Of a stretch of 64,000 bases of DNA, positions 1-64,000 are shown piece after piece (within the stretch, counting starts at the first letter, position 1; the number at the start of each line of letters is the position of its first letter). A program made the translations under genes and the position numbers. Source of the DNA: Caballeronia sp. SBC1 (GTDB lineage Bacteria > Pseudomonadota > Gammaproteobacteria > Burkholderiales > Burkholderiaceae); NCBI RefSeq assembly GCF_011493005.1, contig NZ_CP049158.1:1364001-1428000 (forward strand), written 5' to 3'. The notes beneath the pieces are model-generated. The model was not told the DNA's origin, made no database searches, and saw only the letters and a list, made by a program, of their open reading frames with translations.

Positions 1-26
1 AAGCCAACCAGATCAATGGGATTCCC

Positions 27-1832
27 ATGCAATTCTCTACCCTCCATGTCACACACGGCGCGCCATCGACAGTCGACGCGTTGATTGCCGATGGCGCGTT
101 GTGGGCGGTATTCCAGCCTATCGTGCACCTTGCGGATGGTGAGATTGCAGGGCATGAAGGGCTCATCCGCGGTCCGGCGGACACCTGGCTCGAGACGCCG
201 CGCGGCTTGTTCGCGCAAGCGCAGCAGGAGGGGTCGGCACACCGGCTGGAGATAGCCGCGGCACAGGTATGTTGCGAGTCCTTTGCGCGCCTTCATGGCG
301 CCGGCCTGCTGTTCATCAACGCAAGCGCTACCGTGATCGAAACGAGTGTTGACGAGGATGACGGCATTGGCAATCTGCTCGGCGCGAGCGGGCTTGCGTC
401 CGAGCGCGTCGTGGTCGAATTGACCGAGCAGAGCGTCATTGCCGACCTTGACCGTTTCGACGCGACCATCCGCGCGTTGCGCGCAAGCGGCGCCGCGTTT
501 GCGCTCGACGACTACGGCAGTGCGAATGCGAACATGAATCTCTGGGTACGGCTAGTACCCAACTACGTGAAAATCGATCGGTTTTTCATCGACAACATCG
601 CGCTCGATCCGCTGAAATTCGAGGCCGTTAAAGCGATGGCCGCGTTTGCAAGAGCCAGCGGCGCCGAGCTGATTGCAGAGGGAATCGAACGCCCGGCCGA
701 TCTGGGAATCATCCGCGATCTCGGTATTGCGTATGGACAAGGATTCTTGCTGGGGCGCCCGGCGGCATTGCCCAGTCAAGCCTTGCCCGCCCCTATACAA
801 CACTTGTTGCGCTCGTCCCGGATCACCGTCTATCCCTCGCATACCCACACACACCGAGAATCCCGCGCGAGTGGATTCGAACTCGACCGGATGCTGATTC
901 TCGCGCCCTCGTTACCGCCGGACGCATGCAACGACCACGTGGTCGACCTGTTCAACGTGGCGCCGGACTTGCACGCGGTAGCGATCATCGACGACGGGCG
1001 GCCGGTCGCGCTCATCAATCGCCGCGCCTTCATGGACCAGTACGCGCTGCCTTACCATCGCGAACTGTTCGGCAAGCGGCCCTGCCTTCAGTTTGCCAAT
1101 CCGGCGCCACTGGTGGTCGAGCGTTATGCCACGCTGGAGCAAGTGGCGCATATGCTTGCCAACGATGACCTGCGTTATCTCTCCGACGGTCTCATCATTA
1201 CCGACGCAGGCCGTTACATAGGGCTCGCCACCGGCGAGCGGCTGGTGCGCGCAGTGACGGACATCCGGCTGGAAGCGGCACGTTATGCCAACCCGCTGAC
1301 GTTTCTTCCCGGCAACGTGCCGATCAATTCGCATGTAGAGCGGCTGATCGATAACGGCGTCGACTTCGTTGCGTGTTACGTCGATCTCGACGACTTCAAG
1401 CCGTTCAACGACTGCTACGGTTATTGGCAAGGCGACGAAGTGCTCAAGGCGGCCGCTGCGGCGCTACGCTCGGTCTGCGAACCAGCGTGCGATTTTCTCG
1501 GGCACATAGGCGGCGACGATTTCCTGATGCTGTTTCAAAGTGCGGACTGGCGCAGCCGCAGCGTTCAGGCCATTGATCGCTTCAATGAAGACGTCAAACG
1601 CTTTTACTCGCCGGAAGACCGGCTCGCAGGCGGTATCTACAGCGAGGACCGGAACCGCCAACGGCTGTTTTTCGGCTTCGTCACCATGTCGATTGGCGCG
1701 GTCAGGGTGGCCGCCGGAACGGCGCGTATCTGCGAGGAAATAGGCGCAGTTGCGGCTGTCGCCAAGCGTCGCGTCAAGAAGGAAAAGACCGGGATTGTCA
1801 CGATCGATTTTGCTCATCACCGGTCTGTCTGA
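27..1832 (+). CDS. EAL-linker-GGDEF cyclic-di-GMP signalling protein
   Basis: A 601-residue cytoplasmic protein with no signal peptide or membrane segment. Residues about 20-250 form an EAL phosphodiesterase domain. The signature reads EGL at 44-46 instead of EAL, and the metal and substrate motifs are present (FINAS near 97-101, then VELTEQS, LDDYGS, AEGIE and QGFLLGRP). A linker of about 150 residues looks like a CBS-pair region. The C-terminal GGDEF domain carries GGDDF at 495-499. The family makes or degrades c-di-GMP. The intact EAL residues suggest phosphodiesterase activity, while GGDDF is a variant whose activity cannot be judged from sequence. It is transcribed toward zwf but separated by about 240 bases. 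I see no sign of decay. Confidence 0.9.
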   Translation: MQFSTLHVTHGAPSTVDALIADGALWAVFQPIVHLADGEIAGHEGLIRGPADTWLETPRGLFAQAQQEGSAHRLEIAAAQVCCESFARLHGAGLLFINASATVIETSVDEDDGIGNLLGASGLASERVVVELTEQSVIADLDRFDATIRALRASGAAFALDDYGSANANMNLWVRLVPNYVKIDRFFIDNIALDPLKFEAVKAMAAFARASGAELIAEGIERPADLGIIRDLGIAYGQGFLLGRPAALPSQALPAPIQHLLRSSRITVYPSHTHTHRESRASGFELDRMLILAPSLPPDACNDHVVDLFNVAPDLHAVAIIDDGRPVALINRRAFMDQYALPYHRELFGKRPCLQFANPAPLVVERYATLEQVAHMLANDDLRYLSDGLIITDAGRYIGLATGERLVRAVTDIRLEAARYANPLTFLPGNVPINSHVERLIDNGVDFVACYVDLDDFKPFNDCYGYWQGDEVLKAAAAALRSVCEPACDFLGHIGGDDFLMLFQSADWRSRSVQAIDRFNEDVKRFYSPEDRLAGGIYSEDRNRQRLFFGFVTMSIGAVRVAAGTARICEEIGAVAAVAKRRVKKEKTGIVTIDFAHHRSV

Positions 1833-2075
1833 TCGTTCAGCACGCGGCATGCGCCGCACGCTTACACTACAGTTACATGCATCCCGTTGCATCGCTTCCC
1901 GACCGGTCGGACGTTTTTTCTCTGCTAGTCTGACAATCACGAACCGGGTCGCGGATCGTCACGCGCGAACCATGCTCGTTTAAAGCGTAGCTGGTATAAC
2001 GACATACTTAGCGTCGTAAACGGCCCGCTCCGCAGAGCGCAATCCTGACTGCAAACTCGCGATTCCCTACGCACC

Positions 2076-3551
2076 ATGACCACTCAAACACCTTCAGCCG
2101 CGCCCGACCTTCCTGTCGACATGATCATCTTCGGCGGTGGCGGCGACCTGTCCGCACGCAAGCTCCTGCCGGCCCTTTATATGGCGCATTTGCACGGCAA
2201 CCTGCCCGCGCAAACACGGATTATCGCGATCGGCCGGCGCGACTGGTCGCGGGAGCAATACGTGCAGTTCGTGGAAGAGCAATCGAAACCTTTCGTCGAC
2301 AAGAAGGCGCTTGATCCGCAATCCTGGGACAGTTTCCTGGCGCTGTTCGACTACGTGCGCATCAACATTGATTCGGCAAGCGACTATCTGCACCTGGCAG
2401 AAATTGCGCGCAAGGACGTATGCCGCGTGTTTTATCTCGCGACGTCGCCGGACCTGTTCACGACCATCTGCGACAACCTCGCGGCCGCCGGTCTGGTCGA
2501 CGGCAACTCGCGCGTCGTGCTGGAAAAACCGCTCGGCCATGATCTTGCCTCGGCACAAGCGATCAATGCTTCTGTCGGCCGTCATTTCGCCGAAGCGCAG
2601 ATCTATCGCATCGATCATTACCTCGGCAAGGAAACGGTGCAGAACCTGATGGTGCTGCGTTTCGGCAACGCGATCTTCGGACCGCTATGGCAAGCGCCGT
2701 ACATCAAGAGCGTGCAGATCACCGTGGCTGAAACAGTGGGCGTGGGCAGCCGTGCGGGCTTTTACGACCAGACCGGCGCGCTGCGCGACATGGTTCAGAA
2801 TCACTTGCTGCAACTGCTGTGCATCGTGGCCATGGAGCCGCCTGTGTCGCTCGACCCTGATGCCGTGCGCGATGAAAAGCTCAAGGTGCTGCGTTCGCTG
2901 CGCAAGATGACAGTCGCCGATATTGCCCGCGATACCGTGCGTGGCCAGTACAGTCCGGGCGCCATTGACGGCGAACCGGTCAAGGGTTACATGGAAGAGG
3001 ACAACGTGCCGGCTGAAAGCCGTGCCGAGACCTTCGTCGCGATCCGCGCGCATATCAACAACTGGCGCTGGGCGAACGTGCCGTTCTTCCTGCGCACTGG
3101 CAAGCGCTTGCAGAAGAAGCAATCGGAGATCGTGATCGACTTCGCCGACCTGCCGTTCTCGATCATTCCCAGCGGACCGCGCAACTATGGCAACCGGCTG
3201 GTCATCACGTTGCAACCGGAAGAATCGATCCAGTTGCAGATGCTCGCTAAAGAGCCCGGCAGCGGCATGCATATGCTGCCGGTGAACCTGAATCTGGATT
3301 TGCAGCAGGCGTTCACCGAACGTCGCGCGGAAGCGTACGAGCGGCTGTTGATCGATGTGATGCGCGGTCGCCTGACGCATTTCATGCGTCGTGATGAACT
3401 CGAAGCGGCATGGGCGTGGGTGGAACCGATCCTGGACGGCTGGAAGGAACTGAACGACGGTCCGCGCAGTTATACGGCAGGTACGTTCGGACCGGCCGCC
3501 TCGTCAGCGCTGATGGCGCGGGAAAATATGGCGTGGGCTGAAGAGGCCTGA
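2076..3551 (+). CDS. zwf: Glucose-6-phosphate 1-dehydrogenase
   Basis: Oxidises glucose 6-phosphate to 6-phosphogluconolactone with NADP+, the entry step of the oxidative pentose phosphate and Entner-Doudoroff routes, in the cytoplasm. The 491-residue length is normal. The nucleotide-binding turn GGGGDLS lies at 20-26, the substrate motif EKPLGHD at 150-156 and the catalytic signature RIDHYLGKE at 178-186. The usual Entner-Doudoroff neighbours (pgl, edd, glk, hexR) are absent, so it appears to be a free-standing gene. It converges on the histidine kinase gene, and a GC-rich hairpin lies between them. The identification is certain at family level. Confidence 0.98.
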   Translation: MTTQTPSAAPDLPVDMIIFGGGGDLSARKLLPALYMAHLHGNLPAQTRIIAIGRRDWSREQYVQFVEEQSKPFVDKKALDPQSWDSFLALFDYVRINIDSASDYLHLAEIARKDVCRVFYLATSPDLFTTICDNLAAAGLVDGNSRVVLEKPLGHDLASAQAINASVGRHFAEAQIYRIDHYLGKETVQNLMVLRFGNAIFGPLWQAPYIKSVQITVAETVGVGSRAGFYDQTGALRDMVQNHLLQLLCIVAMEPPVSLDPDAVRDEKLKVLRSLRKMTVADIARDTVRGQYSPGAIDGEPVKGYMEEDNVPAESRAETFVAIRAHINNWRWANVPFFLRTGKRLQKKQSEIVIDFADLPFSIIPSGPRNYGNRLVITLQPEESIQLQMLAKEPGSGMHMLPVNLNLDLQQAFTERRAEAYERLLIDVMRGRLTHFMRRDELEAAWAWVEPILDGWKELNDGPRSYTAGTFGPAASSALMARENMAWAEEA

Positions 3552-3565
3552 CGCCGGTTGATTGT

Positions 3566-3593
3566 CACGCGCACCGGACCACCGGTGCGCGTG
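3566..3593. terminator. GC-rich hairpin between convergent genes
   Basis: A perfect 12-base inverted repeat (CACGCGCACCGG and its complement) with a 4-base loop sits between the stops of zwf and the histidine kinase. There is no T tract on either side. It may be a bidirectional transcript end or an mRNA-stabilising hairpin rather than a classical intrinsic terminator. Confidence 0.5.
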
Positions 3594-3610
3594 AAACGGA
3601 AGTCGCCGAT

Positions 3611-4966
3611 CTAAAGCGAAAACCGGACCTCGGCCGCGAGCCCCTCGCCGCCAGGTCCATCTTCAAGACTGATGCTGGCCCGGTGCGCACGCACAATCTC
3701 CCTCACGATCGCCAGGCCCAACCCGCTACCCTCTTCCATCGATGCCCTGAAGAACGGCTCGAACACACGATCGCGGACATCGGCTGGAATACCGGGACCG
3801 TCATCGGTAACAGCAAGCACAATCATCTTCTCGCGCCGTTCGATCAACAACGTCACGTGACCTGACGCAGGCGTGTATCGAATAGCGTTATCGACCAGGT
3901 TGAAGACCAGCACCGACAATAACCGCGCGTTCCCTAGCACGATTGCATCGTCGGCAAGCTGCGCGGCTAGTTCGATCCCGCGACGTTGCGCCAGCAGCGC
4001 CAGCTCTTCAATCACGGTGGTTGCGACCTCGCGCAAATCGACACGTTCGCCCTCGAAATGGCTGTAATCGGCGGTCTCCGCTTGCGCAAGCAAGAGCAAC
4101 TGGTTGGTCAGCGACACCAGCGCGCCATTGCTCTTGTGCATGGCCGACAGCGTCTCTTTGACGGTCGCGAGATCGTCGTGGCGTCGCGCGTATTGCAGTT
4201 GCGCACCGAGCAACGTCAGCGGCGTTCGCAACTGATGCGCGGCATGCGCAATGAAACGCCGCTGCATGGCAGTCTGCCGCTCGATCCTCGCAATGCAGTG
4301 ATTAATTGCATCCACAATGGGCCGCAACTCGCTCTGAAGATGCTCCGAGCGCAACGGCACGAGTTCGTTCGGCGCACGGTCGCGAACGTCATTGGTCAAC
4401 GCCATCAAGTGCCGCAACTCGAACGTCAGGCCGACGCACACCAGCACGATTGCAATCGCAATGATCTCCGCGAAATGCAGCAGTTGCGGCCGCCATAACT
4501 CGGTTGCCAATGCATCGCGCTCTAGTTCTGTACGGCCCACTGACACAAGGATGCGCTTGCTTTCACCGGAGTCGTACATCGGCCGGATGATGGAAACCGC
4601 CCGCACGGGCTGACCGTCGATCTCGGTGTCGTACCAGCCGGGTGAACTGGCAGGCTCGACCTGCTCAAGATCCGACGTGCCCGCAATCACCGGCCCGTCG
4701 ATCACGCGGATACGGAAAAACACCCGGTCGCCGTAGGGCGAACTCAGGATCTCGATAGCGCTTGGGGAAATGTCCGCATGCAGAAAACTGTCGTCCCACT
4801 TGACGTCGCCAGCCATCACACGGGCGGACGCGAGCAACGCGTTGTCCTGGATCAGGCTCGCGGTTTTCTGCGCGCCTTCACGGGCCATGTAGCCCGCGGC
4901 AAGCACATAGACCGTCAGCGGTAGCAGCAACCACAGCAGAAGCCGAAGACGCAGGCTATTCGTCAT
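3611..4966 (-). CDS. TctE-like sensor histidine kinase
   Basis: A 451-residue membrane sensor kinase. One transmembrane segment lies at about 8-27, and a periplasmic domain of about 135 residues of the 2CSK_N type (as in TctE) follows. A second membrane segment lies at about 164-182. Then come HAMP-like and dimerisation regions with the phospho-acceptor motif AHQLRTP (His 244), and a HATPase domain with VDNAIRYTP, DDGPGIP and GSGLGLAIV. Its start overlaps the end of the response-regulator gene by 11 bases, so the two are translationally coupled. TctDE pairs in related bacteria respond to tricarboxylates. The citrate-type carrier just upstream fits that role, but the ligand is inferred from context only. 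Confidence 0.93.
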   Translation of the reverse strand: MTNSLRLRLLLWLLLPLTVYVLAAGYMAREGAQKTASLIQDNALLASARVMAGDVKWDDSFLHADISPSAIEILSSPYGDRVFFRIRVIDGPVIAGTSDLEQVEPASSPGWYDTEIDGQPVRAVSIIRPMYDSGESKRILVSVGRTELERDALATELWRPQLLHFAEIIAIAIVLVCVGLTFELRHLMALTNDVRDRAPNELVPLRSEHLQSELRPIVDAINHCIARIERQTAMQRRFIAHAAHQLRTPLTLLGAQLQYARRHDDLATVKETLSAMHKSNGALVSLTNQLLLLAQAETADYSHFEGERVDLREVATTVIEELALLAQRRGIELAAQLADDAIVLGNARLLSVLVFNLVDNAIRYTPASGHVTLLIERREKMIVLAVTDDGPGIPADVRDRVFEPFFRASMEEGSGLGLAIVREIVRAHRASISLEDGPGGEGLAAEVRFSL

Positions 4967-5633
4967 CGCTGCTGGCTTGCAACAGATACCCCAGGCCGCG
5001 AAGCGTAATGATGGTGGCGGTGCTTTTCTCGAGCTTCTTGCGCAGCCGTGAGACGTATATCTCGATGGCGTCTTCGCTCGTGTGGGTAGTCGAGCTGCCG
5101 AGCGAATCGGCCAGCATCGGTTTGGAGACAGTCTTCTTGGCCTTGAGGATCAAGGTCTCGAGCACGGCATGCTCTCTCGGCGTCAGGCTCAGCATGTCGC
5201 CCGCTACCGAAAACTGCCGCCGGTCGATATCGTAGGAAAGATCGCCGCAGCGCGTGCTGTTAGAGCGCGAGGGCAACTGCCGCCGCACCAGCACCTTGAC
5301 CCGCGCGACCAGCTCGCGCGCATCGAAGGGCTTGACGACGTAGTCGTCCGCGCCGGCGCTCAGGCAAATCACCTTTTCATCCACGGAACCGCTGGCGGTC
5401 AGGATCAGCACGGGCGTGTCGTCGCCCCGTTCTCTCAGCCGCCGCAGCACGCCCTTGCCGGACAGATTCGGCAAGTTGAGATCGAGCAGCACAACGTCGT
5501 AGCGCGTGGTGCGCAGGAACCGGTCGGCCGCGTCGCCGTCGCTGACGCGATCGAGTACAAAACCATCGTCTTCCAGAATCTTAGCGAGCCAATGAGCCAG
5601 TTCCTCATTGTCCTCGACCAGCAGTAGCTTCAT
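4956..5633 (-). CDS. OmpR-family response regulator (TctD-like)
   Basis: Start chosen at MKLLLVEDNE because that is where the receiver domain begins; an in-frame upstream start would add 15 non-conserved residues. The protein has 225 residues: a receiver domain (1-115) with phospho-acceptor Asp 51 (LLDLNLP) and Lys in VVKPF, then a winged-helix DNA-binding domain (about 130-220). It is the partner of the overlapping kinase gene. The citrate/tricarballylate-type carrier lies about 140 bases upstream on the same strand and is a plausible target. I did not find a convincing operator. Confidence 0.95.
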   Translation of the reverse strand: MKLLLVEDNEELAHWLAKILEDDGFVLDRVSDGDAADRFLRTTRYDVVLLDLNLPNLSGKGVLRRLRERGDDTPVLILTASGSVDEKVICLSAGADDYVVKPFDARELVARVKVLVRRQLPSRSNSTRCGDLSYDIDRRQFSVAGDMLSLTPREHAVLETLILKAKKTVSKPMLADSLGSSTTHTSEDAIEIYVSRLRKKLEKSTATIITLRGLGYLLQASSDDE

Positions 5634-5775
5634 CACATTCACCGCGTTATGCGTGGGCATTGTCCGCCAGCCCGGCATACACGTGATTCAAACGAGCCTC
5701 ACGCCACGCCGGGCCACGGCCCTCAGGCGAAGTGTATCTCGCTCGGGGCGTGGCCATGCGGTTGGGCGTCACCCG

Positions 5776-7068
5776 TCAAGCCGTCTTGTATTGGCTGCGC
5801 GCTGCCGTGGATCGATACAGGATCAGCGTCGCGATCAACCCGCAGACGGCGGCAAGGGACATCCACGCGCCCGGCGCCGCCTTGTTACCCGTTGCGTGAA
5901 TCAGGTACGTGGAGATGGCCGGCGTGAACCCGCCGATGGTCGTCGCCAGGCTATACGCCAGCGAAAACCCTGTGGTGCGGACTTCGACCGGCATGACTTC
6001 GGTGAGCGCCACGACCATCGCGCCGTTATAGCTGCCGTACAGGAACGAGAGCCACAACTCGACGCCGAGCAAGCGCAGGAACGACGGATCGGCGACCAGC
6101 CACTGCACGGCCGGATACGCCGTGAGAATGGTCAGGATCGTGAAGAACAGCAGCACAGGGCGGCGTCCGACACGGTCAGACAACGCACCCGAGAGCGGCA
6201 GCCACACGAGGTTCGACAAGCCGACAAACACCGTCACCACCAGTGCATCAATGGAGGAAAGCTTGAGCACTTCCTTGCCGAAGGTCGGCGTGTAGGCGGT
6301 GATCATGTAGAACGATACGGTGGTCATGATGACCATGCCCATGCCTGCAAGCACGATGCCCCAGTTCGCGAGCATCGACTTCATGATCTCGCCCATCTTC
6401 GGACGGTGTTTGCGTGCAAGGAACTCTTCAGTTTCCTGCAACGAACGGCGAATGATGAACAGGAACGGCACGATCAGGCAGCCGATGATGAACGGCACGC
6501 GCCATCCCCACGACGTCATCTGGTCGGGCGGCAGGATGCGGCTCATGCCTACACCGATCAGCGCGGCGAACACAACGGCTACCTGCTGGCTACCGGATTG
6601 CCACGAGCAATAGAAGCCCTTGTTGCCCTTGGTCGCGATCTCGGAGAGATACACCGACACACCACCCAGTTCTACGCCAGCGGAGAAACCTTGCAGCAGA
6701 CGTCCGAGTAACACGATGATCGGAGCCACCACGCCGATAGTCGCGTACCCCGGAATCACCGCAACCAGCAAGGTGCCGACAGCCATCAAACCCAGCGTAA
6801 GGATCAGGCCCTTGCGTCTTCCGTGATGATCGATATACGCGCCGAGCACGATGGCGCCAATCGGCCTCATCAGGAAGCCTGCCCCGAATACAGACAACGC
6901 GAGCATCAGCGACGCAAATTCGTTACCGCTCGGGAAGTAGGTCTTGGCAATGGCCGAGGCGTAATAGCCGTAGACCATGAAGTCGTACATTTCGAGAAAA
7001 TTTCCGCTGACAACTCGAAATACCGACTTGAATTTCGAGTCGTTTGCAGACGTAGCGTGTGAGGACAT
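5776..7068 (-). CDS. MFS (MHS family) citrate/tricarballylate-type proton symporter
   Basis: A 430-residue inner-membrane carrier with about 12 membrane segments. The start is set at MSSHATS, which has a strong ribosome-binding site (GAGAAGG) and gives the length of the CitA/TcuC group; the longer reading adds 24 unlikely residues. Family marks include GNFLEMYDF near the N terminus, the loop motif DHHGRRKGL, and [14 protein letters not shown] in helix 5. The subfamily imports citrate, tricarballylate or related tricarboxylates with H+. It precedes the TctDE-like genes on the same strand, which suggests a tricarboxylate-responsive unit. Substrate is an inference. Confidence 0.88.
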
Positions 7069-7183
7069 GAACTTGACCTTCTCAAAGGATGCGGCGTGCC
7101 GGCGCACAATGGCGACAACAGTCACTGCATTCGACAACAATTAACAACGACCGGCGCGACTGCGACGGACGCATTGATGGTAC

Positions 7184-8173
7184 CTATCCAATCATCAATA
7201 CCGACTTGCCCACCTGGCGCCGTGCCTCAAGCTCGGCATGCGCCTCTTCAACCTTATCGAACGTATAGCGAGCGCTGATGACGATGTTCAGCGAGCCATC
7301 GGCGAGCGCCGCGAACACGTCGTCGGCGCGGCGCTGCACTGTGTCCGCGTCGGCGAGATGATCGGCCAGCCGCGGACGCGTCAGGAACAGCGAACCACTT
7401 TCGCCCAGTTCAATGGGATCGAGATCATTCAACGAACCCGACACCGATCCATAGTTGACGACCAGCCCGCGCACGCGCGTGGCGCGGAAACTGTCGCGCA
7501 ATGTCGTGCGACCGACCGCGTCATACACCACATCCACGCCACGGCCGCCGGTCGCTTCCCGCACCCGGTCAGCAAAGCGGCCATCGTCGTAAAGCATCAC
7601 GTGATCCGCACCGAGCCTGCGAGCAACATCCGCCTTCTGCTCGCTGCTGGCGGTGGCAAACACCGTCGCGCCGCGACGCTTGGCAAGCTGCACCAGCAAC
7701 TGGCCGATACCGCCGGACGCCGCATGGATCAGGCACGTGGTGCCGGCGCTGACATGACCGACATCGTCGATCAGATAATGTGCTGTCGACCCCTGGAAAA
7801 TCGCGGCAGCGGCGAGGTCATAGGGAATCGAATCGGGGATTCGCGCCAGCCGTGCCGCCGGCACGACTGCGTATTCGGCATAAGCGCCCCACGAAATGCA
7901 CCACGCAACCCGCTCGCCCAGTTCGAACGACGTCACACCCGCGCCGGTTTTAACCACATCGCCGGAACCCTCCATGCCAAGCGTGCAGGGAATTCTCACG
8001 GGGTACGTCCGCGATACCTTGTATTTCCCCTGGCGCGTGTGGATATCCATGAAGTTGATGCCTGCGCACCTGACCTTGACCAGCACCTCTCCACGCCCTG
8101 GCTGAGGAACTTCGATATCCTGACGAATCAGGACTTCGGGTCCGCCATACTGTTCTATGCGTATCGCTTTCAT
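7184..8173 (-). CDS. NADPH:quinone oxidoreductase, medium-chain dehydrogenase family
   Basis: A 329-residue zinc-free MDR enzyme of the QOR/zeta-crystallin type. The N-terminal GroES-like fold (1-120) carries the family sequence RCAGINFMDIHTRQGKY. The Rossmann fold follows, with HAASGGIGQLLVQLAKRRGA near 150 as nucleotide-binding loop and GADHVMLYDD after it. No zinc-ligand cysteine cluster is visible. It reduces quinones with NADPH in the cytoplasm. It lies 52 bases downstream of the orphan binding-protein gene and upstream of the MFS carrier, all on the minus strand, but no functional link is evident. Confidence 0.93.
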   Translation of the reverse strand: MKAIRIEQYGGPEVLIRQDIEVPQPGRGEVLVKVRCAGINFMDIHTRQGKYKVSRTYPVRIPCTLGMEGSGDVVKTGAGVTSFELGERVAWCISWGAYAEYAVVPAARLARIPDSIPYDLAAAAIFQGSTAHYLIDDVGHVSAGTTCLIHAASGGIGQLLVQLAKRRGATVFATASSEQKADVARRLGADHVMLYDDGRFADRVREATGGRGVDVVYDAVGRTTLRDSFRATRVRGLVVNYGSVSGSLNDLDPIELGESGSLFLTRPRLADHLADADTVQRRADDVFAALADGSLNIVISARYTFDKVEEAHAELEARRQVGKSVLMIG

Positions 8174-8225
8174 TGCATCGCTTCGAATAGAGGGAAATGG
8201 GTTGCCGGTTTCACTTCGGTTTCAC

Positions 8226-9248
8226 TTATTTGGCACTCAGTTGCACGCGGTCGACGAACTCGTTCGTGTAGGTCCTCGACAGATCAATATGGCGCGGATC
8301 GATCGACGAGTTGGCCAGCGTAAGCACCTTCAGCACCGCAGCGGGCGTACCGTCAGGCATCCGCCCGTCCTTCGTAAACATCGGCATGGAGGACTTCAGG
8401 GCGCTGATATAAAGCGCCTTGCCCGTTCCCGGTCCATAAAAATCGCTCGGCACCTTGGCCGTTATCTCTTCCGCGCTATGGCTCGCAATGAACGCAAGCG
8501 AGCGCACCATGGCGCGTACGAGCTTCTGCGCTTCATCGCGGTGCGTGTTGACCCAGCTTCGCTGAGCGTAGAAACACGGGCCCACATACGGGCCGCCCAG
8601 CGCAGCCGCAGTGCCCGCGGCGCTACGCATGTCCACCAGCACTTTCGCGTCGCCACTGGCCAGCAGCCGGCTGGCAACCGGCTCCTCGATCATGCCTGCG
8701 TCGATACGGCCCTGATTCAGGGCCGCGATGAAACTGTCGTCGGAACCCACCGGCAACACCGAGTATTCCTTCGGCGACAACCCGGCGCGGGCAGCAAGAT
8801 AATGGGTCAGGAAGTTCGTCGACGATCCCAGTCCCGTCACCCCCAGCGTCTTGCCCTTCGCGTCGGCCATGGTGTTGAAACCCGCCGAGGATTTCTTCGA
8901 GACCAGCTCGACCAGCCCCGCGCTCTTGCTGAACACGACCAGCGCTTCAACATCCTTGCCGCGGCTCTGCAGGTCGATGGTGTGATCGTAGAAACCGACC
9001 GCGCCCTGGATCGCACCGGCGAGCAGTTCCGTCGCGGTATCGACACCGGCCGGCTGCGACAAAATCTCGAATTCGAGTCCTTCGTCCTTGAAATAACCGA
9101 GTTGTGACGCGAGGATCAAAGGCAGATAGACGATCTTGGAGGTGCCTCCCGCCATCAGCGTCAGCTTTTCCGCCTGGGCGGGCGACGCGGCGCACAACAA
9201 AGCGGCCAGCGTGCAAGCGAGCGTGAAAAAGCGGGGGGAAAACTGCAT
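8226..9248 (-). CDS. ABC transporter substrate-binding protein, NMT1/SsuA-like (orphan)
   Basis: The start at MQFSPRFFTL has AGGAG upstream and yields a clean signal peptide ending at AQA/EK (about residue 26). The 340-residue mature-type protein has the periplasmic fold of the NMT1/nitrate-taurine-sulfonate class, including the LASQLGYFKDEGLEFEIL element near the N terminus and the GVTGLGSSTNFLTHYL region. No permease or ATPase gene adjoins it, so it must use a transporter encoded elsewhere or one of the ABC systems in this window. Substrate unknown; a sulfonate or pyrimidine-like ligand is possible. Confidence 0.85.
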   Translation of the reverse strand: MQFSPRFFTLACTLAALLCAASPAQAEKLTLMAGGTSKIVYLPLILASQLGYFKDEGLEFEILSQPAGVDTATELLAGAIQGAVGFYDHTIDLQSRGKDVEALVVFSKSAGLVELVSKKSSAGFNTMADAKGKTLGVTGLGSSTNFLTHYLAARAGLSPKEYSVLPVGSDDSFIAALNQGRIDAGMIEEPVASRLLASGDAKVLVDMRSAAGTAAALGGPYVGPCFYAQRSWVNTHRDEAQKLVRAMVRSLAFIASHSAEEITAKVPSDFYGPGTGKALYISALKSSMPMFTKDGRMPDGTPAAVLKVLTLANSSIDPRHIDLSRTYTNEFVDRVQLSAK

Positions 9249-9466
9249 CGGGAAACGTCTCCTGCTATACATGGCAAACCGGCATCTTGTTCTAATGTGC
9301 GGCAAGTATAAGAAGGCAAAGCCTTCTGCCTGCTTTCTGCCGGGGTCGGAAAATATCGGCGTTTACCCTTGGCGCCGCGTTTTAAACGACTACGCGCTCA
9401 AACCCATGAGGGAAAGAGCGCGTTTTGTGTCCAGATTTTGTGCAGCGTGTTGCCTGAGCCGCGGGC

Positions 9467-10261
9467 TTACCAGGCGGCGATCACCGCGCCCGCGTACTTC
9501 GCCTCAATGAACTGCTTCACTTCCGGCGAGTGATAGGCGGCCACGAGTTTTGCCACCCACGGCTTGTCCTTGTCCACGGCACGAATCGCGATGATGTTCG
9601 AGTATGGGCCGTTCGGATCTTCAATCGCGATCGCGTCCTGCTTCGGCTTCAACCCGGCTTCCATGGCGAAGTTCGTGTTGATCGCGGCGGCGTCCACATC
9701 CGCGAGCGAGCGCGGGATTTGCGCGGCGTCGAGTTCAACAATCTTCAGCTTTCTCGGGTTATCGACAATGTCGAGCGGCGTTGCTTTCAAGCCTGCATCG
9801 GCGCGCAACTTCAGCAAACCGTTCTTTTGCAGCAGCAAGAGCGCCCGGCCACCGTTGGTCGGGTCGTTCGGCACGGCAATGCGCGCGCCGACCGGCAACT
9901 GCGCCAGCGACTTGAACTTCTTCGAATAGATGCCCATGGGGAACGTGACTGTATCGGCGATCTTGATCAGCTTGTAGCCGCGGTCCTTCACCTGTGCGTC
10001 GAGATACGGCGCGTGCTGATAGCTGTTTGCGTCGAGATCGCCCGATGCCAGCGCCGCATTCGGCTGGACGTAATCGGCGAATTCAACAATCTTGATGTTC
10101 AGGCCATTCTTTGCGGCGACCTGCTTCACGACTTCCATGACCTGTGCGTGCGGACCGCCGGTCACGCCTACCTTGATGGTTTCATCGGCTTGCGCGACGT
10201 TAGCGAGCAATGCTGAAGCGCTGAAGACAGCGGCCAGCTTGAGAATGAATCGACGTTGCAT
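9467..10261 (-). CDS. metQ: D-methionine-type ABC transporter substrate-binding protein MetQ
   Basis: A 264-residue NlpA/MetQ-family binding protein. The N terminus (MQRRFILKLA...NVAQA/DE) is a signal peptide without a lipobox cysteine, so this copy is probably soluble rather than a lipoprotein. Family motifs include GPHAQVMEVVKQVAAKNGL, LDANSYQHAPYLD and ARIAVPNDPTNGGRALLLLQ. It follows metI by 40 bases and completes a metN-metI-metQ operon read on the minus strand. It delivers methionine to the MetI permease. Two further MetQ-like proteins in the window lack such partners. Confidence 0.93.
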   Translation of the reverse strand: MQRRFILKLAAVFSASALLANVAQADETIKVGVTGGPHAQVMEVVKQVAAKNGLNIKIVEFADYVQPNAALASGDLDANSYQHAPYLDAQVKDRGYKLIKIADTVTFPMGIYSKKFKSLAQLPVGARIAVPNDPTNGGRALLLLQKNGLLKLRADAGLKATPLDIVDNPRKLKIVELDAAQIPRSLADVDAAAINTNFAMEAGLKPKQDAIAIEDPNGPYSNIIAIRAVDKDKPWVAKLVAAYHSPEVKQFIEAKYAGAVIAAW

Positions 10262-10301
10262 GGACTACCCTTTGAGCTTTATAAGAAATTATTTGTGGCT
10301 G

Positions 10302-10955
10302 TTATTTGTGGCTCAGACGACGCACGAGCCAGTCGCCGAACGACTGCACAAGCTGCACGAAGACGATCAGGATCACCACCACCGTCAGCATCACTTCCGG
10401 CAAAAACCGCTGATACCCGTAGCGAATGCCCAAGTCGCCCAGACCGCCGCCGCCGATTGCGCCGGCCATTGCCGAATACCCGACCAGTGACACGAACGTA
10501 ATCGTCAAACCGGCAACAACGCCCGGCATGGACTCGGGCAACAACACCTTGAACACGATCTGGCTCGTGGTTGCGCCCATGGACTGCGCCGCTTCAATCA
10601 ACCCGCGATCGACCTCGCGCAGGGCAGTTTCGACCAACCGCGCGATGAACGGCGCGGCCGCGATAGTCAGCGGCACAACCGCGGCCATGGTTCCGATCGA
10701 CGAGCCGACCACCAGCCGCGTGAACGGGATCACCGCGACGAGCAGAATGATAAACGGTGTTGAACGCACCGCATTCACGACGCCGCCCATGACCCGGTTC
10801 ACCGCGAGATTGCGCAACACGCCGTCGCGGTCGGTGAGATACAGCAGCACGCCCAACGGCAGCCCCAAGGCCGCGCCGACCAGCCCGGAAATGCCCACCA
10901 TCACGAGCGTTTCCCAGAACGACTGGACAAACATATCGAACATTTCACTCAACAT
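10302..10955 (-). CDS. metI: Methionine ABC transporter permease MetI
   Basis: A 217-residue inner-membrane protein with five predicted membrane segments and the ABC permease EAA loop ([21 protein letters not shown]) that docks on the ATPase. The start is placed at MLSEMFDMF, which has AGGAG and gives the normal length. It overlaps the metN stop by 11 bases, showing translational coupling. It forms the membrane channel for the MetQ-delivered ligand. Confidence 0.96.
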
Positions 10956-11976
10956 GGGACATCTCCTCCACCACCACACCTTGTTCACGCAGATACGCAA
11001 CGGCCTCGGCCACGTTCGCCGGCTTTCCGGCCGCGAGTACTGCCAGCGAGCCGAACGCCTGGCCCTGGATCTCATCGATCTGGCCGTGAAGGATGTTGAA
11101 ATCCAGTTCGAAGCGGCGGATTGTTTCAGAGAGGATCGGCTGGTCGACGCCGGAGCCGGTGAACGCGAGCCGCAGCAGATGGCCGCCGGTTTTCAAACGC
11201 TCGGCCACGCGCAGCTTCAGCGCGGGCGGCAAATCGTGCGCGATCACGTCACCAAGCAACGCGCGCGTGACTTCGTGGTGCGGCTGCATGAAGACATCGA
11301 CTACATTGCCTTCCTCAACCACGCGACCGGCATCGAGCACCGCGACGCGATCGCAGACCTGCTTGATCACGTCCATCTGATGCGTGATCAGCACGATCGT
11401 CAGGCCGAGTTCCTTGTTGATCTTGCGCAGCAGATCAAGAATAGAGCGTGTGGTTTCAGGATCGAGAGCGGAAGTGGCTTCGTCGGAGAGCAGCACTTTC
11501 GGCTTGCTGGCAAGCGCCCGGGCGATCCCCACGCGCTGCTTCTGGCCACCGCTGATCTGGGCGGGATAACGATCTTTTTGCGTGGTGAGCCCGACGAGTT
11601 CCAGCAGCGGCAACACGGTCGCCTCGATCTCGCCGCGCTTCATGCCGGCGAGTTCGAGCGGCAGCGCGACGTTGTCGAACACCGTACGCGACGACAGCAA
11701 GTTGAAGTGCTGGAAGATCATGCCGATGTCACGGCGTGCCGTACGCAATTGCGCGGCGGGCAGCGTGGTGAGGTCGCGGCCGTCCACGATCACGCTGCCT
11801 TCGCTTGGCCGCGTCAGCAGGTTGATGGTGCGCACCAGCGTACTTTTACCGGCGCCGCTGCGGCCGATGATGCCAAACACTTCGCCCGGCGGAATCGTCA
11901 AATTGACGTTATGCAGCGCTTCGATCCAGCCTCGTGGGCCAGCGAAACGTTGCGAAAGATTGCGTATTTCGATCAT
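10945..11976 (-). CDS. metN: Methionine ABC transporter ATP-binding protein MetN
   Basis: A 343-residue ATPase starting [11 protein letters not shown]. Walker [10 protein letters not shown] lies at 38-46, the signature [15 protein letters not shown] and Walker [14 protein letters not shown] follow, and a C-terminal NIL (ACT-like) regulatory domain (about 265-343) is the methionine-sensing site in homologues. It powers uptake through MetI. No usable ribosome-binding site precedes the ATG: the nearest GGGGAG is about 20 bases away, inside a hairpin. A short leader reading frame ends at this ATG with an ATGA overlap, so initiation may depend on coupling. Confidence 0.96.
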
Positions 11977-12041
11977 GTAAACAAAAAAAGCGGCGGACTC
12001 CCCGTTGAGCGAGTTTGCTCGGGCAGCCGACCGCCGTTCAT
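11973..12041 (-). CDS. Putative 22-codon leader peptide upstream of metN
   Basis: A short frame begins with ATG at 12041 and its TGA overlaps the metN ATG (ATGA). It runs through the GC-rich hairpin and its T tract. It contains no Met codon beyond the first, so classical methionine-codon attenuation is unlikely. The ribosome-binding site is poor (AGGG directly next to the ATG). Its coding status is a hypothesis based on the exact junction with metN and the absence of a metN ribosome-binding site. Confidence 0.35.
11983..12036 (-). terminator. Terminator-like hairpin in the metNIQ leader
   Basis: On the minus strand, CGGCGG pairs with CCGCCG and the inner segments (CCC with GGG, GAGC with GCTC) extend the fold. 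It is followed at once by seven Ts, only six bases before the metN ATG. The position, in the leader of an operon rather than after a gene, suggests conditional termination (attenuation). No known SAM riboswitch class was recognised. Confidence 0.55.
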
Positions 12042-12335
12042 CCCTGGTTCGCGAGAGGCGAAAGTTTAACGTAACCCGCGACACGGCTTAATAATCTATT
12101 GCGCAAGGCTAATTACTTATACGTATGTAGCTTGCGTGGCGGGGCCTTTGAGGGCGTTGATCGTCGTCGAAATACGCAATGCTCATATCGATTCAAGCAA
12201 AGCTCGGTTCCATCGCGCAAAATCGATAGCTAAGATGGCGGCATGATCCATGCATAACCTGCGATAAGCTGCGGCGCTCTTGCGTACGAACCGGTGCGCC
12301 AAGCGTGGCTCCACTGCACTCCTGGGAGTATTTCG

Positions 12336-12995
12336 TTGAAGAGCTTTGAATTTCGCCGGCCGCTCGTGGTCGGCATTGGCGGCACGACCCGCGCGGCCTC
12401 ATCGACTGAACGCGCACTTCGCCTCGCGCTGCGCGGCGCTGAAGCCGAAGGCGCGCGCACGCGTCTGTTTGGCGGCACGTTCCTGCACTCGCTCCCTCAC
12501 TACGCGCCGGAACACGGCGAACGCTCGGCGGAACAGCTCGAATTGATTGAGGCGGTGCGCGAAGCGGATGCGGTCATCATCGCGACGCCGGGATACCACG
12601 GCGGCGTCTCGGGGCTGGTCAAGAACGCACTGGACACGCTGGAGGAACTCCGCGACGACAAGCGTCCCTACCTCGACGGCCGCGCGGTGGGTTGCGTGGT
12701 GACGGCTTATGGATGGCAAGGTGGTGGTGCCGTGCTTACGTCCCTACGCTCGATCGTGCATGCGCTGCGTGGCTGGCCGACACCGTACGGTGCGGCGGTC
12801 AATTCGCTGGAAACGCGCTTCGAGACGATTGATTCCTGCTCGGACCCGAAGGTCGCGGAGCAATTGGCGACGGTGGGCCGGCAGGCTGCGCAGTTTGCGC
12901 TGGCGTTTAATGCCCGGGACGCGCTGGGTGATCTGGATCTGCGTGATGGAGGCTCTGGAGGCTCCGCCGCAATCGCACAGGCAATCATCGATTGA
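12336..12995 (+). CDS. NADPH-dependent FMN reductase (SsuE/flavodoxin-like)
   Basis: A flavodoxin-fold reductase of about 219 residues. The likely start is the TTG at 12336, preceded by GGGAG; an upstream ATG at 12294 adds 14 poorly conserved residues. The phosphate-binding region GIGGTTRAASSTERAL and the flavin motif TPGYHGGVSGLVKNALDTLE are clear. The family reduces FMN with NAD(P)H and supplies FMNH2 to monooxygenases. The ssu genes of this window lack an ssuE next to them, so this gene, sitting between the met and sulfate-ester clusters, is the obvious candidate partner of SsuD. That pairing is inferred. A strong terminator follows immediately. Confidence 0.87.
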   Translation: MKSFEFRRPLVVGIGGTTRAASSTERALRLALRGAEAEGARTRLFGGTFLHSLPHYAPEHGERSAEQLELIEAVREADAVIIATPGYHGGVSGLVKNALDTLEELRDDKRPYLDGRAVGCVVTAYGWQGGGAVLTSLRSIVHALRGWPTPYGAAVNSLETRFETIDSCSDPKVAEQLATVGRQAAQFALAFNARDALGDLDLRDGGSGGSAAIAQAIID

Positions 12996-13030
12996 AAAAA
13001 CGCCCGGTGCAGTTCACACCGGGCGTTTTT
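12995..13030 (+). terminator. Intrinsic terminator after the FMN reductase gene
   Basis: A perfect nine-base stem (CGCCCGGTG / CACCGGGCG) with a seven-base loop is preceded by six As and followed by five Ts, just after the stop codon. It works on paper in both directions. Confidence 0.92.
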
Positions 13031-13174
13031 GCTTTTACCAGTCTAACCAGCTAGAAGATCCGGGCGGCGTCGACGTCGCCTCCTGTGCTGTTCGCGGCTC
13101 ACCGCCCATCGCAACATCGCTTATTTACAGGTATTACTCAGGAGTCCATGCCGGTTTGTGGCCAACTCCTGCCT

Positions 13175-13390
13175 TTAATTCTTGAACGGTAACTCCGGCG
13201 TAAAAACGAACGGATCGAGCGCATACCCCGTGTGGAAATAACCGCTGCATGCGCACGTTGCGATGCGTTCAAGGTCGTACGGCTCGCGTGCGGCCTCATG
13301 AGACTGATTGGCGGCCAGCGTTCGCCGCTCGCGCCAGTGCCGCAGCACTTCGGTGCCCCAGTTGCTAAAAATGGCTCTCGGTTCAGACAT
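13175..13390 (-). CDS. Small conserved-looking protein of unknown function (71 residues)
   Basis: The start at MSEPRAIFSNW has a good ribosome-binding site (AAGGAGAA) and the codon use matches the neighbours. The C-terminal half has two close cysteines (CACSGYFHTGYALDPF). No signal peptide or membrane segment is visible. It is divergent from atsK across a 380-base gap that contains a 10-base inverted repeat, and could share regulation with it. I do not recognise the family. Confidence 0.65.
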   Translation of the reverse strand: MSEPRAIFSNWGTEVLRHWRERRTLAANQSHEAAREPYDLERIATCACSGYFHTGYALDPFVFTPELPFKN

Positions 13391-13470
13391 CGCAGTTCTC
13401 CTTGAACGTGTTCCGGTACGGGCTCCCGCTAAGTACAAGGTAGGTCAAACTCGAACGTACGGGAACCATC

Positions 13471-13504
13471 TTTTATTCATTTGCATATCTGACGATGAAT
13501 AAAA
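13471..13504. promoter_or_regulatory. AT-rich inverted repeat in the divergent region before atsK
   Basis: TTTTATTCAT (13471-13480) and its perfect complement ATGAATAAAA (13495-13504) are 14 bases apart. The repeat lies 81 bases before the small minus-strand gene and 266 before atsK. The half-site TTTTATTC recurs in the shared motifs at 19937 and 21737, so a common sulfur-responsive LysR-type regulator (CysB or SsuR class) is possible. The rest of the 13391-13769 gap shows nothing else I can name. Confidence 0.45.
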
Positions 13505-13769
13505 AACCCATCGACCTCTCCCGATTCCCTCCTACTAAACCAGCGCTTCACGGAGTTTCACTAAGGGTCCCTCATAAACGCCCCACGTCCGGTGTGTAAA
13601 GCAAAGTCCAATCGCTTCGTTGCCGCGCCCGCGCGCGGATGCTTCAATTTATTGCCGCTGCGGTTTTTGCATGCACCCGCTTCTGCCAGTCCCAGCGCGC
13701 AAGCATCCCGATACACGACGATCCACAACGACACCCGACGATATCCAACGATTCCCCAAGGAGCACTCG

Positions 13770-14702
13770 ATGACCCTGATCGCCACGCCTGCCGTTGCCG
13801 CCGACCCCTCAACCGCGCTGGACCTGGACGTCCATGCAGTGGGCGGCCGGATCGGCGCCGAAATCCGGGGCGTGCGCCTCGGGCCGGATCTGGCCGACTC
13901 GACCATTGCGGCCATCAACGCCGCGTTGCTGCGGCATAAGGTGATCTTCTTTCGCGGCCAGTCACATCTGGACGACGCCGCGCAGGAAGCGTTCGCCAGC
14001 CGCTTCGGCGAAACCGTCGCGCATCCGACGGTGCCATCGGTCGCCGGCAGCAATCGTCTGCTCGAACTCGACTCGAAGAACGGTAGGCGCGCCAATTCGT
14101 GGCATACGGACGTGACCTTCGTGCCGGCCTATCCAAAGATCTCAATCCTGCGAGGCGTCGTGATTCCGGCTGCTGGCGGCGATACGGTCTGGGCCAACAC
14201 TGCTGAGGCCTACGCCCGTCTGCCGGACCCGCTGCGCGCCCTGGCGGACTCCCTGTGGGCCATTCATACGAATACCTACGACTACGCGGCGAACCGGACC
14301 GCGCCCGTGACCGACGCTGAGCAGGCGTATCGCGAGCAGTTCACGTCGACGGTCTATGAAACCGAACATCCGGTCGTGCGCGTGCACCCTGAAACAGGCG
14401 AACGCAGCCTCGTGCTGGGGCATTTCGTGCAGCGCTTCGTCGGCTTGTCGCAGCGCGATTCGGATCGCCTGAAAGAGCTTTTCCACGACCACGTGACGCG
14501 CCTGGAAAACACGGTGCGCTGGCGCTGGACCCAGGGCGACGTGGCGATCTGGGACAACCGGGCGACACAGCACTACGCAGTGGCGGATTACGACGAGAGC
14601 GCGCGCCGCGTGGTCCGGCGCGCGACCGTGCATGGCGATGTGCCCGTGGGTATAGACGGTCAACGCAGCCGCGCGTTGCGCGGTACGCCAGCGTTGAACT
14701 AA
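13770..14702 (+). CDS. atsK: AtsK-like Fe(II)/2-oxoglutarate alkylsulfatase dioxygenase
   Basis: A 310-residue TauD/TfdA-family enzyme with AAGGAG before the ATG. The iron ligands are His 112 and Asp 114 (WHTDVTF) and His 268 (TQHYAV), and Arg 283/284 would bind 2-oxoglutarate. It closely resembles the alkylsulfatase AtsK of Pseudomonas putida along its length (for example GRIGAEIRGV, HKVIFFRGQ, AIWDNRATQHYAV). AtsK cleaves alkyl sulfate esters oxidatively, giving sulfate, an aldehyde and succinate. An ABC transporter follows directly, as in the ats cluster of P. putida. Sulfonates remain a possible alternative substrate. Confidence 0.88.
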   Translation: MTLIATPAVAADPSTALDLDVHAVGGRIGAEIRGVRLGPDLADSTIAAINAALLRHKVIFFRGQSHLDDAAQEAFASRFGETVAHPTVPSVAGSNRLLELDSKNGRRANSWHTDVTFVPAYPKISILRGVVIPAAGGDTVWANTAEAYARLPDPLRALADSLWAIHTNTYDYAANRTAPVTDAEQAYREQFTSTVYETEHPVVRVHPETGERSLVLGHFVQRFVGLSQRDSDRLKELFHDHVTRLENTVRWRWTQGDVAIWDNRATQHYAVADYDESARRVVRRATVHGDVPVGIDGQRSRALRGTPALN

Positions 14703-14749
14703 CCCTGCACCCGGCAGCGCTGCCTTTGGCCCCCTTCTTTGCAAATCCA

Positions 14750-15817
14750 ATGACCCCACGATCCCTTCTGCACTCCCTCATTGTCACGCTGGGCATGGTT
14801 GCCGCCACGAGCGTCCTGGCCGCTGCCCCCGCTGTTGTCCGGATCGGTGTGGCAACGCAAGGCTACGGCGATCCGCCCGTGTTCGGCGGCTCGCCGGCGG
14901 CGACCGCCCAGTTGCAGCATCGCGTGGAAGACGCGCTCAAACCCGACGACGTCAAGGTGGAGTGGCTGTTCTTCAAAGGCGCTGGACCGGCAGTCAACGA
15001 GGCGCTGGCGAATCGTCAAATCGACTTCGCCTATCAGGGAGACCTGCCCGCCGTGCTCGGCCGCGCGAATGGCCTCAAAACAAAACTGCTGCTCGAATCC
15101 GGCGTGCGCACCGGCGTCTACCTGGCGGTGCCGCCCGACTCCGACATCAAGAGCGTCAAGGACTTGAAAGGCAAGCGCGTCGCGATCTTTCGCGGCACCA
15201 ACCTGCAGCTTGTGGTCGATAACGTCCTGAAAGCGAACGATCTCTCCGAACGCGATCTGCACGTAATCAATCTCGACGATGCCGCATCGCAAGCGGCGCT
15301 TGCATCGAAGGGCGTGGACGCAGTGTTCCTCGACTTCAAACTCTTCAAGCTCCAGCGGCAGGGTCTCGCGAAGATCATCTACGCGTCGCGTGACGGCGGC
15401 CTGCAGTACACACGACAAGCGCATCTGCTGGTCCTCGACGACTTCGACCATGACCACGCCGACATCGTGCAGAAAGTCGTGACGTCGGTTGTGCAAGCGT
15501 CCCAATGGTCCTCGGACGAGGCCAATCGCGAAGCGCTCTTCACGCTGTGGGCGAAGAGCGGTGTGCCGGTGGAATCGTGGCAATCGGAGTACGCGAACCA
15601 GACGCTCAAGGAGCGCACCTCGCCGTTGATTGATCCGTTCATTGTGGCCCGCTATCAGGCCGTTGCCGACGACGCGCTGCGTCTTAACCTGATCCGTCAG
15701 CCCGTGAGTGTGAACGGCTGGTTCGAGCCGAAGTATCTCGACCAGGCGTTGAAGACGCTGAAGCTCGAGAACTACTGGCCGCGTTTCGATGCGTCCGGCA
15801 AGCCGCTGGCATCGTGA
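14750..15817 (+). CDS. ABC transporter substrate-binding protein (sulfate ester/sulfonate, SsuA/AtsR-like)
   Basis: A 355-residue periplasmic protein. The ATG at 14750 gives a standard signal peptide (MTPRSLLHSL...SVLAA). The SsuA-type pattern is clear: FFKGAGPAVNEALANRQIDFAYQGDLPAVLGRANGLKT and VKDLKGKRVAIFRGTNLQLVVDN. It lies 47 bases after atsK and 29 before the first permease gene, so it is the receptor of this operon. A sulfate ester is the most likely ligand given AtsK, but this is inference. Confidence 0.9.
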   Translation: MTPRSLLHSLIVTLGMVAATSVLAAAPAVVRIGVATQGYGDPPVFGGSPAATAQLQHRVEDALKPDDVKVEWLFFKGAGPAVNEALANRQIDFAYQGDLPAVLGRANGLKTKLLLESGVRTGVYLAVPPDSDIKSVKDLKGKRVAIFRGTNLQLVVDNVLKANDLSERDLHVINLDDAASQAALASKGVDAVFLDFKLFKLQRQGLAKIIYASRDGGLQYTRQAHLLVLDDFDHDHADIVQKVVTSVVQASQWSSDEANREALFTLWAKSGVPVESWQSEYANQTLKERTSPLIDPFIVARYQAVADDALRLNLIRQPVSVNGWFEPKYLDQALKTLKLENYWPRFDASGKPLAS

Positions 15818-15846
15818 ACATCTGAACTACTCTGGAGAATCCGGTC

Positions 15847-16683
15847 ATGGCGAACAGCATCGCTCGCACTTTGAATCCAGGTCAACGGGTGTCGCTCGAC
15901 GGCACCCGAAGTCACACCGCGAACGTGGCGCGATCGCTGGGCTGGATCGCACTGCCGTGGCTCGTGCCCGTGGCCAGCGCCATGTTATGGGTGCTCGGCT
16001 CACACTACGGCTGGATATCGCCGCAAATCCTGCCGTCACCCACCCTCGTCTTCGATACCCTCGGCGGCCTCGCCAGCAGCGGCGAACTGTGGATGCATAT
16101 TGGCGCGAGCCTGTCGCGGATCGCAGTGGGCTTCACGGGCGGCGTCGTACTCGGCTTGCTGTTGGGCGCATGGCTGGGATTGTCGCGCACAGCCGAGGCT
16201 TACATCCTGCCCAGTTTCAATGCCGTCGTACAGGTGCCGGTACTGGGCTGGTTGCCGTTCCTCATGATCGTGGTGGGAATAGGCGAGCCGTTGAAGTATT
16301 TGCTGATCGGGCATGCTGCGCTCGTACCAGTCACCTTAAGCACGCTGCAGGGATTTCGCCGGACACCGCCCGCGTATCTCGATGTTGCGCGCGTCTTCCG
16401 CTATTCACGCCGCCAGACCATCTTCAACGTGATCCTGCCTTCGGCCGTGCCGGTCATCGGCACGGGTATCCGGCTTGCTTTTACCAAGACGTGGCTCACC
16501 CTGGTCGTGGTCGAACTAGTGGCATCGTCGGAAGGGCTTGGTTACCTGATCGTGTACGGACGGCAGCTATTCCAGCTCGATCTGGTGCTTGCTTCGGTGC
16601 TGATCGTAGGTGCGATCGGGTACGCAGCGGACCGCTTGCTGACGGTGCTCGAACACAAATTGTCGCCCGCGCGGCTGGCCTGA
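15847..16683 (+). CDS. ABC transporter permease 1 (SsuC/TauC family)
   Basis: A 278-residue integral membrane protein with about six membrane segments and the EAA loop (LQGFRRTPPAYLDVARVFRYSRRQ). The start has GGAGAA upstream. A second, paralogous permease gene follows 12 bases later, so the channel is probably a heterodimer. The classical ssu and tau systems use a single permease, which makes the pair a distinguishing feature of this cluster. Confidence 0.92.
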   Translation: MANSIARTLNPGQRVSLDGTRSHTANVARSLGWIALPWLVPVASAMLWVLGSHYGWISPQILPSPTLVFDTLGGLASSGELWMHIGASLSRIAVGFTGGVVLGLLLGAWLGLSRTAEAYILPSFNAVVQVPVLGWLPFLMIVVGIGEPLKYLLIGHAALVPVTLSTLQGFRRTPPAYLDVARVFRYSRRQTIFNVILPSAVPVIGTGIRLAFTKTWLTLVVVELVASSEGLGYLIVYGRQLFQLDLVLASVLIVGAIGYAADRLLTVLEHKLSPARLA

Positions 16684-16695
16684 AGGAGCATCGAC

Positions 16696-17511
16696 ATGTC
16701 CACGCCGTCTCTCGAACTTGAAACCGGCTCCGGGGCCATCGGCCCATCGGGCGAATCGGGCAAGGCCGGACGCTGGCGCGGCTGGGTCATCCCGGTTGCT
16801 GCACTCCTCGCCTGGTGGTTCGTATCACGTCACATAGTCGCCGGCCACGGCATGATGACCTCGCCCGCACAAGTGTTGCATACAGCTCTGGATCAGGCGC
16901 GAAGCGGTGCTTTGTGGCGGGCGCTCTCGGCATCGCTTGCACGCGAGCTGACGGGCTTCACGCTCGGCGCAAGCCTTGGGCTCGTGCTTGGCGCGTTGCT
17001 CGGTGTCTCGCCCTTCGCAAACCGGCTGATCGGCCCCAGCTTCAATGCGTTCAAGCAGGTCTCCTTGTTTGCATGGATACCGCTGATCTCGGTATGGTTC
17101 GGTCTGGGCGATGTCGCGAAGGTCGTCTTCCTTTCGCTCGCCGCGCTGGTGCCCGTGGTCGCGCATACGAGCGACGGCATCCGCGCGGTCTCCCCCGCTT
17201 TGCTCGATGTCTCCCGAGTGTTTCGCTACAGCAAGTTGCAAACGGTCAGATACGTCGTCCTGCCCGCTGCGTTGCCGTCCATCTGCACCGGCATCTATCT
17301 CGCGCTCATCTATTCGTGGCTTGCAACGCTCGGTGCGGAGTATCTGCTGGTCGCGGGCAGCGGTATCGGCAACACGCTGGTCGATGGCAGCGAACAGTTT
17401 CGCATGGATCTCGTGGTGTTTGGCGTGATCGTGATCGGCATCACCGGCTGGGCGCTGAATGCGTTAGCTCGCGCCATCCAGCAACGCTGGTTCCGCGATC
17501 CGGCGGCTTGA
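16696..17511 (+). CDS. ABC transporter permease 2 (SsuC/TauC family)
   Basis: A 271-residue membrane protein, paralogous to the preceding gene, with AAGGAG before its ATG. The EAA loop reads SDGIRAVSPALLDVSRVFRYSKLQ. The first 25 residues are hydrophilic, then about six membrane segments follow. It should pair with permease 1 and the ATPase encoded 39 bases downstream. Confidence 0.92.
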   Translation: MSTPSLELETGSGAIGPSGESGKAGRWRGWVIPVAALLAWWFVSRHIVAGHGMMTSPAQVLHTALDQARSGALWRALSASLARELTGFTLGASLGLVLGALLGVSPFANRLIGPSFNAFKQVSLFAWIPLISVWFGLGDVAKVVFLSLAALVPVVAHTSDGIRAVSPALLDVSRVFRYSKLQTVRYVVLPAALPSICTGIYLALIYSWLATLGAEYLLVAGSGIGNTLVDGSEQFRMDLVVFGVIVIGITGWALNALARAIQQRWFRDPAA

Positions 17512-17550
17512 TTTATCACCTTTACTATTTAATAAAGAGTCCATATCGTC

Positions 17551-18342
17551 ATGGCGACCGTCTCTGTTACCTCAACAAGTGAGCTCACTCTGCATCACGT
17601 CACGAAGCGTTTTGCCGGCGACGACCACTCGGTGCCCGTGCTCGATCGCATCGACCTCTCAGTGAAAAGCGGCGAGTTTCTAGCTATTGTGGGTGCGAGC
17701 GGTTGCGGCAAATCCACGCTCCTGCGCCTGATTGCAGGGCTCGACGACCAGTTCGACGGCGAGATTGAATTCAGCGGCGAGCGCATTCGCACCACCGACC
17801 TTGCGCGCGGTATCGTGTTCCAGGATCATCGGCTGTTTCCGTGGCTCAACGTTGAGCAGAACATTGCGGTCGCACTGAAGAACTCAGGGCGCAGCAAGGA
17901 AGAGAACCGCCGGGCGGTCGCCGAGCATATCGCGCTGGTCGGCCTGAAGGGCTATGAAAAGCATCATCCGCATCAGCTTTCGGGCGGCATGGCACAGCGC
18001 GTGGCCATTGCCCGAGGGCTTGTGAACCGGCCGAAGCTTCTGCTTCTCGACGAACCGTTCGGGGCACTCGACGCACTCACGCGAAGCCGGCTGCAAAACG
18101 AGTTGCGACGCATCTGGGAACACGAGCGGATCACCATGATTTTGGTTACCCACGACGTTGACGAAGCCGTGTTCCTTGCGGACCGCGTGGTGGTCATGCA
18201 GGCACGGCCGGGGCGTATTGGCAAGGTGGTGGGAGTCAACCTGCAACGCCCGCGCAGTCGCAGCGATGCCGCCTTCGTGCGTTTGCGTGACGAAATACTG
18301 GCGGACTTCAGCGTGCCGCACGACGCGTCCGCTCCAGCCTGA
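17551..18342 (+). CDS. ABC transporter ATP-binding protein (SsuB/TauB family)
   Basis: A 263-residue ATPase with Walker A GASGCGKST at 48-56, Q-loop in IVFQDHRLFPW, signature LSGGMAQRVAIARGL, Walker B LLLLDEPFGALD and the switch histidine in LVTHDVDEA. It energises the two-permease sulfate-ester or sulfonate transporter of this operon. A region of the same type is found as a broken copy at 23.7 kb. Confidence 0.95.
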   Translation: MATVSVTSTSELTLHHVTKRFAGDDHSVPVLDRIDLSVKSGEFLAIVGASGCGKSTLLRLIAGLDDQFDGEIEFSGERIRTTDLARGIVFQDHRLFPWLNVEQNIAVALKNSGRSKEENRRAVAEHIALVGLKGYEKHHPHQLSGGMAQRVAIARGLVNRPKLLLLDEPFGALDALTRSRLQNELRRIWEHERITMILVTHDVDEAVFLADRVVVMQARPGRIGKVVGVNLQRPRSRSDAAFVRLRDEILADFSVPHDASAPA

Positions 18343-18506
18343 TCAGCACGGTTCTCTCGGGCACATGCTTCGAGACGTTTTCTTCTTTCCAATCCTTGGC
18401 GACAACGGGTTTGCTTCTGCCAAATGCTTGTTTCACTTGTTCCTCGCGGCTGGTTAATCTGGGACACATGCATTCCACTGCATTGTGTACCGGAGGTAAA
18501 ACAAGC

Positions 18507-18722
18507 ATGCACTACAAGGGTTATGAAGTCGCTCCCGCGGCACAAGCGCTGCCCAGCGGATTGTTCGCCGCCAATCTCGTGATTCAGGACGAAGGGTCGC
18601 TGCAAAAGCGCGCTTACGTATTCGACGCGCTCGACTACTTCTTCGAATCCGATCTTGCCGTTGCTTATGCCGCACGCTGGGCTCGCATGTGGATCGACAA
18701 TCGGCGGTTGCCGCGCGCTTGA
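18507..18722 (+). CDS. Small protein of unknown function (71 residues)
   Basis: The start at MHYKGYEVAP has a strong GGAGG and excludes an upstream in-frame extension. The residues predict a small soluble protein with the pattern GLFAANLVIQDEG and ALDYFFESDLAVAYAARWARMWID, which looks like a beta hairpin followed by an amphipathic helix. Similar short proteins occur in Burkholderiaceae, but I cannot name a function. It sits between the ABC operon and the convergent dioxygenase gene. Confidence 0.75.
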   Translation: MHYKGYEVAPAAQALPSGLFAANLVIQDEGSLQKRAYVFDALDYFFESDLAVAYAARWARMWIDNRRLPRA

Positions 18723-18730
18723 CGCTTTTT

Positions 18731-18756
18731 CCGCCCTCCTTAGTCACGGAGGGCGG
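18731..18756. terminator. Hairpin between convergent genes
   Basis: CCGCCCTCC pairs perfectly with GGAGGGCGG over an eight-base loop, between the stops at 18722 and 18772. Five Ts lie on the upstream side of the plus strand and none follow the stem in either reading direction, so termination is plausible but not textbook. Confidence 0.5.
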
Positions 18757-18771
18757 CATTCCAAACCGGTC

Positions 18772-19719
18772 TTAGTTCAAAGCAACGGCCGCTGCCGCGT
18801 TGACCGGCGACCCTTCCAGCGCGACCGAAGCACGTCCGTCCGGTCCCGCAGGCACGTCGCCCACCAGCGTTGTCCGATACAGTTGCCGGTCAAACTCCAG
18901 GTCGAAGATGTCCGATGGCGCGAGGTGCGCCGTCGAGCGATTGTCCCAGAACGCTATGCTGCCCGGTTCCCATTTGAACCGCACCGTGAACTCCGGACGC
19001 GTCACGTGTTCCCACAGCAATTCGAGAATCGCCTGACTCTCACGCGGCGTCACGCCAACAATATGCTTCAGGAAACTCGGGCTGACATATAGCGCCCGCT
19101 CGCCAGTCTCAGGGTGCACGCGCACCAGCGGATGCTCAGTAACCAACGCGCGTTGCTGCACGGCTTGCTCAAACGCGCTCGTGGCGCTGGCCCCTGCGGG
19201 CGGCGTGAATTTATGCACACCACGCAAGCCATCGACAAAATCGCGCAACGGCGCCGAGAGCTTTTCGTACGCGGCAACGAGGCTTGTCCATTGCGTGTCG
19301 CCGCCATAAGGCGGAATGGTGACACCCCGCAGGATTGATGCAAAGGGCGGGTTAACTGCTGCCGTCACATCGGTATGCCAGCCGGTCCAAGGGCGTAACA
19401 ACGCCTGTCCTTCGAAGCGCGTTGCCTTGCGATACTTGGAAATAGAATAGATCTCGGGGTGCCCGTCAACGTGCCCGAACACGGGATGTCCCAGCGTGAG
19501 CTCGCCGAACTGCGCGGAGAACGCCACATGCTGTGCATGCGTGAGGAACTGCTCTCTAAAGAAGATCACGCGCCACTTCAACAACGCCGCGCGAATCTGC
19601 GCGACCTGGTGGGTGTCGAGTGGCTGCGATAGATCGACGCCACTGATTTGCGGTCCTATATATGCCGACAACGGCGTGACCTGGACCGACTCTGTAGTGC
19701 TTGCGACGGCTGCGTTCAT
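18772..19719 (-). CDS. TauD/TfdA-family Fe(II)/2-oxoglutarate dioxygenase
   Basis: A 315-residue enzyme with AGGAGA upstream of the ATG. The facial triad is His 115 and Asp 117 (GWHTDVTA) with His 265 (RSTAHLAPSD). It resembles taurine-type dioxygenases and differs clearly from AtsK at 13.8 kb, so a different sulfonate or sulfate ester is expected. Oxidative cleavage would release sulfite or sulfate plus an aldehyde. It is divergent from the SDR gene across about 280 bases that hold a repeated AT-rich motif. Confidence 0.9.
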   Translation of the reverse strand: MNAAVASTTESVQVTPLSAYIGPQISGVDLSQPLDTHQVAQIRAALLKWRVIFFREQFLTHAQHVAFSAQFGELTLGHPVFGHVDGHPEIYSISKYRKATRFEGQALLRPWTGWHTDVTAAVNPPFASILRGVTIPPYGGDTQWTSLVAAYEKLSAPLRDFVDGLRGVHKFTPPAGASATSAFEQAVQQRALVTEHPLVRVHPETGERALYVSPSFLKHIVGVTPRESQAILELLWEHVTRPEFTVRFKWEPGSIAFWDNRSTAHLAPSDIFDLEFDRQLYRTTLVGDVPAGPDGRASVALEGSPVNAAAAVALN

Positions 19720-19936
19720 TGCATGTCTCCTGAAAGAGGAATCGCCAGTTTGAGGTTGGGAACATTCGGGTCTTCACGATTGAAAATCAGACATGCGCGA
19801 CGGCATGAAAAACGGATCCCGACGTTTCGATATACACATTACGGGTGCGCCGCAACGGCCTCAACCAATCGATGCACATATACAAACCACGCCGAACGCA
19901 AAAGATGGCAGAAGACTAGAATAAATCTCGCAGTGT

Positions 19937-19965
19937 CGAATAACGTTATCGCGTTTTATTCCTTC
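19937..19965. promoter_or_regulatory. Sulfur-region shared promoter motif, copy 1
   Basis: A 29-base stretch containing CGAATAAC, TTAT and TTTTATTC matches the segment at 21737-21765 at 24 of 29 positions. Here it includes the palindrome ATAACGTTAT, and a further GAATAAA at 19919 mirrors the TTTATTC. It ends 34 bases before the SDR start. AT-rich sites of this kind suit CysB-type LysR regulators, but the regulator is not identified. Confidence 0.5.
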
Positions 19966-19998
19966 CCAATCCCCACGAGCCGGTCTAACTTCATCGCC

Positions 19999-20790
19999 AT
20001 GAACTCAACCATCCAGTCACCTTCCAGTCTCCCCCATGAACAACAGCCAGTCGCGTGGATCGCCGGGGTCGGCGCCAGCGCGGGACTCGGCGCAGCAGTC
20101 GCCCGACGCTTCTCGGAAGGTGGCTTCACTGTCGCCCTCACGGGACGCACGGCCGAACGCGTGGAAAGCATTGCTGCGGAAATTCGCGCCGCGGGCGGTG
20201 TGGCCCACGCATTGGCTGGCGACATATCGAATGAAGCAACGGTCGGCGAGCTCGCCGACCGCGTGCGTGAACTCGGTCCATTAACGGCGGCCATATTCAA
20301 CGCAGGCGGTGCAAGCCGTGCGCCCACGCTTGAACTGAGCGCAGCGAACTTCGAGCAGGCGTGGCGCACCGGCGTGCTCGGCGGTTTCCTGTTTTCTCAG
20401 GCAGCGCTGCGCCGGATATTGAACAATGGACTGAACGCCGCCTGTTCAACCGGGCGCGGCTCGTTGCTTTTCACAGGAGCCACGGCCGCGTTGCGCGGCA
20501 AGCCGCCCTTCGCGGCTTTTGCTGCGTCGAAGGCCGCGCTGCGTTCGTTGAGCCAGACCCTTGCCCGCGAGTTCGGGTCCGAGGGCGTACATGTGGCGCA
20601 TATTGTGATTGATGGTGGCATTGACGGCGAGCGTCTTCGGCAATCCGCGCCGCAGCGCGTCCAGCACGCCGGCGACGATGGCTTGCTGCAAGCAAGCGCC
20701 ATCGCGGAGAGTTATTGGCAGTTGCATCATCAGCATAGAAGCGCGTGGACGCAAGAACTTGATCTGCGTCCGTTCAAGGAAACGTTCTGA
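19999..20790 (+). CDS. Short-chain dehydrogenase/reductase
   Basis: A 263-residue SDR. The cofactor turn reads GVGASAGLGAAVARRF (near 22-37), and the NNAG-type motif appears as FNAGG. The active-site Ser is in LLFTGATAALRG-like context and the Tyr-x3-Lys motif is replaced by FAAFAASKAAL: the Lys is kept but the catalytic Tyr position reads Phe-Ala, so activity is uncertain. A MetQ-like protein and a CmcJ-type dioxygenase gene follow on the same strand. Its substrate may be a product of that dioxygenase, which is inference. Confidence 0.85.
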   Translation: MNSTIQSPSSLPHEQQPVAWIAGVGASAGLGAAVARRFSEGGFTVALTGRTAERVESIAAEIRAAGGVAHALAGDISNEATVGELADRVRELGPLTAAIFNAGGASRAPTLELSAANFEQAWRTGVLGGFLFSQAALRRILNNGLNAACSTGRGSLLFTGATAALRGKPPFAAFAASKAALRSLSQTLAREFGSEGVHVAHIVIDGGIDGERLRQSAPQRVQHAGDDGLLQASAIAESYWQLHHQHRSAWTQELDLRPFKETF

Positions 20791-20902
20791 ACAACGCAAC
20801 GAGTCGCGCGTTGAAACGTCGTGCGCGGCTCGCTTTGATTTCGCTGTCGGGCGTTCCTTGTAGGCACGCCTGCAGTCACTTATTTCTTCCATTTATCCCG
20901 TC

Positions 20903-21718
20903 ATGTCGAAACGTCCCGTCCTCCTTGCGTTAGCGTTGTGTGCCGCGCTCGCCCCATTCAACGCCCGCGCCGCCGGTGCAAACGAACTACGCATCGGCTT
21001 CGTGCCGGGACCCTATGCCGATGAATTCAAGGCCGGGGTCGAACCGCAATTACGCCAGAAGGGTTACACGATCAAGTACGTGGAATTCAGCACGGGGCTG
21101 GAGGCAAACCAGGCTGTGTATCGTGGCGAGATTGCAGCCGATGTCATGCAGCACGAGGTCTATCTGAAGTCATACAACGACCGCAACGGAACCGATCTGG
21201 TCGCCGTGGTGCAAGTACCCACGCCGCCAATGGGTCTTTATTCGAAGAAACATCATGCGTTGACGGACGTCCAGGCCGGCGCGAAAGTAGCCGTGCCGAA
21301 CGATCCGGTCAACCTGGAACGCGCACTCAAGATCCTGCAACGGATCGGCTGGATCAAGCTTCGTCCGAACAGCAATCCCGTGGATGTGACCGAGCGTGAC
21401 GTGATCGCGAATCCTGCCGGAATCAAGATCGTTCCGCTTGAATCGGCGCAAGCGCCGCGTGCGCTCGATGACGTTGATTTCGCGGCCATCCAGGGCAACT
21501 TCGCGATCTTCAGCGGCTACAAACTCACCGATGCACTCGCCCTCGAACAGATGACACCGCCCTACATTAACCAGGTCGTGGTCAGGGCTGCGAACAAGAC
21601 GTCGCGCAGTACGCTGGACATTGTCGATGCCTATCAGTCGCCGGCTTTTCAGAAAGTCATCCTTAACAACCGCTTCTACGACGGCTTTCGTCTGCCCGAA
21701 TACTTCGCCAGCAAGTAG
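20903..21718 (+). CDS. MetQ/NlpA-family substrate-binding protein, copy 2
   Basis: A 271-residue periplasmic protein with a signal peptide ending near NARA/AG. It keeps the family pattern (LRIGFVPGPYADEFKAGVEPQLRQKGY, KVAVPNDPVNLERALKILQRIGWI) but lacks the residues shared by the metQ at 9.5 kb and the copy at 22.8 kb, for example GDLDAN, which reads GEIAADVMQHE. No metN or metI adjoins it. It may feed the metNI transporter at 10-12 kb with a different ligand. Substrate unknown. Confidence 0.87.
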   Translation: MSKRPVLLALALCAALAPFNARAAGANELRIGFVPGPYADEFKAGVEPQLRQKGYTIKYVEFSTGLEANQAVYRGEIAADVMQHEVYLKSYNDRNGTDLVAVVQVPTPPMGLYSKKHHALTDVQAGAKVAVPNDPVNLERALKILQRIGWIKLRPNSNPVDVTERDVIANPAGIKIVPLESAQAPRALDDVDFAAIQGNFAIFSGYKLTDALALEQMTPPYINQVVVRAANKTSRSTLDIVDAYQSPAFQKVILNNRFYDGFRLPEYFASK

Positions 21719-21736
21719 GGTTATCGCGACGACAAC

Positions 21737-21765
21737 CGAATAACCTTATGGAATTTTATTCGTTC
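21737..21765. promoter_or_regulatory. Sulfur-region shared promoter motif, copy 2
   Basis: Matches the motif at 19937-19965 at 24 of 29 bases, with CGAATAAC and TTTTATTC fully kept. It lies 59 bases before the CmcJ-like gene and just after the MetQ-like copy 2, suggesting that a new, co-regulated transcript begins here. Confidence 0.5.
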
Positions 21766-21823
21766 AGCTTCGGGTCACACGGGTATAGCTTTGAAGTCTT
21801 GATCCCCGGGCCGAGGAACGACC

Positions 21824-22678
21824 ATGAGCACCGTATTCGAAGAACGTCCGCGTGCAGAAACGTTGCTGGCGGTAGAAGCTGAACTCAACTATCTGCGTGC
21901 TGGCGAGGGCCGACCGGTGAGCTACACGTTCGAGCCACCACCCGGCGTGCCCTGGACTTCCGGCGCACTCGAACCCCGGCGCGTGACCATCCGCGACGCT
22001 CGTCCACTCGCCGCCGCGGGAGAGTTATCGCTGGATAAGAGCGGCTTCGAACGCATCGAACATAGAAGTGCACTGACCAACTTCAGCGACGACGCCGCCA
22101 TCCGCTCGATCTACTACAGCGAATCCGAACAGGTCCTCCTCAAGGCGACTGGCGCGGAGAAGGTTGTGGTATTCGATCACACCCTGCGCGACAGCTTGAG
22201 CGGTTCGCGCACAACCTCGTCTTTGCGCGAGCCCGTGAGGCGCGTGCACAACGACCAGACGTTCGTCTCCGGGCCCCGTCGCGTGCGTGACCACCTGCCT
22301 GCCGGGGAAGCAGCCCAACGCCTCAAGCACCGGTTTGCGATCATCAACCTATGGCGGCCGCTCGACGTAGTGGAGCAGTTACCCCTTGCACTCTGCGACG
22401 CACGCTCGATCGCAGCAAGCGATCTGGTGCCGAGCGACCTTGTGTACAAGGACAAAGTCGGTGAGACTTTTTCCTTCACACATAACCCAGCCCATAGATG
22501 GTATTACTTCCCGAAGCTACGACCCGACGAAGCGCTGCTGCTCAAGATCTACGACTCGCGCGACGACGGCACGGCCCGTCTGACCGCACACACGGCGTTT
22601 GAAGATCCGACTACGCCGGAAGGCGCCGCACCGCGCAGAAGCATCGAATTGCGGGCCCTGGTTTTCTGGAAGGAATGA
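21824..22678 (+). CDS. CmcJ/NvfI-family Fe(II)/2-oxoglutarate oxidoreductase
   Basis: A 284-residue protein of the CmcJ/NvfI (also AsaB/GA4-desaturase-like) family. The likely iron ligands are His 142 and Asp 144 (VHNDQTF) and His 256 (LTAHTAFEDP), with Arg 271 or 272 for 2-oxoglutarate. Other family marks are INLWRPL and KLRPDEALLLKIYDS. Members hydroxylate or desaturate small molecules, often in secondary metabolism of fungi and actinomycetes. Here it sits between two MetQ-like binding-protein genes, so its substrate may be an imported sulfur compound. The start has GAGGAA upstream. Confidence 0.85.
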   Translation: MSTVFEERPRAETLLAVEAELNYLRAGEGRPVSYTFEPPPGVPWTSGALEPRRVTIRDARPLAAAGELSLDKSGFERIEHRSALTNFSDDAAIRSIYYSESEQVLLKATGAEKVVVFDHTLRDSLSGSRTTSSLREPVRRVHNDQTFVSGPRRVRDHLPAGEAAQRLKHRFAIINLWRPLDVVEQLPLALCDARSIAASDLVPSDLVYKDKVGETFSFTHNPAHRWYYFPKLRPDEALLLKIYDSRDDGTARLTAHTAFEDPTTPEGAAPRRSIELRALVFWKE

Positions 22679-22840
22679 CGAGGAACAACACCTCAGCAGC
22701 CGGTGCATGCCAACCGTCCCACGCACGCACCGGATCTTAGCTAAGCTTTCAAATTTGCATAAACACATGAAAACAGAATGGTTGGGCAAGCGCGCGAGTC
22801 ATGAGACGATTCGCGCCTGCCAACCAGAAAGAGTTTCAAC

Positions 22841-23644
22841 ATGCATCGTAGAACTGTTCTTGCAAGTCTCGCCATCGCCGCACTCGGCGCTGTCGTAAGC
22901 GTCGCCCATGCGGAAGACGCCCCACTGCGAATCGGCACCATGAGCGGCCCCGACGCGCAGATCTGGACCGAAGTGTCCAAGGTCGCGGCGCAAGAAGGCC
23001 TCAAGATCAAGGTGATCGAATTCAACGATTACATCCAGCCCAATGCCGCCCTCGATGCAGGCGACCTCGATGCGAACGGCTTCCAGCATCAGCCGTTTCT
23101 CGACAGCCAGGTCAAGCAGCGCGGCTACAAGATCGTCAACGTGGGCCTGACCTACGTTGCGCCAATGGGCTTCTACTCGAAGAAGTTCAAGTCGTTGAAA
23201 GACCTGCCGCAAGGGGCGAAAGTCGGTATCCAGAACGACCCGTCGAACGGCAATCGCGCGCTGTTGCTCCTGCAGAAAAACGGCATCATCAAGTTGAAGG
23301 CCGGCGTGGGCAAAGATGGCGTGAACGCAACGCCGCTCGACGTGGTCGAGAACCCGAAGGGCATCAAGCTGATTGAACTCGACTCGGCGCAGTTGCCGCG
23401 CTCGCTGGACGACCTCGCCGCCGCGTCGATCAATACGGACTATGCCGTGAAGGCCGGCCTGTCGCCTACGAAAGACGCCATTGCTATCGAAGACCTGAAG
23501 GGCCCTTATGCCAACCTGATCGCGGTACGCACCCAGGATCGCAACAAACCGTGGGTCAAGAAACTGGTAGCCGCGTATGAGTCACCGGACGTGAAGAATT
23601 TCATCGATACCCAGTTCAAAGGCTCGATCATTCCGGCGTTCTAA
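22841..23644 (+). CDS. MetQ/NlpA-family substrate-binding protein, copy 3
   Basis: A 267-residue protein with a signal peptide ending near AHA/ED and no lipobox. It is closer to the metQ at 9.5 kb than to copy 2 (GPDAQIWTEVSKVAAQEGLKIKVIEFNDYIQPNAALDAGDLDAN, split by small changes). No transporter gene adjoins it; the only neighbour of that kind is a broken ATPase fragment 80 bases downstream. It could supply methionine or a related thioether to MetNI. Confidence 0.9.
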   Translation: MHRRTVLASLAIAALGAVVSVAHAEDAPLRIGTMSGPDAQIWTEVSKVAAQEGLKIKVIEFNDYIQPNAALDAGDLDANGFQHQPFLDSQVKQRGYKIVNVGLTYVAPMGFYSKKFKSLKDLPQGAKVGIQNDPSNGNRALLLLQKNGIIKLKAGVGKDGVNATPLDVVENPKGIKLIELDSAQLPRSLDDLAAASINTDYAVKAGLSPTKDAIAIEDLKGPYANLIAVRTQDRNKPWVKKLVAAYESPDVKNFIDTQFKGSIIPAF

Positions 23645-23723
23645 GCAGGACATGCCGCGCCGCGAGGCGGACCATCCATAACTTCTCACGTGCTTAGGTT
23701 GTGAGCTTCTATTGGTTCGCCCC

Positions 23724-23944
23724 GGCGGCGGCTTGCTCGCTGAGGTTAGTCTTTCCGGGGCGCGCGCTCATCTTCTCAAGCAGTTGTCCAGCGGCATGGC
23801 GCAGCGGGTGGCAATTGCAAGGGGCCTGTTTTCCTAGCCTGATTTGCTGCTGCTCGACGAGCCCTTCAGCGCGGTCGTCGCGACCTCTTGCTCGCCAGTC
23901 TGCGCGGTGAATTGCTGGAAAGTCTTGGGGCGGTCACGGCCTAA
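23724..23944 (+). pseudogene. Remnant of an ABC transporter ATPase (SsuB/TauB type)
   Basis: In one frame the sequence reads LLAEVSLSGARAHLLKQ, the ABC signature LSSGMAQRVAIARGL and Walker [18 protein letters not shown] at 23835 separates the signature from Walker B. After the Walker B the match continues in another frame (DLLLASLRGELLE) to a stop at 23942. Walker A and the rest are missing. The fragment therefore is a decayed ATPase gene, probably once partnered with the preceding binding protein or with a lost permease. No start codon or ribosome-binding site remains. Confidence 0.85.
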
Positions 23945-23965
23945 ATACGCCCCTTCAGGACAGGC

Positions 23966-24181
23966 TCAAAGCCGTGCAATAGAGACTTCGGTAGACTTCA
24001 CGAACGCAATGACTTCGCTCCCGACCTTCAGTTCCAGCTCATCAATCGAACGTGTGGTGATCACCGATGTGACAATGCCATAAGGCGTTTCCACATCGAC
24101 TTCCGAGACCACCGAACCGCGAATAATCTCCTTGATATGACCTTTGAACTGGTTGCGTACATTGATTGCCGTGATGCCCAT
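23966..24181 (-). CDS. ssuF: TOBE-domain molybdopterin-binding protein SsuF
   Basis: A 71-residue single TOBE (Mop-like) domain beginning MGITAINVRNQFKG, the typical length and start of molbindin-type proteins. The ATG has GGAG upstream; a longer reading adds 24 unlikely residues. In Pseudomonas putida the ssu operon ends with ssuF, a protein of this type needed for sulfonate use, and here it likewise closes the ssuDCB series. What it binds is not settled. Confidence 0.88.
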   Translation of the reverse strand: MGITAINVRNQFKGHIKEIIRGSVVSEVDVETPYGIVTSVITTRSIDELELKVGSEVIAFVKSTEVSIARL

Positions 24182-24253
24182 AATGATGCTCCGTATTGAT
24201 TGAATAGTGCCGGGGCCGGTAGACAGCGGCAATGAGTGAATCGATAACCCCAT

Positions 24254-25093
24254 CTAGCCCGGCTGCGCACCGTTCCTGAGAACGCGCGATAACACCTGTT
24301 CTTCGAGCTCGGCGAAACCTTCCGCCGTGCGCAAACGCGGACGCTGCAGGGTGATGGCGGCATCGAAGGAAATCTTCCCCGCTTCGATCAACACAATCCG
24401 CTCGCCCAGCGCCACTGCTTCCTGCACATCGTGCGTGACGAGCAGTGCGGTGAAGCGATGCTCGCGCCACAACCGTTCAATCAGCGCGTGCATTTCAATC
24501 CGCGTCAACGCATCGAGCGCGCCCAGCGGTTCATCCAGCAACAGCAGGTCCGGCCGATGCACCAACGCGCGCGCAAGCGCCACCCGTTGCCGCTGACCAC
24601 CCGACAATTGCGCGGGCCAATCGCCCTCTCGCGCACTCAAGCCCACTTCAGCCAACGTCGCGCGTGCGTCTTCACGAGACGAACGCGGCAAGCCGAGCAT
24701 GACGTTTTGCAGCACGCTCTTCCATGGCAGCAAGCGGGCATCCTGGAACATGATGCGAGTCTCCAGCACGCTGGCTCCGGCCGCCGCGTTGCGCTGTACG
24801 ACACCGCCAGTGGCCTTTTCAAGGCCCGCGATCAGGCGCAGCAACGTGGACTTGCCGCAGCCACTACGTCCGACTATCGATACAAAACTGCCGCGCTCTA
24901 TGGCGAAATCAAAGTTCGACAACACCTTGCGCTCGCCGAAATGTTTGTCGACGCCTTGCAGTTCGACAGCCATGTCCACGGGGTGCGTACGGGGCGCAGT
25001 AGCCGCCGGTGCACGCCCGCGTGTGGCAACTTCCGGCCCGTTGCCTTCCAGCACGGCGTTGCCCGATGCATACGATGCGTAGCTTGATGTCAT
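24254..25093 (-). CDS. ssuB: Aliphatic sulfonate ABC transporter ATP-binding protein SsuB
   Basis: A 279-residue ATPase. The first 40 residues are a low-complexity extension (Ala, Thr, Pro rich), then Walker [11 protein letters not shown]-loop [11 protein letters not shown], signature [15 protein letters not shown], Walker [13 protein letters not shown] and switch LVTHDVQEA. The ATG has GGGAG and overlaps the ssuC stop by four bases (ATGA), so the pair is translationally coupled. It drives sulfonate import through SsuC. Confidence 0.96.
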
Positions 25094-25884
25094 AGTTTCG
25101 CTCCCTTCTGATACGCAGGATGCCAGCGCAGCGTTGCGCGCTCGATTGACTTCGCGAGCATGTCGGCAAGCTTGCCGAGCAGCGCATAAAGCAGGATGCC
25201 GACCACCACCACATCGGTCTGCAGGAACTCGCGTGCGTTCATCGTCATATAGCCGATCCCCGATTGCGCCGAGATGGTCTCGGCGACGATCAGCATCACC
25301 CACATCAACCCGAACGCAAAACGCACGCCCACCAGGATGGAAGGCAATGCCCCCGGCAGGATCACGTCGCGATACAGCGCAAAGCCCGAGAGTCCGTAGC
25401 TGCGTGCCATCTCGATCAGGTCAGCATCGACGGAACGAATGCCGTGATACGTATTCGTATAGACCGGGAAAAACACGCCAAGCGCGACCAGGAACAACTT
25501 CGCTTCCTCGCCGATGCCGAACCACAGGATCACGAGCGGGATCATCGCGAGCGCGGGGATATTGCGGATCATCTGCACGGTCGAGTCGAGCGCGATCTCT
25601 GCCGGCTTGAAGAGCCCTGTTCCCAGCCCAAGCACGAAGCCGATGCTGCCGCCAATAGCAAAGCCCGTCAGAGCACGCCATGCGCTGACCTTCACGTTCG
25701 CCCACATGTCGCCCGACTGGATCAGCTCCCATGCAGCCTTGACCACGGCCAGCGGTTCGGGCAACACCCGCGACGACAAACCTCCCGTGCGCGCGGCCAG
25801 TTCCCACGCGATCAGGATCAGGATGGGCACGAGCCACGGCGCGACCTGTACACCGGCGCGGCGAAAAAACGGGACGACGTTCAT
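25090..25884 (-). CDS. ssuC: Aliphatic sulfonate ABC transporter permease SsuC
   Basis: A 264-residue inner-membrane protein with about six membrane segments and the EAA loop ([22 protein letters not shown]). The start at [10 protein letters not shown] has GGAGG; another ATG six codons upstream abuts the ssuD stop. Gene order ssuD-ssuC-ssuB-ssuF matches the P. putida operon. Confidence 0.96.
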
Positions 25885-25898
25885 CGGACCTCCGGGGT

Positions 25899-27047
25899 TC
25901 AACTTTGCGACGCGCGCGGCAGATACGACGTGCCGACAATTTCACCGAACGGCCCCGACAACGGACCCGACGTGCGCTCTTTCTGTTCACGCGGCAGCAG
26001 CGGAAAGACAAGCTCGGCGAACCGGTACGACTCTTCGAGATGCGGATAACCTGACAGGATGAAGGTGTCGATACCAAGCGCCGCGTACTCCTTCATCAAG
26101 CCCGCGACCTGCTCCGGATTACCCACTAATGCCGTGCCCGCACCGCCGCGCACGAGGCCTACGCCAGCCCACAAATGCGGATAGACCTCGAGCTTGTCAC
26201 GCTGACCGCCGTGCAACGCCGCCATGCGCCGCTGGCCTTCCGAATCCATCTTTGCAAACGATGCCTGAGCGCGCTGGATGGTTTCATCGTCGAGCTTGCT
26301 GATGAGCTTGTCCGCGTCAGCCCACGCTTCCTGTTCTGTCTCACGCACGATCACATGCAGACGAATGCCGAACTTGATCTTGCGGCCCTTATCGGCTGCG
26401 CGGCGACGGATATCGGCGAGCTTCTTTTCAACTTCAGCGGGCGGTTCGCCCCAGGTCAGATAGGTATCGATATGATCAGCCGCAATCTCGTGCGCAGCCG
26501 GCGACGAGCCGCCGAACCACAGGGGCGGATGCGCCTTCTGCACGGGCGGATAAAGCACCTTGCCGCCCTTCGAGCTCAGGTGCTTGCCGTCGAAGTCGAT
26601 CGTTCCGCCTTCATGCGACGACTCGAGCAGACCCCGCCAGATATGCAAGAATTCATCGGTAACTTCATAGCGGGTATTGTGATCATTGAACACGCCGTCG
26701 CCGGCCAGTTCGACCGGATCGCCACCCGTCACCACGTTGATCAGCAGGCGCCCGCCGGAGAGGCGGTCGAAGGTCGACGCCATGCGTGCGGACAACGCCG
26801 GCGAGGTCAGACCCGGGCGGATCGCGACGAGGAACTTGAGGCGTTTCGTGGCCGGAATCAGGCTGGATGCAACCACCCATGCGTCTTCGCAGGAACGACC
26901 TGTCGGCAGTAACACGCCTTCATAGCCGAGCGTATCGGCCGCCACCGCGATCTGGCGGAAGTAGTCGTAATCAGCGGCGCGCGCGCCTTGCGTCGTGCCG
27001 AGATAACGGCTGTCGCCGTGGGTCGGAATGAACCAGAAAACATTCAT
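25899..27047 (-). CDS. ssuD: FMNH2-dependent alkanesulfonate monooxygenase SsuD
   Basis: A 382-residue luciferase-family enzyme, within one residue of the E. coli protein length. The start [17 protein letters not shown] has AGGAG; upstream in-frame codons merely translate a minisatellite. Cys 53 (TGRSCEDAW) lies in the active-site region known from E. coli. It uses FMNH2 and O2 to split C1-C14 alkanesulfonates into an aldehyde and sulfite. FMNH2 must come from a separate reductase, as no ssuE is adjacent; the FMN reductase at 12.3 kb is a candidate. Confidence 0.97.
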
Positions 27048-27076
27048 CGGGGGCTCCTGCCTTGCGGGTGTAAGTT

Positions 27077-27146
27077 CGAGTGTCGAGTGTCGAGTGTCGA
27101 GTGTCGAGTGTCGAGTGTCGAGTGTCGAGTGTCGGGTGTCGGGTGT
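27077..27146. repeat. Heptanucleotide minisatellite (10 units)
   Basis: Eight perfect tandem copies of CGAGTGT are followed by two of CGGGTGT. The array ends 30 bases before the ssuD ATG and about 17 before its ribosome-binding site, so it lies in the ssuD leader. Because seven is not a multiple of three, a copy-number change would shift any reading frame through it and alter promoter or leader spacing. Confidence 0.97.
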
Positions 27147-27242
27147 CGTGTAGGAAGCGAGCGCAGACGCGACGAACAAAAGTGCGGCCCACGCTCGTGC
27201 GAAACCAGTCGCCCCTACCCGTTCAGATGATTCATCTTAGCG

Positions 27243-27259
27243 ATGCCCACCTTGGGCAT
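27243..27259. promoter_or_regulatory. Perfect palindrome between ssuA and ssuD
   Basis: ATGCCCA-CCT-TGGGCAT, seven-base arms with three central bases, lies about 195 bases upstream of the ssuD ATG and 77 downstream of the ssuA stop. No T tract follows. It could be an operator for ssuD or an mRNA hairpin. Confidence 0.4.
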
Positions 27260-27335
27260 GAACGATTTATTTAAGCTAAGGTTCTCGCCAATTCTGCTTA
27301 TGCGTCTCTAGCGATGCAGGAGCGCAATGCCCGAC

Positions 27336-28364
27336 CTAAACGACGCTCCAGCGCGCATCTGTCACCGCGAGCTTCTTCGGAATCAGCTTGAGCTCGGTGA
27401 AGGTATCGGCGATTTGCTGCTGGTACGCAAGGGTCTCCGGCGTGATCGGCTGCACGCCATAGGCAGTCCGTTTCAATGCACGTTCAAGCGTTGGCTGATC
27501 CAGTCCGATCAGCGGCGACAGAAGCTTCGCGGCATCCGGCACGTTGTCGCGTCCCCACTGATCGACGTGGTCCAGTTCCTCCAGCAACGCATGAACAAGC
27601 TGCGGCTGGGCGGTCGCGAACTTACGTGTTGCAAGGTAGTACTGTGTGTTGCGCACCAGCCCGGTGCCGTCCGCAATCACGCGTGCGTTCGCCTGACGTT
27701 CGACGGCCGCGAGATACGGGTCCCAGATGACCCATGCGTCGACGCTGCCTTGCACGAACGCGGCGCGTGCATCCGCGGGAGCCAGATAGACCGGCTGGAT
27801 GTCTGCATACGAAAGCCCGACTTTCTTCAGCGCGACGACCAGCAAATAGTGGACATTCGAACCCTTGTTTAACGCCACTTTCTTGCCACGCAGATGTTCT
27901 ACTTTACGGATAGGAGAATCGTGCGGCACGACAATCGCCTCGCCTTGCGGCGCAGGCGGTTCGTTGCCGACATACACAAAGTCCACGCCCGCGGCCTGAG
28001 CGAAGATCGGCGGCGTTTCCCCTACCGTACCGGCATCGACTGCACCTGCGTTGAGCCCTTCCAGAAGTTGCGGTCCGGCTGGGAATTCGAGCCATTGCAC
28101 GGTGACGCCTTGTGCTGCGAGCCGTTTGTCGAGCGTACCGCGCGCCTTCAGAACCACAAAGTTTCCATACTTCTGGTAACCAATGCGGAACGTTTTTCCC
28201 GACTCCTCCGCGCGTGCTGCGCGGCCCGCCAGTAGTGCTCCGGTGCCGGTCAGGATGCGGGTGGCTCCGGCGCTTAAGGCGGCCATTTTCAGCAATGCAC
28301 GGCGGCGCGATGGAACCGCCAATTGCGGTGACGTTTCGTCTTTTGTTCGGTGATGGTCAGACAT
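27336..28364 (-). CDS. ssuA: Aliphatic sulfonate substrate-binding protein SsuA (Tat-exported)
   Basis: A 342-residue periplasmic binding protein with TAAGGAG before its ATG. The long N-terminal signal contains SRRRALLK followed by a hydrophobic stretch, so export by the twin-arginine pathway is likely. Family pattern: FRIGYQKYGNFVVLKARGTL, LNAGAVDAGTVGETPPIFAQAAG and KKVALNKGSNVHYLL. It lies 17 bases downstream of a paralogous binding-protein gene and about 290 upstream of ssuD. It captures sulfonates for SsuCB. Confidence 0.94.
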   Translation of the reverse strand: MSDHHRTKDETSPQLAVPSRRRALLKMAALSAGATRILTGTGALLAGRAARAEESGKTFRIGYQKYGNFVVLKARGTLDKRLAAQGVTVQWLEFPAGPQLLEGLNAGAVDAGTVGETPPIFAQAAGVDFVYVGNEPPAPQGEAIVVPHDSPIRKVEHLRGKKVALNKGSNVHYLLVVALKKVGLSYADIQPVYLAPADARAAFVQGSVDAWVIWDPYLAAVERQANARVIADGTGLVRNTQYYLATRKFATAQPQLVHALLEELDHVDQWGRDNVPDAAKLLSPLIGLDQPTLERALKRTAYGVQPITPETLAYQQQIADTFTELKLIPKKLAVTDARWSVV

Positions 28365-28381
28365 ACTTTGCTCCTTAATAT

Positions 28382-29464
28382 TCAAAGTCGGCCAGGACGT
28401 GGGTCTGTTACAAAACCATCACGATTCGGCATCCTTACTTTTTGTAGAGACTGCGCATCGAGCCGCTGGCCGCGAGACTGCCAAGCAGACGCCCTGCGCC
28501 CGGCGAAGTCCCAGACGAGCGCGCTGGCGGTATCAACAGGCTTGGGCAGCAGCTTCGCTTGATAGAACGTGTCGGCAATCGCCTGTTGCTCGCTGAAATT
28601 CTTCGCCACAACCGCGCGTACAGCGTAGGTGCGCCATGCGTTGGCGCGCTCGACCGTCGCCTGATCGAGACCCCACGCCGGGGCCAGGATCTTCGCCGCT
28701 TCCTGCGGATGCGCCTTGGTCCAGACGCCCGCTTCCACCAGTTGCTTGAACACGATATCGACGATCTGGGGGTGCGCTTGTGCAAAGGGCGTGGACGCGA
28801 GGTAATACCGCTGATACGACGCGAGGCCATCGCCGCGAATCAGAATGCGCGCGCCCGGATCTTGCTCGACAGAAGCCACGTAGGGGTCCCACACGAACCA
28901 CGCGTCGACGTCGTTGCGTTCGAACGCTGCGCGCGCGTCGGCGGGTGCGAGGTAGCTGATCTTTACATCGGCGGGCGAGAGTTTGGCGCGAGCCAGCGCG
29001 GCGAGCAGCAAGTAGTGACTGCCGGCTGCCTTGGTCACCGCAATGCGCTTGCCCTTCAGGTCGGCGAGCGTGTGGACGGGCGCGTCGCGATGCACGATCA
29101 CGGCTTGCGCCGAGGGCGACGACGTTTCCTGCGCGACGTAGACGAAGTTGGCGTTAGCCGCTTGCGCGAAGACGGGGACGGTGTCCGCCACGTCTGCGCT
29201 AAAGTCCACCGCGCCCGCATTCAGCGCTTCGGTGAGCGGCAGTCCGCTCGCAAACTCGCCCCATTCAATGCGCACATTAAGCGGCGCCACGGCGCGTTCC
29301 AGCGTGCCGCGCGCCTTCAGGATCGCGATCAGCGTGGATGATTTTTGAAAGCCGATTCGTAGCTTGACGGGGTCGCCCGAGGGCGTTTGCGCAGTGACGC
29401 TCACCGCGCTCAGTGCAGTCACGCTCAGCACCAGGCACGCGGCCAGACGGGTGAAGATTTTCAT
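28382..29464 (-). CDS. Second SsuA-type sulfonate-binding protein
   Basis: A 360-residue paralogue of the adjacent ssuA with a Sec-type signal peptide (cleavage near VTA/QT). It shares LRIGFQKSSTLIAILKARGTL, LNAGAVDFSADVADTVPVFAQAA and GKRIAVTKAAGSHYLLLAALA. The last 36 residues, after VWDFAGRR, are polar and unlike the compact end of the paralogue. Another minus-strand frame in the same stretch reads a plausible tail that stops at 28435, so a recent one-base shift near 28500 is possible. The core fold is intact. It begins the ssu series. Confidence 0.88.
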   Translation of the reverse strand: MKIFTRLAACLVLSVTALSAVSVTAQTPSGDPVKLRIGFQKSSTLIAILKARGTLERAVAPLNVRIEWGEFASGLPLTEALNAGAVDFSADVADTVPVFAQAANANFVYVAQETSSPSAQAVIVHRDAPVHTLADLKGKRIAVTKAAGSHYLLLAALARAKLSPADVKISYLAPADARAAFERNDVDAWFVWDPYVASVEQDPGARILIRGDGLASYQRYYLASTPFAQAHPQIVDIVFKQLVEAGVWTKAHPQEAAKILAPAWGLDQATVERANAWRTYAVRAVVAKNFSEQQAIADTFYQAKLLPKPVDTASALVWDFAGRRASAWQSRGQRLDAQSLQKVRMPNRDGFVTDPRPGRL

Positions 29465-29665
29465 GGGGGCATCGCAGGCGTATTAGGCAGCCGACCATGC
29501 TAACAACGCGCGCGTTCAGCCTAAACGATCAATCGTGATATCGATTGCAGCGGAAATGCTGAACCGGCCGCGAGTCTCTTAGCGAGCGTCCGGGGCAGCG
29601 CGGCGCGGGCTTGAAATACCGGCGAGAATCCCGCATCTCATGATCCATTTATCCGGAGCACGATC

Positions 29666-30694
29666 ATGGGAAGCCGTCCCCAATTCATCGATGATCTCTC
29701 ACGCGGCCCCGCCGGCGCCGCGCTCTCCAGCCCGCTCGGCGACGAGGCACTGCTGGACGTTTACTCCCAGACTGTGATCAGCGCGCTCGAACGCGTGCAG
29801 CAAGCGGTCGCCTTCATTTCTGTCGAACGACGTTTGCCCGGCGACAAGAGCGGCCGTGGCGCTCATGGAGGTTCGGGCTCAGGATTCATCTTCACGCCCG
29901 ATGGTTATCTGCTGACGAATAGCCACGTCGTGCATGGCGCCACGCAGATCCGCGTGACGCTCGCGGACGGTGCGAAGTTCGACGCCGATCTCGTCGGCGA
30001 CGATCCGGACAGCGACCTCGCGGTGCTGCGCATTGGCTCAGCCGACGCGTTGCCGCACGTCGAGCTGGGTGAATCCGGCAAGTTGCGAGTCGGGCAGATC
30101 GCGATCGCCGTGGGGAATCCTCTCGGCCTCGCGCAGACGGTCACGACCGGTGTGGTCTCGGCGCTTGGACGGTCCCTGCGGTCGAACTCCGGACGCATGA
30201 TCTACGACGTGATCCAGACCGATGCCGCGCTGAATCCCGGCAACTCGGGCGGCCCGCTGATCAACTCGGCGGGTCAGGTGATTGGTGTAAATACGGCGAT
30301 CATTGCTGGCGCACAGGCGATCTCGTTCGCGACTGCAATCGATACTGCCAAGTGGGTCATCATGCAGCTCTTCGCACACGGGCGCGTGCGGCGTGCCTAT
30401 ATTGGCGTGGCTGGCACAACGATGCCGATCTCACGTCGCGTGCAGCGCTATTTCGAGCTTCCAGCGGCGAGCGGCGTGCACGTGATGGAGGTCGTAAAAG
30501 GAAGTCCGGCCGCGCTCGGCGGATTGCGTACTGACGACCGGATCGTGGCCATCGACACGCTCGCGGTAGATAGCGTGGATAGCTTGCAGCGCTCGCTGGA
30601 TGCATCGCGTATCGACCGGGCGGTGAAGGTCACCGTGTTGCGCGGCACGCAAAAGCTGGAGCTGGATGTGACGCCGGTCGAACAAGCTGGATGA
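29666..30694 (+). CDS. HtrA/DegP-type S1C serine protease with one PDZ domain
   Basis: A 342-residue protease. The catalytic triad is His 87 (TNSHVVHG), Asp 117 (DSDLAVL) and Ser 194 (NPGNSGGPL), and one PDZ domain occupies about 245-335. Unlike DegP and DegQ, no signal peptide or membrane anchor is visible at the N terminus (MGSRPQFIDD...), so it may act in the cytoplasm. The start has CCGGAG. It is convergent with the anti-sigma gene next door; a role in stress signalling is possible but unproven. Confidence 0.92.
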   Translation: MGSRPQFIDDLSRGPAGAALSSPLGDEALLDVYSQTVISALERVQQAVAFISVERRLPGDKSGRGAHGGSGSGFIFTPDGYLLTNSHVVHGATQIRVTLADGAKFDADLVGDDPDSDLAVLRIGSADALPHVELGESGKLRVGQIAIAVGNPLGLAQTVTTGVVSALGRSLRSNSGRMIYDVIQTDAALNPGNSGGPLINSAGQVIGVNTAIIAGAQAISFATAIDTAKWVIMQLFAHGRVRRAYIGVAGTTMPISRRVQRYFELPAASGVHVMEVVKGSPAALGGLRTDDRIVAIDTLAVDSVDSLQRSLDASRIDRAVKVTVLRGTQKLELDVTPVEQAG

Positions 30695-30763
30695 AACGAC
30701 CGGCGTGATGTGACAGGCAGGCCGCTTCGTTGCGGCCCCTCGCCATGCTCGACAACCGGCACA

Positions 30764-31627
30764 CTATTGCGTAGACACCGAAGCGCCCGAAGGCGCCCTG
30801 GCGCCGCCCATCGCGGTCAACTGCGAATAGACGTCGTGCGACAGATCGAGCAGCACCTTGCGGTCGATCGCGCCAGACACGGCGTAACCGAAATCGCCGT
30901 CGATCCAGTAAAACACGTTCACCGATCCATCCTGATACAGCTTGAACGCGGTCGTGTCCGAGCTGATCTTGCGATGCGATATGCACAGCGTAATACGCTC
31001 GCCCTTCGCGTCGTGATACATGAACTGCGCAACGGGGCCGTCGTCGCCGGGCAGCAAGCGGCCGCCCATCAACTCAAAGCCCGAGCGGGTCAGGATCGGC
31101 GGTCGGACGTCTGTACCCAGCCGGTTCGAGATCCACTGCACCAGTTCCTGCTCGCGATCCGCTCCCACTTCCACGGGCCGCATCACTTCCGGCGCGTACA
31201 TCACATGCGCGATAGCTGACTGCCGTGCGAACGACTCGCCCACGTTATAGCTTGCACGTTGCACCGATCCCCCACCGCTTCCAGGCATGAAGGAGCCGCG
31301 GCCCATGGTCCCTGTCATGCCCGCCACGCCGATCCCGACGCCCAGCACAAGCGCCGCCGCCATGCCCGCGAACTGCGGCCAGTTGGCGGCAGCACGCCAG
31401 CGCTTCGGTTCCGGCGGCAGCAGACGCTGTGGCACGGGTTCGCTTAGCACGCGGTCATAGCGGTCATGGAACATGCTGTTCAGCGAGAAATAGTCGCTGA
31501 CCTTGGCGGCCAGTGCTTCGTCGCGTTCAAGCAGGCGATCGATCTCCTCGCGGCGATGTTCCGCCAGCGATCCGTCGACATACGCGTGAATTTCGTCTTC
31601 ACTGATGGGTGTTTGTTGGTCGCTCAT
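30764..31627 (-). CDS. Membrane anti-sigma factor
   Basis: A 287-residue protein whose N-terminal 75 residues (ISEDEIHAYVDGSLAEHRREEIDRLLE) form an anti-sigma domain without the zinc-binding His-x3-Cys-x2-Cys motif. One membrane segment follows at about 103-125, then a periplasmic domain of about 160 residues. Its start overlaps the sigma-factor stop by four bases (ATGA). It should hold the ECF sigma factor inactive at the membrane until a signal reaches the periplasmic domain. Confidence 0.88.
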   Translation of the reverse strand: MSDQQTPISEDEIHAYVDGSLAEHRREEIDRLLERDEALAAKVSDYFSLNSMFHDRYDRVLSEPVPQRLLPPEPKRWRAAANWPQFAGMAAALVLGVGIGVAGMTGTMGRGSFMPGSGGGSVQRASYNVGESFARQSAIAHVMYAPEVMRPVEVGADREQELVQWISNRLGTDVRPPILTRSGFELMGGRLLPGDDGPVAQFMYHDAKGERITLCISHRKISSDTTAFKLYQDGSVNVFYWIDGDFGYAVSGAIDRKVLLDLSHDVYSQLTAMGGARAPSGASVSTQ

Positions 31628-32142
31628 CGCACCACCTGTAATTTAGCGCCCGGTTGCGCGCCGGCCATCAACGCGCGCAGTCTTTCACGTCCGCGCGAAA
31701 GGCGCGACATGACGGTCCCGATCGGGATTTCCAGCGCCTGCGCCACATCCGCATAGCTCATTTCTTCTAATCCCACCAGCAGCACGACCTGTCGCTGGTC
31801 CAGCGGCAAGCGCTGCAACGCGAAGTCCAGATCGCGCATTTCGAGCGACTGTGTTTGCGTGCCCGGCACGGCAAATTCTCGCTCGGAAATGTTCTCGTCA
31901 TCGACGGAAACATGCACTGCCTTCACGCCCGCCCGGCGCGCCTGATTCGCGAACACGTTGTGCATGATCGTGAACAGCCACGCGCGCAGATCGGTGCCAG
32001 ACTGAAACTTCTCGGTGTGCCGGAGCGCACGTTCAAGCGTGTCCTGAACCAGATCGTCCGCGAGATCGCGATTGTTGATCAGCGCTCGCGCATAGCGGCG
32101 CAGTCGCGGCACATGCTCCATTAACTCGTCACGGACGCCCAT
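31624..32142 (-). CDS. ECF-type RNA polymerase sigma factor
   Basis: A 172-residue sigma-70 family factor with region 2 (NRDLADDLVQDTLERALRH, DLRAWLFTIMHNVFANQ) and region 4 (LPLDQRQVVLLVGLEEMSYADVAQALEIPIGTVMSRLSRGRERLR), and no region 1 or 3. The start MGVRDELMEH has GAAGGAAA upstream. It is translationally coupled to the anti-sigma gene. Another anti-sigma-like gene lies about 160 bases upstream on the same strand. The regulon is unknown. Confidence 0.95.
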   Translation of the reverse strand: MGVRDELMEHVPRLRRYARALINNRDLADDLVQDTLERALRHTEKFQSGTDLRAWLFTIMHNVFANQARRAGVKAVHVSVDDENISEREFAVPGTQTQSLEMRDLDFALQRLPLDQRQVVLLVGLEEMSYADVAQALEIPIGTVMSRLSRGRERLRALMAGAQPGAKLQVVR

Positions 32143-32299
32143 CGGCTTTCCTTCATTTTGTAAGCTTACGCAAACGTTCGATAAAACGCCGCTCTGATGA
32201 TGGGCTAACACTGGGTCGTGGCGAATATTCCCGCTGTCAGCCTATTTTTTGCCGAGTGCGTGATTGGCCGTCGGCAGCTTGCTTGCAATTGCTTGATGC

Positions 32300-33022
32300 C
32301 TAACTGCCCGTCATCAAGTCGGCGGCCAGCATCAAGCCGCGGGTCTTTGCACGGCCCGCCAGCACGTAACGCTTGTCGCCCGCCGTCCATGCAAGCAAGC
32401 GGCTTGCGCCCACGCGACGCGCTTTCCATTGCGGTTGCGGATGCGCAAACAGACCCGGCGCCACAAGCAGCACAGCTGCCTCGCCACCTCGATTGCGGTA
32501 GACGAACTCTGTCGCCGAAGCGAAGGGCCCCACGGACATTTCCCGCCGGGCAATCGGATGGAAACCAACGCCGGACAGATCCGGGGCGCTTGCCAAACCC
32601 TTCACCGAGCTTTCATACTCGATCGCACCGGATGCCATTTCCTGGCCGGCCACGGCTTGTTCAAGCGCCATCACGGAGGCATTGTCGAGCGCTGAATCGG
32701 AAATGTCGAATGCAAAGATAGCCGCGGCGGCGAGTGCCAGCGTCGCGACCGCAGCGGTAAGCAGCGCGCGAAGGCCGCGTCTCGACAAACGCCGCGCAGG
32801 GGCGGCCGCTTGGAGCGCTTCTTCGTCATCAGCTTCGTGAAAAGCGTTCTGCATCTGCCAGTTCAGGCGACCGTAAAACGCTACGCGATCAGCCTCGTCA
32901 GGGCGGCTTTTTAAATACGTCTCTACGCTCGCCGCGCGCGTGGGATCGAGCATGCCGTCGGCGAATGCCTGGACGTCCGACTCCGAGAGCCGGGGTTCCG
33001 TTGGGGGTTTTGCGATGGGCAT
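32300..33022 (-). CDS. Second anti-sigma-like membrane protein
   Basis: A 240-residue protein with the same layout as the anti-sigma factor at 30.8 kb: an N-terminal cytoplasmic domain (LSESDVQAFADGMLDPTRAASVETYLK), a membrane segment at about 85-104 and a periplasmic domain ending YVLAGRAKTRGLMLAADLM. It precedes the sigma gene by about 160 bases. It could be a second anti-sigma factor for the same sigma factor or act on another one. Confidence 0.8.
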   Translation of the reverse strand: MPIAKPPTEPRLSESDVQAFADGMLDPTRAASVETYLKSRPDEADRVAFYGRLNWQMQNAFHEADDEEALQAAAPARRLSRRGLRALLTAAVATLALAAAAIFAFDISDSALDNASVMALEQAVAGQEMASGAIEYESSVKGLASAPDLSGVGFHPIARREMSVGPFASATEFVYRNRGGEAAVLLVAPGLFAHPQPQWKARRVGASRLLAWTAGDKRYVLAGRAKTRGLMLAADLMTGS

Positions 33023-33280
33023 GATCTATCTGGCAATGTTTGACTGTTGGTACAAGGGCGAACACAAACCGCCGGGGTTTATTCCACACCGGGCGCAAAA
33101 AACCCCTACGCGCGTTAACACCCTCTCCCGCGTGTTATTCCGCCTCCTCCCAAATAAATTCTGATTCTTCTGAACATAAAAATAATCAAACTTGTTGGGA
33201 ATATCCCGCACTCATTCCGGGTTCTCTCCATTGCAAGCTGCACACATTCACGCATACATTCAATCCAGCAGGAGCGAACC

Positions 33281-33559
33281 ATGAAAACCCTCAGCGTCGT
33301 AGTACTGTTCCTCGCCACTATCGCCTCGGCACACGCTTTCGCTCAAACCAAAACCCGCGCCCAGGTCTTTCAGGAACTGATCCAGGCCCAGCAAGACGGT
33401 CGCGATTTTGTCACCGACACGTCCTACCCCGACGTCAACCCGATCTTCGCGCACCAACTCGAACAACAACAAGAAGCACGCCTGGCGCAAAACCAGACGA
33501 CCAATGCCAACGCCGTAGCCAGTGCAACGGCTACCAACTCGTCCAGCGCAACGAACTAA
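33281..33559 (+). CDS. Small secreted DUF4148-like protein 1
   Basis: A 92-residue protein with a signal peptide ending AFA/QT and AGGAG before the ATG. The mature part has the DUF4148 opening (KTRAQVFQELIQAQQDGRD), a degenerate Tyr-Pro motif (TSYPDVN) and a tail rich in Gln, Asn, Ala and Ser. The family is widespread in Burkholderiaceae and has no known function. A better-conserved paralogue follows 72 bases later. Confidence 0.85.
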   Translation: MKTLSVVVLFLATIASAHAFAQTKTRAQVFQELIQAQQDGRDFVTDTSYPDVNPIFAHQLEQQQEARLAQNQTTNANAVASATATNSSSATN

Positions 33560-33631
33560 TACGTCGCGCCAAGTCAATCTTCGCAAGCCAGTTAAATAAA
33601 TCGGTATCCTAACTTTATCCTTGAGGTCATC

Positions 33632-33952
33632 ATGAAAAAATTACTTATCTCCGCTTTCGTTATCTCGTCGGCACTGGCCGCCCCTACCTTCGCTTTCGCA
33701 CAAAGCAACGGCCCCGTCACCCGCGCCCAAGTCAGAGCCGAACTCACTCAACTGGAAAAAGCCGGTTACAACCCTGGCGGAGAAGACGTCAACTACCCGC
33801 AGGACATTCAGGCCGCCGAGCAACGCGTAGCTGAACAACAAGGCGTCGCGTCTTCATCGTATGGATCATCGGCCAACGGTGCGTCTGCATCCGGCATGCA
33901 CACGCATACCGCACCGGATAACGCGACTCAATCGATCTACTTCGGCAATTGA
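33632..33952 (+). CDS. Small secreted DUF4148 protein 2
   Basis: A 106-residue protein with a signal peptide ending AFA/QS. The DUF4148 core is complete: VTRAQVRAELTQLEKAGYNPGGEDVNYPQDIQAAEQRV. The C-terminal 45 residues are Ser-, Ala- and Gly-rich. It is very similar to the protein encoded at 55.2 kb, even in the signal peptide (ALAAPTFAFAQS). Function unknown, presumably periplasmic. Confidence 0.92.
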   Translation: MKKLLISAFVISSALAAPTFAFAQSNGPVTRAQVRAELTQLEKAGYNPGGEDVNYPQDIQAAEQRVAEQQGVASSSYGSSANGASASGMHTHTAPDNATQSIYFGN

Positions 33953-34110
33953 GCCGCATGCACGGCAAGACGCCGGCGCGCGATGATGATGACTGGGCCC
34001 CTCGCCCCCTTCCGCGCGCTCGCCGTCTGCCGAAACCCGCTCCAGCCGATACACTTCATAGGCACGCGCGACCGTTTCCCCGTCGCGCCGTTCCTTCCGG
34101 AGACATCGAC

Positions 34111-34530
34111 ATGAAGCAGGCGCTCCATCATCTGAGCGTGCCCACACGCACCCGAGGACTGCACGAAATCACCCTCGACATCGATCGCTGGATCGATCTC
34201 CAAGGCATCCGGACCGGCCTGCTGACCGTGTTCCTGCGGCACACCTCGGCTTCCTTATTGATCCAGGAAAACGCCGACCCCGACGTCCGCAGCGATCTTG
34301 AACAGTTCTTCGAGACCATTGCTCCGGAAGCGCCCGGGCGTTATGTCCACGACGCGGAAGGCCCCGACGACATGCCCGCGCATTTGCGAACCGCGCTGAC
34401 GCAAGTCCAGTTATCCATTCCCGTCGATGCCGGCCGGATGGTCTTGGGCACGTGGCAAGGCATTTATGTTTTCGAACACCGGCGTGCTCCGAGTAGACGT
34501 GAAGTCGTATTGCACCTTTTCGGCGAGTGA
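34111..34530 (+). CDS. YjbQ family protein (UPF0047)
   Basis: A 139-residue protein of the YjbQ/UPF0047 family, whose E. coli member has weak thiamine-phosphate-synthase activity. Typical motifs: GLLTVFLRHTSASLLIQENADPDVRSDLE and LGTWQGIYVFEHR. The ATG at 34111 has CCGGAG and gives the family length; an upstream in-frame frame overlaps the DUF4148 gene and is rejected. Natural role unknown. Confidence 0.92.
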   Translation: MKQALHHLSVPTRTRGLHEITLDIDRWIDLQGIRTGLLTVFLRHTSASLLIQENADPDVRSDLEQFFETIAPEAPGRYVHDAEGPDDMPAHLRTALTQVQLSIPVDAGRMVLGTWQGIYVFEHRRAPSRREVVLHLFGE

Positions 34531-34576
34531 TTTAATATACGCATCGCGTACATAAACCACTTCTGGAGCGCCCATC

Positions 34577-35857
34577 GTGCAAGCTCAACAGCAAACTCTC
34601 CTGCGCGATGCCATGCGCCGTCTGAACATGACTCGTGACGCTTTCGCGAGCCGGATTGGCGTATCGCGCCGCGCGCTGGACACATGGTTGCTCCCGGACG
34701 AATCGGCGGAATCGCGGGCCATGCCCGAGATCGCGAGCCGCTACGTAATGGAACTGATGGAGAGAATTCCGTCCGGCGACGAATATACACAACGCGTACA
34801 CTCCCCCTCCATTCTTCACGAAGGCCGGCCGCATCTGCTGTCGGTCGATCAGTTCTCCCGTGACTCGGTGGAAGCGCTGTTCCAGGTCGCCGACACGATG
34901 CAACCCATCGCACGCCGCCAGAAGATCACGCGCGTGCTCGAAGGCGCGGTGCTTGCCAATCTGTTTTTTGAAGCCAGCACCCGTACCCGTGTCAGCTTCG
35001 GCGCGGCATTTTGCCGGCTGGGCGGCTCAGTGTGCGATACGACCGGCTTCACGTTTTCGTCGATGGCAAAAGGTGAGTCTATCTACGACACCAGCCGCGT
35101 GATCAGCGGTTACGCCGATGCACTCGTCGTGCGCCATCCGGAGAAAGGCTCGGTAGCGGAGTTTGTGCGCGCGACCAACGTGCCGGTGATCAATGCCGGC
35201 GACGGCCCCGGCGAACATCCCAGTCAGGCATTGCTCGACCTCTACACCATCCAGCGCGAATTCTCACGCGTGGGGAAGATTGTCGACGGTTCGCATATAG
35301 CAATGGTGGGCGACCTTAAATACGGCCGCACGGTCCATTCGCTGGCCAAGCTGCTCGCGTTGTACCGGGGGCTGAAGTTCACGCTGATCTCGCCTGCGTC
35401 GCTGGAGATGCCCGCCTCCATCCTCGACCAGATCAATCGCGGCGATCATGTGGTCGAGCAGACCAACGACTTGCAGTCGGGGTTGAAGGGCGCAGACGTG
35501 GTGTATGCAACGCGCATCCAGAAAGAGCGTTTTGCCGATGAATCCATCGAAGGTTACACGCCTGATTTCCAGATCAACCAAGCGCTTGTGGAGAGTGTGT
35601 GCGGACCCGATACGCTGATCATGCATCCTCTGCCGCGTGATGGGCGGCCCGGTGCCAATGACTTGAGCACCGACCTCAACCACGATCCAAGGCTCGCTAT
35701 CTTTCGGCAGACAGACAATGGCATTCCGGTGCGCATGGCGATTTTTGCAGTGCTATTAGGCGTAGAACGCCAGGTCCAACATTCCATGCGCGACGCCGCG
35801 TGGAAGTCACCGGCTTACATCGGACCTGACGACGCGGTATTCCACGGCATCGATTAA
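34577..35857 (+). CDS. pyrB: Aspartate carbamoyltransferase with N-terminal helix-turn-helix domain
   Basis: A 426-residue protein starting at a GTG with TGGAG upstream. Residues about 8-40 (LRDAMRRLNMTRDAFASRIGVSRRALDTWLL, split by turns) form an XRE-like helix-turn-helix. The catalytic enzyme begins near 75, with the carbamoyl-phosphate loop FFEASTRTR at 130-138 and the aspartate-side HPLPRD motif near 350. It makes carbamoyl aspartate in pyrimidine biosynthesis. No other pyr gene adjoins it. The fused domain suggests DNA binding or an assembly role; similar long forms occur in Burkholderia. Confidence 0.93.
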   Translation: MQAQQQTLLRDAMRRLNMTRDAFASRIGVSRRALDTWLLPDESAESRAMPEIASRYVMELMERIPSGDEYTQRVHSPSILHEGRPHLLSVDQFSRDSVEALFQVADTMQPIARRQKITRVLEGAVLANLFFEASTRTRVSFGAAFCRLGGSVCDTTGFTFSSMAKGESIYDTSRVISGYADALVVRHPEKGSVAEFVRATNVPVINAGDGPGEHPSQALLDLYTIQREFSRVGKIVDGSHIAMVGDLKYGRTVHSLAKLLALYRGLKFTLISPASLEMPASILDQINRGDHVVEQTNDLQSGLKGADVVYATRIQKERFADESIEGYTPDFQINQALVESVCGPDTLIMHPLPRDGRPGANDLSTDLNHDPRLAIFRQTDNGIPVRMAIFAVLLGVERQVQHSMRDAAWKSPAYIGPDDAVFHGID

Positions 35858-35951
35858 GCGATCTATACAGCGCCGCCAGCAATATTAACGCGGCGTTTAC
35901 ACACAAAAAGATACGCTGCAAGTGATCCCGAATACAGGAGCTTGCAGCGTA

Positions 35952-36290
35952 ATGAACCTTGTCCTTGAAAGAATTGTCGGCCCGGCTACATCGAAGAAAT
36001 CATTCGATCAGGAAGCCCTCTCAACGCCCTGCGTGTCCCGCGTCCATCTTTCAGCTGTCCTGCACAGCAGGCAGGATGAGGCCGCCCGCGAGCGCATCAG
36101 GCGACTGTTCCACTCGCCGCTGGGCGTATATGTCAGCCAGGCATCGCGCGATCACGACGACCTCCGATTAGTCTTCGACGTGGCAATGGAAGACCTCGAC
36201 TTCACGGTGCGCACGCTGCATCAGGTGCTGCCCGAGGCAGTGATCGAAGCCGTGCGTCCGCGGGTGTTTACGCATCGCCGCGAGCACTGA
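35952..36290 (+). CDS. Hypothetical protein (112 residues)
   Basis: The start at MNLVLERIVG has AGGAG a little far upstream (about 13 bases); an alternative ATG lies 10 codons earlier. The protein is soluble, with a central helical segment (SRQDEAARERIRRLFHSPLGVYVSQ) and an acidic stretch (VFDVAMEDLDFTVRTLHQVLPEAVIEAVRP). Codon use matches the neighbours. No family is recognised. Confidence 0.7.
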   Translation: MNLVLERIVGPATSKKSFDQEALSTPCVSRVHLSAVLHSRQDEAARERIRRLFHSPLGVYVSQASRDHDDLRLVFDVAMEDLDFTVRTLHQVLPEAVIEAVRPRVFTHRREH

Positions 36291-36314
36291 TCCACGGCGT
36301 CAACGCCCGATCGC

Positions 36315-37022
36315 TCATGCTTGCGCCAACGAGAAATCAACGGCGGCGCGAGCGTGAAGCGCGGTGGTGTCGAGCAGCGGCACGGGGCTGTCGGCTTCGT
36401 TCACCAGCAGCATGATCTCGGTGCATCCCAGCACGATTGCTTCCGCGCCCCGCGCCGCCAGTCCGTGAAGGACATCGCGATACAGCTTGCGTGAATCGTC
36501 GTTGACGATCCCGAGACACAGCTCGCGATAGATGATGTCGTGAATCACCGCTTGCTCGGCGGGCTCGGGCAGAAGCGTCGAGATGCCATGCCGCTCCTGC
36601 AGCCGGTCGCGGAAAAAACTCTCACGCATCGAAAACGCCGTGCCGATAAAACCGACCTTGCGTATGCCGCGCTTTCGCGCCTCGATCCCCGTCGGATCGA
36701 CGATATGAAGGAACGGCACGGACACCGCTGCGGCAATTTGCGGCGCGACGAGATGCATGGTGTTCGTGCAGAGCACGATGCAATGCGCGCCGCCCGCTTC
36801 AAGATGACGCGCGGCGTCGGCCAGCCGGATGCCCGCGATGTTCCATTGTCCGTCGCGTTGAAGCTGTTCGATCGGCGCGAAATTCACGCTATGCAGCAGG
36901 ACTTGCGCGGAGTTCAGGCCGCCAAGCCGCGTACGCACGTCGCGGTTGATCAGCCGATAATATTCAGTGGTCGACTCCCAGCTCATCCCGCCGATCATGC
37001 CAATAGTTCGCATGCTGTTCAT
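36315..37022 (-). CDS. Aspartate/glutamate racemase family protein (YgeA-like)
   Basis: A 235-residue enzyme with the two catalytic cysteines of the cofactor-independent racemases, in HCIVLCTNTMH and AIVLGCTEIMLL. The N terminus (RTIGMIGGMSWESTTEYYRLIN) is typical of YgeA-type broad-specificity amino acid racemases. It interconverts L- and D-aspartate or other amino acids in the cytoplasm. It is separated by about 100 bases from the convergent-reading neighbours on the same strand and looks monocistronic. Confidence 0.9.
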   Translation of the reverse strand: MNSMRTIGMIGGMSWESTTEYYRLINRDVRTRLGGLNSAQVLLHSVNFAPIEQLQRDGQWNIAGIRLADAARHLEAGGAHCIVLCTNTMHLVAPQIAAAVSVPFLHIVDPTGIEARKRGIRKVGFIGTAFSMRESFFRDRLQERHGISTLLPEPAEQAVIHDIIYRELCLGIVNDDSRKLYRDVLHGLAARGAEAIVLGCTEIMLLVNEADSPVPLLDTTALHARAAVDFSLAQA

Positions 37023-37117
37023 GGTGCCCGTCCTGCAAATCAGATTGATCGAAGCAACATAGTGCAGCGAACCGCGATGGCGGGCTAGGGCAAATTTTTG
37101 AGAAGGGGTCGCCCGAT

Positions 37118-37882
37118 CTATTTCGAACGCGCAACCGCGCAGGTATGGTCCTGCAACTCCTCCGACGACGCGAAGTCGCCTGTATCTCGTTGCACGTGAT
37201 CGTTGAGAAGAAAGAATGCTGGCTTGCCGTCAGGCGCCGCGGTTCCCGCGAGCAGCAAGGTCTGGTCTGCCATGATCTGGCCTTCTCTGGCCACGTCGGG
37301 GGCAAGGAGTTTGAACGGATCAATGGAGGCAAGATCGGCGTCATCGATACGCCGAATGCGGTATGCGTGCCCCCGCAGCAGCGTAGGGAACGGAGTCCAT
37401 TTAGTGCCGATCTTCGGGCCTTGCTCACGCAGTGCGCGAACCACATCTGGAGCAAGACAATCAATATGGATATGCAACTGGTTTTGCGTGCGCCCGCTGG
37501 TCGAGTTGATCGCTAGCGAAAGTTCGTCGCGTGGAAGGTCCTGACCTAACTTCGATTCAACAAAACGTCGTGCTTCCCACGCTGCGCGCCAATAGTTCGG
37601 CGAGCCCGGCAGCAGCAGATCGGGGCTTTCAACACCGCCGATGCGAGCGGTTGGAATCAACAAATACTGGGCAATGCCGTTAATATCTTTCAGGACCGCA
37701 AAGCCGCCAGACGGATCGACATCGGCACATTTCTGCGGGACATCCGCGCCGCGCGCGGCGGGCTCGCAGGAGTTGTGGACGATCTGCCATAACGCGTCGG
37801 GGTTGCCTGCGTGAGCCAGGGAGACACCGAGCGCGGCAACGGTGAGCGAAGCTAAGCGAACGAGAAGCCGGACTTGGCGCAT
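37118..37882 (-). CDS. cdh: CDP-diacylglycerol diphosphatase
   Basis: A 254-residue protein of the Cdh family. The start at MRQVRLLVRL gives a clean signal peptide or anchor ending near AHA/GN; an ATG 10 codons upstream is less likely. The HIT-like active site appears as LHIHIDCL, preceded by LAINSTSGRTQNQ. It hydrolyses CDP-diacylglycerol to phosphatidate and CMP at the inner membrane. Its length agrees with the E. coli enzyme. No linked phospholipid genes are seen. Confidence 0.92.
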   Translation of the reverse strand: MRQVRLLVRLASLTVAALGVSLAHAGNPDALWQIVHNSCEPAARGADVPQKCADVDPSGGFAVLKDINGIAQYLLIPTARIGGVESPDLLLPGSPNYWRAAWEARRFVESKLGQDLPRDELSLAINSTSGRTQNQLHIHIDCLAPDVVRALREQGPKIGTKWTPFPTLLRGHAYRIRRIDDADLASIDPFKLLAPDVAREGQIMADQTLLLAGTAAPDGKPAFFLLNDHVQRDTGDFASSEELQDHTCAVARSK

Positions 37883-37952
37883 AGGGTAAGCAGTCGACAC
37901 GAAAGCCTGCATCGTAACAAGACCTCATGACGAACGCGGACAACTTAAGACC

Positions 37953-39344
37953 CTACATCACGGGCAAATGAAGATGATGAGGATGTTCGACGGTGTCTGC
38001 AATCAGACTGAGCGCGTCTTCGCATTCATCAAGATTCTTCGGGCCGCCAAGGCATACGCGAATGGCTTCGGGCGGATTGCCATCGGTCGCGAAAGCCGCC
38101 GCTGACACCGCGCCAATCCCTTGCGAACGCAACTGCAATGCAAGTTCCGAAGCATTCCATCCGCACTCCGCCGGGATGGGCATCCACAAATGGAAACCGG
38201 CCGGATCGGCGTCGAACTTCCAGTGCGATAACACTCGCGCGGCCAGCTCCTGACGCGCCGCGGACTCCGTACGAATCGCGTCGAGCATGAGGTCTGCTGT
38301 ACCGTCGCCGACCCACTGCGTCGCCATCAGCACGGTAAAGGGGCTAGCCATTACCGTCGTCGCGCGCAGCGCTCCGGCAAGATGCTGGGAGCGCCGGGCG
38401 GACGGCGCACGAATGTAAGCAACGCGCAGACCAGCGCCAAAACTCTTGGAGAACCCCGTGACGTAATAAGTCAGGTCGGGGGCCAATGCAGCCAGCGCAT
38501 CGGGGGCCTGGACCGGTAACATGCCATACGCATCGTCTTCGATAATAGGCACGCTGTACCTTAGCGCGACATCGGCAAGCGCCTCACGCCGCTTCGACGA
38601 CAGCGTCACCGTGCTCGGATTCTGGATCGTAGGATTGCAATAGAACGCGCTGGGCTTATCACTCTTGCATAGCGCTTCGAACGAGTGAGCAAGCGGGCCG
38701 TCGTCATCTCGTGCCAGCGCCTGCAAACGCACGCCAAGTTGCGCCGCAATCGCCTTGATGCCCGGATACGCCAGCGTATCGAGGCAAATGGTCCCGCCCG
38801 GCCGCGCAAGCTGCGATACGAGCGCCACCAACGCGCTGTGAATGCCGGGACAGACGAGGACCTTGTCTTCATCGCAATCGTCGAAACGACGCTTCAGCCA
38901 TTTCGTTCCGGCAGCACGATCGTCAGCAGTGCCACCGAAATCCTGATACCTCAGCAGCCGATACGGATCCGTAGCCGAAAACAACCGCGCTGCTGAATCG
39001 CGCAAGCGTGCGGCGAGTTCGGCCGGCTCAGGCGGCATGTTCATGGTCATCTCGACACTACTGCCGCCGGACAGCGGCAGCGTTGCGGTCCGGCCGCGTA
39101 CGAATGTGCCGCTGCCGGCCCGCGAGTCGAGCAACCCTCTTTTGCGCGCTTCCGTGTAGGCCCGCGCCACGGTCGTGTAGTTGAGCTGCAGTTCATCGGC
39201 CAGCTCACGCAGGCCCGGCAGTCTATCCCGCGGACGCAAGCGCCCGCTCGCCAGATCTTCCTCAATTAACTCGGGAATCAGCAAATAAGCCGGCTTGCGG
39301 CTTTCTGTCAGCTTCCTGATCCAGTGATGAGTAAGACTGGCCAT
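37953..39344 (-). CDS. MocR-family regulator (GntR HTH fused to aminotransferase)
   Basis: A 463-residue protein. The winged helix of GntR type occupies about 10-75 (DRLPGLRELADELQLNYTTVARAYTEARKRGLL), and a type I aminotransferase-like PLP domain fills the rest, with Lys in YYVTGFSKSFGAGLR as the probable PLP ligand. MocR proteins bind DNA and sense PLP or PLP-amino acid adducts. The start is at MASLTHHWIRK. It is divergent from the Nit1C cluster across 422 bases holding repeated motifs near both promoters, so it is a candidate regulator of that cluster. Confidence 0.92.
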   Translation of the reverse strand: MASLTHHWIRKLTESRKPAYLLIPELIEEDLASGRLRPRDRLPGLRELADELQLNYTTVARAYTEARKRGLLDSRAGSGTFVRGRTATLPLSGGSSVEMTMNMPPEPAELAARLRDSAARLFSATDPYRLLRYQDFGGTADDRAAGTKWLKRRFDDCDEDKVLVCPGIHSALVALVSQLARPGGTICLDTLAYPGIKAIAAQLGVRLQALARDDDGPLAHSFEALCKSDKPSAFYCNPTIQNPSTVTLSSKRREALADVALRYSVPIIEDDAYGMLPVQAPDALAALAPDLTYYVTGFSKSFGAGLRVAYIRAPSARRSQHLAGALRATTVMASPFTVLMATQWVGDGTADLMLDAIRTESAARQELAARVLSHWKFDADPAGFHLWMPIPAECGWNASELALQLRSQGIGAVSAAAFATDGNPPEAIRVCLGGPKNLDECEDALSLIADTVEHPHHLHLPVM

Positions 39345-39406
39345 GAAACACTCTCGATTAAATACGGTTAAAAAACGATAGCACGCCCGCGACCCGAAAA
39401 AATAAA

Positions 39407-39420
39407 TTGATCGCATTAAG
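39407..39420. promoter_or_regulatory. Repeated motif TTGATCGCATTAAG, mocR-proximal copy
   Basis: Matches TTGATTGCATTAAC at 39642-39655 at 12 of 14 bases. Another TGATCG lies at 39430, exactly 22 bases (two helical turns) from the TGATCG here. It lies about 65 bases before the mocR start. MocR proteins usually bind direct repeats in such divergent regions. Confidence 0.5.
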
Positions 39421-39484
39421 TGCCACAAGTGATCGTATGGAGAATCCAGTAAATCGAGGGTCAATGCACATATCCGGTGTTTAT

Positions 39485-39534
39485 TGCACCAGACCGGCGC
39501 AACAGCACCAGGGCGATCACGCCACGCTGGTGCA
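39485..39534 (+). promoter_or_regulatory. NtrC-like half-sites upstream of the Nit1C promoter
   Basis: TGCACCA (39485-39491), GCACCA (39505-39510) and the inverted TGGTGCA (39528-39534) match the half-site of the NtrC consensus TGCACCA-N3-TGGTGCA, but the spacing is wider than normal (half-site centres 19 and 23 bases apart). They lie about 135-185 bases upstream of the sigma-54 promoter, a normal distance for enhancers. Confidence 0.4.
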
Positions 39535-39641
39535 GACCCACCGCCCTGTCGGGCCTGAGGCCAATCCCTGAAGGGCTCATCAGGATCGTTATCAAAAAAA
39601 TTCACGGCTTCACGCGCAATGATCGTTTGAATGATCGGATA

Positions 39642-39655
39642 TTGATTGCATTAAC
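39642..39655. promoter_or_regulatory. Repeated motif TTGATTGCATTAAC, nit-proximal copy
   Basis: Copy of the mocR-proximal motif. TGATCG is also found at 39620 and 39632, and the 10-base TTGCATTAAC is repeated perfectly at 39679, 33 bases (about three turns) away and overlapping the -12 element. A repressor bound here could block the sigma-54 promoter. Confidence 0.5.
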
Positions 39656-39667
39656 GCGCTCATTGAA

Positions 39668-39683
39668 TGGCACATCCGTTGCA
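39668..39683 (+). promoter_or_regulatory. Sigma-54 (-24/-12) promoter of the Nit1C cluster
   Basis: TGGCACATCCGTTGCA fits the RpoN consensus TGGCAC-N5-TTGCA at every defined base, with the invariant GG and GC at the required spacing. It lies 84 bases before the first Nit1C gene and on the right strand. This predicts nitrogen-limitation control and need of an AAA+ activator. Confidence 0.88.
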
Positions 39684-39766
39684 TTAACAGATTCGTATGC
39701 CGCAGTTCGTCGTCGAGTTGAAAATCCGGCGCCACTGATTAACTTTTCCATTTACCGGAGATTAGA

Positions 39767-40249
39767 ATGCCTGCCGTCAATATCCCGATGCACAAGAAAG
39801 GCGATTACCTTGTCGATTATGAAGAGAAGGTGTTTGAAGACGTCAAGGCCGCGCCGGGCGAAAAGGCGCTGGTGACATTCCACACGGTCGCGTTTGAAGG
39901 TTCCATCGGCTTCGTCAACTTGCTGCAAGCCACCCGGCTGCTGCGCAAAGGCTTCGAAACCTCGGTGCTGCTGTATGGGCCGGGCGTAACGCTCGGGCTG
40001 CAACGCGGCTTTCCGACTCTCGGCGACGAAGCGTTTCCGGGCCATCTGAACTTCAACAAGCAGATCCAGAAGTTCATGGAGGAAGGCGGCAAGGTCTATG
40101 CATGCCGCTTTGCGCTGCAAGCGTTGTATGGCCAGGGAGAAGCGTCGCTGATCGAAGGCATCAAGCCAATCAGCCCGCTCGACGTGCTCGACATCCAGTT
40201 GCTGCATCGGAAAGACGGCGCGCTGATCATCAACACCTGGACTGTCTGA
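39767..40249 (+). CDS. MSMEG_0572/Sll0783-family nitrogen starvation response protein (Nit1C, NitB-type)
   Basis: A 160-residue soluble protein, first gene of the cluster, preceded by CCGGAG. It has the layout of a small DsrE-like fold ([38 protein letters not shown], with [14 protein letters not shown] and [13 protein letters not shown]). Homologues always accompany the Nit1C nitrilase in cyanobacteria, mycobacteria and proteobacteria, and the cyanobacterial one is induced by nitrogen starvation. Its molecular function is unknown. The conserved Cys in YACRFAL might be functional. Confidence 0.93.
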
Positions 40250-40284
40250 CGCAGGTCCGAAGCCTCTCATCACACGGAACGACC

Positions 40285-41298
40285 ATGCCCGACAAGAGAA
40301 TTGTCCGCGCCGCCGCGGTCCAGATAGCACCGGACCTCGCACGGCCCGGTGGCACCCTCGAGAAAGTCCTCGGAACGATCGACGATGCTGCACGCCAGGG
40401 CGTTCAACTCATCGTCTTCCCCGAGACGTTCCTGCCTTACTACCCGTACTTTTCTTTCGTGCGGGCGCCGGTGGCATCGGGTGCCGAACACATGCGTCTC
40501 TACGACGAAGCCGTAGTCGTTCCCGGTCCGGTGACGCACGCGGTGGCGGAGCGGGCGCTGCGGCACGGCATGGTCGTCGTGCTCGGCGTGAACGAGCGCG
40601 ATCACGGCAGCTTATATAACGCACAACTGATCTTTAATACTGACGGCGAGCTGCTGCTCAAACGCCGCAAGATCACGCCGACGTTTCACGAACGGATGAT
40701 CTGGGGCATGGGCGACGCGGCCGGCCTGAAGGTAGCGGAAACCAGCATCGGCCGAGTGGGTGCGCTCGCATGCTGGGAGCACTACAACCCGCTCGCGCGT
40801 TATGCGCTGATGACCCAGCACGAAGAGATTCATTGCAGCCAGTTTCCGGGCTCGCTGGTCGGTCCCATCTTTGGCGAACAGATTGAGGTGACCATCCGGC
40901 ATCACGCACTGGAATCCGGCTGCTTCGTGATCAATTCCACGGGCTGGCTGACCGAACCGCAGATCGAGTCGATCACGAAAGATCCCGGCCTGCAGAAGGC
41001 GCTTCGCGGCGGCTGCAACACGGCGATCATCTCGCCCGAAGGCCAGCACCTGGCCCCGCCGCTGCGCGAGGGCGAAGGATTGGTGATTGCTGACCTGGAT
41101 ATGTCGCTGATCACTAAACGCAAACGCATGATGGATTCGGTTGGCCATTACGCGCGGCCCGAATTGCTGAGCCTCGCGATCAACGACCGGCCGGCAGTCA
41201 CGTCGGCACCCATGAACAGCTTCTCACCTTCAACCGGGGGATTGCACCTTGAACGCGAACGAGACCTTGTCGGCCGTGAGCCGGCAATTGATGACTGA
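40285..41298 (+). CDS. Nitrilase of the Nit6803/Nit1C type (NitC-type)
   Basis: A 337-residue carbon-nitrogen hydrolase starting at the ATG 40285. The catalytic residues are Glu 47 ([12 protein letters not shown]), Lys 129 ([10 protein letters not shown]) and Cys 163 (ACWEHYNPL). Purified relatives such as Nit6803 convert aliphatic and aromatic nitriles to acids and ammonia. In Pseudomonas fluorescens the Nit1C cluster is linked to growth on cyanide as nitrogen source. The natural nitrile here is unknown. The gene overlaps the radical SAM gene by up to 50 bases. Confidence 0.95.
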
Positions 41299-42367
41299 AC
41301 TGCAATCGGCGGGCTTGCGTCTCGCCGATCCGGACGCGGGTCTCAGCGTGGCCAGCCGTCGCGGCGGCGCGGGTCCGTCCGATCACAAGGCGGTCACCAT
41401 CGACGGCGTGACCATCATGGTGCCTGTGCATACGAACACCGCTTGGCACTCGCCGTTCGTGGCATCCGCACCCGACGCCCACGGCAGCAGCGCGTTGTTA
41501 CGCGGCTCGATCCCCATCGCAAACATCAGCTTCCCGAAGGCGCCGCGTTTCTACGCCATGCAGACCTTCGACGGCGTGCCCTACTCGCACATCGCTACGC
41601 TGCATGGTTCGGACGTGCTTGCCACGACCGTGCTGCAAACCTGCATCCGGTACGAAAGCCGCAAGAAGACCTGCAAGTTCTGCGCTATCGGGCAATCGCT
41701 TGCGGCCGGCAGGACGATCGCCCGCAAGACGCCCGAGCAATTAGCGGAAGTCGCGCGCGCAGCCGTGTTGCTCGATGGCGTCAAGCATATGGTCCTGACC
41801 ACCGGCACCCCGCCGACGAAGGATCGTGGTGCGCGGATCCTGTGCGAAAGCGCGTTCGCGATCAAGGCCGCAGTCGACCTGCCGATCCAGGCGCAATGCG
41901 AACCACCCGACGACGACAAGTGGTTCGAGCGCATGCGTGCAAGCGGCATCGATACGCTTGGCATGCATGTCGAAGTAGTCACGCCCGCGCTGCGTGAACA
42001 GCTCATGCCGGGTAAGGCGAGCGTACCCATCTCGCGCTACATGGAAGCCTTCAGGGCGGCCGTGGCGGTCTTTGGCCGGGGGCAGGTGAGCACCTACATC
42101 CTCGCGGGTCTCGGCGACACTGCCGAAGCCATTCTCTCTATCTCGCGCGAGCTGGTGGATCTCGGCGTGTATCCGTTCGTGGTCCCGTTCGTGCCGATCA
42201 GCGGCACGCCGCTCGAGGATCATCCCGCACCCTCGCCGGAGTTCATGAAGTCGGTCTTGCAGCCACTCGGCGCGATGGTGTCGGCGGGCGGCATGCGCTC
42301 CGCCGATATCAAGGCGGGCTGCGGCAAATGCGGCGCGTGTTCGTCGTTATCATCCTACGAGGTCTGA
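41249..42367 (+). CDS. MSMEG_0568-family radical SAM protein (Nit1C, NitD-type)
   Basis: A 372-residue protein from the TTG at 41249; ATG at 41291 (358 residues) is the other possible start, overlapping the nitrilase by eight bases. The SAM/4Fe-4S cysteines lie at 132, 142 and 145 (C-x9-C-x2-C), not the usual C-x3-C-x2-C. A C-terminal cluster, Cys 358, 361 and 364 (CGKCGAC), may bind a second Fe-S centre. It resembles biotin-synthase-like barrels ([22 protein letters not shown]). The reaction is unknown; a role in making the nitrilase substrate or modifying its product is possible. Confidence 0.92.
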
Positions 42368-42369
42368 TC

Positions 42370-42930
42370 ATGCTCGCCGATACCGAAGATCTTGCAAGGC
42401 TCTACACCCCCGCTAGCTTCACGATCAAGTGGACCACGCTGCCGTGGGAAGCGAACGAAGCGTATAAGCTGCGGCGGGCGGTGTTCTGCATCGAGCAGGG
42501 GATTTTTATCGGCGATGACCGCGATGAAATCGATGAACGCGCGCAACTGCTCGTGGCGGTGAGTTGTGTTGGCGGAATGCCTGAGCAGGTGGTCGGCACG
42601 GTGCGCATTCACGAGGGTGAAGTTGGTGTATGGACCGGCTCGCGGCTCGCCGTGCATGCTGCGTTTCGGCGGCATGGCAAGATTGGCGCAACACTGATCA
42701 AGCTGGCGGTCAGCAGCGCGCACGCGCTTGGCTGCACGACTTTCCTCGCCCATGTGCAAAGCCAGAACGCGCCGTTGTTTCATGCGCTGCACTGGACCAC
42801 GCTCTCTGAAGAACTCATGCATGGCCGGCCGCATCATCTGATGCAGGCGGACCTCGCGTTCTACCCGCCTTGTGCGACACCGCGAAGCGGTTTCACCACG
42901 CAGCATTCGCCCGCGCGGATCGCGTCATGA
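42370..42930 (+). CDS. MSMEG_0567/Sll0786-family GNAT N-acetyltransferase (Nit1C, NitE-type)
   Basis: A 186-residue acetyltransferase starting two bases after the radical SAM stop. The GNAT core is clear: YKLRRAVFCIEQGIF, VVGTVRIHEGEVGVWTGSRLAV and the acyl-CoA loop RRHGKIGATLIKLAV. It belongs to the subfamily found only in Nit1C clusters. Its stop overlaps the next start (ATGA). Substrate unknown. Confidence 0.92.
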   Translation: MLADTEDLARLYTPASFTIKWTTLPWEANEAYKLRRAVFCIEQGIFIGDDRDEIDERAQLLVAVSCVGGMPEQVVGTVRIHEGEVGVWTGSRLAVHAAFRRHGKIGATLIKLAVSSAHALGCTTFLAHVQSQNAPLFHALHWTTLSEELMHGRPHHLMQADLAFYPPCATPRSGFTTQHSPARIAS

Positions 42931-43898
42931 CGGTGGCCGACCTCGTCGCCGCGTTAAGGGAAACGCGCGGCTTTCGCCACAAGACCGATATCGCGGGCGT
43001 GATGTCGACGCTTGCCCGGCATTTGCCGCGTGGCGCTTCCATCGACTCAAAAGCGGTCACCATAGGCGACGACTGCGCGGCCATTGCCGACGGGGACTCT
43101 CACCTGCTGTTCGCCATCGAAGGGCTGGTCAGCGACTTCGTGCGCGACATGCCCTGGTTCGCAGGCTACAGCAGCGTGATGGTTAACGTCAGCGATATCT
43201 ACGCTATGGGCGGCCGCCCGATCGCTGTCGTCGACGCACTCTGGAGCGACGGTCTGGGCGCGGCTGAAGACGTGCTGGCGGGTATGGCGGCGGCATCGAC
43301 CGCCTACGGCGTGCCGATAGTCGGCGGCCATAGCAATACACGCAGCGATCAGGCTCAACTTGCCGTTGCCATTCTCGGACGCGCGAACACACTGCTGTCC
43401 AGTTTCAATGCTCGCCCCGGCGACAGCCTGATGATGGCGGTCGATTTACGTGGCGCGTTTGAAGATCCGTATCCGTTCTGGAATGCATCGGTCGGCGCAC
43501 CCTCCGCGCGCTTGCGTGCCGACCTTGAGTTGTTGCCGATGCTCGCCGAAAGCGGTCTCTGCGATGCCGCCAAGGACATCAGCATGGCCGGCACGCTCGG
43601 CACCGCGCTGATGCTGCTCGAATGCTCCGGCGTGGGCGCCAGCATCGATCTTTCGCGTCTGCCCGCACCGCCTGCACACGATCGTCTGCGCTGGTTAAGC
43701 GCGTTTCCCAGCTTCGGCTTCGTGATGTCCGTGCGTAAAGAACACACAGATCAGGTAGCGCAGTTGTTCGTTGAACGTGAGCTGGCGTGCGCGGTGATTG
43801 GTACGGTCGATGCCTCGCGCAAAGTGGTGCTGCACGAAGGTGGCCAATCGGCGGAGTTGTGGAACTTCGACGACGACGCGTTCATCGTCGGAAGCTAA
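42927..43898 (+). CDS. Sll0787-family AIR synthase-like protein (Nit1C, NitF-type)
   Basis: A 323-residue protein of the PurM/ThiL/HypE/SelD superfamily, starting in the ATGA overlap. The ATP/metal-binding motifs are present: VTIGDDCAAIADGD, the dimer and ATP-binding VNVSDIYAMGGRPI and IVGGHSNT. The superfamily uses ATP to activate an amide, carboxylate or phosphoryl acceptor. HypE, a relative, dehydrates a thiocarbamate to a cyano group, so a nitrile-forming step is conceivable here. That link is inference. Confidence 0.92.
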   Translation: MTVADLVAALRETRGFRHKTDIAGVMSTLARHLPRGASIDSKAVTIGDDCAAIADGDSHLLFAIEGLVSDFVRDMPWFAGYSSVMVNVSDIYAMGGRPIAVVDALWSDGLGAAEDVLAGMAAASTAYGVPIVGGHSNTRSDQAQLAVAILGRANTLLSSFNARPGDSLMMAVDLRGAFEDPYPFWNASVGAPSARLRADLELLPMLAESGLCDAAKDISMAGTLGTALMLLECSGVGASIDLSRLPAPPAHDRLRWLSAFPSFGFVMSVRKEHTDQVAQLFVERELACAVIGTVDASRKVVLHEGGQSAELWNFDDDAFIVGS

Positions 43899-43909
43899 CG
43901 GAGCCTGAC

Positions 43910-45091
43910 ATGACCTCCACTGCGGCGCCTCGTTTAATGCGGATTGCCCTCACCACGCACTCGGTGAATCCGCGCGGTGGTGTGGTGCACGCGCTGGAAC
44001 TCGCGAGCGCGCTTGTTGACGAAGGCCACGACGTGACGCTCTTCGCGCCGGCAGCGGCCGGAGAATCGCTCTTCCGGGAGCCGCCATGCCGCGTGATTCT
44101 CGCTACCATCGAAGGCCCGCAACACAACACAGTCGCACTCGTCGACGCGCGGCTGCGCGCGCTCAAAGCCTGCATCAAAGCCTGCGATCCACGAAGTTTC
44201 GACGTGCTGCACGCGCAAGACAGCATCAGCGGAAACGCGCTTGCCGAGTTGGCCGCTGAAGCTGAAATAGCAGGTTTTGTACGGACCGTTCATCACCTGG
44301 ATCACTTCGACAACCCGCGCCTCGCCGCCTGGCAAACCCGTGCATGGCGGGATGCAGACCGTGTGCTGTGCGTGAGTGAAGTATGGACGCGCGAGATGCG
44401 CGAAAAGTACGGGATAACAGCAGCGACGGTGCCGAACGGCGTCGATCTTAAACGCTATTCGACCCAGCGGACGCATCACGATGAACGATTACGGCAGCGT
44501 CTTGGAATTGATGGCAGCGGACCGGTCGTACTGGCAGTCGGTGGCATTGAAGCGCGCAAGAACACGCTCCGCCTGCTCGATGCGTTCGCGGAACTGGTCA
44601 AACATCATCCGCACGCGTGTCTGGTGATCGCGGGCGGTGCAAGCCTGCTCGATCACGACGCTTACGCCCGAGCCTTCATGGATCGCGTGGCGGGGTTCAA
44701 GCTGTCGCAAGCGGTGAGCGTTACCGGTCCGCTTGATGACGCCGACATGCCTGCGCTTTTTCGTTGTGCCGATGTCCTCGCCATGGTCTCGCTGCGCGAA
44801 GGTTTCGGCCTGGTCGTCCTCGAAGCGCTTGCATGCGGCACGCCGGTCGTGGCGTCGAACATTGCGCCGTTCACCGAATACCTGGACAACTCGCTGTGCT
44901 GCTGGGCCACGCCCACCGATCCAGCGTCAATAGCTGACGCGCTCGAACGTGTGATCGATGGCCGGCATCCAACCGACTTCAATCATGCCGTGCCCGCGCT
45001 GCTCGATCGCATGAGCTGGCAGGCATCGGCAAGAAAGCACCTCGACATTTACAGCGCCTTGCTTGCAAGCCGCTCTCTTCCAACCCTTTAG
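43910..45091 (+). CDS. MSMEG_0565-family glycosyltransferase in Nit1C cluster
   Basis: A 393-residue GT-B, family 4-type glycosyltransferase. The donor-binding half contains VLAVGGIEARKNTLRLLDAF, SVTGPLDDADMPALFRCADV and the EX7E motif REGFGLVVLEALACGTPVV. It starts 11 bases after the AIR synthase-like gene. Some Nit1C clusters (cyanobacteria, mycobacteria) include this gene, while the compact Pseudomonas clusters usually lack it. It suggests that the pathway intermediate or product is glycosylated. Confidence 0.93.
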   Translation: MTSTAAPRLMRIALTTHSVNPRGGVVHALELASALVDEGHDVTLFAPAAAGESLFREPPCRVILATIEGPQHNTVALVDARLRALKACIKACDPRSFDVLHAQDSISGNALAELAAEAEIAGFVRTVHHLDHFDNPRLAAWQTRAWRDADRVLCVSEVWTREMREKYGITAATVPNGVDLKRYSTQRTHHDERLRQRLGIDGSGPVVLAVGGIEARKNTLRLLDAFAELVKHHPHACLVIAGGASLLDHDAYARAFMDRVAGFKLSQAVSVTGPLDDADMPALFRCADVLAMVSLREGFGLVVLEALACGTPVVASNIAPFTEYLDNSLCCWATPTDPASIADALERVIDGRHPTDFNHAVPALLDRMSWQASARKHLDIYSALLASRSLPTL

Positions 45092-45100
45092 GAACCCGTC

Positions 45101-45385
45101 ATGCCGGTCATGCATTTTCTAATCCAGTGGCCCGATAACAGCGAAGAAAACTGCTATTCGCCATCGCAAGTGGTCAGCGATTTCTTCACGCCGGGTGAGG
45201 ATTATCCGCTCCAGGACTTCGTCTTGCGCGCCCGTGAAGCGCTGAACATTGCCTCGGAACGCGTGCGCGAAAAGTACGGCTTTGCATGCTCGGCGGCAAT
45301 GGACCAGCTCGCGCAGATTGAAGTCGAAGCCGAACGCTTTCTCGGTGAACCGGACGCGAAAGTCCGGGTCATCGCGCTCGTCTGA
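45101..45385 (+). CDS. MSMEG_0570-family nitrogen starvation response protein (Nit1C)
   Basis: A 94-residue soluble protein with the family pattern MHFLIQWPDNSEENCYSPSQVV and a helical C-terminal half (VREKYGFACSAAMDQLAQIEVEAERF). Cysteines at 18 and in GFACSA could be functional. Strictly associated with Nit1C clusters; function unknown. It lies nine bases after the glycosyltransferase gene. Confidence 0.92.
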   Translation: MPVMHFLIQWPDNSEENCYSPSQVVSDFFTPGEDYPLQDFVLRAREALNIASERVREKYGFACSAAMDQLAQIEVEAERFLGEPDAKVRVIALV

Positions 45386-45411
45386 GCGCCACTCTTTCGA
45401 AAGGACGAATC

Positions 45412-46692
45412 ATGTCGCAAACATCGGGCAACGCGACGCACGCCAGCGTCATTGTGGTGGGTGGCGGTCAGGCAGGATTGTCTGTCAGCTATTACCTGAA
45501 GCAAGCGGGTATCGATCATCTCGTGCTGGAAAAAAACACGGTGACGCATACGTGGCGCACGCAACGCTGGGATGCGTTTTGCCTGGTCACGCCGAACTGG
45601 CAATGTGCACTGCCCGGCTACCCCTACACCGGCGACGATCCGCATGGCTTCATGAAGAAGGACGAGATCATCGAGTATCTCGATGGCTTCATCAGGACGG
45701 TCGATGCGCCGGTGGTCGAGCACGTGGAGGTGCAGCGGGTCACACGTAATAGCGAAGGCGGCTTCGGTGTATCCACCGATCAGGGGCGGTTCACGGCGGA
45801 CCAGGTCGTGGTAGCGTCAGGCGGTTATCACACGCCAATCGTGCCACGCATGGCAGAACGCCTGCCGCGTTCCATTAAACAAATCCAGTCGTCGGAATAT
45901 CGCAACCCGCAGGCTTTGCCCGAAGGCGCGGTACTAGTGGTCGGATCGGGCCAATCGGGCGCGCAGATCGCGGAAGACCTGCATCTGGCCGGACGCAAGG
46001 TAATTCTCGCCGTAGGCGAAGCGCCGCGTTGCGCGCGCTTTTACAGAGGACGCGACGTGGTCGACTGGCTCGCTGACATGAAGTATTACGACATGCCGGT
46101 CGATCAGCATCCACTGCGTGAAGGCGTACGCGACAACACCAATCACTATGTGACCGGGCGTGATGGTGGCCGTGATATTGATTTTCGCAAGTTCGCGGCC
46201 GAGGGCATGGAACTGTACGGGCGGCTTCAGGATCTGCAGGACGGTGTACTTCATTTCGCCCCCAACCTGAGGGAGAATCTCGACAGCGCGGACAAGACCT
46301 TCAACGGCATCAACGCGGGAATCGATGCGTACATTGAAAAGAATGGAATCGAAGCCCCGCCAGGATCGCGCTATGAGCCCGTTTGGTCGCCTGCGGAAGA
46401 ACGCACCACGCTCGATCTGCAAGCGAGCGGAATAGGCTCGATCGTGTGGTGCATCGGCTTCACGCCGGACTTTAGCTGGCTCGATGCGCCAATTTTCAAC
46501 GGCTGCGGTTATCCTGCGCACACGCGTGGCCTGACCCCGCTGGACGGTCTCTATTTTGTCGGCTTGCCGTGGCTGCATACGTGGGGATCGGGCCGCTTTT
46601 CTGGCGTTGCCCGGGACGCCGCGCATGTTGTGGAGAGGATCCGCGCGTGCCGGGAAGCGAAAGCGCCGGCGCGCGATGAAGCGACCGTCTGA
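45412..46692 (+). CDS. MSMEG_0569-family flavin-dependent oxidoreductase (Nit1C, NitH-type)
   Basis: A 426-residue flavoprotein of the FMO-like class. The FAD fold [13 protein letters not shown] lies at about 17-30 and the NAD(P)H fold [15 protein letters not shown] in the middle. [13 protein letters not shown] and [11 protein letters not shown] are further marks. It probably N-hydroxylates or oxidises an intermediate; FMO-type enzymes can turn amines into oximes, precursors of nitriles. That suggestion is inference. Last gene of the operon, followed by a terminator. Confidence 0.94.
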
Positions 46693-46699
46693 ACAGACA

Positions 46700-46735
46700 A
46701 AGGCCCCGCATTCCAGGCTAAGAACACGGGGCCTT
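46700..46735. terminator. Bidirectional terminator between Nit1C and hydA
   Basis: AAGGCCCCG and CGGGGCCTT form a nine-base stem with an 18-base loop, eight bases after the flavoprotein stop and before the convergent dihydropyrimidinase stop. The T tract is weak. Confidence 0.75.
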
Positions 46736-46749
46736 CATTGAAACAAACC

Positions 46750-48280
<1,531 letters not shown>

Positions 48281-48305
48281 CCACTCAATGTGGTTGCTAT
48301 AAATA

Positions 48306-49814
48306 CTACGCGCTGGCAATCCGCGCCGTCGGGCGCTTGCCCATCTTCATCCATGCGCCATAAACAATCGATGCGAGCGCAAGGCCCACGAACCATGCAT
48401 AGGTGTAAAGCGTGTTGAAGAATGCGGGTACGTTGGGAAACGCTCCTGGAAATGCCGTGTGCAGGAAGCCGGGCAAGTTGGGCAATACACCCACGAGCAA
48501 CGCGACCACCGCTGCCATGTTCCAGCCACCCGTGTAGCTGTATTCGCCATTCTCGTTGAAGAGTTCGCGCGTGTTCAGGCGCGTGCCGCGGATCAGGAAG
48601 TAGTCGACCATGAGAATACCCGCCACCGGTCCGAGCAGCGCCGAGTAACCCACGAGCCACGTGAAAATGTAGCCCTGGGTAGTAGCTAAAATCTTCCACG
48701 GCATCATCACAATAGCAATGAACGCGGTAATCATTCCGCCCACGCGATACGAAATCCCCTTCGGCCAGAGACTCGAAAAGTCATAAGCCGGACCCACGAG
48801 GTTAGCGGCCAGATTACAGCTCATGGTGTCGAGCGTCAGGATGACCAGCGCCACGCCCACGCCAATGCCCGTCATGCGGCTGGTCAGGTCGATAGGATCC
48901 CAGATCGCCTTGCCATAGATCACCACGGTAGCTGAGGTCACCACCACCGAGATGACGGACAGCAGCGCCATGGGTGCCGGCAGACCGATCGATTGCCCGA
49001 TGATCTGATCCTTCTGCGAGCGCGCAAAACGCGTGAAGTCCGGAATGTTCAACGCAAGCGTGGCCCAGAACCCGACCATGGCCGTGAGACCCGGCCAGAA
49101 GGTGGCCCAGAACATTCCCTCCTTCTTGCCGCCAGCGACGAACTGCGACGGCTGCGCGAGCATGGAGCCAAGACCGCCCGCCTTCGAGGTCGCCCACCAC
49201 ACCAGCGCGAGGCACATCACCACCTTGATCGGCGCGGACCAGCTTTCGAGGAAACGAATGGAGTCCGTACCGCGCAAGATGAAATAAACCTGGATCAGCC
49301 AGAAGAACAGGAAACACGCCAGTTGCCCGAGCGTGATGTCCAGGAAAGGCAGCGGCGTACCGGGCGTCGAGTTACCGGTGAGGATATTCAGGAGCGTATG
49401 GATCGCACTGCCGCCGAGCCATGTCTGGATTCCGTACCATCCGCATGCAACGATCGCTCGCAACAACGCCGGCAACCTCGCGCCTTTCGTACCGAACGAT
49501 GAGCGCACCAGCACGGCGTACGGAATGCCATGCTTCGCACCTGCATGACCGACCAGCAGCATGGGCACGAGCACGATCATGTTGCCGAGCAACACGGTCA
49601 GCACCGCCTGCCACGGCGACATGCCTTCCTCCGTGAGCCCGGCCGCGAGCATGTACGACGCAATATTCATCACCATGCCGACCCACAGCGCGGCAAAGTG
49701 ATACCACTTCCACGTCCGCTGCGCGGCCGTGGTTGGCGCCAGGTCGTCGTTATATAGACTACCGCTGGCGCCGGCCGCGAACTGCGGGTCGACGGAATGC
49801 GCTGTCTTCTTCAT
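48306..49814 (-). CDS. NCS1-family nucleobase:cation symporter
   Basis: A 502-residue membrane protein with about 12 segments and GAGGAGAT before the start. NCS1 motifs include TWKWYHFAALWVGMVMNIASY, the LGNMIVLVPML segment and NIPDFTRFARSQKDQ. The family imports uracil, thymine, allantoin or hydantoins with H+ or Na+. Its place inside the pyrimidine-catabolism operon points to uracil or a dihydropyrimidine. Confidence 0.94.
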   Translation of the reverse strand: MKKTAHSVDPQFAAGASGSLYNDDLAPTTAAQRTWKWYHFAALWVGMVMNIASYMLAAGLTEEGMSPWQAVLTVLLGNMIVLVPMLLVGHAGAKHGIPYAVLVRSSFGTKGARLPALLRAIVACGWYGIQTWLGGSAIHTLLNILTGNSTPGTPLPFLDITLGQLACFLFFWLIQVYFILRGTDSIRFLESWSAPIKVVMCLALVWWATSKAGGLGSMLAQPSQFVAGGKKEGMFWATFWPGLTAMVGFWATLALNIPDFTRFARSQKDQIIGQSIGLPAPMALLSVISVVVTSATVVIYGKAIWDPIDLTSRMTGIGVGVALVILTLDTMSCNLAANLVGPAYDFSSLWPKGISYRVGGMITAFIAIVMMPWKILATTQGYIFTWLVGYSALLGPVAGILMVDYFLIRGTRLNTRELFNENGEYSYTGGWNMAAVVALLVGVLPNLPGFLHTAFPGAFPNVPAFFNTLYTYAWFVGLALASIVYGAWMKMGKRPTARIASA

Positions 49815-49936
49815 CAGGTTGATCTCCTCAAGATCGTTGCGGTCCGCGCCCGCGGATCAGGCTGCGATTCCAGTCCGGGCGTCGGCCGTCGGGGGACGTC
49901 AGTGACATGCGCTACTTTTTATACGGGTTCTCAACT

Positions 49937-51229
49937 CTATGCGGCCTTCACGCTTTCTTCAACGTCGGCGTCCACGCGTGCCGGATTGTTCGGATGGGTC
50001 GTCCAGTTCGCATATTCGCCGGCATCCACGCGTTCCATCGTGATGCATTGCTCGACCGGGCACACATGCATGCATAAATTGCACCCGACGCATTCCGAAT
50101 CGATGACTTCGAAATGCCGCTTGCCGTCCTTCTCGCGCATGATCGCCTGATGCGCCGTATCTTCGCAAGCGATGTGACACAGGCCGCACTCAATGCACTT
50201 GTCCTGGTCGATGCGCGCCTTGATGTCGTACTTCAGATTCAAATACTTCCAGTCAGTCACATTCTGCACCGCCCGTCCGCGGATATCGTCGAGCGTGGCA
50301 TAGCCTTTTTCGTCCATCCAGTTCGAAAGACCGTCCGCGAGATCGGAGACTATGCGAAAGCCATAGTGCATGACGGCTGTACAAACCTGCACGTTGCCTG
50401 CGCCCAGAACCATGAACTCGGCCGCATCGCGCCATGACGAAATACCGCCAATGCCGGAGATCGGCAGATCAGGCGTTTCCACGTCCCGCGCAATCTCCGC
50501 CACCATGTTCAGCGCGATCGGTTTTACCGCCGGGCCGCAGTATCCACCATGCGTACCCTTGCCGTCGACTGTCGGCATCGGTGCCATGAGGTCCAGGTCT
50601 ACCGCGACTATCGAATTGATGGTGTTGATCAGGGACACCGCGTCCGCGCCGCCTTTGTAAGCCGCGCGTGCGCTGGTGCGGATATCGCTGATATTCGGTG
50701 TCAGCTTGACGATGCACGGCAGCTTCGTGCCTTCCTTCACCCAGCGCGTGACCATCTCCACGTATTCGGGCACCTGACCGACCGCCGCGCCCATGCCGCG
50801 CTCGCTCATGCCGTGCGGGCAACCGAAATTCAGTTCTACGCCATCGGCGCCGGTGTCCTCCACCAACGGCAAGATCCACTTCCAGTCGCGCTCGTTGCAC
50901 GGCACCATCAGCGAGACGATCATCGCGCGATCGGGCCAGTCGCGCTTGACCTGGGAGATCTCCTTCAGGTTGATGTCGAGCGGCCGGTCGGTGATCAGTT
51001 CAATATTGTTCAGCCCTGCGATGCGCTGGCCGTTCCACTGAACCGCGCCATAACGCGAACTCACGTTCACCACATGCGGGTCGAGCCCGAGGGTTTTCCA
51101 TACAACGCCGCCCCAACCCGCTTCGAAGGCGCGATTGACGTTGTAGGCTTTATCGGTGGGCGGTGCTGATGCGAGCCAAAAAGGATTCGGCGAGTTGATG
51201 CCGGCAAACGTATTGCGAAGATCGGCCAT
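49937..51229 (-). CDS. preA: NAD-dependent dihydropyrimidine dehydrogenase subunit PreA
   Basis: A 430-residue protein with GGGAG before the ATG. The FMN-binding dihydroorotate-dehydrogenase-like barrel (1-310) carries NFGCPHGMSERGMG and the active Cys region. Two 4Fe-4S motifs lie near the C terminus (CIECGLCHIAC, CVGCNLCMHVCP). With PreT it reduces uracil and thymine to dihydropyrimidines using NADH. It lies 33 bases after preT. Confidence 0.96.
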   Translation of the reverse strand: MADLRNTFAGINSPNPFWLASAPPTDKAYNVNRAFEAGWGGVVWKTLGLDPHVVNVSSRYGAVQWNGQRIAGLNNIELITDRPLDINLKEISQVKRDWPDRAMIVSLMVPCNERDWKWILPLVEDTGADGVELNFGCPHGMSERGMGAAVGQVPEYVEMVTRWVKEGTKLPCIVKLTPNISDIRTSARAAYKGGADAVSLINTINSIVAVDLDLMAPMPTVDGKGTHGGYCGPAVKPIALNMVAEIARDVETPDLPISGIGGISSWRDAAEFMVLGAGNVQVCTAVMHYGFRIVSDLADGLSNWMDEKGYATLDDIRGRAVQNVTDWKYLNLKYDIKARIDQDKCIECGLCHIACEDTAHQAIMREKDGKRHFEVIDSECVGCNLCMHVCPVEQCITMERVDAGEYANWTTHPNNPARVDADVEESVKAA

Positions 51230-51262
51230 GACTTGGCTCCCGTATTATCGTAGGGGTGTTTT

Positions 51263-52600
51263 TTATGCGGCCTTGATGGCCGTTGCCGCAAAGAACGCAT
51301 GGATGGACTCGGCGGCAATCTTGCCGTCCTGTACCGCCTGCACGGTCAGGTCAAGGCCACCTGTGGCCGCGCAATCGCCGCCGGCCCAGACGTTATCGAG
51401 CGAAGTGCGGCCGTTCGAATCCACCGCGATACGGCTGCCGTCGAGCGTGAGCATGTCAGTTTCCAGGCCGTCGGGCGCGAGCGTCTGACCGATCGCCTTC
51501 AGCACCATGTCGGCTTCAATGACGAAGCGCTCGCCTTGCGGGTTTTCGAATTCGACGCCCGTAACCTGGCCATCTGCATCGGTCAAACGCACGGGCTTCG
51601 CATGCGTGACGATCGTCACGCCGTTGACCTGCGCGAACTCGCGTTCGGCCCACGTTGCGCCCATGTTCTCTACACCCCGCCGGTACACCATCGTGACCGT
51701 TTCGGCACCCAGCTTGCGGCTTTGCACCGCTGCATCGATGGCCGTGTTGCCGCCGCCGATCACCACCACGCGACGCCCCACGGGCACGCTCGCAAGAGCA
51801 TCCGCCTGACGCACCTGCTCGATGAAATCAACCGCGTTGTACACGCCCTGCAGCGTCTCACCCTCTAATTCAAGCGCGCGCACACCGCCCAGGCCAATGG
51901 CGAGAAACACGGCGTCATGCTGCTTTCGCAAGTCGCTCAGCGTCACGTCACGACCGAGCATCACGTCGTTCTTCACTTCGATACCACCTACCGAATACAA
52001 CCACTCCACTTCGCGTTGAGCGAAATCGTCGACCACCTTGTATGCCGCGATGCCGTATTCGTTCAGGCCGCCGGGCTTGGGCCGGGCGTCGAAGAGCGTG
52101 ACCCGGTGGCCATCGATTGCAAGGCGATGCGCACACGCCAGTCCCGCTGGACCCGCGCCAATCACGGCCACATGACGTCCCGTATCCGCCGCACGCTTGA
52201 AGAGCGGCTCGCCGCGTGCCATTGCCCAGTCGGTAGCGTGACGCTGCAATGCACCTATCTGAACTGGTTTGTCATCCTGATGATTTCTTACGCAGGCCCC
52301 TTCGCAAAGAATTTCAGTTGGACATACGCGTGCGCATGCGCCGCCTAGAGGATTGGCCGACAAGATATCCATTGCCGCGCCCTTCATGTTGCCGTTACCT
52401 ATCTTGCGGATGAAGCTGGGAATATCTATTTTTGTGGGGCACGCGTTGATGCACGGTGCGTCGTAGCAGTAGTGGCAACGGCTCGACGCTGCAGCCGCCG
52501 CAGTGGGATCGAGTAACGGCGCCACATCTGAAAACTGACACGACAGTTGCTCTTGCGACAGCCGGTTCGATGCAATGTCGCCAATGTGCTTCATGGTCAT
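51263..52600 (-). CDS. preT: Dihydropyrimidine dehydrogenase subunit PreT (FAD, Fe-S)
   Basis: A 445-residue glutamate-synthase-small-subunit-like flavoprotein. The N-terminal cysteine-rich region (CHYCYDAPCINACPTK, GGACARVCPTEILCEGAC) holds two 4Fe-4S clusters. The FAD fold is VIGAGPAGLACAHRL and the NAD(P)H fold VIGGGNTAIDAA. It passes electrons from NADH to PreA. AAGGAA precedes the ATG. Confidence 0.96.
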   Translation of the reverse strand: MTMKHIGDIASNRLSQEQLSCQFSDVAPLLDPTAAAAASSRCHYCYDAPCINACPTKIDIPSFIRKIGNGNMKGAAMDILSANPLGGACARVCPTEILCEGACVRNHQDDKPVQIGALQRHATDWAMARGEPLFKRAADTGRHVAVIGAGPAGLACAHRLAIDGHRVTLFDARPKPGGLNEYGIAAYKVVDDFAQREVEWLYSVGGIEVKNDVMLGRDVTLSDLRKQHDAVFLAIGLGGVRALELEGETLQGVYNAVDFIEQVRQADALASVPVGRRVVVIGGGNTAIDAAVQSRKLGAETVTMVYRRGVENMGATWAEREFAQVNGVTIVTHAKPVRLTDADGQVTGVEFENPQGERFVIEADMVLKAIGQTLAPDGLETDMLTLDGSRIAVDSNGRTSLDNVWAGGDCAATGGLDLTVQAVQDGKIAAESIHAFFAATAIKAA

Positions 52601-52659
52601 ACACGTTCCTTCTTCAAAGTGAGGAAGCGAATGGTCTTTCGACTAAAGCCAATCCAGGC

Positions 52660-53919
52660 TTAACGGCCCGCGCGTTCGAGCATGGCGTGAAGCAGCACGT
52701 TTGCGCCTGCCTCGATCCATTCCTCGGAGGCATCTTCGATCTCGTTATGACTGATCCCATCGACACAAGGCACGAAGACCATTGACGTGGGCGCGACCCT
52801 CGAGAGGTAACACGCGTCGTGTCCTGCGCCCGAGACGATGTCCCGATGCGCATAACCAAAGCGTTCGGCGGCTGCGCGCACGGACTTCACGCATGCGGCG
52901 TCGAAGGCGATAGGTGCGTAATAGAAGATCTGTTCAAGCTGCGTTTCGAGCCCTCCGGCGCTCGCGATCTTCTCCACGCCCGCACGCAATGCGGCGTCCA
53001 TTTTTGCGAGCACGGCGTCGTCGGGATGCCGGAAATCGACGGTAAAAAACACGCGACCTGGGATCACGTTGCGCGAATTCGGATGCACCTGCATCATGCC
53101 GACCGTCGCGCACGCCAGCGGCGCATTATCGAGCCCGATGCGGTTCACCAACTCGACCACACGCGATGCTCCGAGCAACGCATCGCGACGACGCGGCATG
53201 GGCGTAGGACCCGCATGCGCGTCCTGACCGGTCAGCGTGATCTCGTACCAGCGCTGCCCTTGCGCGTCGGTGACCACGCCGATTGTCATGTTTTCCGCTT
53301 CGAGAATCGGCCCTTGTTCAATGTGCAGTTCGAACGCTGCGTGCAGCTTGCGACCGCCGCACGGCTCATCACCCGCATAACCAATACGCTTGAGTTCCTC
53401 GCCAATTGTCTTGCCATCCACGTCCTTGCGGGACAACCCGTAGTCGAGCGTGAACTCGCCGGCAAACACGCCAGACGCGACCATGGCAGGCGCGAAACGC
53501 GAGCCTTCCTCGTTGGTCCAGATCACGACTTCCACCGGGTGTTCGGTCTCGATGCCACGATCATTCAGCGAGCGAATCACTTCGATGCCGCCCAGGATGC
53601 CGTAGATGCCATCGAAGCGGCCGCCGGTGGGCTGCGAGTCTGCATGCGAGCCGGTCACAACCGGCGCGGCGTCTGCATTGCGCCCGGCACGGCGCATGAA
53701 CACGTTGCCCATCTGGTCCACCTTGACCGTGCAACCCGCTTCCTTCGCCCAACTGACGATCAGGTCGCGTCCTTCGCGATCGAGATCAGTGAGCGCAAGC
53801 CGGCATACGCCACCCTTTTGCGTCGCGCCAATTTTCGCCATCGTCATGAGACTGTCCCAAAGACGTTCGCCGTTGACTCTGATCGACGTATCCAGCGCTG
53901 AATCGGTCACCGCGTCCAT
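52660..53919 (-). CDS. N-carbamoyl-beta-alanine/allantoate-type amidohydrolase
   Basis: A 419-residue M20-family enzyme of the hydantoinase/carbamoylase group. The start MDAVTDSALD has AAGGAGAA and excludes 35 upstream residues. Metal ligands: His and Asp in GSHADSQPTGGRFDG, Glu in WTNEEGSRFAPAM, and His in ELHIEQGP; the C-terminal SGAGHDACYLS is also conserved. It should release ammonia, CO2 and beta-alanine from N-carbamoyl-beta-alanine, the third step of the pathway. First gene of the operon, divergent from the TetR gene. Confidence 0.93.
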   Translation of the reverse strand: MDAVTDSALDTSIRVNGERLWDSLMTMAKIGATQKGGVCRLALTDLDREGRDLIVSWAKEAGCTVKVDQMGNVFMRRAGRNADAAPVVTGSHADSQPTGGRFDGIYGILGGIEVIRSLNDRGIETEHPVEVVIWTNEEGSRFAPAMVASGVFAGEFTLDYGLSRKDVDGKTIGEELKRIGYAGDEPCGGRKLHAAFELHIEQGPILEAENMTIGVVTDAQGQRWYEITLTGQDAHAGPTPMPRRRDALLGASRVVELVNRIGLDNAPLACATVGMMQVHPNSRNVIPGRVFFTVDFRHPDDAVLAKMDAALRAGVEKIASAGGLETQLEQIFYYAPIAFDAACVKSVRAAAERFGYAHRDIVSGAGHDACYLSRVAPTSMVFVPCVDGISHNEIEDASEEWIEAGANVLLHAMLERAGR

Positions 53920-54086
53920 TTCGCGTTCTCCTTGCTTGTTGCTCGATTTAGGGTTTTGACTGATACGAATCTGGTGCATCGGCGTCGGCTTTTGGGGCGC
54001 TGGCGCACGGTAGCGGTGCAACATTTATCCGCTCACTTCATCCGCTTCGTAGCGGCGAATCCGTCTCGATCCGTCGCCTTCCAAAT

Positions 54087-54104
54087 CCTGTCCAACTGGA
54101 CAGG
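54087..54104. promoter_or_regulatory. RutR-like operator
   Basis: CCTGTCCAACTGGACAGG, a perfect palindrome of eight-base arms with two central bases. It keeps the core of the E. coli RutR consensus TTGACCA-NN-TGGTCAA (TG-CCA-NN-TGG-CA). It lies between the divergent carbamoylase (starts 53919) and TetR (starts 54303) genes, where an autoregulated repressor would bind. The rest of this 383-base gap shows no other clear signal. Confidence 0.85.
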
Positions 54105-54302
54105 TTGTAGCCGATTAATATTTGCAAATCAACGTCTTTCGAGGTTTTCGATTAGAGTAAAAGCATAGCGAGAAGCGTGCCATTGCAATGCAGCAAAGTC
54201 TTGAAAAAGCGAAACGACAGGCTATGCAGCGGTGGCGTCAAAGCGCATAGAATGAGGCGCGATCAAGATGGAAAAGGCGCACAGCGCCACGCAAGGAAAA
54301 CA

Positions 54303-54986
54303 ATGAGAGATGACGAAGCGACAGCCGAGGCGACGAAAAACGATGTTGCGCCCGTTCCATTGCGGCGGCGCAAGGCACATATTCGTGAGACCAATGAAGC
54401 GCATCTCTTAGCGTGCGCCGAGGCTGTGTTCGCCGAGCGCGGACTCGAAGGCGCGAGTACCGCGATGATCGCGGAACGTGCAGGCTTGCCGAAAGCTAAC
54501 CTGCATTATTACTTTCCGACCAAGCTGGCGCTTTATCGACGCGTGCTTGAGGATTTGTTCGAAGACTGGCATCGTGCGGCGGACACCTTCGAGTCCAGCG
54601 ATGACCCGGTCGAAGCAATTGGCGGCTACGTGCGTACGAAAATGGAATTGTCGAGGCGGCGTCCGCTCGGCTCGAAGGTGTGGGCAAGCGAGATCATTCA
54701 CGGCGCGGTCCACATGCAGGACATCTTGAACGAGCGCGTCAAGCCGTGGCTTGAAACGCGAGTGATCGTGATCGATGGATGGATTGCCCGAGGTTTGCTC
54801 GCTCCCACCGACGCGCAGACGCTGATGTTCATGATCTGGGCCACGACGCAGCACTACGCAGATTTTGATGCCCAGATCCGGGCGCTGAAAGGCAAACGCG
54901 CGCTTTCACAGAAGGGCTTTGATGCGTCCACGGAGGAAGTGGTCAAGCTCGTGATTCGTGCATGTGGAGCGAAGTCACCGGAGTGA
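54303..54986 (+). CDS. TetR-family regulator, RutR-like
   Basis: A 227-residue repressor with AAGGA before the ATG. The helix-turn-helix is GASTAMIAERAGLPKANLHYYFPTKLALYRRVLE (near 55-88, split). The ligand domain contains SKVWASEIIHGAVHMQDIL, as in RutR. RutR senses uracil or thymine and controls pyrimidine use. Its gene is divergent from the carbamoylase-PreT-PreA-permease-hydA genes, with a RutR-type palindrome between. Confidence 0.93.
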   Translation: MRDDEATAEATKNDVAPVPLRRRKAHIRETNEAHLLACAEAVFAERGLEGASTAMIAERAGLPKANLHYYFPTKLALYRRVLEDLFEDWHRAADTFESSDDPVEAIGGYVRTKMELSRRRPLGSKVWASEIIHGAVHMQDILNERVKPWLETRVIVIDGWIARGLLAPTDAQTLMFMIWATTQHYADFDAQIRALKGKRALSQKGFDASTEEVVKLVIRACGAKSPE

Positions 54987-55060
54987 CGCAGCGCTCACGT
55001 TAATCAGTCTGATCTTGTCAAGCCGACGCATCACGCGGCTAAAGCAACCTCTGATCTGAA

Positions 55061-55105
55061 CGAAAAAAAACTCGCCGGCCGCGTTCATGCGGAGGGCGAG
55101 TTTTT
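55061..55105. terminator. Bidirectional intrinsic terminator
   Basis: AAAAACTCGCC (55066-55076) and GGCGAGTTTTT (55095-55105) form a stem flanked by A8 and T5 tracts. It can end both the TetR transcript and the minus-strand DUF4148 transcript. Confidence 0.88.
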
Positions 55106-55203
55106 CATTTGGCGCTGCGCCCGAAAGAACAAACCACTATTCAATCGAGTCTTGCGCCGGACCTGATCGAGCCAGGCCCACTTCACATTTGCTCAGCGTC
55201 GGC

Positions 55204-55536
55204 TTAGTGACCGAAGAACACCGAACCGGGAGCGTTTTGCGCCGGTACAGCCAAGCTACGCACGCCCGCTGCCGAGGTGCCGCTGGTCGAAGGACCATAT
55301 GCCGTTGCTGCCTGACCGTCTTGCGCATTCACACGAGCTTGAGCTGCCTGGATGTTCGCCGGGTAGTCGATCTGGTCGCCAGCCGGGTTGTACCCTGCCT
55401 TTTCCAGTTGAACCAGTTGCGCCTTCACTTCAGCACGCGTCAGCGGACCGTTGTTGTCAGTGCTTTGCGCAAACGCGAACGTCGGAGCTGCCAATGCCGA
55501 CACGATAACAACTGCGGGAATAAGTGACTTGAACAT
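55204..55536 (-). CDS. Small secreted DUF4148 protein 3
   Basis: A 110-residue protein with GGAGG before the ATG, a signal peptide ending AFA/QS and the DUF4148 core GPLTRAEVKAQLVQLEKAGYNPAGDQIDYPANIQAAQARV. The tail is Ser-, Ala- and Gly-rich and ends VFFGH, comparable to IYFGN of protein 2 at 33.6 kb. Function unknown. Confidence 0.92.
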   Translation of the reverse strand: MFKSLIPAVVIVSALAAPTFAFAQSTDNNGPLTRAEVKAQLVQLEKAGYNPAGDQIDYPANIQAAQARVNAQDGQAATAYGPSTSGTSAAGVRSLAVPAQNAPGSVFFGH

Positions 55537-55884
55537 GGTGAAACCTCCAGTATTTTGTATGTGGTCTCGAAACAATCTCAGAGGGATGTAAGCGGTTTCT
55601 GAATTTGTTTCGGATGTAAGAAGTCTATGCTTCGGAACCTTGAGGGAAAACCCTTATTTAGGCGAAACATCATTGTTGAAAGCGCAATAATCGCGCCGAA
55701 ATGGCCGGCAAGGCGGAATTGAGGAAGGTATTTCGGAATTTATTGCTGAATAAAGCGCGAGCGCGCCTTTGAATTCGGGGAATCGCTGGCGCTACAGTGC
55801 GCTGTATTGCGGTTTCCACAAGAATTCAACCGAACCTGGGGAGGGTCCGGTGCGAGTGTCAGGCTGAAAAGGGCCTGAAAGGGT
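55537..55884. other. Intergenic region, no gene recognised
   Basis: The 348 bases between DUF4148 protein 3 and hutC are relatively AT-rich near the DUF4148 side, with a repeated GATGTAAG (near 55584 and 55613). They should contain the DUF4148 promoter. I see no gene or RNA element. Confidence 0.5.
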
Positions 55885-56580
55885 CTAGAAATGACCCGTG
55901 AATTGATATCGATCGCCGGGATGCCAGAGGTTCGCCACCGACGCCACCGCGTCCCGCGACCACGTCCGCCTATGCAGCATGAGACACGGCTCGCCGGGTT
56001 TCATCGATAGTGCGAGGCCCGTGCTCTCATCGGGAAGCGCCGCTTCAATCCGATATTCAACCCGCTGCAAAGGCGCCGCGACCATCAGGTACTGATTCGG
56101 CGTGATCTTGGTGAAATCCTGGCGCGCATATTCCGGTGCGAGCGCGGGGTTGACCCAGCGCTCTTCCAACTGGATCGGCAAGTCGTTTTCGAAGTGCAGC
56201 ACCCGCGAATGAAACACCGGGCTGCCCTCGGTGAGCTGCATTTCCAGCGCGAGACGTTCGTCCAGTACGGACGCACCCAAATGCATCACTTCTGCCCGAT
56301 GCACATGACCGCGTCCGGTGATTTCGTCGGAGATACTGCGAATTTCCACGAGCGTCGACGCATATTTCGGCTGCGCCACGAACGTGCCCGCGCCCTGCAC
56401 ACGTGTCAGGATCTGCTCGGCGGTCAGTTCGCGCAGCGCGCGATTGACCGTCATGCGCGCGACTTTGAACTCGCGCGCCAGTTCGTTTTCGGAAGGCACC
56501 TGATCGCCTTCCTTCCACTCCCCCGCATGAATGCGCGTGAGAATGTGATCCTTGATTTCCTGATACGCGGGCGTGCTCAT
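55885..56580 (-). CDS. hutC: Histidine utilization repressor HutC
   Basis: A 231-residue GntR/HutC regulator. The winged helix occupies 1-70 (DQVPSENELAREFKVARMTVNRALREL), and the UTRA ligand domain follows (FHSRVLHFENDLPIQLEERWVNP). The start MSTPAYQEIK is typical. It represses hut genes until urocanate binds. It lies 20 bases downstream of hutH on the same strand, so it represses its own operon. hutU, hutI and hutG or hutF do not follow. Confidence 0.95.
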   Translation of the reverse strand: MSTPAYQEIKDHILTRIHAGEWKEGDQVPSENELAREFKVARMTVNRALRELTAEQILTRVQGAGTFVAQPKYASTLVEIRSISDEITGRGHVHRAEVMHLGASVLDERLALEMQLTEGSPVFHSRVLHFENDLPIQLEERWVNPALAPEYARQDFTKITPNQYLMVAAPLQRVEYRIEAALPDESTGLALSMKPGEPCLMLHRRTWSRDAVASVANLWHPGDRYQFTGHF

Positions 56581-56600
56581 GCTGGGCGTGTGGCGTCCGG

Positions 56601-58136
56601 TTAAACGTGCGATTGAACTTCCGAAACAAACGACAGCGGGCAATGTTTCGCAATATCGCCGCTGACCACCTGCTTCGCGATCGCCTCGATATCCGGTGCG
56701 AAATAGTGATCGAGATCGTAATGCGCGACTTCCGAGCGCAGCGTCTTCATCACTTCGGCGAGGCGCGGGCTGGTTTGATGCGGCGCGCGCAGATCGACGC
56801 CTTGCGCCGCCGCCAGCAATTCGATGGCGAGAATATGCGCTACATTTTCCGCAATATAACCGAGCTTGCGGGCAGCGAACGTTGCCATGGAGACGTGGTC
56901 TTCCTGATTCGCCGATGTGGGCAATGAGTCAACCGATGCCGGATGCGCATAGGTCTTGTTCTCCGATGCCAACGCCGCTGCAGTCACATGAGCGATCATG
57001 AAGCCCGAATTTACACCGCCATCGCGAACTAGAAACGGCGGCAAACCGGACAAGGTCGCATCGATCAGCAACGCGATCCGGCGCTCCGCCAACGCACCAA
57101 TTTCCGCAGCGGCAATAGCGAGGTTATCGGCGGCGAACGCAACGGGTTCTGCGTGGAAATTGCCGCCTGATAGCACTTCGCCGGTGTCCGGGAAGATCAG
57201 TGGATTGTCTGACACGGCATTCGCTTCGATCAGCAAGACATCGGCTGCATGGCGCATCTGGTCGAGGCACGCACCCATGACTTGCGGCTGGCAACGCAGG
57301 CTGTACGGGTCCTGAACCTTGTCGCAATCCTGATGCGACAAGTTGATCCCGGAACCTTCCAGCAAGGTGCGATACGCCGCAGCCGCATCAATCTGGCCGG
57401 CGTGACCGCGCAGCGAATGAATGCGGGCATCGAAGGGAACGACGGAACCCATTGCCGCGTCCACCGACAGCGCGCCCGACACCAGTCCCGTGCGGTACAG
57501 GTCTTCTATAGCGAACATGTTGTACAACGCCAGCGCCGTGGAAGCCTGCGTGCCGTTAAGCAGCGCGAGTCCTTCCTTGGCCTGAAGCGTCATCGGTTCG
57601 AGGCCAGCAACACGCAAACCGTCCAGCGCACTCGCCCGTTCACCGCGGATGGTGACTTCGCCGATACCGAGCAACGCCGTCGACATATGCGCGAGCGGCG
57701 CCAGATCGCCGGATGCGCCCACCGAACCCTTGACCGGGATAACTGGCAGGACATCGGCGTTGAACAGCGTGATGAGCGCGTTGATCACCTCGCGGCGGAT
57801 GCCCGAATGCCCACGTCCCAGACTCGACACCTTCAACGCGATCAGCAAACGCACGACCGGGCGCGACATGGGTTCGCCCACGCCCACCGCATGCGACAAC
57901 ACCAGATTGCGCTGCAACAGTTCAAGCTGATCGGCGGGAATGTGGGTGCTCGCCAGACGGCCGAAACCCGTGTTGATGCCGTAGGCCGGCTCGCCTTTGG
58001 CGGCAATGTCGGCAACGGTTTGCGCGGAAGCGTCGATGGCCGCGAAGCTGGCCGGATCGAGGGTTAACGCGTCGGAGCCGCGGGCGATCTGGCGCAGGTG
58101 CGCCAGCGTGAGGTGGCCGGGGGTCAATTTGATCAT
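56601..58136 (-). CDS. hutH: Histidine ammonia-lyase
   Basis: A 511-residue enzyme of normal length. The MIO cofactor forms from Ala 141-Ser 142-Gly 143 ([16 protein letters not shown]). INTGFGRLA and the NQEDHVSM region are also present. It converts histidine to urocanate and ammonia, the first step of histidine use. HutC-like palindromes lie just upstream of the start and about 110 bases further. Confidence 0.98.
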
Positions 58137-58143
58137 CGCAAGT

Positions 58144-58157
58144 CCTGTCTATACAAG
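58144..58157. promoter_or_regulatory. HutC-like operator, proximal
   Basis: CCTGTCTATACAAG (minus strand CTTGTATAGACAGG) resembles the near-palindromic CTTGTAT-GTACAAG box of pseudomonad HutC. It begins eight bases before the hutH ATG. Confidence 0.7.
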
Positions 58158-58252
58158 TTGCGGCCCAGTCTAAACAAACAAATCGCCTAAAACAAGGCAT
58201 GAAAACACCTAATTGGCGTTTTCAGGGACCGGCCGGACTATTTTTCGTTCAG

Positions 58253-58264
58253 TTGTCTATACAG
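58253..58264. promoter_or_regulatory. HutC-like operator, distal
   Basis: TTGTCTATACAG repeats the core TGTCTATACA of the proximal box, 108 bases upstream. It overlaps the stop end of the GNAT gene. Two boxes suggest cooperative or looping repression of hutH-hutC. Confidence 0.6.
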
Positions 58265-58727
58265 CGCTGAATCGTTTCTCCATCCGGAAGTTCGTGAGCC
58301 GTTGGCCGCGCAGCGCCACATCCTGCGAGCGGACAACCTGAAAGCCGTGCTTCTCGAAGAACGGCCGGGCGGTGATGCTCGCGTCAGTATTGAGGACCGC
58401 GAGCCCTCGCACACGCGCCGCATTTTCCACCGTATCAAGCAGCGCGCTCGCCACGCCCCTGCGCTGGCTGGCCGGATCGACGAACAACATGTCGATGTGC
58501 CCGTTGCTCTCAAGATCGGTGAAACCCGCGATTACATCGTCGATCAGCGCGACCCAGGTAGGCCGGTCAAGCCGGCGACGCGACCAGACTTCGCGATCCG
58601 CTTGCGCCCACGCCGCGATCTGCCCCGCATCGTAGTCGCGCGACGCCACCTCGCGCACCGAGCGCAGAAACACACTTATGACCGCGTCCAGATCGGCGGC
58701 TTCATAACGCCGGATGACGGGTTGCAT
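58257..58727 (-). CDS. GNAT-family N-acetyltransferase (YafP-like)
   Basis: A 156-residue acetyltransferase beginning MQPVIRRYEAADLDAVI. The acyl-CoA loop reads VDPASQRRGVASALL, and the C terminus GFQVVRSQDVALRGQRLTNFRMEK is typical of the YafP type. Substrate unknown. It lies 19 bases after crcB on the same strand. Confidence 0.9.
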   Translation of the reverse strand: MQPVIRRYEAADLDAVISVFLRSVREVASRDYDAGQIAAWAQADREVWSRRRLDRPTWVALIDDVIAGFTDLESNGHIDMLFVDPASQRRGVASALLDTVENAARVRGLAVLNTDASITARPFFEKHGFQVVRSQDVALRGQRLTNFRMEKRFSAV

Positions 58728-58746
58728 CGACGAGTGCACGGGTGCT

Positions 58747-59124
58747 TCAGCGCGTAAGCGAAACCGTCGCAATGCCCAGGATGGTCATCACAACCGAGGC
58801 CGTCACGTGGATCGCGATTTCGCCCGCAGCCCAACCGTAGCGCCCTTGCTGCAGATGCGCGACAACTTCAGCCGAGAACGTCGAGAAGGTGGACAGGCCG
58901 CCCATCAAGCCGGTAATGACGAACAGCCGCCATTCCATCGATACCCCGGGGAAGCGCGCGAACCACGCCACCGCCACGCCGATCACATAACCTGCAATAA
59001 CGTTCGCAGCCAGCGTCCCGAGCGGGAGATTGGGGAACAACGCGTTCAGGCGCAGGCCGAGGACCCATCGAAACAGGGAACCGAGCGCGCCGCCAATACC
59101 TACAGCCAGAATCGACAGATACAT
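58747..59124 (-). CDS. crcB: Fluoride channel CrcB/Fluc
   Basis: A 125-residue protein with four membrane segments and the Fluc marks [27 protein letters not shown] and [18 protein letters not shown] (the Phe-box and central Na+ site). It exports fluoride as an antiparallel dimer. A small gene precedes it by 16 bases. No fluoride riboswitch was recognised. Confidence 0.96.
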
Positions 59125-59140
59125 GAGCGAAGGCAGATGA

Positions 59141-59362
59141 TCAGAGAGAAACGAGCGTCAGGCGCTCGACGAGCTGGTCACGGCTCGCCGCGACGACCGT
59201 CTCGCCGGACTTTGAAAGCCGCGCAATCCACGTGCCGTCGCGCCGCTGCTCCCACCCGCCGCATTCATGGCCGTCCAGCAGCAGGGAGCCGCGGATGACC
59301 AGTTGGGGATCGGAGGGATCGAGAACGGTGTCGTCGTTATGTTCCAGCTTGACGGTTCGCAT
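59141..59362 (-). CDS. Hypothetical protein (73 residues)
   Basis: A small soluble protein with a beta-rich appearance ([33 protein letters not shown], split). It directly precedes crcB and is likely co-transcribed with it. No ribosome-binding site is obvious. Function unknown. Confidence 0.65.
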
Positions 59363-59518
59363 AGGCGTTGCGCTCGCGCGCGGGAGGATTCACGAAGGCC
59401 TCATCATAATGGAGCGCACGAAGAACCCAGTAGAGAAAGCAACAATGGGCGAAAGCACATCACCGCCTTTCATGCACAATACGGGTCGCTCCGTTTGTAG
59501 TGGTCAAGTTCGCCATTT

Positions 59519-60880
59519 ATGTTCCACACTGCCCGCATGAATCTGAATCTGGACGACCTGATAGACAGTGTTGCAGACACCGTGCAGCAGCATTACCCCA
59601 CGCACCACTGGGCCCAATTCGCGCTCGGCATGCTCATGCTCGTTCTGGCCGCGCTGTTCGCGCAGTGGGTGGTCGCGCGCATCGTGCTGTATTTCGCGCA
59701 CCGCCTGCTCGTGCTGACCGAACGCGAAGCCTGGGACAAGGCGCTCGCCCGGCATCGCGCGTATCACCAGCTTTGGTACGCCGTGCCGTTCGCGGCGGTG
59801 GCGATCGGTATTGGCGAGGTGCCGCATATTGGTCATCTTGCGGACGTGATCGAGCGGCTCGCGCACGCTGGCGCATGGGTCTGCGTCTTCTTCGCAATGG
59901 GCGGCGCGCTCAGCGCATGGCAAGACGTGTACGCGGCCAGCATGCAGGCGCAGACACGCTCAATCAAGGGCTACATCCAGATCGGCAAGCTCGCGCTCGC
60001 GTTGATCTGCGGCGTGCTCGTGCTGTCTATCGTGATCGACCGCTCGCCGCTCTGGATGTTGTCCGGGCTCGGCGCGCTGTCGGCTGTCCTGCTGCTTGTG
60101 TTCAAGGACACGTTGTTGTCGTTGGTGGCGAGCACGCAGCTCACATCGAATGACATGCTGCGCATAGGCGACTGGATCGAGATGCCGCAATCCAACGCCG
60201 ATGGTTTCGTCAAAGACATCGCGCTGCACACCGTGAAGGTGCAGAACTGGGACAACACGGTGACCACTGTGCCCACCTACAAGCTGTTCTCAGAGAGTTA
60301 TAGAAACTATCGGCAGATGTTCGAATCGGGCGGGCGGCGCATCAAGCGCACGCTGCGAATAGATGCCACGTGTGTGCGTTTTCTCACCGATGAAGAAACC
60401 GCGCGCCTCAAGCAATTCCGCTTGCTGCACGACTATCTGGAAGAAAAGCAGCTCGAAGTCGCACAGGCAAACAAGAATCTCGGCGAGCTCGCCAGCGAGC
60501 CGGCCAACCGGCGGCGGCTGACGAACATTGGCACCTTCCGCGCATATGGGCTCGCGTATCTGCAACGACATCCGGAGATCAGGCAGGACATGTCGATGAT
60601 GGTGCGAATGATGGAACCGCAATCGGAAGGTATTCCCATTGAAGTCTATTGTTTCACCGCCGTCACCGCATGGGCGCAATACGAACGCATCCAGGGCGAT
60701 GTGTTCGACCACCTGCTGTCCATCCTGCCGGAGATGGGCCTGCGGCTTTATCAGGCGCCGTCGGGCACGGACATGACCGGACTGGTGAGCGGGTTGATGA
60801 CTGGAGGGGGTGCAGGGAACGCAAGCGCTATTGGCGGTGCGGACAGCGGCCGTTTGCGCGGCGAGTTGCCCACGCTCTAG
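59519..60880 (+). CDS. MscS-family mechanosensitive channel (YbdG-like)
   Basis: A 453-residue inner-membrane protein with about five N-terminal membrane segments and a long C-terminal soluble domain. The pore and beta-domain pattern fits YbdG: LGALSAVLLLVFKDTLLSLVAS, GDWIEMPQSNADGFVKDIALHTVKVQNWDNTVTTVPTYKLFSES. It releases solutes on osmotic down-shock. The ATG at 59519 is used; 59537 is an alternative. Confidence 0.92.
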   Translation: MFHTARMNLNLDDLIDSVADTVQQHYPTHHWAQFALGMLMLVLAALFAQWVVARIVLYFAHRLLVLTEREAWDKALARHRAYHQLWYAVPFAAVAIGIGEVPHIGHLADVIERLAHAGAWVCVFFAMGGALSAWQDVYAASMQAQTRSIKGYIQIGKLALALICGVLVLSIVIDRSPLWMLSGLGALSAVLLLVFKDTLLSLVASTQLTSNDMLRIGDWIEMPQSNADGFVKDIALHTVKVQNWDNTVTTVPTYKLFSESYRNYRQMFESGGRRIKRTLRIDATCVRFLTDEETARLKQFRLLHDYLEEKQLEVAQANKNLGELASEPANRRRLTNIGTFRAYGLAYLQRHPEIRQDMSMMVRMMEPQSEGIPIEVYCFTAVTAWAQYERIQGDVFDHLLSILPEMGLRLYQAPSGTDMTGLVSGLMTGGGAGNASAIGGADSGRLRGELPTL

Positions 60881-61039
60881 CTGGAGAAGCAGGCAAGAAT
60901 CTGCGACTTTTATGTATTCACGCGAACCGTCCTGATGCCTAAAGTGTGAACCTCGGTGCGAACCTTGCCGGCATTCCTTCCGCATCACCCGAAGGTGCGC
61001 GCCGGTCATCGCACTCATCGCTTCTACAGGAAAACTCCC

Positions 61040-62068
61040 GTGACCGATCGCGTTCATGCCATGCGTGTTTTCATCCGCGTCGTCGATACCAACAGCTTCT
61101 CGCGCGCTGCCGAATCTCTGGGCATGCCGCGTGCAAGCGTCTCCACGACTATTCAACAACTCGAGGCGCTGCTCGGCGTGCAACTGCTCGCACGCACCAC
61201 GCGGCGTCTCAATCTCACAGCCGAAGGGGCCGAGTGTTACGAGCGCTGCGTGCGCATTCTTGCGGATATCGACGATCTGGAAGCAGGCTTTCACGGCCGC
61301 GACGAGCGGCTGCGCGGCCGTCTGCGCATCGAGTTGCCCGATACAGTCGCCACCGCGCTGGTCGTACCCGCGTTGCCTGATTTCCACGCGCGTTATCCGC
61401 ATATCGAATTGTCGATCGGCATCTGCAATCGCGCCGTCGATCTGGTCGGAGAAGGGGTGGACTGCAGCGTGCAACTTGGCGAATTGCCCGATTCCGGGCT
61501 GATCGCAAGGCGGCTCGGCAGCTTTGAGCACGTGACGTGCGCCACGCCCGCGTATCTGGAAGCGCACGGCACGCCGAAAACACTCGACGAACTCGCGCAG
61601 CACATTGCGGTGAACTGCGTGTCGCCTCGTACGGGCCGGCCGTGTGATTTCGACTTCGAAGTGGATGGCGAAGCGGTGACCGTGAAAATGGCGGGGTTTG
61701 TACAAGTCACCGACGAACACGCCTATCTCGCGTGCGGCCTGCAAGGGCTCGGGCTGATTCAGCCGCCGCGCATTGCCGCATTGCCGTACCTGCGTTCCGG
61801 GCAATTGCGCGAGGTGCTGCCGCAATGGAAGTCGATGCCGATGAATGTGTCAGTGGCATTCGTCAAGAGCCGGCAAGCGGCGCCGAGGGTCAGCGCATTC
61901 GTGGACTGGCTCGCGGAATTGTTCGAGCGCTCGCAGGAAATGGACGATACGCTCACGCGCCTGTTCCGCACGGCCCGCCGCCCCGTTTCCGCGCCCGCAA
62001 AGGCTGCGGCGCCAGCGCACTCAGCCCGCGACGAAGACGCGCACGAGGAAACCGCCAGCGAGTCATGA
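61040..62068 (+). CDS. LysR-family transcriptional regulator
   Basis: A 342-residue regulator. The GTG at 61040, with AGGAAA upstream, begins VTDRVHAMRVFIRVVDTNSF, the usual N terminus. The helix-turn-helix (SFSRAAESLGMPRASVSTTIQQLE) is followed by the periplasmic-binding-like effector domain and a polar tail of about 50 residues rich in Ala, Arg and Glu. The target is unknown; the neighbours give no hint. Confidence 0.92.
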   Translation: MTDRVHAMRVFIRVVDTNSFSRAAESLGMPRASVSTTIQQLEALLGVQLLARTTRRLNLTAEGAECYERCVRILADIDDLEAGFHGRDERLRGRLRIELPDTVATALVVPALPDFHARYPHIELSIGICNRAVDLVGEGVDCSVQLGELPDSGLIARRLGSFEHVTCATPAYLEAHGTPKTLDELAQHIAVNCVSPRTGRPCDFDFEVDGEAVTVKMAGFVQVTDEHAYLACGLQGLGLIQPPRIAALPYLRSGQLREVLPQWKSMPMNVSVAFVKSRQAAPRVSAFVDWLAELFERSQEMDDTLTRLFRTARRPVSAPAKAAAPAHSARDEDAHEETASES

Positions 62069-62119
62069 GCCTGAGTCATGAGCCTGAGTCACGACCCTGC
62101 GTGACGCAGGCTTGGGCGC

Positions 62120-62422
62120 TCAAGCCGGCCTGACCGGCTGAGTGGCGCCCTCGCCCGCCACCGTATTCCACTTGCGCACTTCCCAGCGCGTGACCAAGCC
62201 CTCGGTCACATACGGATCGGCCCGCGCAAACGCCTCCGGCACTGCGGGCGAATCGGCCTCGAACAGCAGCATCGCCCGATCGATGGGCGCCTCCAGCGCC
62301 CCGCCCAGCAACAATTCCCCACGTTCCGACGATGCCCACGCCGCCGTCAGGTGGCGGTCACGAAACGCCGCCCGGCGTTCGAGATAGTCGGCGCTCAATT
62401 CGTACATCAATAGAAAGTGCAT
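62120..62422 (-). CDS. YciI-family protein
   Basis: A 100-residue ferredoxin-like fold protein starting MHFLLMYELSADYLERRAAFRDRHL, with GGGAGA before the ATG. The family pattern (AWASSERGELLLGGALEAP, SPAVPEAFARADPYVTEGLV) is clear. Function unknown; relatives include small dehydratase or isomerase-like proteins. Longer in-frame starts add unlikely residues. Confidence 0.9.
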   Translation of the reverse strand: MHFLLMYELSADYLERRAAFRDRHLTAAWASSERGELLLGGALEAPIDRAMLLFEADSPAVPEAFARADPYVTEGLVTRWEVRKWNTVAGEGATQPVRPA

Positions 62423-62829
62423 TAGCTTGTCTCCCATTGCAGGCGACGCTGTGCGCGTCGCAACCGAACGATCGTGCCATATGTAACAGGCGCATGCATG
62501 ACACGCTTGTAAGACTTGGTAGGCGCGCCAAAACTGTATGCCCGAGGCCGTGTGTGCGATCATGGCGGCACTTTCGACTTTTACCTTGGCACAGGTTCGC
62601 GAATTACCCGCGTCGATCAACATTCCGGCTGTGTCGGACGCTCTCCGAACATGCCTGTTCCGCGGCTTTTTCGCCTATTGGTTCCCCGGCTGAAGGGTTA
62701 ATCACTCTCGCCGCGCTTGGGTTTCGCCGTTACTCCTCTTCGACATCCGAGCTCTCATGCCGATCGTCGAAGCTTAAATTCACCCGGCGCCCGTCACACG
62801 CATTTCGCCGCCCGTTTCAAGGGGCAAGT
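62423..62829. other. Divergent intergenic region, no gene recognised
   Basis: About 400 bases between the divergent yciI-like and acyltransferase genes. Open frames run through it, but none has family-like residues. It should hold both promoters; no convincing -35/-10 pair, operator or RNA element was found. Confidence 0.5.
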
Positions 62830-63705
62830 TTGAACAACATCGGTTTCGCGCTCGTCGTAGCGCTGCTCCGCGCGCTCGCTCGCCTCCCTTACGGCTTGGT
62901 CGCGCGACTCGGCAGCGGCCTCGGTGCGCTGCTTTATTGCATTCCAAGCCGTCGAAAACACATTGTGCAGGTCAATCTGCAATTGTGCTTTCCGGGAAAA
63001 ACCGCTGCCGAATACGAATTACTCGGACGTTCGCATTTTCGTCACGTTGTGCGCAGTTACGTAGAGCGCGGCGTGCAGTGGTTCGGTTCGGCTCGCGCTA
63101 TCGAAAAACTTGTGCAGCTCGAAAGCCGCATTGATCTCGACGACGAAAACTCACCGCCCACCATTTTCATGGGCTTCCACTTTGTCGCCATTGAAGTGGG
63201 CTGCATGCTGTACTCCATGAAGCTGCCCATCACCGCGCTTTATACGCCGATGTCCAGCCAGCGGCTCAACACGCTCGCAGTAGAACAGCGAGGCCGCTTC
63301 GGCGCCGACATGGTCATGCGCGCCGACAGCGCCCGTCGCATTCTGAAGCTGCTGCGCAAGGGCGGTTCGGTGATGCTGGCCGCCGACATGGATCACGGCA
63401 TTGAAAACTCGGTATTCGTGCCGTTCTTCGGCGTGCCCGCCTGCACGCTGACCTCCGTGTCGCGGCTGGCGCGCCTTGGGGGCGCGCGCGTGGTGCCGTT
63501 CGTTACCGAAGTGCTGCCCGATTACAAGGGCTACAAGATGACGATCTTCGAGCCGCTCGCTGACTTCCCCTCGGAAAGCGACGAAACCGATGCCCGCCGG
63601 ATGAACGAGTTCCTGGAATCGCAAATAGTGCGTTTTCCGGAACAATACTACTGGGTGCATCGCCGCTTCAAACACCGGCCGGAAGGTGTAGCTGGCGTCT
63701 ATTGA
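62830..63705 (+). CDS. Lipid A biosynthesis lauroyl/acyl acyltransferase (LpxL/HtrB family)
   Basis: A 291-residue protein from a TTG start preceded by AAGGGG; the 166 upstream in-frame codons do not look like protein. A hydrophobic N-terminal segment (FALVVALLRALARLPYGLVARLGSGLGALL) anchors it in the inner membrane. The catalytic HX4E motif is His 117 to Glu 122 (GFHFVAIEVG). It transfers an acyl chain from ACP to a lipid A precursor. The exact position acylated cannot be told from the sequence. Confidence 0.9.
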   Translation: MNNIGFALVVALLRALARLPYGLVARLGSGLGALLYCIPSRRKHIVQVNLQLCFPGKTAAEYELLGRSHFRHVVRSYVERGVQWFGSARAIEKLVQLESRIDLDDENSPPTIFMGFHFVAIEVGCMLYSMKLPITALYTPMSSQRLNTLAVEQRGRFGADMVMRADSARRILKLLRKGGSVMLAADMDHGIENSVFVPFFGVPACTLTSVSRLARLGGARVVPFVTEVLPDYKGYKMTIFEPLADFPSESDETDARRMNEFLESQIVRFPEQYYWVHRRFKHRPEGVAGVY

Positions 63706-63757
63706 ATCTGTCCTGCACGCCGCCCAGGCGTGTCAATGTATGTCACGTGCGCAGGGT

Positions 63758-64000
63758 TCAGTCAGGCTTGCGGAAATCATTGTCCACCCAGGCCTGGGCG
63801 CTGGTCTTGCTGAGCTTGAATCCTGCGGTCACCCGCACGTGGGCAAGCACCGTACCGAACGAATCGAGCGCCTTCAGGTCTGCGTAGGGATCGTCCTCGT
63901 CCGGCACGATATCCAGCGACACCGTCACATCCTCGCCGTCCGCGCGAACTGTAAAATCCTTGTGAAGCATTGCGTGCAGCTGTTGCTCGTGACGGCGCAA
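63758..64000 (-). CDS. Partial gene, hypothetical protein (5' end outside window)
   Basis: The C-terminal 80 residues of a minus-strand gene; the frame is open at the window edge. The visible part is acidic and mixed alpha/beta (FTVRADGEDVTVSLDIVPDEDDPYADLKALDSFGTVLAHVRVTAGFKLS, split). It resembles small Burkholderia proteins of unknown function, but no family is named with confidence. Confidence 0.7.
   Translation of the reverse strand: MRRHEQQLHAMLHKDFTVRADGEDVTVSLDIVPDEDDPYADLKALDSFGTVLAHVRVTAGFKLSKTSAQAWVDNDFRKPD

Follow-up and report, generated by a model that had tools for sequence, protein, structure and literature searches.

The Nit1C cluster of Caballeronia sp. SBC1 as a possible nitrogen-starvation-switched operon for an acylated small molecule

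The window analyzed here, a stretch of 64,000 nucleotides from Caballeronia sp. SBC1 (contig NZ_CP049158.1, positions 1,364,001 to 1,428,000), carries a Nit1C cluster and thereby raises the question of what such a cluster is for. Nit1C has already been described (PMC1199592), and wherever it occurs in genomes and metagenomes it is read as pointing to the use of cyanide or nitriles (PMC9716671, PMC10119275). A sequence-only reading of the window had named a link to cyanide assimilation in Pseudomonas, with which PMC11049912 agrees, and had considered the individual reactions to be unestablished; no publication was found that establishes them.

Composition and order of the cluster

The cluster consists of eight open frames on the + strand:

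39767..40249, +, MSMEG_0572/Sll0783 family protein, DsrE/YchN fold, conserved Cys113 (TIGR04044, 283.9 bits)
40285..41298, +, Nit6803-type nitrilase (TIGR04048, 570.2 bits; solved relative 3wuy, E=2e-145)
41249..42367, +, radical SAM protein, start TTG 41249 or ATG 41291 (TIGR04043, 600.2 bits)
42370..42930, +, GNAT N-acyltransferase (TIGR04045, 235.6 bits)
42927..43898, +, AIRS/ThiL-like ATPase (TIGR04049, 469.2 bits)
43910..45091, +, GT4 glycosyltransferase, optional member (TIGR04047, 520.4 bits)
45101..45385, +, MSMEG_0570 family protein (TIGR04042, 134.0 bits)
45412..46692, +, FMO-like flavoprotein, MSMEG_0569 family (TIGR04046, 696.8 bits; next ArsO, 138)

As had been proposed, the set at 39767-46692 is complete and in order, each gene exceeding its curated NCBIfam cut-off, and with all seven core families above threshold the cluster is of the known Nit1C kind. 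The comparison of cluster content across genomes, suggested earlier as a check, found the core order 0572-Nit-rSAM-GNAT-AIRS-(GT)-0570-FMO in the window and in 94/94 complete relative loci, none of the loci compared being from Cyanobacteria, Actinobacteria or Verrucomicrobia. The description as an eight-gene set holds for the window but not for all its relatives, as GT4 occurs in 54 of the 94 loci, every time between AIRS and 0570, and the set is better described as a core of seven genes with one optional addition. In a set of 398 Pseudomonadota genomes, 0572 and radical SAM exceed their family cut-offs in the same 16, including the window's own. Both the shared order and this co-occurrence go beyond what chance would give. 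Nit1C was reported in 2005 across Proteobacteria, Cyanobacteria and Verrucomicrobia (PMC1199592) and occurs in mycobacteria (PMC6039565). The genes had also been thought to be tightly packed, with overlaps of 4-50 bases, which is true of two junctions, nitrilase/radical SAM (50 bp with the TTG start at 41249, 8 bp if the in-frame ATG at 41291 is used) and GNAT/AIRS (4 bp), but not of the other five, which have gaps of 35, 2, 11, 9 and 26 bp. That the genes act as one unit is nonetheless borne out by the order kept in 94/94 complete loci, and this unit extends 5' of 39767 to take in a promoter, a repeat box and a MocR gene transcribed divergently.

The 0572 protein has the DsrE/YchN fold with a conserved Cys, although it scores below the Pfam DsrE cut-off (18.2 v 22.7). 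The radical SAM protein carries C-x9-C-x2-C in 105/105 sequences instead of the canonical C-x3-C-x2-C, yet exceeds the Pfam Radical_SAM cut-off (49.2 v 29.5 bits), and thus belongs to the superfamily while carrying a variant of its motif; seven Cys positions are present in at least 98% of the sequences, and 93/105 have a C-terminal C-x2-C-x2-C no more than 12 residues from the end. At E<=0.01, 23/24 aligned GNAT members give a match to Pfam FeeM (N-acyl amino acid synthase), with the window's protein at 24.9 v a cut-off of 27 bits, and among solved structures general GNATs (SACOL1063, 1q2y) come closest. The curated NCBIfam name for this GNAT family is acetyltransferase. After TIGR04049, the models nearest to the AIRS protein are methanogenesis marker 2 (219.9 bits) and then, among characterised families, ThiL (88.3), the latter also being its nearest solved family (E=1.8e-10). 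Cys63 of the MSMEG_0570 family is identical in 55/55 aligned sequences, and comparison of this family with the PDB gave no clear match to a fold.

The closest described systems are the Nit1C of Podar 2005 and nitBCDEFGH of P. pseudoalcaligenes CECT5344, in which the seven core families recur, identically ordered; the window differs from these in having GT4 and in having MocR in place of the sigma-54 activator NitA. A glycosyltransferase insertion in Burkholderia Nit1C has already been described (PMC1199592). The gpr cluster MSMEG_0565-0572 of Mycobacterium smegmatis, to whose locus tags the window's NCBIfam family names refer, is a parallel at the level of these family names; it is induced by nitrogen starvation, has been investigated for peroxide resistance and NADPH, and its DsrE link was noted by its authors (PMC6039565), while its regulator is GlnR instead of NtrC, sigma-54 and MocR. 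New here are the fixed core order, the optional GT4, the MocR gene with the sigma-54 promoter and box, and the acyl-supply tails described below.

The control region and the MocR regulator

Upstream of the first gene lie the following features:

37953..39344, -, MocR-type regulator, divergent, with GntR DNA-binding and aminotransferase-like PLP domains (Pfam GntR, Aminotran_1_2)
39407..39435, +, another two TGATCG units, spaced 22 bp apart and close to the start of MocR
39485..39501, +, NtrC-like site TGCACC-N5-GGCGCA with 1 mismatch, taken singly no more than chance would give in the window
39619..39648, +, direct-repeat box of WTGATYG units (39619, 39631, 39642), proposed as the operator of MocR
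39668..39683, +, sigma-54 type -24/-12 promoter TGGCAC-N5-TTGCA, exact match

The GG-N10-GC element of the promoter is conserved as would be anticipated for a sigma-54-dependent operon, being found (<=2 mismatches, GG/GC kept) in 75/78 named Burkholderiales loci, with at most 7 in shuffles, and in 20/23 further loci, with at most 4. Since the exact motif is no more frequent in the genome than its reversed control (9 in each), the case for sigma-54 rests on this conservation. Podar et al. report no conserved site upstream of Nit1C (PMC1199592). The repeat box was first detected by an unsupervised k-mer count over 35 intergenic regions, and in the window 19 bp separate its end from the -24 element; two units with <=1 mismatch occur in 73/74 named Burkholderiales loci, against no more than 2 in shuffles, and in 71/74 the box stands 18-19 bp before the -24 element. 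Outside Burkholderiales the box is present in only 5/16 loci, with the 18-19 bp spacing kept in 1, and the exact composite of box and promoter is found in only 13/26 Caballeronia-genus genomes carrying the radical SAM gene. For a member of the NtrC regulon a dyad 100-200 bp upstream would be expected; NtrC-like sites with <=2 mismatches occur in 41/75 named Burkholderiales loci, with 4 or fewer in shuffles, and in 5/20 further loci, with 2 or fewer in shuffles, and are few among the non-Burkholderiales loci listed (3/16), so that NtrC control is a possibility. The TGATCG pair at 39407..39435 is a possible autoregulation site.

The MocR gene, whose start was set at Met88 of the 37953-39605 frame, adjoins the cluster in 91/94 complete loci, and its product has the GntR head, aminotransferase domain and PLP lysine of MocR/GabR regulators, with K300, D270 and R429 identical in 98/98 sequences. 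Its best NCBIfam model is EhuR (375.4 bits, below the equivalog cut-off of 480), and it shares the PLP lysine with the EnuR/EhuR regulators of ectoine use, from which it differs both in falling below that curated cut-off and in being placed at a sigma-54 promoter. EnuR senses N-acetyldiaminobutyrate through its primary amine (PMC8739950). The sequences show a conserved sigma-54-type promoter in front of the operon, accompanied in Burkholderiales by NtrC-like sites and the repeat box, and a PLP-binding MocR regulator adjoining nearly all Pseudomonadota loci examined. In this arrangement NtrC and sigma-54 would report nitrogen shortage, and MocR may bind the repeat box and sense, via PLP, a primary-amine compound of the pathway.

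Acyl-supply genes in relatives

Acyl-supply genes follow the flavoprotein gene in 30/95 loci, the other 65 having no such tail; 26 of the tails are LnmK-like, 19 of these with a methylmalonyl-CoA mutase, and 4 resemble propionate-CoA ligase. The operon in the window itself lacks such a tail, and TIGR04099 finds no match in its genome, so that the acyl part of our reading is carried over from relatives. Tails of the LnmK-mutase type include those of the Cupriavidus necator loci L067 and L079. All four LnmK-like tail proteins scanned (L183, L187, L191, L228) exceed the TIGR04098/TIGR04099 cut-offs, and the one tail mutase scanned also passes (990 v 876 bits). For the three tail ligases scanned the best model is propionate-CoA ligase in 3/3, at 458-551 bits, well below the curated PrpE cut-offs of 827-955. 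The PrpE-type Ala is nevertheless kept in 4/4 tail ligases at the position of Acs V386, which we take to be the acetate/propionate pocket position, and thus these enzymes may be said to work like PrpE, though not to be PrpE, with propionate as their putative substrate. Two ligase pairs are 38-39% identical to E. coli PrpE and 32-34% to each other; as each pair is closer to PrpE than to the other, two recruitments of the ligase tail are suggested. The LnmK/mutase and ligase routes are unrelated, and both suggest the supply of a propionyl thioester.

A link of these tail genes to GNAT comes from two partial operons, in which GNAT stays together with LnmK and mutase although nitrilase, radical SAM and AIRS are missing. 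In Ralstonia sp. NFACC01 (L095) a second GNAT lies in a run with LnmK and mutase, beside a full cluster, and its sigma-54 site is found only with 3 mismatches. L228 is a reduced operon, 0572-GNAT-FMO-LnmK-mutase, with the same box and promoter in front and no MocR match in the surrounding 10 kb. LnmK proteins load an acyl carrier protein; none was identified in the operon. The relatives' tails, in which methylmalonyl-CoA mutase often lies next to the LnmK-family gene, share the LnmK family, and the expected propionyl thioester, with the leinamycin-type propionyl supply (LrgK, PMC9396626). Unlike in that supply, no acyl carrier protein or HMG synthase was seen beside LnmK; its partner is GNAT, and it is absent from the window.

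Cyanide, sulfur or an acylated amine

A catabolic role would have cyanide react non-enzymatically with a keto acid to a cyanohydrin from which the nitrilase releases ammonia, the other proteins protecting or supplying the nitrilase. This is backed by mutants, as NitC and nit1C are stated to be indispensable for assimilating cyanide (PMC11049912, PMC8567248). The pathway reported for P. pseudoalcaligenes CECT5344 and P. fluorescens NCIMB 11764 is hydrolysis of a 2-hydroxynitrile by NitC (PMC11049912), and 3-cyanoalanine raises NitC and other nit1C proteins (PMC8567248). However, such a route needs one nitrilase and leaves GNAT, AIRS, radical SAM, GT4 and the acyl tails unexplained. Further, the cluster of M. 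smegmatis affects peroxide resistance and the NADPH/NADP ratio, and sll0783 mutants of Synechocystis show NADPH/PHB changes, with no mention of cyanide in the available text of either report (PMC6039565, PMC3901256). In addition, MocR keeps its PLP site, which, judging by known MocRs, would read amines and not cyanide. As the cluster's function, we consider cyanide catabolism rather unlikely. A nitrile might instead be made and then hydrolysed within the pathway, as the sequence-only reading proposed; AIRS would dehydrate an amide as HypE does, and the nitrilase would act on the product. An AIRS superfamily ATPase does adjoin the nitrilase, and a HypE chain (2z1e, E=3.7e-6) is among its weak sequence matches. 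HypE forms the cyano group on a C-terminal cysteine, which it needs. A HypE-like role is not supported, as the AIRS protein ends in DDDAFIVGS, with no Cys, and no Cys position reaches 98% among the 105 aligned sequences, window included; no HypE model is among the 16 NCBIfam families listed for it, and ThiL (solved) and methanogenesis marker 2 (by model) are closer. Making a nitrile only to hydrolyse it at once would also waste ATP, and the proposal is highly improbable. Its nitrilase step is retained below, but the proposal is incomplete in that it gives no part to the N-acyltransferase, the relatives' acyl-supply genes, the optional glycosyltransferase or the DsrE-fold protein; these are better matched to small-molecule assembly than to nitrile turnover alone.

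It is also conceivable, if quite improbable, that the product of Nit1C is a redox metabolite containing sulfur, or that the operon drives a redox cycle based on sulfur; the DsrE-fold protein would carry a persulfide, radical SAM insert sulfur, GNAT and GT4 finish the product in a mycothiol-like manner, and the flavoprotein recycle it. The DsrE/YchN fold with its Cys, the C-terminal Cys motif of radical SAM with weak similarity to LipS2 and LipA, the minor matches of GT4 to MshA/BshA/SenB and of the flavoprotein to YpdA, and the peroxide resistance conferred by the gpr cluster (PMC6039565) are consistent with this. However, the GT4 and YpdA matches are those of large superfamilies, radical SAM reaches 45.7 bits against a LipS2 cut-off of 270, sulfur carriage by Cys113 is putative, no sulfur-source gene was seen in the operon, and the nitrilase has no obvious place in the scheme.

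The reading we prefer, to which we give even chances, is that Nit1C is a biosynthetic operon switched on by nitrogen starvation that makes an N-acylated small molecule, with nitrile hydrolysis as one step and cyanide use possibly a by-product. Because relatives add propionyl-building genes, the cluster looks more like a nitrogen-starvation switch for an acylated molecule than like the cyanide-use system for which it usually passes. The M. smegmatis operon is raised more than 500-fold on nitrogen removal (PMC6039565), and GlnR binds upstream of MSMEG_0572 (PMC4222082). The fixed core order, the control region, the acyl tails with their link to GNAT and the varied tailoring also speak for it. 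Against it count the missing tail in the window and in 65/95 loci, the ligase scores far under the PrpE cut-offs, the lack of an identified acyl carrier protein, the acetyltransferase name and general-GNAT relatives of the GNAT, the mutants behind the catabolic role in Pseudomonas, the scarcity of the box and of NtrC-like sites outside Burkholderiales, the exact composite in only half of the Caballeronia-genus genomes counted, the absence of a MocR match around L228 and the 3-mismatch sigma-54 site of L095. GNAT would acylate the primary amine sensed by MocR with a short group, either acetyl or, in loci that have tail genes, propionyl; the latter could come from succinyl-CoA by way of methylmalonyl-CoA mutase and then the LnmK-like decarboxylase/acyltransferase, or else the PrpE-like ligase could make it from propionate. 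Radical SAM, the AIRS ATPase and the flavoprotein may build or modify the scaffold, to which the DsrE-fold protein may carry sulfur and which GT4 may glycosylate. The nitrilase would hydrolyse a nitrile intermediate, and its cyanohydrin activity would explain growth on cyanide. In its fullest form, proposed tentatively and at somewhat short of even chances, this reading takes Nit1C to be not a cyanide-eating system, but the assembly line of a widespread nitrogen-starvation amine, N-propionylated or N-acetylated, sometimes glycosylated and possibly sulfur-containing, that protects redox balance, the switch in Burkholderiales being of an unusual design, an amine-sensing MocR 19 bp upstream of the sigma-54 promoter. 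If the acyl-supply reading is true, the question of the pathway becomes directly testable, and the way nit1C is read in genomes and metagenomes would change. The pattern of tailoring comprises at least 17 GT4 changes and 9 tail changes on one 88-row tree.

The operon and its conservation

The Nit1C cluster is itself of a known kind, and what is new is its control region and its link to propionyl genes. The elements concerned, in window positions, are the following.

39619-39648: direct-repeat box, proposed MocR operator
39668-39683: sigma-54 -24/-12 element
39767-46692, + strand: Nit1C operon (0572, nitrilase, radical SAM, GNAT, AIRS, GT4, 0570 and flavoprotein genes)

All eight genes lie where the sequence-only reading had placed them, and each scores above the curated cut-off of the NCBIfam model for its family. 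The tight packing with overlaps of 4-50 bases that it had described holds for two junctions, nitrilase/radical SAM (50 or 8 bp, depending on the start codon) and GNAT/AIRS (4 bp), but the other five have gaps of 2-35 bp. The closest plasmid-collection record to the radical SAM protein is from Caballeronia sp. SBC2 (99.7%), and the closest genome contigs to the window belong to the C. sordidicola group.

The comparison covered 108 loci, comprising 80 from Burkholderiales (the best 80 of 182, as for every count in this set below), 16 from other Pseudomonadota genomes (four of them Burkholderiales by kinship, and two apparently the same places as loci in the Burkholderiales set) and 12 annotated plasmid regions; 94 had flank adequate for judging (66, 16 and 12, respectively, with 14 dropped from the Burkholderiales set). 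The operon is a unit of fixed gene order: all seven core genes occur in a single order in 94 of 94 complete loci. GT4 is optional, occupying the same slot in 54 of these and missing from 40, and a tree of 88 rows implies at least 17 GT4 changes and 9 changes in the tail of acyl-supply genes that may follow the flavoprotein gene. A scan of 398 Pseudomonadota genomes found 0572 and the radical SAM family above their cut-offs in an identical 16.

Plasmid records with the Nit1C radical SAM gene include 373 from Klebsiella and 30 from Escherichia, at about 67% identity to that of the window among the records listed, and the cluster is a frequent passenger of plasmids in these genera. At loci L150-L163, most of them from a single Pseudomonadota family (f57), a distant relative of the radical SAM domain (103-122 bits) is embedded in a longer protein, the open frames being mostly 870-940 codons long. 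The 0570 family (45101-45385, 94 aa) has a Cys that is invariant in all 55 sequences aligned, and its confidently predicted fold has no clear counterpart among solved structures. On the strand opposite to the operon, 46750-49814 encodes a dihydropyrimidinase and an NCS1-type transporter, close homologues of which lie near the cluster only in Caballeronia-group loci.

The control region

The regulatory anatomy is evident from the loci compared. A -24/-12 element with at most two mismatches and GG/GC intact lies upstream of 0572 in 75 of 78 loci of the Burkholderiales set (shuffles at most 7) and in 20 of 23 further loci (shuffles at most 4), or 16 of 19 without the four Burkholderiales among them. 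This element and an ATCAA/TTGAT repeat also emerged unprompted from k-mer counting in 35 intergenic regions. The box (WTGATYG-N4-WTGATYG, at most one mismatch) is found in 73 of 74 loci of the Burkholderiales set and in 9 of 20 further loci (shuffles at most 2 in each case), and is spaced 18-19 bp from the -24 element in 71 of the 73 box-bearing Burkholderiales-set loci. Among 16 non-Burkholderiales loci it occurs in five, and 18-19 bp before the -24 element in one, so any operator in these loci would differ, and the claim for the box is narrowed to Burkholderiales. Podar et al. (2005; PMC1199592), in the portion of the text available, found no conserved transcription factor site.

Across 41 genomes of the genus, exact matches to the composite of box and TGGCAY number 14, spread over 13 genomes (reversed control, 0); 13 of the matches are at Nit1C loci and one is at a mini-operon in the survey genome G024. 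As the radical SAM gene is present in 26 of the 41, half of these are without the exact form. At G000:C2:1516183-1516255, TTGATTG units form an 11-bp tandem array with six matches to the proposed MocR box.

Of the 94 complete loci, 91 have a regulator of the MocR type no more than 6.5 kb from the radical SAM gene (divergent in 89, on the same strand in two). Where MocR is divergent, the distance to 0572 was 150-700 bp at 94 of the 97 loci measured. MocR is missing from three of the 94 (L177, L180 and L190); the two of these that were scanned, L177 and L190, have a PAS sigma-54 activator in its place, resembling the nitA arrangement in Pseudomonas, as outlined in the available part of PMC11049912. 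The PLP lysine K300, together with D270 and R429, is retained in 98 of 98 MocR sequences, the window's included, with roles assigned by analogy. NtrC-like sites are enriched in the Burkholderiales set (41/75 versus at most 4 in shuffles) and weak in the further loci (5/20 versus at most 2); in M. smegmatis, the accessible portions of two reports place the cluster under GlnR control (PMC4222082, PMC6039565).

Acyl supply and partial operons

Acyl-supply tails are an optional addition: of the 95 loci where 2.5 kb or more past the flavoprotein gene was available, 30 have one on the same strand (18 in the Burkholderiales set, three from other genomes and nine on plasmids). Twenty-six are LnmK-like, 19 of them with methylmalonyl-CoA mutase, and four carry an AMP-forming ligase; in 25 of the LnmK-bearing tails no more than 100 bp separates the flavoprotein match from the start of LnmK, whereas at L166 the distance is 1.5 kb. 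The three LnmK-like proteins scanned all exceed the TIGR04098 and TIGR04099 cut-offs, and the single mutase scanned exceeds that of PRK09426; the three ligases scanned score highest as propionate-CoA ligase, yet fall under its cut-off. The position of Acs Val386 is Ala in E. coli PrpE and in all four tail ligases, a substitution that we take to favour propionate, and Trp414 is retained. LnmK-type enzymes convert methylmalonyl-CoA to propionyl-S-ACP, according to the accessible portion of PMC9396626, and the LnmK/mutase and ligase matches thus suggest that a propionyl thioester is the common end point of genes that are not related. TIGR04099 exceeds its cut-off in 5 of the 398 genomes, three times beside Nit1C and twice in genomes without it.

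Two partial operons join GNAT to the propionyl genes. At L095, from Ralstonia sp. NFACC01, the interval from MocR to the full cluster contains a row of three genes, a second GNAT, LnmK and mutase; the repeat box there is exact and the sigma-54 match poor (three mismatches). In G024, a reduced operon of 0572, GNAT, FMO, LnmK and mutase (L228:4699-10001, contig C74) follows an exact box and a one-mismatch sigma-54 site; its mutase extends past the 10 kb fetched, within which no MocR match was found, and the full Nit1C cluster lies on a separate contig. In the DNA seen, neither module has nitrilase, radical SAM, AIRS or 0570 genes of its own, and in both GNAT stays with the propionyl genes. This pattern is the strongest evidence that GNAT is the intended recipient of the acyl group. 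A second full-length GNAT over the cut-off occurs only in G024 among 61 related genomes, so such modules are rare; the G024 mini-operon could alternatively be a deletion remnant. The window's own operon is without a tail, so its acyl group may equally well be acetyl.

Proposed product formation and cyanide use

We infer that GNAT N-acylates an amine of the pathway, which MocR senses, and that the purpose of the operon is this product, rather than ammonia from cyanide. A catabolic role in cyanide use is favoured by the reported need for NitC in growth on cyanide (PMC11049912, PMC8567248), and the two roles can both hold. Product formation is favoured by phenotypes described, in the accessible portions of the reports, without mention of cyanide, namely peroxide resistance and the NADPH/NADP ratio (PMC6039565) and PHB (PMC3901256).
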